A DNA stretch of 41,875 bases, taken from contig JAPPGM010000142.1 in assembly GCA_028874995.1 (NCBI GenBank), positions 1,182-43,056 on the forward strand, written 5' to 3'. The position numbers and the translations under genes were made by a program. Positions within the stretch are counted from its first letter, which is position 1; the number at the start of each line of letters is the position of its first letter. Shown one piece after another: positions 1 through 41,875 of the stretch. The notes under the pieces were generated by a model that did no database searches, was not told the DNA's origin, and saw nothing but the letters and a program-made list of their open reading frames with translations. This DNA comes from Gemmatimonadota bacterium. Its GTDB lineage: Bacteria > Gemmatimonadota > Gemmatimonadetes > Longimicrobiales > Gaopeijiaceae.

Positions 1-72
1 CCTCGTCGCGCCTTGCCAGCCCGGCGCCTCGCCGCTCTCGGTGCTCGGGCGGCTCTGTCCACGGACTGCTGA
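1..72 (+). CDS. rplC: C-terminal tail, probably of ribosomal protein L3 (partial)
   Basis: A frame open from the first base ends at TGA 70-72, two bases before the rplD start codon. The 23 visible residues are rich in Ala, Arg and Leu and end in Thr-Asp-Cys. They carry no recognisable L3 motif, so the call rests on position: rplC directly precedes rplD in the S10 operon of nearly all bacteria, and an Ala/Arg-rich disordered tail is plausible there. The gene body lies left of the window. Confidence 0.4.
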   Translation, partial: PRRALPARRLAALGARAALSTDC

Positions 73-74
73 CC

Positions 75-773
75 ATGTACCAGGCACCCTACTTCAAGAC
101 GGACGGTTCCGCGGGGCCGGAAGTGACGCTTCCGGATTCCCTCTTCAACGGCGTGATTCACGAAGGCGCGCTCCACCAGGCGGTGACCACCTACCTGGCG
201 AACCAGCGCCAGGGCAGCGCCTCGAAGAGGAACCGCAGCGCGGTCAGGGGCGGCAGCAGAAAGCCGTGGCGGCAGAAGGGCACGGGGCGGGCACGCCAGG
301 GCACCATTCGTGCGGTCCAGTGGAGAGGCGGGGGCAGGGCGTTCCCCCCGCGGCCCCGCTCGTGGACGCAGAAGATCCCGAAACGGGTCCGCGTGTTGGC
401 GCGCACGTCGGCCTTCAACAGCCGGGCCGAGGCGGGACGCGTGGCCGTCATCGAGGGCTTCGACTTCGAGGTCCCCAGGACTCGCGAACTGACGAAGCTG
501 CTCGGCAAGCTCGACCAGCCCGGCAAGATCCTATTCCTGACCCACGGCGTGAACCGCGAGCTCTACCTCTCGGGGCGCAATCTTCCCGAGGTTCGGGTGC
601 TGCCTTTCGGCACCGAGTCACCCTACGATGTGGTGTGGTCCGGGACGCTGGTCATCGAGGAAGCCGCGCTGGAAGCCCTGGGCGACACCCCCGGGCGGGA
701 GGAGCGCGCGAGGCGCCGGCCGCTGCGGCGCGAGACCGCGGACGTGTCGGCGACGGACGCGGAGGAAGCCTGA
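75..773 (+). CDS. rplD: 50S ribosomal protein L4
   Basis: L4 binds 23S rRNA and lines the nascent-peptide exit tunnel. In many bacteria it also represses its own S10 operon. The 232-residue product has the basic loop typical of L4 (GGSRKPWRQKGTGRARQGT, about residues 59-77), then the GGGRAFPPRPRSW segment and the C-terminal globular domain (SGRNLPEVRVLPF). The last 25 residues are a charged tail beyond the usual domain. The ATG has only a weak ribosome-binding site, which suggests coupling to the preceding gene two bases upstream. The stop overlaps the rplW start (TGATG). Confidence 0.97.
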   Translation: MYQAPYFKTDGSAGPEVTLPDSLFNGVIHEGALHQAVTTYLANQRQGSASKRNRSAVRGGSRKPWRQKGTGRARQGTIRAVQWRGGGRAFPPRPRSWTQKIPKRVRVLARTSAFNSRAEAGRVAVIEGFDFEVPRTRELTKLLGKLDQPGKILFLTHGVNRELYLSGRNLPEVRVLPFGTESPYDVVWSGTLVIEEAALEALGDTPGREERARRRPLRRETADVSATDAEEA

Positions 774-1081
774 TGCGTGAAGCCTACGACGTGATCATGG
801 CCCCGGTCGTGACCGAGAAGACCACGGCGCAGATGGAGGAGAGCCTCTACACCTTCATCGTGAACGAGCGTGCCAACAAGCACGAGATCGCGCGGGCCGT
901 AGAGGCGCTCTGGGACGTGAGAGTCACGGACGTCCGTACCATGCGGTATCCGGGAAAGGCCAAGCGAGCTTTACTCGGCCGGATGGTGAAGAACTGGGAG
1001 CTGGGCCGCACCTCGTCCTACAAAAAGGCGGTGGTACAGCTGGTCCATGGCGACGAGATCGAACTGTACGAGATGGGTTGA
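773..1081 (+). CDS. rplW: 50S ribosomal protein L23
   Basis: L23 is an early 23S rRNA-binding protein at the tunnel exit, where it docks trigger factor and SRP. The 102-residue product matches the family in length and motifs: [12 protein letters not shown] near the N-terminus, then [26 protein letters not shown] and a basic loop ending in [10 protein letters not shown]. The start is set by a clear Shine-Dalgarno (GGAGGAAG, 761-768) and a one-base overlap with the rplD stop. Confidence 0.97.
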
Positions 1082-1085
1082 TCCA

Positions 1086-1925
1086 ATGGCGCTGAAGAAA
1101 TTCAAACCCGTAACCCCCGGGACCCGCTTCCGGTCGATAACGGCGCGGGAAGCGGTGACCCGCAAGGGTCCCGAGAAGTCGCTGACGGAACCGCTGAAGC
1201 GCTCCGGTGGCCGGAACCACCATGGCCGCATTACCGTGCGCAGGCGGGGCGGAGGCAACAAGCGCCGCTACCGAAAGGTGGACTTCAGGCGGAACAAGCA
1301 CGGCGTCAAGGGGCGGATCGCCGAGATCGAATACGATCCCAACCGGTCGGCGCTCATTGCCCTGGTCCACTACGAGGACGGAGAGAAGCGCTACATCCTT
1401 TACGTTCGCGGCATGGGAGTCGGCGACGTGGTCTCGTCGGGTCCCGACGCGGACATCCGGCCGGGCAACGCGTTGCCCCTCGACCGAATTCCCCTCGGCA
1501 CCACAGTCCACAACGTGGAGATGAAGCCGGGCAAGGGTGGACAGATGGCACGCAGCGCGGGAGCGGGCGTGCAGATCGTCGCCAGGGAGGGCGACTACGT
1601 GACGCTGCGCCTCCCTTCCACGGAGGTTCGCAGGATCCACAGGCGGTGCCTCGCCACGGTGGGCCAGGTCGGCAACGTGGACCACAGCCTCCAGTCGCTG
1701 GGCAAGGCCGGCGCCAGCCGCTGGCGAGGGCGGCGCCCGAAGGTGAGGGGCGTGGCCATGAACCCGGTCGACCATCCCTTGGGTGGAGGTGAGGGGAAGG
1801 CGTCCGGAGGACGTCCGCCGGTCACGCCCTGGGGCAAGCCCGAGGGGACCAAGACCCGCAAGAAGAAGAAGCTGTCGAACAAGTTCATCGTCCGTGGACG
1901 CAAGCGTGGCAAGGCGACGCGCTGA
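1086..1925 (+). CDS. rplB: 50S ribosomal protein L2
   Basis: L2 binds the peptidyl-transferase region of 23S rRNA and is needed for subunit association. At 279 residues it has the normal length. The N-terminal OB-like domain includes [19 protein letters not shown]. The C-terminal part carries the family signature [15 protein letters not shown], with the conserved His of that loop, and a basic tail. ATG 1086 lies four bases after the rplW stop and gives the standard MALKKFKP start. Upstream in-frame ATGs would add an unrelated extension inside rplW. Confidence 0.98.
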
Positions 1926-1956
1926 CCATGGACCGTACGGAGACCGGATAAGAGCA

Positions 1957-2241
1957 ATGCCGCGAAGCGTCAGGAAGGGGCCGTTCATCGACGAGAAGCT
2001 GCTCCGCAAGGTGGAACTCATGAACGCGCGGAACGAGAGGACGGTGATCAGGACCTGGTCCCGCGCGTCGACCATTTCACCCGAATTCGTCGGGCACACC
2101 ATCGCGGTCCACAACGGCAACAAGTTCATCCCCGTGTACATCAGCGAGAACATGGTCGGCCACAAACTCGGCGAATTCTCTCCCACCCGGCTCTTTCGCG
2201 GTCACGGCGGCAAGCTGGCCGACAAGCGGGCGAGGAGGTGA
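1957..2241 (+). CDS. rpsS: 30S ribosomal protein S19
   Basis: S19 sits in the head of the 30S subunit next to S13. The 94-residue product starts [12 protein letters not shown] and contains the family core [22 protein letters not shown] followed by [23 protein letters not shown], all typical. ATG 1957 follows a purine-rich stretch (GGATAAGAG); longer in-frame starts lie inside rplB and give no homologous sequence. The stop overlaps potential rplV starts. Confidence 0.97.
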
Positions 2242-2252
2242 TGGAGTTCGCC

Positions 2253-2606
2253 ATGGAAGCGCGCGCGATCGCAAAGGAGATCAGAATGAGTCCCCGCAAG
2301 GTGCGGCTGGTTGCCGATCAGATCAGGGGACGCTCGGTGAACGAGGCCATTTCCCTGTTGCAGTTTTCGAAGAAGGCAGCCGCCCTGCCGATTGACAAGA
2401 CACTGCGGTCGGCCGTGGCCAACGCTCGGGAAAAGGCCGACCTGGAAGGTGATTCCGTGGATATCGACGAACTCGTGGTCAGCCGCATCTTCGTTGACGA
2501 GGGGCGCAGTCTGAAGCGATGGCGGGCGGGCGCGATGGGCCGCGCGACCCCGCGGCGCCGGCGGACGAGCCACATCACCGTGGTCGTGACGGTGGAGGAG
2601 GATTAG
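2253..2606 (+). CDS. rplV: 50S ribosomal protein L22
   Basis: L22 is an rRNA-binding protein whose beta-hairpin reaches into the exit tunnel. The core is MSPRKVRLVADQIRGRSV near the N-terminus and a basic C-terminal hairpin (KRWRAGAMGRATPRRRRTSH). ATG 2253 is chosen because homologues usually begin Met-Glu-Ala. ATG 2241, overlapping the rpsS stop, and GTG 2238 are alternatives. The strong GAGGAGG at 2232-2238 is too close to 2241 and somewhat far from 2253, so the start is uncertain by four or five codons. The length of 117 residues is normal. Confidence 0.93.
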   Translation: MEARAIAKEIRMSPRKVRLVADQIRGRSVNEAISLLQFSKKAAALPIDKTLRSAVANAREKADLEGDSVDIDELVVSRIFVDEGRSLKRWRAGAMGRATPRRRRTSHITVVVTVEED

Positions 2607-2609
2607 AGG

Positions 2610-3275
2610 ATGGGCCAGAAAACCCACCCCCACGGATTCCGGCTCGGGATCGTTGCGGACTGGCGTTCCAGATGGTACGCGGAGCGCGACCTGCCCGCGC
2701 TCCTCAAGGAGGACCAGGTCATCCGCACCTACCTTCACCGGCGCCTGCACCACGCGGCACTCGCCACGGTGGAGATCGCGCGAAAGCCCTCCAAGCTGGT
2801 CGTCACGCTGCACACCGCGCGCCCCGGGGTCGTGATCGGCAAGCGCGGCGCCGAGGTGGACAAGCTGCGCGACGAGCTGGCCGTCCTCACGAACAGCGAA
2901 GTCTCGGTGAACGTCGAGGAGATCAAGCGCCCCGAGATGAACGCGCGCCTGGTCGCGGACAACGTCGCCCACCAGATCCGCCAGCGCATCTCCTACCGGC
3001 GCGCCATGAAGCGCGCGGTCCAGTCGGCCATGCGCGCCGGCGCCGAGGGGATCCGCATTCAGTGCGCGGGTCGGCTCGGCGGGGCCGAGATCGCCCGCAC
3101 CGAGGGATACAACGAGGGCCGCGTGCCGCTGCACACGCTACGGGCCAGGATCGACTACGCGCACGTGGAGGCCCGCACGACGTACGGGGTGGTCGGCGTG
3201 AAGTGCTGGATCTTCAAGGGTGAAGTGATCGAGGACCGCTTCGGCCGCACGTACTCCGCCGGCCCGGGCGCTTGA
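2610..3275 (+). CDS. rpsC: 30S ribosomal protein S3
   Basis: S3 lines the mRNA entry tunnel of the 30S subunit and contributes to its helicase activity. The 221 residues include [14 protein letters not shown] at the start and the KH domain with its GxxG loop ([12 protein letters not shown], about residues 72-83). The C-terminal domain carries [27 protein letters not shown] Shine-Dalgarno (GGAGG then AGAGG) stands just upstream, and the gap from rplV is three bases. Confidence 0.98.
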
Positions 3276-3290
3276 CGAGGAATAGAGAGA

Positions 3291-3707
3291 ATGCTTGCAC
3301 CGAAGCGGATACGGCGCAGGAAGACCCACAAGGGGAAGATGCGCGGCAAGGCGTACCGGGGGAACAAGGTGTCCTTCGGCGACTATGGCCTGCAGGCGCT
3401 CGAGGCGAGTTGGATCACCAACCGGCAGATCGAATCTGCCCGTGTGGCGATCACCCGGCACGTGAAGCGGGGCGGGAAGGTGTGGATCCGCATCTTTCCG
3501 GACAAGCCTGTCACGAAGAAGCCGGCCGAGACCCGCATGGGGAAGGGGAAGGGCAACCCCGAGGAATGGGTCGCGGTGGTCAAACCCGGCCGCATCATGT
3601 TCGAGCTGGAGGGTGTTTCGGCCGAGATAGCCCGCAGGGCCATGCAGCTGGCCTCCTTCAAGCTGCCCGTAAAGACGCGTTTCGTCGAACGGGAAACCCA
3701 GCTTTAG
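3291..3707 (+). CDS. rplP: 50S ribosomal protein L16
   Basis: L16 shapes the A-site region of the 50S subunit. The 138-residue product begins [21 protein letters not shown] and contains [24 protein letters not shown] and the signature [22 protein letters not shown]. Length and motif order match the family throughout. GAGGAA lies about ten bases before the ATG. Confidence 0.98.
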
Positions 3708-3741
3708 GCGAGAAATCAAGAACCATCAGGAGAGCGCGACA

Positions 3742-3951
3742 GTGAAGGCAGAGGAAGTCAGAGAGCTGGAAAACGCGGAGCTGGAGCACCGGCTGGGCGA
3801 GCTCAGGCTTGAGCAGTTCCGCCTCCGCTTCCGCAGCGCGATCATGCAGCTTGAGAACCCACGCCTGCGGCGGGAGATCAGGCGCGACATCGCCCGCATA
3901 AGGACCATCCTGCACGAACGGCAGGCCACCCGGCCGGGTGAGGAATCATGA
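3742..3951 (+). CDS. rpmC: 50S ribosomal protein L29
   Basis: L29 is a small helical-hairpin protein near the tunnel exit beside L23. The 69-residue product has the expected pattern: an acidic first helix ([27 protein letters not shown]) and a second helix with [18 protein letters not shown]. It uses a GTG start preceded by AGGAGA. Its end overlaps the rpsQ start by four bases (ATGA). Confidence 0.95.
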
Positions 3952-4241
3952 GCGACGGCGCAAAGGAGACGGTGGTGACGGCAAACAGCGAGCGCAGGCG
4001 GCGCAAGGTCCGCACGGGTGTCGTGGTCGGAGACCGGGCGGACAAGACGGTCACCGTCGTGGTGGAGCGTCGTTTCGCCCATCCCCTGTACGGGAAGCAG
4101 GTCAAGCGCACGAAGAGGTACCACGCGCACGACGAAGCGAACGAGTACCGCCTGGGCGACAAGGTCTCGATCATGGAGACGCGTCCCCTTTCGAAGACGA
4201 AGAGGTGGCGGGTCGTCGAACTGATCGAACGGCCCGACTGA
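3948..4241 (+). CDS. rpsQ: 30S ribosomal protein S17
   Basis: S17 is a primary 16S rRNA-binding protein with an OB fold. The conserved core runs from [23 protein letters not shown] through [19 protein letters not shown] to [22 protein letters not shown]. The N-terminus is about 15 residues longer than in E. coli. The start is set by the ATGA overlap with rpmC and an upstream GAGG. Confidence 0.97.
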
Positions 4242-4271
4242 CGCCCGGCCGGCAGAAGACGAGATGATCCG

Positions 4272-4640
4272 ATGATCCAACAGGAATCGATGCTGAAGAT
4301 CGCCGACAACACGGGCGCCAAGCGCGCGCTCTGCATCCGTGTGCTCGGCGGGTCGAGGCGGCGCTACGCCCGGATCGGGGACCGCGTCGTCGTCACGATC
4401 AAGGACGCGGTGCCCAACGCACCGGTGAAGCGTGGCGAGGTCATGGAGGCGGTGGTCGTGCGCACCGCCAAGGAAATGCGGCGCCGGGACGGGACCTACA
4501 TCCGCTTCGACGACAACGCGGCCGTGCTCATCAACGCGCAGAAGGAGCCGCGGGGAACGCGCATCTTCGGGCCGGTGGGCCGCGAGCTCCGCGAGAAGCG
4601 CTATATGAGAATCGTCTCCCTGGCACCGGAGGTTCTGTAG
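4272..4640 (+). CDS. rplN: 50S ribosomal protein L14
   Basis: L14 lies at the subunit interface and forms an intersubunit bridge with 16S rRNA. The 122 residues equal the usual length and start [19 protein letters not shown]. They include [17 protein letters not shown] and end with the family tail [18 protein letters not shown]. The stop is followed two bases later by the rplX ATG. A nearby ATG at 4264 is closed by a stop after three codons. Confidence 0.98.
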
Positions 4641-4642
4641 TC

Positions 4643-4981
4643 ATGGCTCAAGGAACCAGCAGAATCGCCAGGGGCGACCGCGTCCGCGTCATCCGCGGCA
4701 ACCACCGCGACGCCGAGGGCACCGTGCTGAGGATGCTCCGCAAGACGGACCAGGTGGTGATCCAGGGAGTGAACATGCGCAAGCGGCACTCACGTCCCAC
4801 CCAGGCCAATCCCGAAGGAGGGATCATCACCTTCGAGGCGCCCATCCACGTCTCCAACGTGATGCTCATCGATCCCGCCAGCGACGAGGCAAGCCGCATC
4901 CGCATTCGGGTCGAGCCGGACGGGCTCAAGGAGCGGATCGCGGTCAGCAGCGGCAACCCCATACCGAGGAATCAGCCATGA
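4643..4981 (+). CDS. rplX: 50S ribosomal protein L24
   Basis: L24 is one of the two assembly-initiator proteins of the large subunit. The KOW motif is visible near the N-terminus (GDRVRVIRGNHRDAEGTVLRM), followed by VVIQGVNMRKRHSRPTQANPEGG and the region where the fold contacts rRNA (EAPIHVSNVMLIDP). The length of 112 residues is normal. The stop overlaps the rplE start (ATGA). Confidence 0.97.
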   Translation: MAQGTSRIARGDRVRVIRGNHRDAEGTVLRMLRKTDQVVIQGVNMRKRHSRPTQANPEGGIITFEAPIHVSNVMLIDPASDEASRIRIRVEPDGLKERIAVSSGNPIPRNQP

Positions 4982-5616
4982 CGCCCCGCAAGTCGGCGAA
5001 GCGTAACGGAGGGCCTGGCGGGACCAGGTCGCCCATCGCGATCGAACCGCGCCTGCTGACCCACTACAAGGACGCCGCCCGAGCCGCGTTGCGGGAACAG
5101 TTCGGCTTCGCGAACCCTCACCAGATCCCGCAGGTCATCAAGGTGACGCTGAACGTCGGGGTCGGAGAGGGGAGCCGCGACAGGAAGCTCATCGAGTCGG
5201 TCGCCGGAGAGTTGGCCGTGATCACGGGCCAGAAGGCGGTCATCACGCGGGCCCGGCGGTCCATCTCCAATTTCCGGCTCCGGGAAGGCATGCCCGTCGG
5301 AGCGACGGTCACACTGCGCCGGCGCGGAATGTGGGAGTTCCTCGACCGTTTCGTGTCGGTCGCGGTGCCGCGGATTCGCGATTTCCGGGGCCTCAGCACG
5401 CGTTCCTTCGACGGCCGGGGCAACTACACCGTGGGAATCAGGGAGCAGATCATCTTCCCCGAGGTCGACTACGACAAGGTCAGACAGATCCACGGCATGG
5501 ATGTGACCGTGGTCACTTCGACCGACAAGGACGATCAGGCGTACGCACTCCTGCGGCAGCTCGGGTTCCCCTTCAGGGGTGAGGTGCCGGTGATCATCGG
5601 GGCCACCAACTCATGA
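4978..5616 (+). CDS. rplE: 50S ribosomal protein L5
   Basis: L5 binds 5S rRNA and contacts P-site tRNA. The conserved parts are PQVIKVTLNVGVGEGSRDRK, TGQKAVITRARRSISNFRLREG and GRGNYTVGIREQIIFPEVDYDKV, with a C-terminal end typical of the family. At 212 residues it is longer than the usual 180 because of a basic N-terminal extension of about 25 residues. The start is fixed by GAGGAA and the overlap with rplX. rpsN is expected immediately downstream but is absent: only 52 bases separate this gene from rpsH. Confidence 0.97.
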   Translation: MTPRKSAKRNGGPGGTRSPIAIEPRLLTHYKDAARAALREQFGFANPHQIPQVIKVTLNVGVGEGSRDRKLIESVAGELAVITGQKAVITRARRSISNFRLREGMPVGATVTLRRRGMWEFLDRFVSVAVPRIRDFRGLSTRSFDGRGNYTVGIREQIIFPEVDYDKVRQIHGMDVTVVTSTDKDDQAYALLRQLGFPFRGEVPVIIGATNS

Positions 5617-5668
5617 ACCAGCGGGATGACGGCGAGACGCCAGGATCGAAAGAGGATACGAACCAGCC

Positions 5669-6061
5669 ATGATGACCGATCCCATCGCGGACATGCTCAC
5701 CCGGATCCGGAACGCCGGCGGCGCGGGACACCGCTGGGCCGACGTACCGCTGTCCAAGTTGAAGGTCGAGGTGGCGCGGCTCCTCAAGGAGAACGCGTAC
5801 ATCTACGACTACAAGGTGCTGAATGACGGCAGGCACGGCATCGTCCGCGTCTACCTGAAGTACCACGAAGGCAGACACGTGATCCGCCGCCTCGAACGCG
5901 TTTCGCGCCCGGGCTGGCGCCGCTACGTCGGGGTCGACGATATCCCGCGCATCCGCAACGGTCTGGGAATGGCCGTGCTTTCCACCTCGAAGGGCCTTCT
6001 TTCCGACCGCGGCGCGCGTCAGGCGCGGGTGGGCGGCGAGATCCTCGCCGTGGTCTGGTAG
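5669..6061 (+). CDS. rpsH: 30S ribosomal protein S8
   Basis: S8 binds the central domain of 16S rRNA and represses the spc operon in E. coli. The 130-residue product begins [15 protein letters not shown], carries [17 protein letters not shown] and ends with the signature [20 protein letters not shown]. Two adjacent ATG codons (5669 and 5672) differ by one residue. AGAGGA lies about 15 bases upstream. Confidence 0.97.
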
Positions 6062-6071
6062 GGGGGCGTCC

Positions 6072-6620
6072 ATGTCACGCATCGGCAAGCAGCCGGTCGA
6101 AATCCCCAGCGGAGTGACCGTCACGCTGGAGGGTCGGCGGTTTTCCGCGAAGGGTCCAAAGGGCGAACTGGAGTTGCATGTGCGCGCGCCCATCGAGGTG
6201 GACTGGGGCGCCGACGGCGGGAAGACCCTCGTGGTCACCCGCCCCGACGACCAGAAGCAGAACCGGGCACTGCACGGCCTTACACGTTCGCTGGTGGCCA
6301 ATATCGTCGAAGGTGTCAGCCGGGGTTTCAGCAAGACCCTCGAGATCGTCGGCGTGGGATACCGGGCCCAGGCCCAGGGCACCGGACTCCGGCTCAGCCT
6401 GGGGTTCTCGCATCCGATCGAGTTTCCGGCGCCGAAAGGGATTAGTTTCGAGGTGCCCAATCAGACGACGATCGTCGTCAGGGGCGCCGACAAGCAGCAG
6501 GTGGGGCACACGGCCGCGGTAATCCGCGCGTTCCGTCCCCCCGAGCCATACAAGGGTAAAGGCGTGAGATACAAAGGTGAGCACGTCCGGCGCAAGGCCG
6601 GCAAGACGGCCGCATCATGA
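6072..6620 (+). CDS. rplF: 50S ribosomal protein L6
   Basis: L6 sits near the GTPase-associated centre of the 50S subunit. The protein has the duplicated L6 fold: [15 protein letters not shown] and KGPKGELEL in the first half, then [20 protein letters not shown] and the terminal signature [14 protein letters not shown], with a basic end. The 182-residue length is normal. A run of six Gs stands before the ATG, and the stop overlaps rplR (ATGA). Confidence 0.98.
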
Positions 6621-7009
6621 CCAGGATCAAACCCAGCAAACTGAGGAAGAGCCGCCGGCTCCAGCGGCGGCGGCGCCACACCCGTATCCGCAAGAGAGTG
6701 CACGGTACCTCCGAACGGCCGCGCCTGGTCGTGTACCGGTCGCTCAGGAACATCGAGGGCCAACTGGTTGACGACGACACCCGCCGGACGCTGGTCGGCC
6801 TCTCGACGCTGGCCCCCGAGCTCAAGGACGGCGACACCGGTGAAGGCAACCGCAAGGTGGAGGCCGCGAGGACCGCCGGAAAGCTCCTCGCCGAGCGGGC
6901 ACGGGACCAGGGAGTCACCGCCGTCGTCTTCGACCGCGGAGGTTTCCGCTATCACGGCCGGGTCAAGGCGTTCGCGGAGGGCGCGCGGGCGGGAGGGCTG
7001 GTCTTCTGA
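6617..7009 (+). CDS. rplR: 50S ribosomal protein L18
   Basis: L18 binds 5S rRNA together with L5. After a very basic N-terminus (about residues 1-30) the family pattern follows: [49 protein letters not shown] and the terminal [20 protein letters not shown]. The segment that is usually HIYAQIIDD reads NIEGQLVDD here, a mild divergence. The start overlaps the rplF stop and the stop overlaps the rpsE ATG by one base. Confidence 0.96.
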
Positions 7010-7527
7010 TGGCAAGAGACAAGGGACCGCCGGAAGGCGTGGAACAGGTAGAGAACCTGATCCACATCAATCGAGTGGCGAAGGTGGTCAAGGGTGGCCG
7101 CCGCTTCTCCTTCACGGCACTGGTCGCGGTGGGCAACCAGTCCGGACGGGTGGGCATCGCTCACGCCAAGGCGAACGAGGTCGCGGAAGCTATCCGCAAG
7201 GCGTTCGAGCAGGCGCGCCACAACATGGTCGACATCCCGGTCGTGCGCGGCACGATTCCCCACGAGATCGTGGGACGCTGGGGTGCGGGACGCGTGCTCC
7301 TGCGGCCGGCCGCTCCCGGGACCGGTGTCATCGCGGGAGGCCCGGTGCGCGCGGTGATGGAAGCCGCGGGCATCACCGACGTGCTGACCAAGAGCCTGGG
7401 CACCAACAACCCGATCAACGTGGTCCGCGCGACCCTGCAGGGCCTGGAGAACCTGGTCACGGCGTATGATGTGGCCGCCGAGCGGGGGATTACCGTTGAA
7501 GAACTCGGAGTGGGAAGACGTGGCTGA
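7009..7527 (+). CDS. rpsE: 30S ribosomal protein S5
   Basis: S5 contributes to decoding fidelity and the mRNA entry helicase. Visible are the N-terminal double-stranded RNA-binding-like domain ([41 protein letters not shown]) and the C-terminal domain with [20 protein letters not shown]. The 172-residue length is normal. It overlaps the GTG start of rpmD by eight bases, a sign of translational coupling. Confidence 0.98.
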
Positions 7528-7705
7528 CAGGATCAGGATTACCCAGGTGCGCAGCGCGGTGGGACGCCGGAAGATCCAGCGGCGCACCCTGAGGGCGCTC
7601 GGAATACGCCGTCACCAGCAGGCCGTGGAGCATGACGACACACCTGCGATCCGGGGAATGATTGCCAAGGTGGACTATCTCGTAGAGGTCACGGAGGTGG
7701 ATTGA
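7520..7705 (+). CDS. rpmD: 50S ribosomal protein L30
   Basis: L30 is a small late-assembly protein of the large subunit. The 61-residue product, from GTG 7520, contains [28 protein letters not shown] and ends with [16 protein letters not shown], which is the complete short bacterial form. An upstream in-frame ATG at 7466 would lie fully inside rpsE and adds unrelated sequence. The chosen GTG has GGGAAG just before it. Confidence 0.95.
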
Positions 7706-7708
7706 CGA

Positions 7709-8170
7709 ATGATCGAACTGCATAACCTGCGTGCGCCCAGAGGTTCCCGCCGCAAGCGGAAACGGGTTGGGCGCGGGCCCGGTTCGGGCAAGGGCAAGAC
7801 GTCCGGCAGGGGCGAGAAGGGCCAGAACGCGCGCTCCGGCGGCGGAGTGCCGGCCTGGTTCGAGGGTGGACAGATGCCGCTGCAGCGCCGCATCCCGAAG
7901 CGTGGCTTCAAGAACCGGAACCGCGTGGAGTATCAGGTCGTGAATGTGGGAGACCTGAACATCGTCGATGGCGATGCGACTCCCGAATCGCTCAGGGCGG
8001 CGGGCCTGATCCGTTCGCTGCGACGGCCGGTGAAGATCCTGGGTATGGGTGAGATCGAAACGCCCGTCAACTGCTCGGCGCACGGGGTGTCCGCCACCGC
8101 GCGGCGGAAGATCGAGGCGGCGGGGGGTTCGGTGACGATCCTGTCCCTGCACGGTCGGGGCGAAGAGTAG
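7709..8170 (+). CDS. rplO: 50S ribosomal protein L15
   Basis: L15 is a late-assembly protein that links 23S rRNA domains. The product starts with the Gly/Arg/Lys-rich arm ([29 protein letters not shown]) and [23 protein letters not shown]. The C-terminal globular part ends with [21 protein letters not shown]. It has 153 residues, GGAGG lies upstream, and the gap to rpmD is three bases. Confidence 0.97.
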
Positions 8171-8197
8171 TGCGACTGAACGGAGGGGCGCGCGAAG

Positions 8198-9511
8198 ATG
8201 GCTAATCCGATCCCGAATCTCTTCCGGGCTCCGGAGCTGAAGAAGAAGATCCTCTTCACGCTCTTCATGATGTTCGTGTACCGGATCGGGTCGCACATTA
8301 CCGTGCCGGGAATCGACGTGGGGGCGCTCCAGGCGTTCACGGCACAGGTCGACAACACCTTCCTCGGGATCTACGACATGTTCGTGGGCGGGGGGCTCAG
8401 CCGGGCGACGATCTTCGCGCTCGGGATCATGCCGTACATTTCGGCCAGCATCATGTTCCAGCTGCTGGCCGCGGTCCTCCCGACGGTGGAAAAGCTGCAG
8501 AAGGAGGGCGAGGAAGGCCGGAAGAAGCTGACGCAGTGGACGCGCTATACAACCGTACTGCTATGCGTCATACAGGCTTACGCCTACGCCGCCTTCCTCC
8601 AGAACCTGGGCGGCGCGGTGAACTCTCCGGGGCTGGGCTTCACCTTCACGACCGTTGTGGTGCTCACCACCGGCGGCGTGTTCATCATGTGGATGGGTGA
8701 GCAGATCACGGAGCGCGGCCTCGGCAACGGCATGTCGCTCATGATCTTCTTCTCGATCATCCAGGGGTTCCCGGCGGCAGCGGGCCGCACGTGGGAGAGT
8801 GTGGCCAACGGCACGATCGGCCTGCCCGCACTGATCGCGTTGCTCGTGGTGATCGTGGGAATCACTGGTGGTGTCGTGGCCATGACGATGGCCGCCCGCA
8901 AGATCCCCATTCAGATACCCAGGAAGGTCGTGGGACGGGGGCGGATTCGCGAGGGTCAGAAGAGCTTCATCCCGCTCCGCGTCAATTCCGCGGGGGTGAT
9001 GCCGATCATCTTCGCCCAGTCCTTCATTGTGGTGCCCGGGACGATCGCCGCCTTCAGCTCGATCGGGATCTTCACCGAGCTGTCGGACATCTTCCAGCAG
9101 GGAACATGGCCGTACACGATCACCTATGCGGCCCTCATCATCTTCTTCGCGTATTTCTACACGGCCATCATCTTCAACCCGGTGGACCTGGCGGAGAACC
9201 TCAAGAAGCAGGGGGCCTTCATCCCGGGGGTGAAGCCGGGTGCGCGCACCGCGGAGTACATCGACCGGATCCTCACCCGCGTCACCCTTCCCGGGTCCAT
9301 CTACCTGGCGGTCATCGCGCTGCTGCCCTTCTGGATCCTGGACATCTTCAACATCCAGACGTTCCTCTTCGGCGGCACCAGCCTCCTGATCGTGGTCGGG
9401 GTGGGGCTCGACACCGTGCAGCAGGCCCAGCAGGACCTCCTGCTTCGCCGCTACGACGGCTTCATGAAGAAGGGACGGGTCAAGATGCGCGGGCGCGGGC
9501 GCTACATGTAG
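8198..9511 (+). CDS. secY: protein translocase channel subunit SecY
   Basis: SecY forms the membrane pore through which SecA (also in this window) pushes unfolded preproteins. The 437-residue product has about ten hydrophobic segments. It carries the family signatures TVPGIDVGALQAF, ALGIMPYISASIMFQLL and MWMGEQITERGLGNGMSLMIF, the cytoplasmic-loop motif IPLRVNSAGVMPIIFA, and the end of the C5 loop, FIPGVKPGARTAEYI. A strong GGAGGGG precedes the ATG. It is the last spc-operon gene before adk and map, the usual bacterial order. Confidence 0.98.
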   Translation: MANPIPNLFRAPELKKKILFTLFMMFVYRIGSHITVPGIDVGALQAFTAQVDNTFLGIYDMFVGGGLSRATIFALGIMPYISASIMFQLLAAVLPTVEKLQKEGEEGRKKLTQWTRYTTVLLCVIQAYAYAAFLQNLGGAVNSPGLGFTFTTVVVLTTGGVFIMWMGEQITERGLGNGMSLMIFFSIIQGFPAAAGRTWESVANGTIGLPALIALLVVIVGITGGVVAMTMAARKIPIQIPRKVVGRGRIREGQKSFIPLRVNSAGVMPIIFAQSFIVVPGTIAAFSSIGIFTELSDIFQQGTWPYTITYAALIIFFAYFYTAIIFNPVDLAENLKKQGAFIPGVKPGARTAEYIDRILTRVTLPGSIYLAVIALLPFWILDIFNIQTFLFGGTSLLIVVGVGLDTVQQAQQDLLLRRYDGFMKKGRVKMRGRGRYM

Positions 9512-9524
9512 GCGTCGGCCGAGA

Positions 9525-10190
9525 ATGGGCAGAGCACATGGGGGGGGCAGGGTCGTCGTTCTGCTCGGCTCTCCGGGGGTCGGCAAGGGGACCCAGGGCA
9601 TTCGCCTGGGACGGGACCTCGGCTGGGCGCACGTCTCCACCGGAGATCTGCTGCGGGCGGCGCTGGAGGCGGGTACGCCTCTCGGGCTCGAGGCCCGGAA
9701 GTACATGGACGCTGGCGAGCTGGTTCCCGACGACGTCATCGTCGACCTCGTGCGGGAGCATCTGGCGGCGATGCCGGCGGAACGCGGGGTCGTGTTCGAC
9801 GGATTCCCGCGCACCGTTCCCCAGGCCGAGGCGCTGGACACCGTCCTCGGCGGAGCCGGACGCAGGGTGGACCGCGTCTGCCTGCTGGAGGCCCCCGAGG
9901 ATGTGCTGGTCAAGCGCATATCCGGCAGGCGTTCGTCGCCCGGCGGCCGGGTCTACAACATCCATTTCGATCCCCCCCGAAGGGACGGACTGTGCGACGA
10001 CACCGGTGAACCCCTCATCCACCGCGCCGACGATCACCCGGATACCGTGCGCACACGGCTCGCCGTCTACCACGAACTCACCGCCCCGCTCATCGGGTTC
10101 TACGATGCGAAGGGACTGCTGGCGCGCGTGAACGGCGAGGGTGGCATCGAACAGGTGTACGCGTCGTTGCGTGCGGCGGTCGACCGCTAA
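9525..10190 (+). CDS. adk: adenylate kinase
   Basis: Adenylate kinase interconverts ATP + AMP and 2 ADP in the cytosol. Visible are the P-loop (GSPGVGKGTQ, residues 15-24), the AMP-binding STGDLLRAAL, the DGFPRT motif and a long LID (GRVYNIHFDPP to DDTGEPLIHRADDH), followed by TVRTRLAVYHELT. Only one Cys of the four-Cys zinc LID is present (LCDDTGE), so the LID is probably metal-free. The product has 221 residues with an eight-residue Gly-rich start. ATG 9525 follows the secY stop by 13 bases, with no strong ribosome-binding site. Confidence 0.96.
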   Translation: MGRAHGGGRVVVLLGSPGVGKGTQGIRLGRDLGWAHVSTGDLLRAALEAGTPLGLEARKYMDAGELVPDDVIVDLVREHLAAMPAERGVVFDGFPRTVPQAEALDTVLGGAGRRVDRVCLLEAPEDVLVKRISGRRSSPGGRVYNIHFDPPRRDGLCDDTGEPLIHRADDHPDTVRTRLAVYHELTAPLIGFYDAKGLLARVNGEGGIEQVYASLRAAVDR

Positions 10191-10227
10191 CGGCCATGCC
10201 CGCGGCACCTCCGTCCACTGGAAGCTG

Positions 10228-11109
10228 ATGGCCAGGAACCGGCGTCCCCTCATCCACTTGAAATCACCGGACGAGATCGGTGCGATGGAACGGTGCGGCC
10301 GCATCATCGCCGGCCTCTTCGCCGAGATCGAGCCGCAGGTGCGGGCGGGGGCCCGAACGAGAGCGCTGGACCGCTTCGTCGACGACTTCGTGCGCTCCCA
10401 CGACGGTGCCGTGCCCGCCTTCAAGGGCCTGTACGGTTTCCCGGGAAGCGCCTGCATCAGCATCAATCAGGAGGTGGTGCACGGCATCCCCTCCTCCCGG
10501 CGTCTCCGCGACGGCGACATCGTCTCCATCGACGTGGGGGTGAAGCAGGGGGGATGGTGCGCTGACTCGGCGTACACCTTCGCGGTGGGCGAGATCGGCG
10601 GCGAGGCGGCCGGCCTCATGCAGGTCACCTACGATGCACTGGTCGCGGCTGTGGCGGCCGCCTGCCCGGGAAGACACGTCGGCGACATCGGCGCGGCGGT
10701 GGTGGAAACGGTGCGCCCCAGCGGCTACGCGATCATCCGGGATCTGGTCGGTCACGGCATCGGGCGGGCGATCCACGAGGAGCCCCAGGTCTCGAACATC
10801 GGTCGAGCGGGTTTCGGCGTACCTCTCCAGGCGGGGATGGTCCTCGCGATCGAGCCCATGCTGGCGGTGGGCACCGACGAGATCCGGACGCTGAACGACC
10901 GCTGGACGGTCACAACCATGGACGGATCGCTGTCGGCCCACTACGAGCACACCGTCGCCGTGACGGAGACCGGGCCGAAGATCCTGACTGGCGGCGGCAT
11001 CTGGGACGGTGCGGCGACGATGGCGGGGCGACGCGGCTCGGAAGGGACTGGGGCAGTTCAGGCTCACTTGCCGTTGGACAAGACTGGGGCTACCGTCCGG
11101 CAATCGTAG
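10228..11109 (+). CDS. map: methionine aminopeptidase type I
   Basis: Methionine aminopeptidase removes the initiator Met from nascent proteins using a dinuclear metal site. The pita-bread fold ligands are present: Asp in DGDIVSIDVGV, Asp in WCADSAYTF, His in LVGHGIGRAIHEEP, Glu in LAIEPM and Glu in HTVAVTETG. ATG 10228 follows GGAAG; an earlier in-frame ATG at 10141 lies inside adk. The family normally ends just after TETGPKILT. Here about 37 more residues follow (GGGIWDG to the end) with no recognised motif. infA, usually next, is missing. Confidence 0.96.
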   Translation: MARNRRPLIHLKSPDEIGAMERCGRIIAGLFAEIEPQVRAGARTRALDRFVDDFVRSHDGAVPAFKGLYGFPGSACISINQEVVHGIPSSRRLRDGDIVSIDVGVKQGGWCADSAYTFAVGEIGGEAAGLMQVTYDALVAAVAAACPGRHVGDIGAAVVETVRPSGYAIIRDLVGHGIGRAIHEEPQVSNIGRAGFGVPLQAGMVLAIEPMLAVGTDEIRTLNDRWTVTTMDGSLSAHYEHTVAVTETGPKILTGGGIWDGAATMAGRRGSEGTGAVQAHLPLDKTGATVRQS

Positions 11110-11190
11110 GCGTTATCCTTTTAAGCTGTGCCCGGAAGGAAGGGTCTGGGCGCCGTCAGGCGATGACATGAACGAAAGGGGAGTTTCGGC

Positions 11191-11307
11191 GTGAAGGTTC
11201 GAACCAGCGTCAAGCCGATGTGCGAGTACTGCCGCGTCGTCCGTCGCAAGGGTGTCGTGCGGATCATCTGCAAGCGGAATCCCCGGCACAAGCAGCGCCA
11301 GGGCTGA
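11191..11307 (+). CDS. rpmJ: 50S ribosomal protein L36
   Basis: L36 is the smallest 50S protein. The 38-residue product from GTG 11191 has the zinc-binding form: two Cys in MCEYC, then Cys and His in ICKRNPRH. It starts MKVRTSVKP, as the family does, and ends HKQRQG. GGGGAG stands about seven bases before the GTG. The gene was read directly from the sequence. Confidence 0.96.
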
Positions 11308-11314
11308 GTCGGCA

Positions 11315-11695
11315 ATGGCGCGAATCGCGGGCATCGACCTCCCCAGGGCAAAGCGGATCGAGGTGGCGTTGACCTATGTGTACGGCGTGGGCCGCACCTC
11401 GTCCAGGAAGATCCTCGAGGCGACCGGGATCAGCCCGGACCTCCGCACCCACGAACTGAGCGATGAGGACGCCAGCCGTCTTCGCCGCGAAATCGAGCAG
11501 AACTACAAGGTCGAGGGTGCCCTCCGCACCGAAGTGTCCATGAACATCAAGCGGCTCATGGACATCGGCTGCTACCGGGGCCTCCGGCACCGTCGGGGCC
11601 TTCCGGTAAGGGGTCAGCGGACCCACACGAACGCCCGCACCAAGAAGGGCCCGAGACGGGCCATCGCGGGCAAGAAGAAAGCGCCCAAGAAGTAG
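11315..11695 (+). CDS. rpsM: 30S ribosomal protein S13
   Basis: S13 sits at the top of the 30S head and bridges to the 50S subunit. The 126-residue product begins [22 protein letters not shown] and includes [11 protein letters not shown]-like [14 protein letters not shown] and [43 protein letters not shown]-type sequence, ending in a Lys-rich tail. ATG 11315 lies seven bases after the rpmJ stop; an earlier in-frame ATG overlaps rpmJ and adds non-homologous residues. Confidence 0.97.
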
Positions 11696-11761
11696 CCCGG
11701 CTGAACGGGACTTCTCGCAACGGATCCACGAAGGGGGCTCGTCCCCGAAGGAAGGTGCCGG

Positions 11762-12154
11762 TTGGCAACGCCCAGATCTGGAAGGACGAAAAAGACGAAA
11801 AAGGTGGTCGCGGCCGAGGGCGTCGCTCACATCAAGGCCACCTTCAACAATACGCTCATCACCATCGCCGACCAGGCCGGCAACGTCCTGGTGTGGGCTT
11901 CCGCGGGCACGGCCGGATTCAAGGGTTCCAAGAAGTCCACGCCCTTCGCCGCCACCATGGCCGCGGAACAGGCGGGACGCGACGCCGTGGCGATGGGCGT
12001 CCGCAAGGTTGTGGTCCGCGTGCAGGGTCCGGGGTCGGGTCGGGAATCCGCCATCCAGGCTCTGGCCGCGGCCGGGCTCACGATCGAATCGATCCACGAC
12101 GTGACCCCCCTGCCGCACAACGGCTGCCGGCCACCCAAGAAACGCCGCGTTTAG
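11762..12154 (+). CDS. rpsK: 30S ribosomal protein S11
   Basis: S11 lies on the 30S platform near the E site. The core motifs are [40 protein letters not shown] and the terminal signature [23 protein letters not shown]. The start is a rare TTG at 11762, supported by GAAGGAAGG just upstream and by the normal length of 130 residues. A 66-base gap separates it from rpsM, long for this operon. Confidence 0.97.
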
Positions 12155-12170
12155 GAGCACGAATCCGCCA

Positions 12171-12806
<636 letters not shown>

Positions 12807-12883
12807 TCCACTGGTGAGGTCGTTGGCACAGCCAGCCTCGCGGATCCCGAAGGAAACAAGAAAAAAAAGGGGGAATACCGAGC

Positions 12884-13927
12884 GTGAATCTGGAGATTGA
12901 TCTTACCGGTCTCGTGCTTCCCGAACGTATCGAGATCGCCGAGGAGTCGGAAGACGGCCGCTCGGCGGATTTCGTCCTCGAACCGCTCGAGAGGGGCTTC
13001 GGCCACACCTTGGGCAACGCGGTGCGGCGGGTGCTCCTGTCGTCGCTTCAGGGAGCCGCCGTACGGGCCTTCCGGATCGAGGGGGTGGTCCATGAGCACC
13101 AGACCATTTCATCCGTGGTCGAGGACGTTCACCAGGTCATCCAGAATCTGAAGTCGCTCGTCGTGTCGCTCGACGAGGACATCGACGAAGCGGTGCTGGA
13201 GATCCAGGTCAAGAAGAAGGGCCCGGTGACGGCCAGGAGGATCCGGGGCCCCGCCTCGGTCACGATCCACGACCCCAACCATCACCTGCTGACCCTCGCG
13301 GACGACCGCGAGGTGCACATCGAACTCCATGTGAACAAGGGGCGTGGCTTCGTACTGGCCGACCAGCAGCCGCTGCCGCCGGGAGCGCCGGTGGACCTCG
13401 TGCGGATCGACGCGATCTACAACCCGGTTCTGCGCGCCAACTTCACCGTCGAGGAAACGAGGGTGGGGCAGCGCACCGACTTCGACCGCCTCACCATCCG
13501 GGTCGAGACCGACGGTTCGGTGGAACCCGCCGGCGCCGTCCGCTACGCCGCTGAACTCGTGCGCTGCCACCTGCGGTATATGCTCTACTTCGCCGAGGGT
13601 GGACTTCCGGAGGCCCAGGTTCGCGAATTGGCCCCGGTTCCCGAAGAGGCCGTGGCCCTCATGGACAAGCCGATCGACGACGTCGCCGAGATCAGCGTGC
13701 GTTCCCGCAACGCGCTTCAGCAGGAATCCATCCACACCCTGGGCGATCTCGTCGCGAGGACCGAAGAGGACATGCTCACGATCAACAACTTCGGCAAGAA
13801 GTCACTTTCGGAACTATACGACCTCCTGGACGAGCACGGACTCCGCTTCGGCATGAAGATGGAGCGGGGCGAGGATGGACAGCTGTTCTACGTCAAGGAG
13901 GGAGCTGCCGCCGACCCGGAGGGATAG
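12884..13927 (+). CDS. rpoA: RNA polymerase alpha subunit
   Basis: The alpha dimer nucleates RNA polymerase assembly, and its C-terminal domain binds UP elements and activators. The N-terminal domain shows [23 protein letters not shown] and [16 protein letters not shown]. The C-terminal domain (about residues 255-330) shows [36 protein letters not shown] and [14 protein letters not shown]. It has 347 residues, a GTG start and an AAGGGGGAA ribosome-binding site. Its place between rpsD and rplQ is the usual alpha-operon order. Confidence 0.98.
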
Positions 13928-13956
13928 CCGGCGAAGCACACGAGGAAACGAGAACC

Positions 13957-14307
13957 ATGCGTCACCGCAAGAAGGGGAGAGGCCTCTCGCGCTCTCCGAG
14001 TCATCGGAGGGCCATGCTGAGAAACATGGCCACGTCACTCTTCCGCCACGAGCGGATCACTACGACGACGGCCCGGGCCAAGGAGTTGCGACCGTACGCC
14101 GAACGCCTGATCACGCTCGCCAGGCGCGGGGATCTGCACGCCCGCCGCCTCGCCGCGCGGCGGATCGCGGACCGGGAAATCCTCGGCAAGCTGTTCGACG
14201 ATATCGGACCCCGGTACGCGGAACGCCCGGGGGGATACACGCGCATCTTGAAGCTCGGCAACCGCCAGGGCGACGCCGCCGACATGGCGCTCATCGAGTT
14301 GGTGTGA
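13957..14307 (+). CDS. rplQ: 50S ribosomal protein L17
   Basis: L17 surrounds the tunnel exit. The 116-residue product starts [34 protein letters not shown] and ends with the family tail [38 protein letters not shown] precedes the ATG. It is the last ribosomal protein gene of the cluster; no convincing terminator follows it. Confidence 0.98.
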
Positions 14308-14313
14308 TAGAAT
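14304..14313 (+). promoter_or_regulatory. possible extended -10 promoter element after rplQ
   Basis: TGATAGAAT (14305-14313), an extended -10 type element with the hexamer TAGAAT, overlaps the rplQ stop codon. No good -35 hexamer is seen 16-18 bases upstream (TGGCGC at best). It would allow the 14381 gene and the nucleotide-sugar genes to be transcribed separately from the ribosomal operon. This is a sequence match only. Confidence 0.25.
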
Positions 14314-14380
14314 CCGGCTCTGAACGGAGGCTGTGAGGGCCTCGGAGCGCGAAACTGGAAAGGACAGGGGTAAGGCAGAA

Positions 14381-14944
14381 ATGGCAACGTCGAAGTCCCG
14401 GGCGGGGGCCGCCAAACTCGGCGCACCGCTGATGGTACTGAGTTTCCTGATGGTCGCGGGCTTTATCTACTGGCTTTCCGTGACGGCCGAGCCGACGGAG
14501 GTCGTGGTGGACGACCCCGAGGATGTCCTGGAAAACGTGGTCTCGTTCACCGCGTTCTCGGCGGGTCCTGACGGATACTTGGGACAGGTGGTGAGTCTGG
14601 AAGACATAACCATCACGTCCGTCCTCGGGTATCATTCGTTCTGGACGAACCTGGTGGACGCCAACGAGACGGCCTATCTGCTTCACCTGTCCGATTCTCT
14701 GGTTGCCGATACGCTGGTCTCGGTCGAGAGCGATATGATGGTGACCGTCACCGGAACCGTCTCCTTGATGAACGACTCGGTCCTGGACGCATGGGAGGCC
14801 GCGGGCGCATTCGGGGCCGACGTCCACAGATCCCTTGCTGAATTCGCCGAGAACTTCATCGAAGTCACCTTGATCCAAATGCCGGAGCCTTCCGAGCCCG
14901 GCGACGCGGATGAATCCGGCTCCGACGAGGGTAACGGAGGCTGA
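14381..14944 (+). CDS. unrecognised membrane-anchored protein with probable OB-like domain
   Basis: Function is not recognised. The 187-residue product has a basic N-terminus and a single hydrophobic helix (about residues 14-34, GAPLMVLSFLMVAGFIYWLS), then an acidic extracytoplasmic domain rich in beta-prone stretches. The pattern GQVVSLEDITITSVLG, an aromatic turn, and VTVTGTVSLMND resembles OB-fold 'GxxVTVxGxV' domains. That resemblance is an impression from pattern only. The tail (about residues 168-187) is acidic and Ser/Gly-rich. ATG 14381 follows AGGACAGGGG, and an in-frame earlier start at 14333 is less likely. It lies between rplQ and the nucleotide-sugar genes on the same strand. Confidence 0.75.
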   Translation: MATSKSRAGAAKLGAPLMVLSFLMVAGFIYWLSVTAEPTEVVVDDPEDVLENVVSFTAFSAGPDGYLGQVVSLEDITITSVLGYHSFWTNLVDANETAYLLHLSDSLVADTLVSVESDMMVTVTGTVSLMNDSVLDAWEAAGAFGADVHRSLAEFAENFIEVTLIQMPEPSEPGDADESGSDEGNGG

Positions 14945-15011
14945 CGGCGCATCAACCGCGTGGGTTTGTCCACGGACTGCCGGCGGCGTGAAGGAGTCGA
15001 CACAGTCCGCG

Positions 15012-16316
15012 ATGCGTTCAGGAGACGCAACACTCGGCGTGATCGGCTTGGGTTACGTCGGGTTGCCGCTGGCGGTCGAGGCCGCCCGGAGCGGGATCAA
15101 CGTGCTCGGCCTCGACGTGGACCCCCAGGTGGTGGACGGCGTCAACCGCGGCCGCAGCCACATCCAGGACCTGGCCGGCGAAACAGTGGCGCGCCTTGCG
15201 CGGAACGGACTCCTCGCGGCCACCACCGACATGTCACGGCTGCGGGACTGCGATGCCGTGGCCATCTGCGTGCCCACCCCGCTCTCCAAGACCCGCGACC
15301 CGGACATCTCGCACGTTCTGGCCGCAACGGAGGCGGTTGGCGAGGCCCTTGCCGAGGGACAGCTGGTGGTGCTGGAATCGACGACCTATCCGGGCACGAC
15401 GCGCGAGGTGGTGCTGCCGATTCTGGCCCGGAGCGGCCTGGAGGTCGGGAGGGACTTTTTTCTCTGTTTCTCGCCGGAGCGCGTGGATCCCGGAAACGAG
15501 GACTGGAAGACCGGAAACACGCCGAAGGTCATCGGGGGCGTGACACCCGCGTGCACGGAAGTCGGCACCGCGTTCTACTCCCGCTTCGTGGAGAGGATGG
15601 TCCCAGTGTCGTCGGCGGAGGCGGCGGAGCTGACCAAGATCCTCGAGAATGCCTTCCGCGCCGTGAACATCGGTCTGGTCAACGAAATGGCCCTGATCGC
15701 CGACCGGCTCGGACTGAACATCTGGGAGGTGATCGGGGCTGCGTCCACCAAGCCGTTCGGCTTCATGAAGTTCACGCCGGGCCCGGGGCTCGGCGGTCAC
15801 TGCCTTCCCGTGGATCCCCACTACCTGTCCTGGAAGATGCGGAAGATGGACTACCGCACCCGCCTGATCGACATGGCGTCGGAGATCAACGCCGAAATGC
15901 CGACCTTCGTGGCGGGCAAGGTCAGGGAGGCGCTGAACGGGGTGGGGAAGCCGGTCAAGGGGTCGAGGATCCTGCTGCTCGGGGTTGCCTATAAGAAGGA
16001 CGTGGGGGACGTACGGGAATCTCCCGCGCTGGACATCCTGGAACACCTGGAGCGTGACGGTGCCGACGTGCTGTACCACGACCCGCATGTGCCCGAGTGG
16101 GGCACGCGGGACGGCCGCACCCTGACGACCTCGTCGCTCACCGGTGAGCTGCTGAGAGGGATCGACGCGGCGGTAATCGTCACCGACCACTCCTGCTTCG
16201 ACGCGGCCCGGATCCTGTCTCTCTCGCCCGTCGTGGTCGATGCGCGCAATGCGACGGCGTCGGTGCAGGAGGTGGACCGCACAGCCCGGCCACAGCGATG
16301 GATCGTAAAGGGATGA
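15012..16316 (+). CDS. UDP-N-acetylhexosamine 6-dehydrogenase-like (WbpA/WecC type)
   Basis: This nucleotide-sugar dehydrogenase probably oxidises a UDP-N-acetylhexosamine C6 to the uronate in two NAD-dependent steps, for surface polysaccharide. The Rossmann motif GVIGLGYVGLPLAVEAA is at the N-terminus. ESTTYPGTT and CFSPERVDPGN lie mid-protein, and the catalytic Cys is residue 264 in GLGGHCLPVDP. The third domain has LGVAYKKDVGDVRESPALDI. The SPERVDPG and GGHCLPVDP motifs place it nearer the WbpA/WecC branch than true UDP-glucose dehydrogenases; the exact substrate is not readable. ATG 15012 starts at the Rossmann fold. GTG 14988 is an alternative, and a longer start would overlap the previous gene. 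Confidence 0.88.
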   Translation: MRSGDATLGVIGLGYVGLPLAVEAARSGINVLGLDVDPQVVDGVNRGRSHIQDLAGETVARLARNGLLAATTDMSRLRDCDAVAICVPTPLSKTRDPDISHVLAATEAVGEALAEGQLVVLESTTYPGTTREVVLPILARSGLEVGRDFFLCFSPERVDPGNEDWKTGNTPKVIGGVTPACTEVGTAFYSRFVERMVPVSSAEAAELTKILENAFRAVNIGLVNEMALIADRLGLNIWEVIGAASTKPFGFMKFTPGPGLGGHCLPVDPHYLSWKMRKMDYRTRLIDMASEINAEMPTFVAGKVREALNGVGKPVKGSRILLLGVAYKKDVGDVRESPALDILEHLERDGADVLYHDPHVPEWGTRDGRTLTTSSLTGELLRGIDAAVIVTDHSCFDAARILSLSPVVVDARNATASVQEVDRTARPQRWIVKG

Positions 16317-16326
16317 GCGCACGCGG

Positions 16327-17649
16327 ATGAAGATCGCGGTGCTGGGAAGCGGTTACGTGGGGCTCACGACCGGAGCCTGTCTGGCGGAGACGGGCAATGA
16401 CGTGATCTGCGTGGATATCCTGGAAGAGAGGGTGGAGCTGCTCAAGCGGGGCGAAGTCCCGTTCTTCGAACCCGGACTCGCCGCGCTCGTGTCGCGCAAC
16501 CTCGACGAGGGACGGCTGAGCTTCACGACCGACGTGTCAGGGGCGGTGCGCGCGTCCCGAATCATCTTCATCGCGGTAGGAACGCCGCCCGGCGACGACG
16601 GTTCCGCCGACCTGCAGTACGTGCTCGCCGCCGCGCGGGACATCGGGCGCGCGATGGACGGCGGGCGCATCGTGATCACGAAGAGCACGGTACCGGTGGG
16701 AACCGCGCGGCGGGTTCGTGCGGTCATCGAGGCCGAGACGGAGCATCCCGTGCACGTCTGCGCGAATCCCGAGTTCCTCAAGGAGGGGGCGGCAGTCAGC
16801 GACTTCAAGAAGCCCGACCGGGTCGTGCTGGGGGTGGACGATCCGGAGGCGGCCCGGGTACTGCGCGAACTCTACGCGCCCTTCGTGCGCACCGGGAACG
16901 AGATTCTGGTCATGGACGTCCCCTCGGCCGAAATCACGAAGTACGCGGCGAACGCCATGCTCGCCACCCGCATCAGCTTCATGAACACGATCGGCCGGCT
17001 CTGTGAGCGTGCCGGCGCCGACGTGGACCAGGTGCGCCTGGGCGTCGGCTCGGATCGGCGCATCGGCCCGACGTACCTGTTTCCCGGGGTGGGGTACGGG
17101 GGCTCGTGCTTCCCCAAGGACGTCAAGGCCCTGGCCTCGACGCTGAAGGGGCTGGGGCTGGACTCGTCGATCCTGGAAGCGGTGGAACAGGTCAACGAAC
17201 GGCAGAAACGCCGTCTGGTGGAGGTGGCGGTGGAGCGGTTCGGCGAGGACCTTCGCGGGCGAACCTTCGCGGTGTGGGGCCTGGCCTTCAAACCGAACAC
17301 CGACGACATGCGCGAAGCGCCCAGCCTGGTCACGATACCTGCCCTGCTTGAACGAGGTGCTCGAGTCGTTGCGCACGATCCGGCGGCGATGGGCGAGACC
17401 CGCCGCATTCTCGGCGATGCCATCGAGTACCGCGAGCACAACTACGATACTCTGGAAGGCGCCGACGCCCTCTTCATCCACACCGAATGGCACCCGTATC
17501 GCCACCCCGACTTCGCCCGGATGCGGACGCTGCTCAGGAACGCGGTGATCCTGGACGGCCGCAACCTCTATTCGCCCCGGACCATGCGCGCGCACGGGTT
17601 CGAGTACTACTCGGTCGGCCGCCGTCCGGTGACCGCGGACTGTGCGTAG
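16327..17649 (+). CDS. ugd: UDP-glucose 6-dehydrogenase
   Basis: Oxidises UDP-glucose to UDP-glucuronate with two NAD+. The product begins with the Rossmann motif MKIAVLGSGYVGLTTGACLA and contains TKSTVPVGTARR and ANPEFLKEGAAVSDF. The catalytic Cys is residue 261 in VGYGGSCFPKDVKAL, and WGLAFKPNTDDMREAPS lies in the C-terminal domain. The 440 residues match the usual length. It starts ten bases after the upstream dehydrogenase and ends six bases before the UDP-glucuronate decarboxylase gene, so substrate and product enzymes are adjacent. Confidence 0.95.
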   Translation: MKIAVLGSGYVGLTTGACLAETGNDVICVDILEERVELLKRGEVPFFEPGLAALVSRNLDEGRLSFTTDVSGAVRASRIIFIAVGTPPGDDGSADLQYVLAAARDIGRAMDGGRIVITKSTVPVGTARRVRAVIEAETEHPVHVCANPEFLKEGAAVSDFKKPDRVVLGVDDPEAARVLRELYAPFVRTGNEILVMDVPSAEITKYAANAMLATRISFMNTIGRLCERAGADVDQVRLGVGSDRRIGPTYLFPGVGYGGSCFPKDVKALASTLKGLGLDSSILEAVEQVNERQKRRLVEVAVERFGEDLRGRTFAVWGLAFKPNTDDMREAPSLVTIPALLERGARVVAHDPAAMGETRRILGDAIEYREHNYDTLEGADALFIHTEWHPYRHPDFARMRTLLRNAVILDGRNLYSPRTMRAHGFEYYSVGRRPVTADCA

Positions 17650-17655
17650 CAGCCC

Positions 17656-18600
17656 GTGCGCATCCTGATCACCGGTGCCGCGGGCTTTCTTGGCTCCCAC
17701 CTTGTTGACCGCTTCCTGGCGGACGGATGCGAGGTGGTCGGGGTCGACAACTTCGTCACCGGTTCCCGGGACAACCTGGAGCACCTCGAGCGGGAGCCCC
17801 GGTTCGACCTGGTCGAGCACGACATCTCCCGGCCGTTCTTCGTGGAGCCGAAGGTGGACGGTGTCCTGCATTTCGCGTCTCCCGCGAGCCCCGTCGACTA
17901 CACCGCGCTTCCGATCCAGACGCTCAAGGTGGGGGGACTCGGGACGCATAACGCCCTGGGCATCGCCCTTCGGCACGGCGCACGCTTCCTGCTCGCCTCG
18001 ACCTCCGAGGTCTACGGGGACCCCAGGGTCCACCCACAGACCGAAGACTACTGGGGGAACGTGAATCCCGTAGGGCCCAGAGGTGTATACGACGAAGCGA
18101 AGCGGTACGCCGAGGCGATGACCATGGCCTACCACAGGGCTCACTCACTGGACACTCGCATTGTCAGGATCTTCAACACCTACGGTGCCCGAATGCGGCC
18201 CGCGGACGGACGGGTCGTATCCAACTTCATCGTGCAGGGGCTGCGCGGCGAGGCCATGACGATTTATGGAACCGGTGAACAGACCCGATCCTTCTGCCAT
18301 GTGGACGACCAGGTCGAAGGCATCGTGCGGCTCTTCCAGTCGGAGCGCGTCGATCCGGTCAACATCGGCAACCCGGACGAATTCACGATCCTCGACCTGG
18401 CCGTCATCGTGCGCCGGGAGACGGGCAGCACGACCGCACCCGTCTTCCGGCCGCTCCCGCCCGACGATCCCGCCGTGCGCTGTCCGGACATCTCCGCCGC
18501 GCGCCGGGAACTCGGGTGGAGGCCAACCATCGGGTTGCGCGAGGGCGTCAGAAAGACGATCCCTTACTTCAGGGGGGTTGTCGACAGGCATGCAGACTGA
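17656..18600 (+). CDS. UDP-glucuronate decarboxylase (UDP-xylose synthase)
   Basis: An extended short-chain dehydrogenase that converts UDP-glucuronate to UDP-xylose through a 4-keto intermediate. The NAD motif is [14 protein letters not shown]. The family-specific stretch [11 protein letters not shown] follows, then STSEVYGDP and the catalytic pair Tyr145/Lys149 (VYDEAKR). RSFCHVDD and [11 protein letters not shown] are also typical. The length of 314 residues is normal. The start is GTG 17656, six bases after ugd, with little ribosome-binding site of its own, so coupling is likely. Together with ugd it makes UDP-xylose, a precursor for xylosylated surface glycans. Confidence 0.93.
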
Positions 18601-18607
18601 ACGGGGA

Positions 18608-19540
18608 ATGAAGACAGGGTTTGGATCGATACGGTTGCGGGCGATGGCCGCGACGATCCTTCCGCTATGCGCCGCGGCATGCGGCAGCGACCCGGCGGAA
18701 GAGACCGCGCGGCTGCGCGGGGACCGTGCCTTTGCGCGCGGCGACTACGAGGAGGCGCTGGCAGAGTACCGCCTCTCGCTGTTGCGCGAGGACCCGGGCA
18801 CGGACGGATACGTGCGCGCGGCCCATGCGTGGGTGGCGCTCGGCCGCGTGGACGAAGCCCGGGCCCTCTACGACAGGGCCGTGCGCGAAAACAGCGTCCA
18901 CGCCGACCAGGCCGTCTCAGACTTCGTTGCTCTGGCCAGGGAGGAGCACGAGAACGGCGACAGCTACGGCGCGGCTTCGGCGATCGAGGCGGCGGTCCAC
19001 TTCCGGCCCGGCATCCTCGTGGAAGACCTGGCCCTGCCCCTGGCCCGGCACTACAGCGGGGCGGGCGAGTACGGCCGGGCCGGCGCGCTATACCTCCAGG
19101 CCCTCCGGCGACACCGCGACGATCCCGACGTCATCTTCGAGACGGCGCTGGCGCACGAGGAGATCGGTGACTGTGAGAGCGCCCTGATGTACTACGAGGA
19201 ATTCGGGGAGCTGGCGCCGCGCAGGGAGGCGGAGATCAGGCTGAACCTGGGCAACTGTTCCTTCCGGCTTGCCGGTGAACGAAGGACCCAGGGCGCGTAC
19301 GAGGAAGCGATCGAGTATCTCGATGCGGTTCTCGAATTGAACGAGCCGAGAGCCCTCATCCCGCAGGCGCACTTCGACAAGGCCGAAATCCTGGCCGTGC
19401 TGGGGGACTGTCCGGCCGCGCTGGAGGCCTATCGGGCGGTGGCCAGTGCGGGGACCGCGGGACCAAGGGCTCTCGTCCGCAGGGCACGCGAACGCATCGA
19501 CGAGATCAGGTTCGGCCGGATGATGGAGGGACGGTGCTGA
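18608..19540 (+). CDS. tetratricopeptide-repeat lipoprotein
   Basis: A probable lipoprotein: a short basic start, the hydrophobic stretch AMAATILPLCAA and Cys25 in AAAC-GSD as the likely lipidation site (a weak lipobox, with Ala at -3). The rest is built of helical TPR-like units, for example GDRAFARGDYEEALAEYRLSLL, AWVALGRVDEARALYDRAV, YSGAGEYGRAGALYLQAL, AHEEIGDCESALMYYEEF and DKAEILAVLGDCPAALEAYRAV. It probably acts as a periplasmic scaffold; partners are unknown. Its neighbour is BamD, also a TPR lipoprotein, so a role in envelope assembly is an inference. ATG 18590 (six residues longer, overlapping the upstream stop) is an alternative start. Confidence 0.8.
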   Translation: MKTGFGSIRLRAMAATILPLCAAACGSDPAEETARLRGDRAFARGDYEEALAEYRLSLLREDPGTDGYVRAAHAWVALGRVDEARALYDRAVRENSVHADQAVSDFVALAREEHENGDSYGAASAIEAAVHFRPGILVEDLALPLARHYSGAGEYGRAGALYLQALRRHRDDPDVIFETALAHEEIGDCESALMYYEEFGELAPRREAEIRLNLGNCSFRLAGERRTQGAYEEAIEYLDAVLELNEPRALIPQAHFDKAEILAVLGDCPAALEAYRAVASAGTAGPRALVRRARERIDEIRFGRMMEGRC

Positions 19541-20400
19541 ACGGTTCGGTTGTCACGGGTTCTCCGGCAGCCCGCGGACAGGATTCCCGCCACTTGTGCG
19601 CGCGCGGACTTGGACTGCTCGTGGGCCTCCTGGGAGCAGCCTGCTCCTCGGGATCCCAGTACTCGGGATGGACGGAGGATCAGCTCTACGCACACGGGCA
19701 GAGGGCCTTCGACGCGGGTGACTGGGGCGAGGCACGGCGCGCATTCGAGCAACTCGTGCTCGCGTTCCCGCTCTTCGACCATGCCGTGGAAGCCCGCTAC
19801 TACCTGGCCCGCACCTTCTACGAGGACGAGCAGTATGTGAGCGCCGTCTCGGAGTTCACCCGCATCGTGCAGGTGTACCCGGACCACGAGCGGGCGCGCG
19901 ACGCCTGGATGGGGTTGTGCCGTTCGTACGCGGCGCTTTCTCCCCACCCGGAAAGGGATCAGCAGTTCACGATCGAAGCGCACAACACCTGCCGGAACGT
20001 GGCCAGCGACTTCCGGGGGACGCCGATTGGGGACTCCGCGATGGCGGTGACCCGGGAGATGAGAAACAAACTGGGGCAGAAGGCGTTCGGGGAAGGCCAA
20101 TGGTACTTCAGGCGGGAACTCCTGGAGTCGGCCGAGCTCGTCTTCAACCAGTTGCTGGAGGAGTTTTCGGACACCGACGCCGCGCCCCGGGCCCTGGCCC
20201 TGCTTATCGAGATCTACGAAGAGTGGGGGTGGGACGACCAGCGCGACGACGCCCGGGCCCGCCTCCTGGAGAACTATCCGGATTCTCCCGAGGCCAGGGC
20301 GCTGGGTCAAGCCGCCCGCGGCGACACGGTCTCGATCGTCAGGAGCCGCGCGCCGCCGCGGCAGCAGTCGCCGTCGGCATGGTCGACAGGCGGCGGGTAG
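19534..20400 (+). CDS. bamD: outer membrane protein assembly factor BamD
   Basis: BamD is the essential TPR lipoprotein of the BAM complex, which inserts beta-barrels into the outer membrane. The N-terminus ends in a lipobox, LLGAAC, with Cys37. The TPR array starts YAHGQRAFDAGDWGEARRAFEQLVLAFP and continues with EARYYLARTFYEDEQYVSAVSEFTRIVQVYPDHERA. Later repeats are seen at FRRELLESAELVFNQLLEEFSDTDAAPRAL. The length of 288 residues suits the family. GTG 19534 follows GGAGGG and overlaps the upstream stop. The C-terminal 22 bases overlap nadD. It supports a diderm cell. Confidence 0.88.
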   Translation: MLNGSVVTGSPAARGQDSRHLCARGLGLLVGLLGAACSSGSQYSGWTEDQLYAHGQRAFDAGDWGEARRAFEQLVLAFPLFDHAVEARYYLARTFYEDEQYVSAVSEFTRIVQVYPDHERARDAWMGLCRSYAALSPHPERDQQFTIEAHNTCRNVASDFRGTPIGDSAMAVTREMRNKLGQKAFGEGQWYFRRELLESAELVFNQLLEEFSDTDAAPRALALLIEIYEEWGWDDQRDDARARLLENYPDSPEARALGQAARGDTVSIVRSRAPPRQQSPSAWSTGGG

Positions 20401-21002
20401 GGGTCTTCGGCGGCACCTTCGATCCACCTCACCGGGGCCATTCGATCGTGGCCGAAGAGGTCATGGAGGCGCTCGCACTGGATCGTCTTCTGTGGGTACC
20501 CGCCGCAGTCCCGCCCCACAAGCGGGGCCGCGCGGTCACGCCCGCCGAGGTGCGGCGGCGGATGGTCGCCGCCGCGGTCACGAACCACCCCGGCTTCGAG
20601 TTGTGCGATCTGGAGTTGGCGCGTGACGGGGTCTCCTACACCGTGGACACCCTGCGGGAGCTCAGGTCGGCAAACCCCGGGTGGTCGCTGTTCCTGGTTC
20701 TCGGCGCGGATCTTCTGGCAGGGTTCGATTCCTGGAGGGATCCCGGTGCGATCAGGAGGATGGCACGGCTGGTGGCGATCTCGCGGGGCGCTACGGCAAT
20801 CCCGTCCGGCAGCGATCTCTTCGCCGGAGTTCGGCGCGTTCAGGTGACCCCGGTGGACATCTCGTCGTCGGAGATCCGGAGACGGGTGGCCGGCGGAAAG
20901 ACCGTTTCCACCATGGTGGCGACCCAGGTTCTGTCCATTATTGAGAGTGAACGACTGTACCGCGCCTCCCGCCCGCACGAACCGGGGCGGCGAGGACGGT
21001 AG
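20379..21002 (+). CDS. nadD: nicotinate-nucleotide adenylyltransferase
   Basis: NadD transfers AMP from ATP to nicotinate mononucleotide in NAD synthesis. The nucleotidyltransferase motif GGTFDPPHRGH is near the N-terminus. Family stretches WVPAAVPPHK, DGVSYTVDTL, LVLGADLLAGFDSWRDP and the ATP-binding ISSSEIRRRV near the C-terminus are all present. The 207-residue length is normal. ATG 20379 overlaps the end of bamD by 22 bases, which is consistent with coupling. Confidence 0.95.
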   Translation: MVDRRRVGVFGGTFDPPHRGHSIVAEEVMEALALDRLLWVPAAVPPHKRGRAVTPAEVRRRMVAAAVTNHPGFELCDLELARDGVSYTVDTLRELRSANPGWSLFLVLGADLLAGFDSWRDPGAIRRMARLVAISRGATAIPSGSDLFAGVRRVQVTPVDISSSEIRRRVAGGKTVSTMVATQVLSIIESERLYRASRPHEPGRRGR

Positions 21003-21048
21003 GCACGAAGAGGCGGACATCCCCCGCCGGGGGGGTCCGAACGGTAGC

Positions 21049-24258
<3,210 letters not shown>

Positions 24259-24273
24259 CCGTCGGTTGATGAA

Positions 24274-24309
24274 CCCACGCTTGAATGCCGGACGGCTTTC
24301 GTCCGTGGG
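24274..24309 (+). other. bulged hairpin between secA and radC
   Basis: GGACG (24290-24294) pairs with CGTCC (24300-24304) around the loop GCTTT. Immediately outside, CCCAC (24274-24278) can pair with GTGGG (24305-24309), leaving an 11-base bulge on the 5' side. No T-run follows. It may slow or end secA transcription or act on radC translation (ATG nine bases downstream). Low confidence. Confidence 0.3.
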
Positions 24310-24318
24310 CTGTTAGTC

Positions 24319-25059
24319 ATGGTCAGGTTCCGCGTCGCCCCGGAAGCCGATGGCTTGCCCGAGGGAGGGGACAGCCCCGCCCACCCCCCGGAGGCGCTTC
24401 CCCGCGAGAGGCTGCAGCGCTTCGGCCCCGGCCCGCTTTCGGAGCACGAGCTGCTCGCCCTCGTGATCGGTTCGGGCAGCGGGTCCATTTCGGCGCGCAC
24501 GCTCGCCGAACAGGTGCTCGGTCTCTCCGGCGGGCGCCTCAACGACCTTGCACAGATGGACCCGGGGCGCCTGGTGGAGATCCCGGGGATCGGTTTCGCG
24601 GTCGCATCGAGGATCGTGGCGGCGATCGAGCTCGGCCGACGGGTGGGGTCGGCGCGCCCGGGCCGTGAGGACCCCATCACCGGACCCGCCGATGTTCACG
24701 ACATCTTCGCCCCCACCCTGGGCCACCTCGCCCACGAGGAGTTTCATATTCTCCTGCTGAACTCGCAGAACATCCCCATCTGCCAGCGCCAGGTAACGAA
24801 AGGGATCCTGGACGCGTCGCTGATCCACCCGCGCGAGGTCTTTCGCGACGCCATCGTGCTCCGGGCCGCCGCCCTGATCCTGGTGCACAACCACCCCTCC
24901 GGGAATCCCGAGCCCTCGGCGGAAGACCTGAAGGTGACACGCCAGCTGTGCGAGGCGGGGGACCAGATCGGCATCCCGGTCCTTGACCACATCATCGTGG
25001 CGGGGGGGAGTTTTTCTTCGCTGGCCGGGAGAGGGTGTCTGCGGGGGGCGGGGGGCTGA
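24319..25059 (+). CDS. radC: RadC family JAB-domain protein
   Basis: RadC proteins combine a helix-hairpin-helix region with a JAB/MPN metal-binding domain. Their cellular role is unsettled despite the historic DNA-repair name. Here PRERLQRFGPGPLSEHELLALVIGSG and the hairpin LVEIPGIGFAVASRIVAAIELGRR form the N-terminal half. The JAMM-type ligands are His190, His192 and Asp203 (HNHPSG then SAEDLKVT). The terminal region GIPVLDHIIVAGGSFSSLAGRG is complete. It has 246 residues, and ATG 24319 begins about 30 residues before the conserved PRERL motif. Confidence 0.92.
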   Translation: MVRFRVAPEADGLPEGGDSPAHPPEALPRERLQRFGPGPLSEHELLALVIGSGSGSISARTLAEQVLGLSGGRLNDLAQMDPGRLVEIPGIGFAVASRIVAAIELGRRVGSARPGREDPITGPADVHDIFAPTLGHLAHEEFHILLLNSQNIPICQRQVTKGILDASLIHPREVFRDAIVLRAAALILVHNHPSGNPEPSAEDLKVTRQLCEAGDQIGIPVLDHIIVAGGSFSSLAGRGCLRGAGG

Positions 25060-25130
25060 GCTGCAAGGCTTTGGGGTGCAAGGGGTTGCCACAGGGGAGG
25101 GAGGGGGGCCGTTTTCCGCGTGGCGGGCCC

Positions 25131-25163
25131 GGGGTGCAAATGCACAGGCCGTGAAGTTATGAT
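25131..25163 (+). promoter_or_regulatory. candidate promoter with overlapping dyad, upstream of the M16 protease
   Basis: TATGAT (25158-25163) is a good -10 hexamer. The stretch at the -35 position is GTGCAA (25134-25139, 18-base spacing), a poor match. Over it lies the dyad GTGCA-AA-TGCAC (25134-25145), which could be an operator. GGGGTGCAA occurs both at 25073-25081 and 25131-25139. The rest of 25060-25277 (218 bases) shows no gene. The AGAAAGGA at 25265-25272 is the ribosome-binding site of the protease gene. Confidence 0.35.
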
Positions 25164-25277
25164 CACCGTGCTCGTAATCGATAAGACGTTGGCGCGTACC
25201 GAATGCGTGGGGTGCGCGCCCCCGGCCCGGCCCGGTCCCGCGGCCGCCGATGGAAATCCGTAGCAGAAAGGACACCG

Positions 25278-28166
25278 ATGTTGATCACGCGTTTTTCCGC
25301 CCTCCCCTCCCCCATCCCCGGAGCCGGTTTCAGGAAGGCGGTCGGCAGTGTGCCGGCCAGGGTTTCGGGACTGGCGGCAGCCGCAATGCTCATGGGCGCA
25401 AACGTTGCCGCGGCCCAGGCCCCGGCCATGGACGATCCCATCCCCCCCGACCCCGCCGTCGTCACCGGCACGCTCGACAACGGCCTCACCTTCTTCATCC
25501 ACGAGAACGCCGAGCCGGAAAACCGGGCCGAACTGCGCCTGGTCGTCAACGCGGGCTCGATCCTCGAGGACGAGGACCAGCTCGGACTGGCGCACTTCGT
25601 GGAGCACATGGCCTTCAACGGCACCGAGAACTTCGAGAAGCAGGAGCTGGTGGACTACCTCGAGTCGATCGGGATGCGCTTCGGGCCCGACATCAACGCC
25701 TACACCAGCTTCGACGAGACCGTGTACATGTTGCAGGTGCCGATGGACGACCCGGAGGTGCTGTCCACCGCATTCCAGATCCTGGTCGACTGGGCCGGCG
25801 GCGTCCGCTTCGATCCGGAGGAGGTCGACAAGGAGCGCGGGGTGGTGATCGAGGAGTGGCGCGGACGGCGCGGAGGCCAGGCGCGGATCCAGGACCAGCA
25901 GATTCCGTTCATGCTGCACGACTCGCGCTACGCCGAGCGGCTGCCCATCGGCGACCCCGAGATACTGCGAACCGCTCCTGCCGAGCGGCTTCGCGACTTC
26001 TACGAGGATTGGTACCGGCCGGACCTGATGGCCGTCGTCGCGGTGGGGGATTTCGACCCCGCCGAGATCGAGGCGACCATCCGTGAGCGGTTCGGCGTCC
26101 TGGAGAATCCCGCCGATCCGCGCCCCAGAACGGAGGCGGAGGTCCCGGTCGACCACGGCCCGCTCATCTCGATCTCCGCCGATCCGGAGATGCCGGTGAA
26201 CCAGGTCCAGGTGATGTACAAGCGGCCCACCAACCCGCAGGGCACCGTGGGCGATTTCCGCGGCGCGCGGGTCCGGTCGCTCTATACGGGCATGCTGAAC
26301 CGGCGGATGAACGAGTTGACCCTGCAAGCTGATCCCCCCTTCCTCTTCGGGGGCGCCAGCCTGAGCGGCGGGATCTCACGCAACATGAACAGCGCTCAAC
26401 TCAGTGCCAGCGTTCCTGACAACGGTGCGCAGCGGGGAATCGAAGCCGTGCTTACCGAGGCGCAGCGCGTCGCCCGGCATGGCTTCACCGCGGGCGAACT
26501 CGACAGGCAGAAGACCGCGCTCCGCCGGACCTACGAGAGCAGGCTGGCCGAGGCGGCAAACCGGTCGTCGGGTTCGCTTGCGAGCCGCTACATCAACGTC
26601 TTCCTGCGCGGGAACCCCTACCCCAGCGTGGAGGCGGAGATGGTGCTGCTGGATGCCGTGCTCCCGGGAATCACCCTGGAGGAGGTGAACGCGGTCGGTC
26701 AGGAATGGATGCAGGAACAGGGCCGCGTGATTCTCGTGGCCGGTCCCGAGAAGGAGGGGAACGTCGCGCCGACCGAAGAGGAGATGACCGCCATCTTCGC
26801 CGCGGTCGCCGGCAAGGAGATCGCCCCCTACGAGGATGCCGACGTCGAAGCGCCGCTGGTCGCCGAAGTCCCCTCCGGCTCTCCGGTCGTCTCCGAGGAG
26901 TCGGTGGACGAGGTGGGCGTCACCATCTGGGAGCTGGAGAACGGCGTGCGGGTCGTGCTCAAACCCACCGACTTCAAGGACGACGAGGTCCTCTTCTCGG
27001 CGACGAGCCCCGGCGGCACCTCGCTCGCGACCGACGAGAATTTCGTCGATGCGGAGGTCGCGACGCAGGCGGTGGGGCTGGGGGGCATCGGGGAGTTCGA
27101 CCAGATCGAGTTGCAAAAGAAGCTCACAGGAAAGCGTGCGAGGGTGTCGCCCACCATCGGGCAACTCACCGAGGGAATCACCGGACAGGCGTCCCCGCAG
27201 GATCTGGAGACCGCGTTTCAGCTCATCTACCTGAACTTCACGGCTCCCAGAAAGGATGAGGACGCGTTCGCGGCCTTCAAGGTCCAGATGTCCGCCGTCA
27301 ACCTGGGAGCCATGCCGCAGTTCGTCCTGCTGGACACCGTGTCGAACACCATGAGCCAGGGGCACCCGCGTGCCGGCGGCACCATCGAGGAACAGATGAA
27401 GGCCCTCCAGGAGTCCGATCTCGACGTGGCCCTCGACTTCTACCGGGACCGTTTCGCGGACGCATCGGACTTCACCTTCTTCTTCGTGGGCGCCTTCGAT
27501 CTGGAGGGAATCCGCCCCCTGGTCGAGACCTGGCTCGGCGGTCTCCCCAACCTCGGCCGCGAGGAGACCTGGGTCGACCTAGGGATCGATCCCCCTGCCG
27601 GGGTGATCGAAAAGGTCGTGCACAAGGGAGTCGAGCCCCAGAGCCAGACGCAGATTCTCTTTACGGGCGACGGCGAGTATTCGCTGGAGGAGGCGACGAC
27701 CATCAGGGCGATGGCCAACATTCTTCGGATCCAGCTCCGCGAGGTGCTGCGGGAGGACCTGGGCGGCACGTACGGCGTGGGAGTGTCGGGTTCCCTCTCG
27801 TACCGGCCCGACGAGGAGTACAACATCTCCATCCAGTTCGGGTCGGACCCCGAGCGGGCCGACGAGCTGGCCGCGGTCGTCTTCGAAGAGATCGAGAAAC
27901 TGAAGGCCGACGGGCCCGACGCCGAGACGGTGGCCAAGGTGCGCGAGACCGACCGGCGCTCCAAGGAGACCAATCTGGAGCAGAACGGCTACTGGCACAG
28001 CCAGTTGAGAACATTCGAGCAGGCCGGGAGGGACTTCCGCAACATCCCGTCGTACGACCTGATCGAGAGCTGGACGGCGGAGCAGGTCCAGCAGGCCGCA
28101 ATCCGCTACCTGCGGCTCGACCAGTACGCCAAGTTCGTGCTGCTGCCGGAGAAGAAGATCCCGTAA
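25278..28166 (+). CDS. secreted M16 family zinc metalloprotease (PqqL/insulinase-like)
   Basis: A two-half M16 peptidase of 962 residues, probably exported to the periplasm or outer membrane. The N-terminus has a long signal-like segment ending in AAAQA, about residues 28-48. The inverted zinc motif HFVEH (His106, Glu109, His110) lies in the first domain, with the third ligand probably Glu186 in DKERGVVIEEW. The second half begins near residue 570 (VTIWELENGVRVVLKP) and lacks the HxxEH motif, as is normal for the inactive partner domain. Substrate is unknown. AGAAAGGA precedes ATG 25278; the longer in-frame start 25203 has no ribosome-binding site and breaks the signal peptide. A terminator-like hairpin follows. 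Confidence 0.9.
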   Translation: MLITRFSALPSPIPGAGFRKAVGSVPARVSGLAAAAMLMGANVAAAQAPAMDDPIPPDPAVVTGTLDNGLTFFIHENAEPENRAELRLVVNAGSILEDEDQLGLAHFVEHMAFNGTENFEKQELVDYLESIGMRFGPDINAYTSFDETVYMLQVPMDDPEVLSTAFQILVDWAGGVRFDPEEVDKERGVVIEEWRGRRGGQARIQDQQIPFMLHDSRYAERLPIGDPEILRTAPAERLRDFYEDWYRPDLMAVVAVGDFDPAEIEATIRERFGVLENPADPRPRTEAEVPVDHGPLISISADPEMPVNQVQVMYKRPTNPQGTVGDFRGARVRSLYTGMLNRRMNELTLQADPPFLFGGASLSGGISRNMNSAQLSASVPDNGAQRGIEAVLTEAQRVARHGFTAGELDRQKTALRRTYESRLAEAANRSSGSLASRYINVFLRGNPYPSVEAEMVLLDAVLPGITLEEVNAVGQEWMQEQGRVILVAGPEKEGNVAPTEEEMTAIFAAVAGKEIAPYEDADVEAPLVAEVPSGSPVVSEESVDEVGVTIWELENGVRVVLKPTDFKDDEVLFSATSPGGTSLATDENFVDAEVATQAVGLGGIGEFDQIELQKKLTGKRARVSPTIGQLTEGITGQASPQDLETAFQLIYLNFTAPRKDEDAFAAFKVQMSAVNLGAMPQFVLLDTVSNTMSQGHPRAGGTIEEQMKALQESDLDVALDFYRDRFADASDFTFFFVGAFDLEGIRPLVETWLGGLPNLGREETWVDLGIDPPAGVIEKVVHKGVEPQSQTQILFTGDGEYSLEEATTIRAMANILRIQLREVLREDLGGTYGVGVSGSLSYRPDEEYNISIQFGSDPERADELAAVVFEEIEKLKADGPDAETVAKVRETDRRSKETNLEQNGYWHSQLRTFEQAGRDFRNIPSYDLIESWTAEQVQQAAIRYLRLDQYAKFVLLPEKKIP

Positions 28167-28176
28167 CGCCCTGGAG

Positions 28177-28212
28177 GGGAGGTCCCGCTTCGCACAGGGA
28201 GCGGGGCCTCCC
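28177..28212 (+). terminator. strong hairpin after the M16 protease gene
   Basis: GGGAGGTCCCGCT (28177-28189) pairs with AGCGGGGCCTCCC (28200-28212): thirteen pairs including one T-G wobble, and a ten-base loop. It starts ten bases after the protease stop. No T-run follows; the next bases are GCAGGGGTTTCCCC. It is therefore either a U-tract-less terminator or a transcript-stabilising 3' hairpin. It ends 24 bases before the next start codon. Confidence 0.55.
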
Positions 28213-28236
28213 GCAGGGGTTTCCCCGCCGCCCCCC

Positions 28237-30150
28237 ATGTCCACCGCCGACCTGACGCGGCGCGAGCGCATCCCCGTTCGCGTCCTCGACGACCACGACA
28301 GCATCGCCGCCGAAGTCGCCGGACGAATTGCGTGTCTCATCCGCGAGCGCGCGGCCGAGGGACGGAGCGCCGTGCTCGGCCTCGCCACCGGTTCCACGCC
28401 CGTCGGGGTCTACCGCGAACTCATCCGCATGCACCGCGACGAGGACCTTGACTTCGCCAACGTCGTCACCTTCAACCTCGACGAGTACTTCCCCATGCGG
28501 CCCGGCAGCCTTCACAGCTACCACCGCTACATGCGGGAACACCTCTTCGACCACGTCAACATCCCCCCCGCCCACCGCCACATCCCCCGCGGCGACCTCG
28601 ACGAGACCGACGTGGAGGCGCACTGCCGCGACTACGAGCGCCGCATCCGCGACGCGGGCGGGATCGACCTGCAGCTCCTCGGCATCGGCCGCAGCGGCCA
28701 CATCGGCTTCAACGAACCGGGTTCGGGGCGCGAATCACGCACCCGCTGCCTCTACCTCGACACCGTCACGCGCGGTGACGCCGCCGCCGACTTCTTCGGC
28801 GAGGAGAACGTACCCGCCCGTGCGATCACCATGGGGGTGGCGACCATCATGGACGCGCGCGAGGTGGTGCTTCTCGCGACCGGCGAGCACAAGGCCGAGA
28901 TCGTGGAGCGGGCCGTCGAGGGCGCGGTCCACGCCGACGTCGCGGCCACCTTCCTGCAGCAGCACCCGGCGGCCACCGTCTACCTCGATCCCCCCGCCGC
29001 CGCACAGCTTACCCGCATCCGCACGCCGTGGCTGGTCGGCGACGTGGAGTGGACGCCCCAATGGGAGAACGAAGCCGTCATCTGGCTGAGCCGCCGCACC
29101 GGCAAGCCCATCCTGCATCTGGCCACCGACGACTACCGCGAGCACCACCTCGGGTCGCTGGTGTCGCGGCACGGATCGGCGGAGCCGCTCAACGGGCAGG
29201 TCTTCAACGCGCTGATCGCCAAGATCCGCGGCAAGAGCCGTCTCCCGCGCGGCCGCAGGATGCTCGTGTTCTCGCCGCACCCCGACGACGACGTGATCTC
29301 GATGGGCGGCCTCCTGCGCAAGCTCGCCGAGAACTGCAACGACGTGACGGTCGCGTACCAGACGTCGGGCAACATCGCCGTCTTCGACCACGAGGTGCGC
29401 CGGTACCTCGACTTCATGAGGCGTGCGGCCGGGGTGGTCGACCTGGGGGACCGTGAGGCTTTGGAAGCCGTGCTGAGGTCGGTGGAAGGGGACCTCGCGC
29501 GCAAGGAACCCGGCGACGTGGACCCCGAGGTCGTACAGCATCTGAAGCGAATCATCCGCGAGAGCGAGGCGTGCGCGGGGATCGAGTCGCTGGGGCTTTC
29601 CGCCGACCGCGCCCGCTTCCTCAACCTGCCCTTCTACCAGACCGGCAAGGTCCGCAAGAATCCGGTGACCGAGGCGGATGTGGCGATCGTGCACGAGCTG
29701 CTGGAAGAGGTTCGCCCGTCGATGGTCTTCGCCGCCGGCGACCTCTCGGATCCCCACGGCACCCACCGCATGTGCCTGGAGACGGTCGAGCGGGCGCTGG
29801 AGCGCTACACCGGCGATCCGCCGTGGCTCTGGCTCTACCGCGGCGCCTGGCAGGAGTGGAGCGTGAACGACGCGACCGTCCTGGTGCCCCTTTCGGAGCA
29901 CGAGATGCGCGGGAAGGTGCAGGCGATCTTCAAGCACGAGTCGCAGAAGGACTCGGCGCCCTTCCCGGGGCCGGACGCGCGCGAATTCTGGCAGCGCGTG
30001 GTCGACCGCAACCGGGGGACGGCCGACTTCCTGGCGTCGCTGGGGCTGCCCGCCTACCGCGCCATGGAGGCGTATGTCACACTGCGCGAGGGGCGCCGGG
30101 TCGGAGCGCGCGAAATCCCCACTGCTTCGCTGGCGGAGGAGCCGGTCTGA
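28237..30150 (+). CDS. NagB-like isomerase/deaminase fused to LmbE/PIG-L deacetylase
   Basis: A 637-residue fusion. Residues about 10-290 are a glucosamine-6-phosphate deaminase-like domain: GLATGSTPVGVYRELI, FNLDEYFPM (Asp82, the general base position) and GIGRSGHIGFNEPGS. In E. coli NagB the last motif carries Asp141, His143 and Glu148. Here His155 and Glu160 are kept but the Asp is Ser153. Residues about 340-610 are an LmbE/PIG-L zinc amidohydrolase domain: SPHPDDDVISMGG (348-352) and DPHGTH. This architecture is known as a 'NagB-like' family in several phyla. A natural idea is coupled N-deacetylation and ring opening of an amino sugar, but the Ser change argues against plain NagB chemistry. 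Confidence 0.9.
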   Translation: MSTADLTRRERIPVRVLDDHDSIAAEVAGRIACLIRERAAEGRSAVLGLATGSTPVGVYRELIRMHRDEDLDFANVVTFNLDEYFPMRPGSLHSYHRYMREHLFDHVNIPPAHRHIPRGDLDETDVEAHCRDYERRIRDAGGIDLQLLGIGRSGHIGFNEPGSGRESRTRCLYLDTVTRGDAAADFFGEENVPARAITMGVATIMDAREVVLLATGEHKAEIVERAVEGAVHADVAATFLQQHPAATVYLDPPAAAQLTRIRTPWLVGDVEWTPQWENEAVIWLSRRTGKPILHLATDDYREHHLGSLVSRHGSAEPLNGQVFNALIAKIRGKSRLPRGRRMLVFSPHPDDDVISMGGLLRKLAENCNDVTVAYQTSGNIAVFDHEVRRYLDFMRRAAGVVDLGDREALEAVLRSVEGDLARKEPGDVDPEVVQHLKRIIRESEACAGIESLGLSADRARFLNLPFYQTGKVRKNPVTEADVAIVHELLEEVRPSMVFAAGDLSDPHGTHRMCLETVERALERYTGDPPWLWLYRGAWQEWSVNDATVLVPLSEHEMRGKVQAIFKHESQKDSAPFPGPDAREFWQRVVDRNRGTADFLASLGLPAYRAMEAYVTLREGRRVGAREIPTASLAEEPV

Positions 30151-30245
30151 GGAAGTAATCTTCCGGCTGCCCGCGCGGATACAACCTCGGGCCGAAAGAG
30201 CAGGGAACTTCCGGCACGAATCGCCCGGACCCCGGTAACAACCCC

Positions 30246-30253
30246 AAAGGAGG
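30246..30253 (+). promoter_or_regulatory. strong ribosome-binding site of lysW
   Basis: AAAGGAGG, seven bases before the lysW ATG, is the strongest Shine-Dalgarno in the window. It suits a carrier protein needed in excess over the enzymes encoded after it. In the leader (30151-30260) the short hairpin GGAAG-TAAT-CTTCC (30151-30164) is the only other structure seen; no clear promoter hexamers are visible. Confidence 0.6.
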
Positions 30254-30260
30254 AATCATC

Positions 30261-30425
30261 ATGTACGAATGTCCGGTATGCGGCGGCGAAGTCGAGCTCC
30301 CCGCCGACCCCGTCGAAAGCGAGCTGTTCGAATGCGCCGAATGCGGTGTCGAACTGGAAATCCTGGCGCTGGATCCCCTTACCCTCGGGGAGGCCCCCGA
30401 CGCCGAAGAGGACTGGGGTGAATGA
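30261..30425 (+). CDS. lysW: amino-group carrier protein LysW
   Basis: LysW is a small acidic carrier whose C-terminal Glu gamma-carboxyl is joined to the alpha-amino group of 2-aminoadipate (lysine route) or glutamate (arginine route). It protects the substrate and presents it to later enzymes. The 54-residue product has a zinc ribbon (Cys4/Cys7 and Cys25/Cys28) and ends with the diagnostic EDWGE (Glu54). The length is normal. Its stop overlaps the lysX ATG. The gene was read directly from the sequence. Confidence 0.95.
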
Positions 30426-31258
30426 GGGTCGGGTTTCTTCATTCGCTCATCAGGAAGGACGAGAAGCTCCTCATCGCCGAGCTGCGCGGGCGCCCGGGCA
30501 TCGAACTCGTCTTCCTGGACGATCGCCGGCTCGTCTTCGATTTCCATGCGCGCCCCGAGGTGGACGTCGTGCTGGAACGCTCCATCAACCACTCGCGCGC
30601 CATGCACGCGCTCCGGCTCTTCGAGGGGGCGGGGACGCCGTGCGTCAACACGTACGAGGTGTCGCGCCGCTGCGGCGACAAGATCCTAACGGCGGCGTCG
30701 CTGGCCGAACAGGGAGTGCCGCAGCCCGAGGCGCGGGTCGCCTTCACCCCGGAGTCCGCGCTGGACGCGATCGAGGAGCTGGGCTATCCGGTGGTGCTCA
30801 AGCCGGCGGTGGGCTCCTGGGGACGCCTGCTCTCGAAGATCAACGACCGCGACGCGGCCGAGACGGTGCTCGAACACAAGTCGATCCTGGGCAGCTACCA
30901 CCACTCGATCTTCTTCGTGCAGAAGTACGTCGCGAAGGGCGGGCGCGACATCCGCAGCTTCGTGGTGGGCGACGAGTGCGTGGCCGCGATCCATCGCACG
31001 TCGGAGCACTGGATCACCAACACCGCCCGGGGTGGCCTCGCCACAAACTGCCCCATGACCCCCGAGCTCGCCGACCTCTCGCTGCGCGCGGCCCAAGCCG
31101 TCGGCGGCGGCGTCCTCGCGGTCGACCTCTTCGAGAGCGCCGACGGCCTCCTGGTCAACGAGGTGAACTACACGATGGAGTTCCGCAACAGCATCGACGT
31201 CACGGGCGTGAACATCCCGGAGCGGATCGTGACCCATCTGGAAGCGGCGGCGCGATGA
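30422..31258 (+). CDS. lysX: LysW ligase, ATP-grasp (LysX/ArgX)
   Basis: LysX uses ATP to attach 2-aminoadipate (LysX) or glutamate (ArgX) to the LysW C-terminal Glu. The ATP-grasp fold is seen in [52 protein letters not shown] and the metal-binding end [21 protein letters not shown]. The stretch [11 protein letters not shown] lies at the substrate end. The length of 278 residues matches the family. Whether it takes aminoadipate, glutamate or both cannot be told from the sequence alone. It overlaps lysW by four bases, and its stop overlaps a 36-codon mini-ORF. Confidence 0.93.
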
Positions 31259-31365
31259 TCGTCGTGCCCGATCCTTCGCTGGCGCGGACCCCGATCCGCG
31301 TGTTCGTGCCCGCGGGTCCAACCACGATCCGCGCGCGCTGCGTCCGGGGGGGAGTCCGGATATGA
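31255..31365 (+). CDS. 36-residue mini-ORF coupled between lysX and argC
   Basis: ATG 31255 overlaps the lysX stop as ATGA, and the TGA at 31363-31365 overlaps the argC ATG at 31362 in the same way. The frame fills the gap exactly. The product starts [16 protein letters not shown], is basic in its second half and matches nothing recognised. It may encode a peptide, or merely keep ribosomes moving from lysX to argC, since argC has no Shine-Dalgarno of its own apart from GGGGGGAG about ten bases before its start. Existence as a gene is uncertain. Confidence 0.4.
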
Positions 31366-32384
31366 TCCGCGTCTCCATCGCGGGCGCCTCCGGGTACGCC
31401 GGCGGCGAACTCCTGCGCCTCCTCCTCGCCCACCCCGACGCCGAGGTCCACCAGGTCACCTCCGAGCGCCTGGCGGGCAAGTACGCCCACCGCGCCCACC
31501 CCAACCTCCGCACCCTCACCCGCCTCCGCTTCCACGCGCTCGACGAACTCGACGAGTGCGACGTCCTCTTCCTGTGCCTCCCGCACGGCGAGTCCTCACG
31601 CCGCTTCGACGACCTCAGCCGGATCGCCCCCCGAATCATCGACCTCGCCTCCGACTTCCGCCTCACAGACCCCACCCAGTACGAGCGCTTTTACGCCAGC
31701 CCCCACCCGCGCCCCGACCTCCTCGACGATTTCGTCTACGGAATCGCCGAACTCAACCGGGACGCGCTCCGCACCGCGCGCCTGGTCGCCTGCGCGGGCT
31801 GCAACGCCACGGCCTCCATCCTCGCGCTCCACCCCCTCTACCGCGCAGGCGTGGCCGACTCGGCGGTGATCGAGGTCAAGGTCGGATCGAGCGAGGCCGG
31901 CAACCGGTCGACACCCGGCAGCCACCACCCCGAACGCAGCGGCGCGATGCGGTCCTACAAGCCCACCGGACACCGTCACCAGGCCGAGATCCGAGCCGCG
32001 CTCGGCGCCCCGGTCCACTTCTCGGCCACCTCGGTCGAGATGGTGCGCGGGGTCCTCGCCACCTGCCACGTCTTCCTCGACCGCGACCTCGACGACAAGG
32101 CGCTGTGGCGCATCTACCGGGACGCCTACGCGGCCGAGCCGTTCGTGCGCATCGTGAAGGAGCGCGCCGGGATCCACCGCTACCCGGACCCGAATCTCCT
32201 CTCCGGATCCAACTTCTGCGACGTGGGGTTCGAACGCGACCCGCTTGCGCGCCGCGTGGTGGTCATGAGCGCCATCGACAACCTGATGAAGGGTGCGGCC
32301 GGGCAGGCGGTGCAGGCCTTCAACGTCATGCACGGGCTGCCGGAGGCGCGCGGGCTTGAATTCCCGGGCCTGCACCCGGCCTGA
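31362..32384 (+). CDS. argC: N-acetyl-gamma-glutamyl-phosphate reductase-type enzyme (ArgC/LysY)
   Basis: Reduces the acyl phosphate on the LysW-bound substrate to the semialdehyde with NADPH. The Rossmann motif GASGYAGGELLRLL is at the N-terminus. The catalytic Cys is residue 147 in ACAGCNATAS, and the active-site His region is ...GSHHPERS. The terminal VVMSAIDNLMKGAAGQAVQAFN is typical. The 340-residue length suits the LysY/ArgC family. Placement between lysX and lysZ argues that the substrate is LysW-bound rather than N-acetylated. The annotation argC versus lysY cannot be decided from sequence. Confidence 0.93.
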   Translation: MIRVSIAGASGYAGGELLRLLLAHPDAEVHQVTSERLAGKYAHRAHPNLRTLTRLRFHALDELDECDVLFLCLPHGESSRRFDDLSRIAPRIIDLASDFRLTDPTQYERFYASPHPRPDLLDDFVYGIAELNRDALRTARLVACAGCNATASILALHPLYRAGVADSAVIEVKVGSSEAGNRSTPGSHHPERSGAMRSYKPTGHRHQAEIRAALGAPVHFSATSVEMVRGVLATCHVFLDRDLDDKALWRIYRDAYAAEPFVRIVKERAGIHRYPDPNLLSGSNFCDVGFERDPLARRVVVMSAIDNLMKGAAGQAVQAFNVMHGLPEARGLEFPGLHPA

Positions 32385-32417
32385 AGCGATGGGACGCCGG
32401 AGATCGTGCGGGCTCCC

Positions 32418-32447
32418 GCCGCGGTCCGACCGCCGTGCCGCGGTCCG
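32418..32447 (+). repeat. 11-bp direct repeat in the argC-amidotransferase gap
   Basis: GCCGCGGTCCG occurs at 32418-32428 and again at 32437-32447, a 19-base period, in the 76-base gap before the amidotransferase-like gene. Each copy contains the palindrome CCGCGG. It could be a protein-binding site or simple G+C-rich chance sequence. The gap has no obvious ribosome-binding site for the next gene. Confidence 0.35.
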
Positions 32448-32460
32448 CCGCCGCTGACCC

Positions 32461-33111
32461 ATGTGCCGCCTGCTCTGCGTCCGCGGCCGCGCGGGTTTCC
32501 CGATGGACGAACACCTCGCCCCCTTCACCCGAATCGCCAGGGACAGCCGCGAATACCAGGGCCACGGCTGGGGCTGCGCCTGGCTCGAAGACGGCCGCTG
32601 GCGCCTCTACCACAACATCCGCCCCATCTGGGAAGACACCTGGCGCCCGTCCGGCCGCACCACCCTCCTGCTGGCCCACGCCCGCAGCGCCTTTCGCGAC
32701 GAGGGGATCCAGGTCGAGAACAACATGCCCTTCCACGACGGGGAGCGGGTGTTCATCTTCAACGGCGAGCTTCACGGCGTGCGCATCAAGGAGCGCGGAC
32801 GGATCGGGGCCGAAAAGGTGTTCAACTTCGTCAAGCGCTTCGACCGCGGGAACTTCCGCCTCGCCCTGGAGCGCGGCCTGGGCGTCATCCAGCGCCGCAC
32901 CCGCTACGTGCGCGCCATGAACCTGATCGTGGCCGGCGCCTCGCGGCGCATCCACTTCGCGACCGCCTTTCGGGAAGATCCCGGGTACTTTCAGATGCAC
33001 CGCGCGACGCTGGGCGACACCCGCGTGATCAGCTCCGAACCCTATCCGGGACCCTCGCGCGCCACGGCGGCGTGGTCCCCCATCCCCAACGGCACCGTGG
33101 CTACCTTCTGA
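32461..33111 (+). CDS. class II glutamine amidotransferase-like Ntn hydrolase in the lysW operon
   Basis: A 216-residue stand-alone class II (Ntn) amidotransferase domain. Cys2 would become the N-terminal nucleophile after Met removal. His73-Ala-Arg75 (LLAHARSAF) matches the HxR motif whose Arg binds the alpha-carboxylate of glutamine, and Asn101-Gly102 (FNGELHG) is the oxyanion site. The Asp that binds the alpha-amino group (in DTE/DSE motifs of relatives) appears replaced, with IGAEKV at residues 115-120 there. No synthase domain is attached. It sits inside the lysW operon between argC and lysZ. Standard annotation would be 'glutamine amidotransferase'. The context suggests action on a LysW gamma-glutamyl conjugate or local glutamate supply; both are inference. 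Confidence 0.85.
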   Translation: MCRLLCVRGRAGFPMDEHLAPFTRIARDSREYQGHGWGCAWLEDGRWRLYHNIRPIWEDTWRPSGRTTLLLAHARSAFRDEGIQVENNMPFHDGERVFIFNGELHGVRIKERGRIGAEKVFNFVKRFDRGNFRLALERGLGVIQRRTRYVRAMNLIVAGASRRIHFATAFREDPGYFQMHRATLGDTRVISSEPYPGPSRATAAWSPIPNGTVATF

Positions 33112-33147
33112 TACCCTGAATGCCCATCAGCGGACAAAGGCGGACCA

Positions 33148-33939
33148 ATGCTGCTAATCAAGATCGGCGGCGGCGACGCGATCAACCTGGACGGGATCGC
33201 GCGCGACCTCTCCACCGTCGAGGGCCCGAAGGTGATCGTCCACGGAGCCAACGCCTTGCGCGACCGGCTGGCCGAGCGCCTGGGCGTCGAAAAGCGGATC
33301 CTCACCTCGGTCTCCGGCTACACGAGCGTCTACTCCGACCAGGAACTGATCGACGTGATGCTCATGTCGTACGCGGGCCTGAGGAACAAGCGCATCGTGG
33401 AGTCGTTTCAGGCGCACGGGGTCAACGCGGTCGGGCTAACCGGGCTGGACGGCGCGCTGGTCAGGGGCATGCGCAACAGGGGGATCCGCGTGCGAGAGAA
33501 CGGCAAGACGCTCATCAGGCGCGACCTTTCGGGCAAGCCGGTCACGGTGAACCGCAAGCTCCTCGGGCTGCTGCTGGACAACGAGTTCGTTCCGGTGGTG
33601 ACGGTGCCCATCATCGACGAGCGCAACACGGCCGTAAACTCGGAGAACGACGACATCGTGGCGCTGCTGAGCGCGGCGCTCGAACCCGAGCTGGTGGTGC
33701 AGCTCATCGAGGCGCCGGGGTTTCTCGAGGACGAGGGCGACCCGGGGTCGGTCGTGTCCGAAATCCCGCGAGGGGAGCTGGCGCGCCGCGAGCAGGAGGC
33801 GGCCGGACGCATGAAGCGCAAGCTGCTGGCGATCCGGCGGCTGGTGGAGTCCGGGTCGACGAAGGTGGTGATCGCGGATGGCCGCAGCGAACATCCCGTG
33901 GCGGATGTGCTGGCGGGGAAGGGGACCGTGATCGGGTGA
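33148..33939 (+). CDS. lysZ: LysW-substrate kinase (LysZ, ArgB-like)
   Basis: LysZ phosphorylates the distal carboxyl of the LysW-bound aminoadipate or glutamate. The amino-acid kinase fold is visible: LLIKIGGGDAINLDGIARDL at the N-terminus, VIVHGANALRDRLAERLG, VGLTGLDGALVRG, NEFVPVVTVPIIDERNTAVNSENDDIVALLSAAL and the terminal MKRKLLAIRRLVESGSTKVVIADGR. It has 263 residues. The short loop forms are typical of LysZ rather than classical ArgB. The start follows ACAAAGGCGG. The TGA is the first element of an AT-rich repeated spacer before lysJ. Confidence 0.92.
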   Translation: MLLIKIGGGDAINLDGIARDLSTVEGPKVIVHGANALRDRLAERLGVEKRILTSVSGYTSVYSDQELIDVMLMSYAGLRNKRIVESFQAHGVNAVGLTGLDGALVRGMRNRGIRVRENGKTLIRRDLSGKPVTVNRKLLGLLLDNEFVPVVTVPIIDERNTAVNSENDDIVALLSAALEPELVVQLIEAPGFLEDEGDPGSVVSEIPRGELARREQEAAGRMKRKLLAIRRLVESGSTKVVIADGRSEHPVADVLAGKGTVIG

Positions 33940-33983
33940 GTATAAGTATGTTATGAGTATATTATGAGTATGAGCAGGCTTGT
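33936..33983 (+). repeat. AT-rich 11-bp tandem repeat leader before lysJ
   Basis: TTATGAGTATA (33951-33961) and TTATGAGTATG (33962-33972) are tandem copies. A degenerate third (GTGAGTATAAG, 33936-33946) overlaps the lysZ stop. The stretch is strikingly AT-rich for this genome. ATG 33964 opens a seven-codon frame (Met-Ser-Met-Ser-Arg-Leu-Val) that ends at TGA 33985-33987, overlapping the lysJ ATG. No Shine-Dalgarno other than GAGCAGG (33972-33978) precedes lysJ. Confidence 0.6.
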
Positions 33984-35198
33984 ATGAGCAGCCCGGAGAC
34001 GGGGGCCGGGGGAGGAAGCGCGGACCGCGCGGGCGGGGCCGGAGCAAGGTCTGCCCGCGAGGTGGAGCGGCGGTACGCGCTGGAGGTCTACCCCAAGCGC
34101 GACATCACGATCGTGAAGGGGCGGGGGGCGGAGGTGTGGGACGACCGCGGGCGCCGCTACATCGACTGCGTGGCCGGGATCGGCGTGGCGAGCGTCGGTC
34201 ACGCCAACCCGGCGGTGGCCGAAGCGGTCGCCGAGCAGGCGCGAACGCTCGTCACCTGTCCGGGAATCTTCTACAACGACACGCGCGCGCGCCTGCTGGA
34301 GAAGCTGGCCGCGATCGCGCCGGGCGGCCTCTCGCGGGGCTTCCTGTGCAACTCCGGGGCCGAGGCGGTGGAAGCGGCGATCAAGTTCGCGCGGCTCACG
34401 ACCGGGCGCACCGGCATCGTGTCCGCGATGCGCGGCTTCCACGGCCGCACCCTCGGCGCGCTGTCCGCCACGCACAAGGAGGCGTACCGGGACGTATTCA
34501 GACCTCTGGTCCCCGGCTTCTCGTTCGTCCCATTCAACAACCCGGACAAGCTGCGCCACGCGGTCGGCGACGACACCGCGGCCGTGGTGATCGAACCCGT
34601 GCAGGGCGAAGGCGGGATCCGGCCCGCCAGCGCGGAGTTCCTGGAGACGGCGCGGGAAGTATGCGGCCGGACGGGTACGCTGCTGGTCTTCGACGAGATC
34701 CAGACGGGGTTCTGCCGTACGGGGCGCATGTTCGCCTGTGAGCGCTACGGTGTGGTTCCGGACATGCTCTGCCTGGCCAAGGCAATTGCCGGGGGCGTGC
34801 CGTTGGGAGCGGTCATGGCCGACGACCGCATCCGGATACCCCCCGGCAAACACGGGACGACATACGGAGGCAACCCGCTCGCGTGTGCAGCGGCGCTGGC
34901 CGCGATCGGCTTCATGGAGCAGGAGCGGCTCGCTGAACGCGCCGAGGTGCTCGGCGCTCGCTTTCGCGAACGCTTCGAGATGGCCATGCCGAAGCGGGTG
35001 CGGGCGGTGCGCCAGGTCGGCCTGATGATCGGCGTGGAGTTGAAGGAACGAGTCCGCCTCCACATCGATGCCCTTGGCGCGGCGGGGGTGCTCACGCTGC
35101 CGGCGGGAACGACGGTGATCCGGGTGCTGCCGCCGCTGGTGATCACCGAGGAGCAGATCGACGAGGTGGTGGAGGTGATGGTGCGGGTGCTAAACTGA
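33984..35198 (+). CDS. lysJ: LysW-semialdehyde aminotransferase (LysJ/ArgD)
   Basis: A class III PLP aminotransferase that converts the LysW-bound semialdehyde to LysW-lysine or LysW-ornithine using glutamate. The PLP Lys is residue 266 ([14 protein letters not shown]), with Asp237 in [13 protein letters not shown] and the phosphate-binding [27 protein letters not shown] and [15 protein letters not shown] are also typical of the LysJ/ArgD group. It has 404 residues, about 20 more than usual at a Gly/Ala-rich N-terminus. ATG 33984 overlaps the stop of a tiny leader frame. The hydrolase that would free the product (LysK) is not encoded downstream in this window. Confidence 0.93.
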
Positions 35199-35221
35199 GC
35201 GGGGACGCAGAGGTGGGTTGA

Positions 35222-35407
35222 CTCCTGGACGCTCCGGGCAATGTTCTTCTCCCCGGCGCGGTGACCGGACTGCCCAAGGACTCGGTCGCCAACGTCACGC
35301 AGATCGTGACGCTGGACGAGGACTTGCTCGATGGCCGAACCGGCAGGATTCCACGCGGACTGATGCGCCGCGTCGAATCGGGCCTCAGGTTGGTACTGGA
35401 TCTGTAG
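35222..35407 (+). pseudogene. C-terminal remnant of a MazF/PemK-family toxin
   Basis: The frame reads LLDAPGNVLLPG, TGLPKDSVANVTQIVTLDEDLL and ends with RRVESGLRLVLDL before TAG. This is the C-terminal half of a MazF/PemK ribonuclease toxin, recognised from the GLPKDSVANVxQIVTLD block and the GLRLVLxL end. An in-frame TGA (35219-35221) lies directly upstream, and only 23 bases separate the fragment from the lysJ stop. The N-terminal half (about 50 residues) and any antitoxin gene are therefore missing. No start codon with a ribosome-binding site exists. The remainder of the 35199-35457 gap shows nothing else. Confidence 0.75.
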
Positions 35408-35457
35408 ATCCGAATGACAATCGAGCAGGACGTGTGACGAAGGCAGAAAGGTCAACA

Positions 35458-36099
35458 ATGAGAAACGGTTTTCCGACATCGGTCATGGCTATCGTCCTCG
35501 CCCTCGCGTTCGCCGGGGTGGGCGCCTGCGGAGGCTCGCCCGAAGAGGCGGCGGACTCCGGGGGCGCCGAACAGGGCGAGCAACTCGAAACCGGGGAACG
35601 AGTGGAAGGGGGCGCCGGGGAAAGTGCCGAAGAGGGAGAGGCTGGTGAACATGCCGGGGGCGGCGAACGCGGTGAGCACGATGAGGGTGGAGAGCGCGGC
35701 GAGGGCGAACACGGCGAAGGTGGCGAGGGTGGGGAGCACGCGGAAGGCGGCGAGCACGCCGAGGGTGACGAGCATGGTGAAGGTGGCGGGGAGGGTGAGG
35801 AATCGGGCGAGTACATCGGCCGCGCGGACAGTTGGGACGCCACGCGGCGCGGGATCCGGCTGAGGCTCGCCTTCGATGCCGAACGCGACGCCTTCGTTGG
35901 CACGGTCGAGAACACGACGGAAGGGACCGTGTGCGCCGTTCGGGTGGAAGTCCACCTGGCGGGTGGCCCCGAACTCGGGCCAACGGAGCGCCGGGATCTG
36001 GGGCCCGGCGAGTCGGTCGCCGTGGAGCTTTCCGCGGGTGATGAGGACTTCGAGAGCTGGACCGCCCACCCCGAGACCTCGGCCTGTGGGACCGAGTGA
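35458..36099 (+). CDS. lipoprotein with Glu/Gly/His-rich repeats
   Basis: Function not recognised. The 213-residue product has a signal peptide (PTSVMAIVLALAFAGVGAC) with lipobox GVGAC, Cys24. Residues about 30-117 are low-complexity, dominated by Glu, Gly and His, with loose repeats of GEHxEGG (for example GEHAEGGEHAEGDEHGEGG). From about residue 118 a compact beta-rich domain follows (YIGRADSWDATRRGIRLRL to the end), with VTVENTT-like phrasing GTVENTTEGTVCAVRVEVHL and two Cys that could pair. A metal-binding linker is possible given the His content. ATG 35458 follows AGGCAGAAAGG. Confidence 0.8.
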   Translation: MRNGFPTSVMAIVLALAFAGVGACGGSPEEAADSGGAEQGEQLETGERVEGGAGESAEEGEAGEHAGGGERGEHDEGGERGEGEHGEGGEGGEHAEGGEHAEGDEHGEGGGEGEESGEYIGRADSWDATRRGIRLRLAFDAERDAFVGTVENTTEGTVCAVRVEVHLAGGPELGPTERRDLGPGESVAVELSAGDEDFESWTAHPETSACGTE

Positions 36100-36148
36100 C
36101 GATGGGCCGAAACGAATAGACGGGACCGCCTGAAAACCGGACAGGGGC

Positions 36149-38230
36149 TCAGCCCGACGTACCCGCGTCCCCGCCGCCAGGTTGCTCCATCGCCCCCAGC
36201 GCGAAGAGCGGGGCCCAGCTCTGGAAGCGCTGACCGCATCCTTCGCCCGTGCGGGCATCGAAGTTCTCGCGGCACATGCCCGTGCGGCGATGGTCGGCGA
36301 GGAACATCCGCGCGCCCTTCCAGGCCAGGTCGCGGGCGAGGTCGTCGAAGCCGTAGCGGCGCAGTCCCTGCAGGACCAGGTAGTTCATTGGCGGCCAGAT
36401 CGAGCCGCGCCAGTACTGCTGGTCTTCGAAGGCGGGGTCGTCGCGCGGGATGGTGGGGAGCATGTGGTCGCCCCCGAAGCGGGCGGGATCGCGCAGGGTC
36501 TCGATCATGCGGCGGGCGCGCCGGGGTGAAGGGACGCCGGCGATCAGGGGCAGGAAGTTCGATGCGGCGACCCGTGGCGACGGGCCGGAGGGGAGTTCGT
36601 CCAGGTAGAGACCGGCCGGCTCCGACCAGAGGACCCGGTTGATGGTGGCGACCAGCCGGCGGTAGTCGCGGTCCAGCCGCCGGGCGGTGGCGTCGTCTCC
36701 GAGGATGCGAGCGATACGCGCCAGGCATTCGAGGTCCAGGGCGCGGTAGCTGCCCAGGTCGACGGCCGACATGGCGAGTATCTGCCTTTCCGGATCCCAC
36801 TCGGCCTCGTCCCAGAGGGGGAGGTCGTCCTGGCCCGACTCCCAGGCGGCGCGCTGGTGGCCGCCGGCGCCCTCCTCCCACGGGGGGACGCGGCCGGGGC
36901 CGGGCACAAGGTCGGTGTCGGAGCCCCACGCGAGGAGTCCCGGGGTGAGGCCCTCACGGCGCGGCCGTCCGTCCTTGTCCGCCACCCACCAGTCGCACCA
37001 CCCGAGGAGGCCGCGATAGGCGCCGGCGAGGGCGGTGGGGTCGGGGTGGAGGCGGTACAGCTTCAGGGCCGCGAAGGAGCCGATGGGAGGCTGGGAGCGG
37101 TCGGGGGTGCCGCCGTGGCGGCTGCGCCAGTTGGGAATGTTGCCGTTCGGGTAACGGGACTCGATGCCGGCCAGGAGCGTGGACCAGGCGAGCTCGCCGG
37201 AGACGGTGGCCAGCAGGAGGGCGTTGAAGAAGGTGTCCCAGCCGAAGACGGTCCAGTCGTCGGGATCGGGATCGGGGTCGGGAGACCTGGGGACCGGCGG
37301 TCCAGGGATCGTGGAGGTGGTGAGTGCGGTGGACACCGTGGCGGTTTCGGCGCCCGCCGCGGCTTGCCGATCCTCTCGGGACCTGCCGTCCCCCTTCGGT
37401 CTCGGAAAGATCCAGCGCCGGCCCGCAGGGGTGTAGAGCCTGCCGGTTCCGGGTTGCAGCAGGACCATCCACATCAGGTTGTCGGTGATGCTCTCCACCA
37501 GCCCCGCGGCGGCTCCCGGGACGCTCGGGCGCCGCAACCTCCACTCCGCACGCGCCTCGTCGATCCAGCGGTCCGCCCCGTCGACGAGTCCGGCGGCCTC
37601 AACCCCCACCCCCACCCCACCCCACGCGGCCACCATCACCACGCATCGCTCCCCCCCCTCCTCGACATCGAGGCACCTCGCCACCTCACCCGGCGACGAC
37701 CCCGTCGCCCGGCACGACGTCGTCCCCTCCGAGAACGCGGCCACGATCTCCACGCCACTCTCCGGATCGCCCCGCCACCCCGCCACGCCGCCCCCGGTCA
37801 CCGCCCCGGCACCCCCGCCCACCTCCGCCCGCCAACCCGCGCACCCCTCTCCCTCCCCATCCCCCCCCACCTCCACCCACCCCCTCTCCCACCCCCACGG
37901 CGCGTCCCCGATCACCTCCAGACGGCCCGGCGCCCTCACCGACGCGCGCAGCGCCACCGCGTCCCCCCGGCGCGACCACTCCAGGATCAGGGTTGCGGCC
38001 GACGGCGCGGAAGACGGCGACGGCTCCACGCCGAGGTCGAACTCGACCCGCGCATACGAGCCGTCGGGCGCGTGGGGGCCCACGCGCGAGACCATCCAGT
38101 ACCAGTCATCCCGGTCGCGGCGGCGTCCCCGCGGATCGGTAAAGGCGAGCCGTACGCCGATCCCGTCGTCCGGTCCCGCGGCGAAGACCAGGCCGGCCCA
38201 GCGGCTGGCTTCGAGGGCGCCGACGAGCAT
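36149..38230 (-). CDS. GH63-like glycoside hydrolase (six-hairpin alpha/alpha barrel)
   Basis: A 693-residue putative glycosidase. The N-terminal 200 residues look like a beta-sandwich domain. The catalytic barrel is marked by WTVFGWDTFFNALLLATVSGE, YPNGNIPNWRS, PPIGSFAALKLY, YWRGSIWPPMNYLVLQGLRRYGF and CRENFDARTGEGCGQRFQSWA. These match the mannosylglycerate-hydrolase/GH63 group, in which Asp of the WDTFF region and Glu of the late ENF motif are the likely acid and base. The substrate, an alpha-glucoside or alpha-mannoside, is not readable. No signal peptide is visible from ATG 38230. GTG 38257 is an alternative start, and a much longer ATG 38428 would overlap the divergent gene. A Pro/Asp repeat and very G-rich coding stretches lie in the middle. 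Confidence 0.8.
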   Translation of the reverse strand: MLVGALEASRWAGLVFAAGPDDGIGVRLAFTDPRGRRRDRDDWYWMVSRVGPHAPDGSYARVEFDLGVEPSPSSAPSAATLILEWSRRGDAVALRASVRAPGRLEVIGDAPWGWERGWVEVGGDGEGEGCAGWRAEVGGGAGAVTGGGVAGWRGDPESGVEIVAAFSEGTTSCRATGSSPGEVARCLDVEEGGERCVVMVAAWGGVGVGVEAAGLVDGADRWIDEARAEWRLRRPSVPGAAAGLVESITDNLMWMVLLQPGTGRLYTPAGRRWIFPRPKGDGRSREDRQAAAGAETATVSTALTTSTIPGPPVPRSPDPDPDPDDWTVFGWDTFFNALLLATVSGELAWSTLLAGIESRYPNGNIPNWRSRHGGTPDRSQPPIGSFAALKLYRLHPDPTALAGAYRGLLGWCDWWVADKDGRPRREGLTPGLLAWGSDTDLVPGPGRVPPWEEGAGGHQRAAWESGQDDLPLWDEAEWDPERQILAMSAVDLGSYRALDLECLARIARILGDDATARRLDRDYRRLVATINRVLWSEPAGLYLDELPSGPSPRVAASNFLPLIAGVPSPRRARRMIETLRDPARFGGDHMLPTIPRDDPAFEDQQYWRGSIWPPMNYLVLQGLRRYGFDDLARDLAWKGARMFLADHRRTGMCRENFDARTGEGCGQRFQSWAPLFALGAMEQPGGGDAGTSG
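37603..37623 (-). other. G-quadruplex motif inside the GH63-like gene
   Basis: On the minus (coding) strand four G-runs of four or five bases are separated by single Ts: TGGGGTGGGGTGGGGGTGGG and onward (complement of 37603-37623). Single-base loops give the most stable parallel quadruplex type. The encoded residues are Gly/Val-rich (AWGGVGVGVE). A second, longer cluster lies at 37843-37897 with at least eight C-runs on the plus strand. Confidence 0.6.
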
Positions 38231-38378
38231 TGACTTGCGAATCTCCGGAAAGGTCACGAGGCATGTCCGAACATGCCGCTGCAAGCTAACCCCCAACCGT
38301 CCGGTGTCACCCCCCGGGGGAAGGTCGTCAACCCGGCGGGCTTGCGAACGCCAGCCGGCGCCCCGAGATTCGCCGACC

Positions 38379-39710
38379 GTGTCCAAGCCCGACTCACAAC
38401 CGCCGGGGGGAGCTGGCAGCGGGGCCACCCTCGATCCGGAGGAACGACTCGACCCGGCGGCGCTGCAGCGTCACCAGCTTGCCCGGTTGCGGGCCATGCT
38501 GGATCCGGTCCTGCGTCACAACGCCTTCTACCGCGACAAGCTGGGCCGCGCCGGGCTGGACACGGCCGGCGACCTGGCCGGCATGGAGGACTACCGCCGA
38601 CTTCCTTTCACCAGCAAGGACGAGCTGACGGAAGACCAGGCCCGGACCCCGCCCTACGGTTCCCTCGCCACCTTCCCGCCGGACCGCTATGTCCGGGAGC
38701 ACCACACCACCGGCACGACCGGACGGCCTCTGCGCTGGCTCGATACGGCCGAAAGCTGGGAGTGGCTTGGCAGATGCTGGGCCAGAGTCTACCGGGCCGC
38801 CGGCGTCACCGGCGCCGACCGCGTCTTCTTTCCCTTCTCATTCGGCCCCTACCTGGGGATCTGGAGCGGTGTGGAAGGCGCCCGGCAGCTGGGGTGCCTG
38901 ATCCTGCCCGGCGGCGGCATGACATCGCTGGAGCGAGTGCGGACAATCCTGGACGACCGAGTGACCGTCATCGTCTCGACGCCCACCTACGCCCTGCGCC
39001 TGGCCGAGGTGGCGGCCGGGAACGGGATCGACCTCGCGGCGTCCACGGTGCGGGTCAACATCGTGGCGGGAGAACCCGGCGCCGGCCTGCCCGCGACGAG
39101 AGCGCGGCTGGAGGAGGCGTTCGGCTCCCGGGTCTTCGACCACGCGGGCGCCACCGAAGTGGGTGCGTGGGGGTTCGAGTGCGAAGCTCGTGACGGACTC
39201 CACATCAACGAGAGCGAGTTCGTCTTCGAGGTCGTCGACCCGCGGACCGGGGCTCGGGCGCGCCAGGGGGAGCTGATCGCGACCAACCTGGGCCGGGCCG
39301 GCATGCCGCTCATCCGCTACCGGACCGGCGACCACGGACGCCTGCATCCGGAGCCTTGTGCGTGCGGGAGTACGTATCGGCGCCTCGAAGGTGGGGTGAC
39401 GGGCCGGTTGGACCAAAGGCTGACCGTGCGGGGGGTCGGGTTCTACCCGAGCGAGATCGAGAACGTCGTGCGCGGTTTCCGCGAGGTGGGGGAGTTTGCG
39501 GTGGACGTGTACCGGCGGGGGAGGCGCGACGCGGTCGACGTGCGGGTGGAGGTGGGGGGTGGGGGGACGGAGGAGGTGGTGTCCGGATTGGCGCGTTCAC
39601 TGCGGTCCGCGCTGGGAGTATCGATGGGTGTCCAGGCCGTCCCGGTCGGGGCGCTGCCGCGTTTTCCGGTCAAGGCGCAGCGGGTGACGGATCGTCGTGG
39701 AGGCGGATGA
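38379..39710 (+). CDS. phenylacetate-CoA ligase family adenylating enzyme
   Basis: An ANL-superfamily AMP/CoA ligase of the PaaK type, 443 residues. Visible are FYRDKLGRAGLDTAGDL near the N-terminus, PFTSKDEL, the P-loop-like HHTTGTTGRPLRW (usual form SSGTTGKP), FPFSFGPYLGIW, AGATEVGAWGFECEA, MPLIRYRTGDHGRL, a CxCG pair (PCACGSTYRRLEG) and VRGVGFYPSEIENVVRG near the C-terminus. The acid substrate is unknown. GTG 38379 is chosen; the frame remains open far upstream but only through the opposite gene. It is divergent from the GH63-like gene with about 120-150 bases between, which must hold both promoters; no clear hexamers were recognised. Confidence 0.85.
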   Translation: MSKPDSQPPGGAGSGATLDPEERLDPAALQRHQLARLRAMLDPVLRHNAFYRDKLGRAGLDTAGDLAGMEDYRRLPFTSKDELTEDQARTPPYGSLATFPPDRYVREHHTTGTTGRPLRWLDTAESWEWLGRCWARVYRAAGVTGADRVFFPFSFGPYLGIWSGVEGARQLGCLILPGGGMTSLERVRTILDDRVTVIVSTPTYALRLAEVAAGNGIDLAASTVRVNIVAGEPGAGLPATRARLEEAFGSRVFDHAGATEVGAWGFECEARDGLHINESEFVFEVVDPRTGARARQGELIATNLGRAGMPLIRYRTGDHGRLHPEPCACGSTYRRLEGGVTGRLDQRLTVRGVGFYPSEIENVVRGFREVGEFAVDVYRRGRRDAVDVRVEVGGGGTEEVVSGLARSLRSALGVSMGVQAVPVGALPRFPVKAQRVTDRRGGG

Positions 39711-39748
39711 GCGGATGTGGGGCGGCCGGGATCCGTGAACGACGGTGG

Positions 39749-41875
39749 TCACCCCTTCGGCGTCAGATGGATCCGCGCTTCAACCCGACCTTCGTCACCC
39801 GAAAACCTCACCCTCACGCCGCCGTTTCCGTCACTCGCCACCTCCGCCGCACCCCCAACCACCTCCGCGTCCACCGCTGTCCCGAAGAGCGCGAAGTCGT
39901 ACTCCCGTCCGGCGTTCCCCTCGACCGTGAGCAACCAGCCGTCATCCCCGGCCACCAGGTCGATCACGCGCGGCCCGCCACTCCGCTGCCCAGGCTCGAG
40001 ATCGATCCGCGGCGGCGCCACCGTGAGCCCGCCCTCCCAGGTCGCGACCAGCTCGACCACCTGGCCCTCGGTCACGCGGACTCTGAGCGGGGCGAGGCCG
40101 GGCCGCCTGCGCGCGCCCGCTCCCGCCCGCCCCTCCACCTTCGTCCCTTCCACATTCACCCGCATCCCCGTAGCCCCCACCGGCAGATCCGGCACGAAGT
40201 CCACCTCGACCGGCGGCCCCTCGCCGCGGATCACCACCCGCTGCTCCCCACCCCCCTCCCCGAACTCCTGCACGATCTCCACATCCAGCGTGGTCGCGCC
40301 CGCCCGCAGCCCCCGCACCGCCGCCTCCGGCCAGTCCGCCGGCAGCTGAGGCGCCAGCCGCGCCCGGCCGTTCGGCGCGTCCGGCTCCCACCCGAAAACG
40401 CCGCGGAGCAGCGGAGTCACCAGCATCGACGTGGCGAAGAACTGGTGCGGGACGGTCTGGTCGAGGGGCTCGTAGAAGGTCCCCGAAAACAGCTCGCCGT
40501 GGCGGCCGAGGCTGAAGTCGAAGGTCATCTGCTTGATCGCGTCCATGAGGTGGAACCCCGCCCAGGGACGGCGGTAGCGGTACTGCCCCCACGACGCGAA
40601 CCCGGTCACGAACGGCCACACGGTCCCCATGTTGTACTGGAGTGGGTGGTAGAGCGGGCTCTCGGTCGAGAGCATGTGCGCGCCCCAGTCGGACGAGATC
40701 CGGTCTCCTGCAATCCGGCGCAGGGTGAGGCGTGCGCGCAACTGGTCGAAGACGCCGAAGGCGGCTGCCGCGGCCGGCCACACGGTGAGGTTGTCGTTGG
40801 TGCCGCCGCCCGCGAGGATGCCGAAGGCGTGGTGTCCGTCCTGCTCGCGCCAGTACGCGTTGTTCAGCGTGCGGTGGGCCGTGGGGGCGATGCGGGTGGC
40901 CGCGTCGAGCACCTCGCTGTCCTCCATGCGGTCCGCCATCTCCAGAGTCCCTTCCAGCGCAGCGACCCAGACCCCGGCCAGGTAGATGTCCTGGTGCAGC
41001 GCCTCCCCCAAGCCGCCGACCTCCACCGCCCCCAGCCCCCCCACCGTGTTCTCGATGATCCCGTCGCCGTCGGTCTCGGCGCTCAGGCACCACTCCCACG
41101 CGCGCCGGTACGCCGGCCACAGCTCGCGCAGCAGGTCGTCGTCGCCGCTGGCCAGTGAGGGGTCGTGTCGGCGTGGTAGTAGGCGTAGGGATAGGTGTCG
41201 AACCAGGGGATGTGGGCCGCCGCCTGCGAGATCTCGTGGGTGATCTTGCCGTCGTCGCGCTGGTACTTCGCCAGGAAGGCGAGCTCCTCGGCGACCAGTT
41301 CCCACTGGCCGAGCGCGCCCATGGCGTAGGTGTTGATCATCGCGTCGCCGCCGAAGAACCACCCGAATCCGGGGCGCGTGCCGTTGCGCGACAGCCCCCA
41401 CCCGGCGACGAACCCGCACCCCAGGTCGGGGTTGCAGACGCGCTGCTCCTCGAGGTTGATCTTGGCCCATTCGAGCGCCAGGTCGAGCGACGGGTCGGGG
41501 GTCTCGACGGAGGCGGTGGAGGCGAGCGCGGAGTCGGCCCAGGCGCGGGTATCGCGGTATAGCGTCTCGGCGTTCGCGATCAGGCGCGCGTAGCGGGCGA
41601 AGACGGTGTCGCGCGGGACGCCGCCCCCCGCCACCGCGATCGGGATGAACTCGCTCCGGGCGCGCTCGGGATCGACCGGGATGACCATCGTGCGCGGCGC
41701 GTCGCCGAGCTGGTGCGCGGGGTGTTCGACGGAGTTGGTGGCCCAAGGTGAACCGACCACCGCGTTGCGCTCCTGCAGGCTCTCGGAGAGGACGAAGACG
41801 CGCCGCCCACCGTCCCAGTAGGCGTACTGCCCGCCCAGCGACCCGGGCCACATGTAGTTGAGGACCGGGTGGAAC
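39749..41875 (-). pseudogene. amylo-alpha-1,6-glucosidase-like glycosidase, frameshifted and cut by the window edge
   Basis: Two minus-strand frames together give one glycosidase. From 41875 down to about 41160 the frame encodes LNYMWPGSLGGQYAYWDGG, WFFGGDAMINTYAMGALGQW and DTYPYAYYHADTTP. From about 41157 down to the TGA at 39749-39751 another frame gives SGDDDLLRELWPAYRRAWEWC, NDNLTVWPAAAAAFGVFDQ, YNMGTVWPFVTGFASWGQYRY and a C-terminal beta domain. Relatives usually have about 20 residues between the TTP and ELWP motifs; here about 11 remain. The frame change fits a deletion of 1 modulo 3 bases, such as 28. It is either a real lesion or an assembly error. The 5' end lies beyond the window. 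A role in breakdown of alpha-glucans is inferred from family. Confidence 0.75.

Follow-up and report, generated by a model that had tools for sequence, protein, structure and literature searches.

We propose that a stand-alone glutaminase-fold protein encoded in a lysW operon of a Gemmatimonadota bacterium is the LysW-product hydrolase that takes the place of LysK and that, where needed, it also acts as a LysW deamidase. This function is likely but inferred, with no biochemistry behind it. The operon, the co-occurrence pattern with its exclusion of LysK, the conservation of residues, a predicted fold and the switching between Glu and Gln at the carrier C-terminus are shown, while every catalytic step is inferred, and hydrolysis of the LysW product is supported by the exclusion pattern only. 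The pathway step is already known; the enzyme solution proposed for it is new.

The gene, its family and its conserved residues

The window, by which we mean the whole stretch of 41,875 nucleotides that was analysed, contains an operon in the order lysW-lysX-lysY-[GAT]-lysZ-lysJ. GAT is our label for the family of the 216-aa protein encoded at 32461-33111, between lysY/argC and lysZ. All genes are on the + strand:

30261..30425, + strand: lysW, 54-aa carrier with EEDWGE at the C-terminus (NCBIfam TIGR01206, 59.7 bits, cut-off 53.2; aligned with solved LysW structures)
30422..31258, + strand: lysX/argX, ATP-grasp ligase with a GSWGR motif in the ORF (TIGR02144, 330.6 bits, cut-off 275.6)
31362..32384, + strand: lysY/argC, semialdehyde dehydrogenase (TIGR01850, 379 bits)
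32461..33111, + strand: GAT, stand-alone class II (Ntn) hydrolase of predicted glutaminase fold, 216 aa, ATG start, N-terminus MCRLLCVRG
33148..33939, + strand: lysZ, [LysW]-aminoadipate/glutamate kinase (NF010659, 240 bits, cut-off 223)
33984..35198, + strand: lysJ/argD, class III aminotransferase, final gene of the operon (TIGR00707, 436.8 bits, cut-off 410)

The five pathway neighbours of GAT were all named by NCBIfam models. LysX/ArgX loads the amino acid onto LysW, and in the window LysW we take the attachment residue to be the C-terminal Glu54. No lysK was found anywhere in the window, and none 3' of lysJ. A reading made from sequence alone had already described a class II amidotransferase-like ORF in a lysW operon with no lysK in view, which held for the window ORFs and their NCBIfam assignments. 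A chance ORF was ruled out by conservation, with orthologues in 27 of the 200 Gemmatimonadota genomes sampled and in 218 stretches confirmed in a one-genome-per-species profile scan, the best 80 of which were kept as loci. Immediately 5' of lysW, at 28237-30150, lies a gene for a 637-aa glucosamine-6-phosphate deaminase-like protein (NF002557, 886 bits), and a predicted ORF at 35218-36099 has a probable signal sequence followed by a low-complexity Gly/Glu/His-rich repeat (GEHAEGGEHAEGDEHGEGG).

Public families (NCBIfam, Pfam) cover the GAT protein poorly. The best NCBIfam model was EgtC (TIGR03442) with 41.2 bits, far under its cut-off of 218.65, and Pfam GATase_6 gave 19.9 bits, below the gathering threshold of 27; GATase_6 matched at E ≤ 0.01 in 37 of 48 family members, the best at 3.4e-05. 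By the same collections the sequence is not M20, and membership of the LysK family TIGR01902/NF003367 was not met. The possibility that GAT is an EgtC orthologue was ruled out by this score and by gene context, given that the ergothioneine context (egtB, egtD) was unmet and the immediate neighbours were lysW-pathway genes in the window and in nearly all loci.

The window protein has Cys2, Arg75, Asn101-Gly102 and IGAEKV at 115-120. Met1 followed by Cys2 at the nucleophile position was found in 48 of 48 members of alignment A2 and in all 80 loci, and Arg75 (alpha-carboxylate) and Asn101-Gly102 (oxyanion pair) were invariant in the same alignment. Arg114, Gly116, Glu118 and Arg126 were also invariant in 48 diverse members, with Arg146 and Arg151 nearly so. 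GRIG(A/G)E(K/R) was read in 80 of 80 loci; two divergent Gemmatimonadota members in alignment A1 have GATGAA instead, with the Gly retained. In a profile alignment against a typical class II amidotransferase, Gly116 faces the Asp of the TDTE motif. This is the residue known in GlmS as Asp123, which holds the alpha-amino group of the substrate. The Asp of the S/T-D-T-E motif is a feature of glutaminases acting on free glutamine, and GAT fails this criterion, with Gly116 in all members. The sequence-only reading had claimed both that Cys2, Arg75 and Asn101-Gly102 are kept and that the Asp reading a free alpha-amino group is missing, and both claims held; homologues with the Asp restored at position 116, which would have counted against it, were not found among the 80 loci or the 20 sequences of alignment A1.

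The AF2 model of GAT reached a pLDDT of 90.7 and a pTM of 0.90. Its best structural match was EgtC (Z 23.4, 2.2 Å, 197 residues; a Foldseek search was also run), followed by GlmS (Z about 20.0), and the GlmS and EgtC matches span 193-197 residues. The model thus predicts the fold of a class II glutaminase domain of the Ntn hydrolase superfamily. The comparison of net charge between GAT and LysW gave no informative pattern across the family.

Considering this fold, GAT could be a glutaminase giving local glutamate or ammonia, for LysX or for transamination by LysJ, which was the simpler alternative of the sequence-only reading. LysX and LysJ both use glutamate, and the idea is chemically possible. 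Against it, the pathway has no ammonia-consuming step, the alpha-amino group of free Gln is unblocked yet the Asp that would read it is always Gly in GAT, and exclusion with LysK is neither predicted nor explained. We regard this alternative as very unlikely.

Distribution of GAT, LysX and LysK

Among the 200 genomes of the Gemmatimonadota sample, 29 were LysX-positive (28 above cut-off and G164 barely below). GAT was found at high score in 27 of the 200 (the copy in G121 is truncated by the contig end), and all 27 fall among the 29 LysX genomes. The profile search found no GAT in any of the 171 LysX-negative genomes, in four of which the only hits were weak ones to other class II amidotransferases (E about 1e-6 to 1e-7). 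The association between GAT and LysX in this sample has a Fisher p of 2e-31, uncorrected for relatedness, and in each genome of genera g7 and g48 a full family match to LysX and a GAT gene are either both present or both absent. LysK (TIGR01902) was above cut-off in just two genomes of the sample, G013 and G198, and these are the LysX genomes without GAT. Their LysK passes the [LysW]-lysine hydrolase model above cut-off, and their operons run W-X-Y-Z-J-K, with lysK last, while the others run W-X-Y-GAT-Z-J.

Further LysX genomes were taken from a gammaproteobacterial sample (5 of 369), the KSB1 phylum (11 of 82) and a Chlorobiota-type phylum (15 of 247). GAT was present in 31 of these 31 LysX genomes, 23 of them previously unseen, and LysK was above cut-off in none. 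Taking into account that the centres of these three groups were picked for carrying GAT and that relatives are not independent, no p-value is adequate here. When the four samples were pooled, 58 of the 60 LysX genomes had GAT only, the remaining two showed the reverse, and none had both or neither. LysK above cut-off was also missing from the 47 GAT genomes of the species-level scan that were searched whole. GAT persists when split from the operon, apart from lysW-X-Y in G160 and with lysJ on another contig in G245, and its retention outside the operon suggests that the link is one of function and not of position alone. Nearly all genomes examined were MAGs. The earlier proposal that GAT is an alternative LysW-conjugate hydrolase, for which co-occurrence with absence of lysK had been suggested as a check, is supported by this pattern, the activity itself remaining inferred.

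A lysK or M20 deacylase elsewhere in the genome would have refuted that proposal. The window's own genome has four M20 proteins, the best of which scored 64 bits against LysK, where the cut-off is 163. A hidden LysK elsewhere was ruled out at this level, with none above cut-off in any GAT genome searched, including the 58 of the pooled samples. This best one resembles ArgE/DapE (against the acetylornithine deacetylase model it reached 217.7 bits, with a cut-off of 297.7), lies on a contig other than that of the operon, and might either be DapE or moonlight as LysK. As the hydrolase, GAT has one main rival left, a generic M20 protein of ArgE/DapE type in the genome. Under one version of this idea, a divergent M20 protein of ArgE/DapE type encoded elsewhere would do the job of LysK and GAT, like EgtC, would cleave some gamma-glutamyl compound unrelated to LysW. 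In its favour, EgtC is the nearest named family by both score and structure, and M20 proteins are present in most GAT genomes. Against it, the EgtC cut-off is missed by far, GAT accompanies LysX in 58 genomes and is missing wherever LysX is missing in the phylum, and the M20 matches do not follow LysX: at E 1e-15 they are lacking in five of the genus's 12 LysX genomes, and the LysX-negative G192 has two. This version seems to us very improbable.

The loci of the species-level scan belong to Gemmatimonadota, records labelled Acidobacteria, Gammaproteobacteria (SUP05/Thioglobus, Arenicellales and Acidiferrobacteraceae), 'Deltaproteobacteria'/Myxococcota, Binatota, KSB1, Caldithrix and Chlorobiota. 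The complete W-X-Y-GAT-Z-J order was found in 61 of the 80 best loci, and no lysK in any of the 80, within the fetched flanks. A plasmid search found no member of the GAT family, and a search of viral contigs found no LysX.

Versions of the operon for arginine and for lysine occur across Gemmatimonadota, Gammaproteobacteria, Binatota, KSB1 and Chlorobiota, so that GAT accompanies both products. In the Gemmatimonadota sample no ArgJ match was found in any of the 27 GAT genomes, the window's own included. This genome has LysA (455 bits), and since lysine is then available via diaminopimelate, the window operon most likely makes ornithine, for arginine; this agrees with the report that host-associated Gemmatimonadota of one order favour the LysW route to ornithine (PMC11651109). 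The lysine version is that of KSB1 and Chlorobiota-type groups, where 22 loci have a homocitrate-synthase-like gene between lysW and lysX (L246:7329-8495, L258:7656-8819 and 20 others), and LysA above cut-off is missing in some of these genomes, e.g., G708 and G877. A confounding of enzyme with product class (GAT for arginine, LysK for lysine) was ruled out on these grounds. The cluster of G245 has two lysX genes together with argG and argH.

It was also possible to see some variation in gene content. Beside the first lysX, another lysX-like gene with some 57% identity to that of the window is present at L233:8683-9645, L236:9032-9844, L237:6446-7267 and L190:6087-6947; such pairs may be separate glutamate and aminoadipate ligases serving one LysW. 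In G740 (L250:13335-17523), distant lysY-, lysZ- and lysJ-like genes (30%, 26% and 39% identity) directly follow the LysW/GAT operon and could be a classical argC/argB/argD set.

The C-terminal residue of LysW

The loading site of LysW is the gamma-carboxyl of the C-terminal Glu in the motif EDWGE (PMC10433800). In 21 of the 109 LysW C-termini read, the motif was EDWGQ, and after removal of duplicates and of two LysK-type rows it remained in 20 of 97 GAT-type carriers (~20%). The Gln codons are CAG or CAA and are followed by normal stops. On the LysX tree at least seven changes between Glu and Gln are required, some deep forks being weakly supported. The EDWGQ genes are scattered over several phyla (L239, L250, L251, L244, L099, L100, L105, L111 and others). 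The 15 LysK-type carriers checked, which come from structures of Thermus, Thermococcus and Sulfolobus, plasmids of Deinococcus, Streptomyces, Pseudalkalibacillus and Staphylococcus, the genomes G013 and G198, and Natrinema, all end in Glu and none in Gln; M20 genes adjoin most of the plasmid-borne ones. The contrast (20 of 97 against 0 of 15) has an uncorrected p of 0.04 and is thin, suggestive at most. Neither EDWGQ nor a report of LysW with a glutamine amidotransferase was found in the literature searched, which left out most subscription journals and gave an unrelated rumen review as the sole co-mention; novelty is therefore provisional. The sequence-only reading had missed the C-terminal Gln carriers, as well as the multi-phylum spread and the lysine operons beside those for arginine.

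LysX activates a gamma-carboxylate. As it needs this group, a Gln carrier should not be loadable, and some enzyme must deamidate Gln54. GAT is the obvious candidate, having a glutaminase fold that may read a gamma-glutamyl amide at a C-terminus, where the amino group is blocked; this activity is inferred and no more than possible. It could be argued that GAT is a LysW deamidase only, converting Gln54 to Glu54 before loading, and that the product is released by another hydrolase, perhaps an ArgE/DapE-like M20 protein. The recurrence of EDWGQ in GAT lineages, its absence from the LysK-type carriers checked and the presence of such an M20 protein in the window's own genome favour this. Against it, most GAT operons, including that of the window, already encode Glu54, which makes deamidation needless, yet the gene is kept in 58 of 58 genomes and excludes LysK, and no lysK-like gene was seen in the 80 GAT operon neighbourhoods. 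We consider the deamidase-only reading unlikely.

Some other carriers were unusual. Near 5961 in L123 the LysW frame overruns the usual C-terminus and ends in NATRG, unlike its close relatives, possibly because this MAG contig, of low coverage, was misassembled. In the Streptomyces plasmids L262, L264 and L266 the LysW carrier is clustered with genes for an M20 hydrolase, transketolase halves, a DegT aminotransferase and a BtrH-domain protein, and in L264 the cluster adjoins an NRPS; these seem to be specialised-metabolite pathways that use LysW.

Proposed mechanism and comparison with known systems

In the reading we prefer, GAT would be a gamma-glutamyl amidohydrolase acting on the C-terminal residue of LysW and replacing the M20 metallo-hydrolase LysK. 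After removal of Met1, Cys2 would attack the gamma-carbonyl of residue 54, ornithine (lysine in other lineages) would depart via its alpha-amino group, and water would resolve the thioester, leaving LysW-Glu54 free for the next round. Arg75 would bind the alpha-carboxylate, which is free in a C-terminal residue, and Gly116 would stand in place of the Asp that demands a free alpha-amino group, because the amino group of Glu54 is already in the chain. With EDWGQ carriers, Gln54 would be turned into Glu54 at the same site, with loss of ammonia, before LysX loads. Against the hydrolase role it must be considered that there is no biochemistry, that related genomes are not independent and that the fold model was made without LysW bound. 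A bolder reading, towards which we lean only slightly, is that of a widespread LysW arginine/lysine variant whose single Ntn hydrolase serves both for carrier maturation (EDWGQ to EDWGE) and for the release of all products. It would be a parallel to Pup/Dop that evolved independently in primary metabolism, with the metal-dependent LysK replaced in at least five phyla. Carrier maturation is its most original part, if true.

GAT would fill a missing essential step of arginine or lysine synthesis in many uncultured lineages, whose genomes annotation pipelines seeking lysK would score as having a gap, possibly as auxotrophy. If true, a metalloenzyme has here been replaced by a non-orthologous cysteine Ntn hydrolase, in which a small-molecule glutaminase fold was turned on a protein C-terminus by loss of the amino-group Asp, and LysW is the second natural small carrier, after Pup, that is made with Gln at its C-terminus and then matures through deamidation. 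The role is directly testable with two purified proteins.

By comparison with known systems, LysK/ArgE, the M20 [LysW]-lysine/[LysW]-ornithine hydrolase, shares with GAT the proposed reaction and the place in the pathway; the two differ in operon position and are unrelated in fold and chemistry (zinc M20 enzyme versus Cys Ntn hydrolase), and they never occurred together in the 60 LysX genomes. EgtC (PDB 4zfj/4zfk/4zfl) is, like GAT, a stand-alone single-domain Ntn hydrolase. The bond that EgtC cuts in the ergothioneine pathway is a gamma-glutamyl amide, as is the one at LysW Glu54. Identity is only 20%, the operon is different, and the substrate of EgtC is a small molecule while GAT is proposed to act on a protein C-terminus. 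The class II glutaminase domains of GlmS, PurF, GltB and AsnB share the Met-Cys start, the alpha-carboxylate Arg, the Asn-Gly oxyanion hole and the fold, whereas GAT has no synthase domain and has the invariant Gly116 for the amino-group Asp. In some species the Pup gene specifies a C-terminal Gln; Dop deamidates this PupQ and also cuts the Pup isopeptide bond (PMC8599861). The likeness to GAT is by analogy, Dop acting on a carrier C-terminal Gln and on an amide at the same gamma-carboxyl; Dop has a glutamine-synthetase fold with phosphate chemistry and is not homologous to GAT, which has the Ntn fold and no proteasome role.
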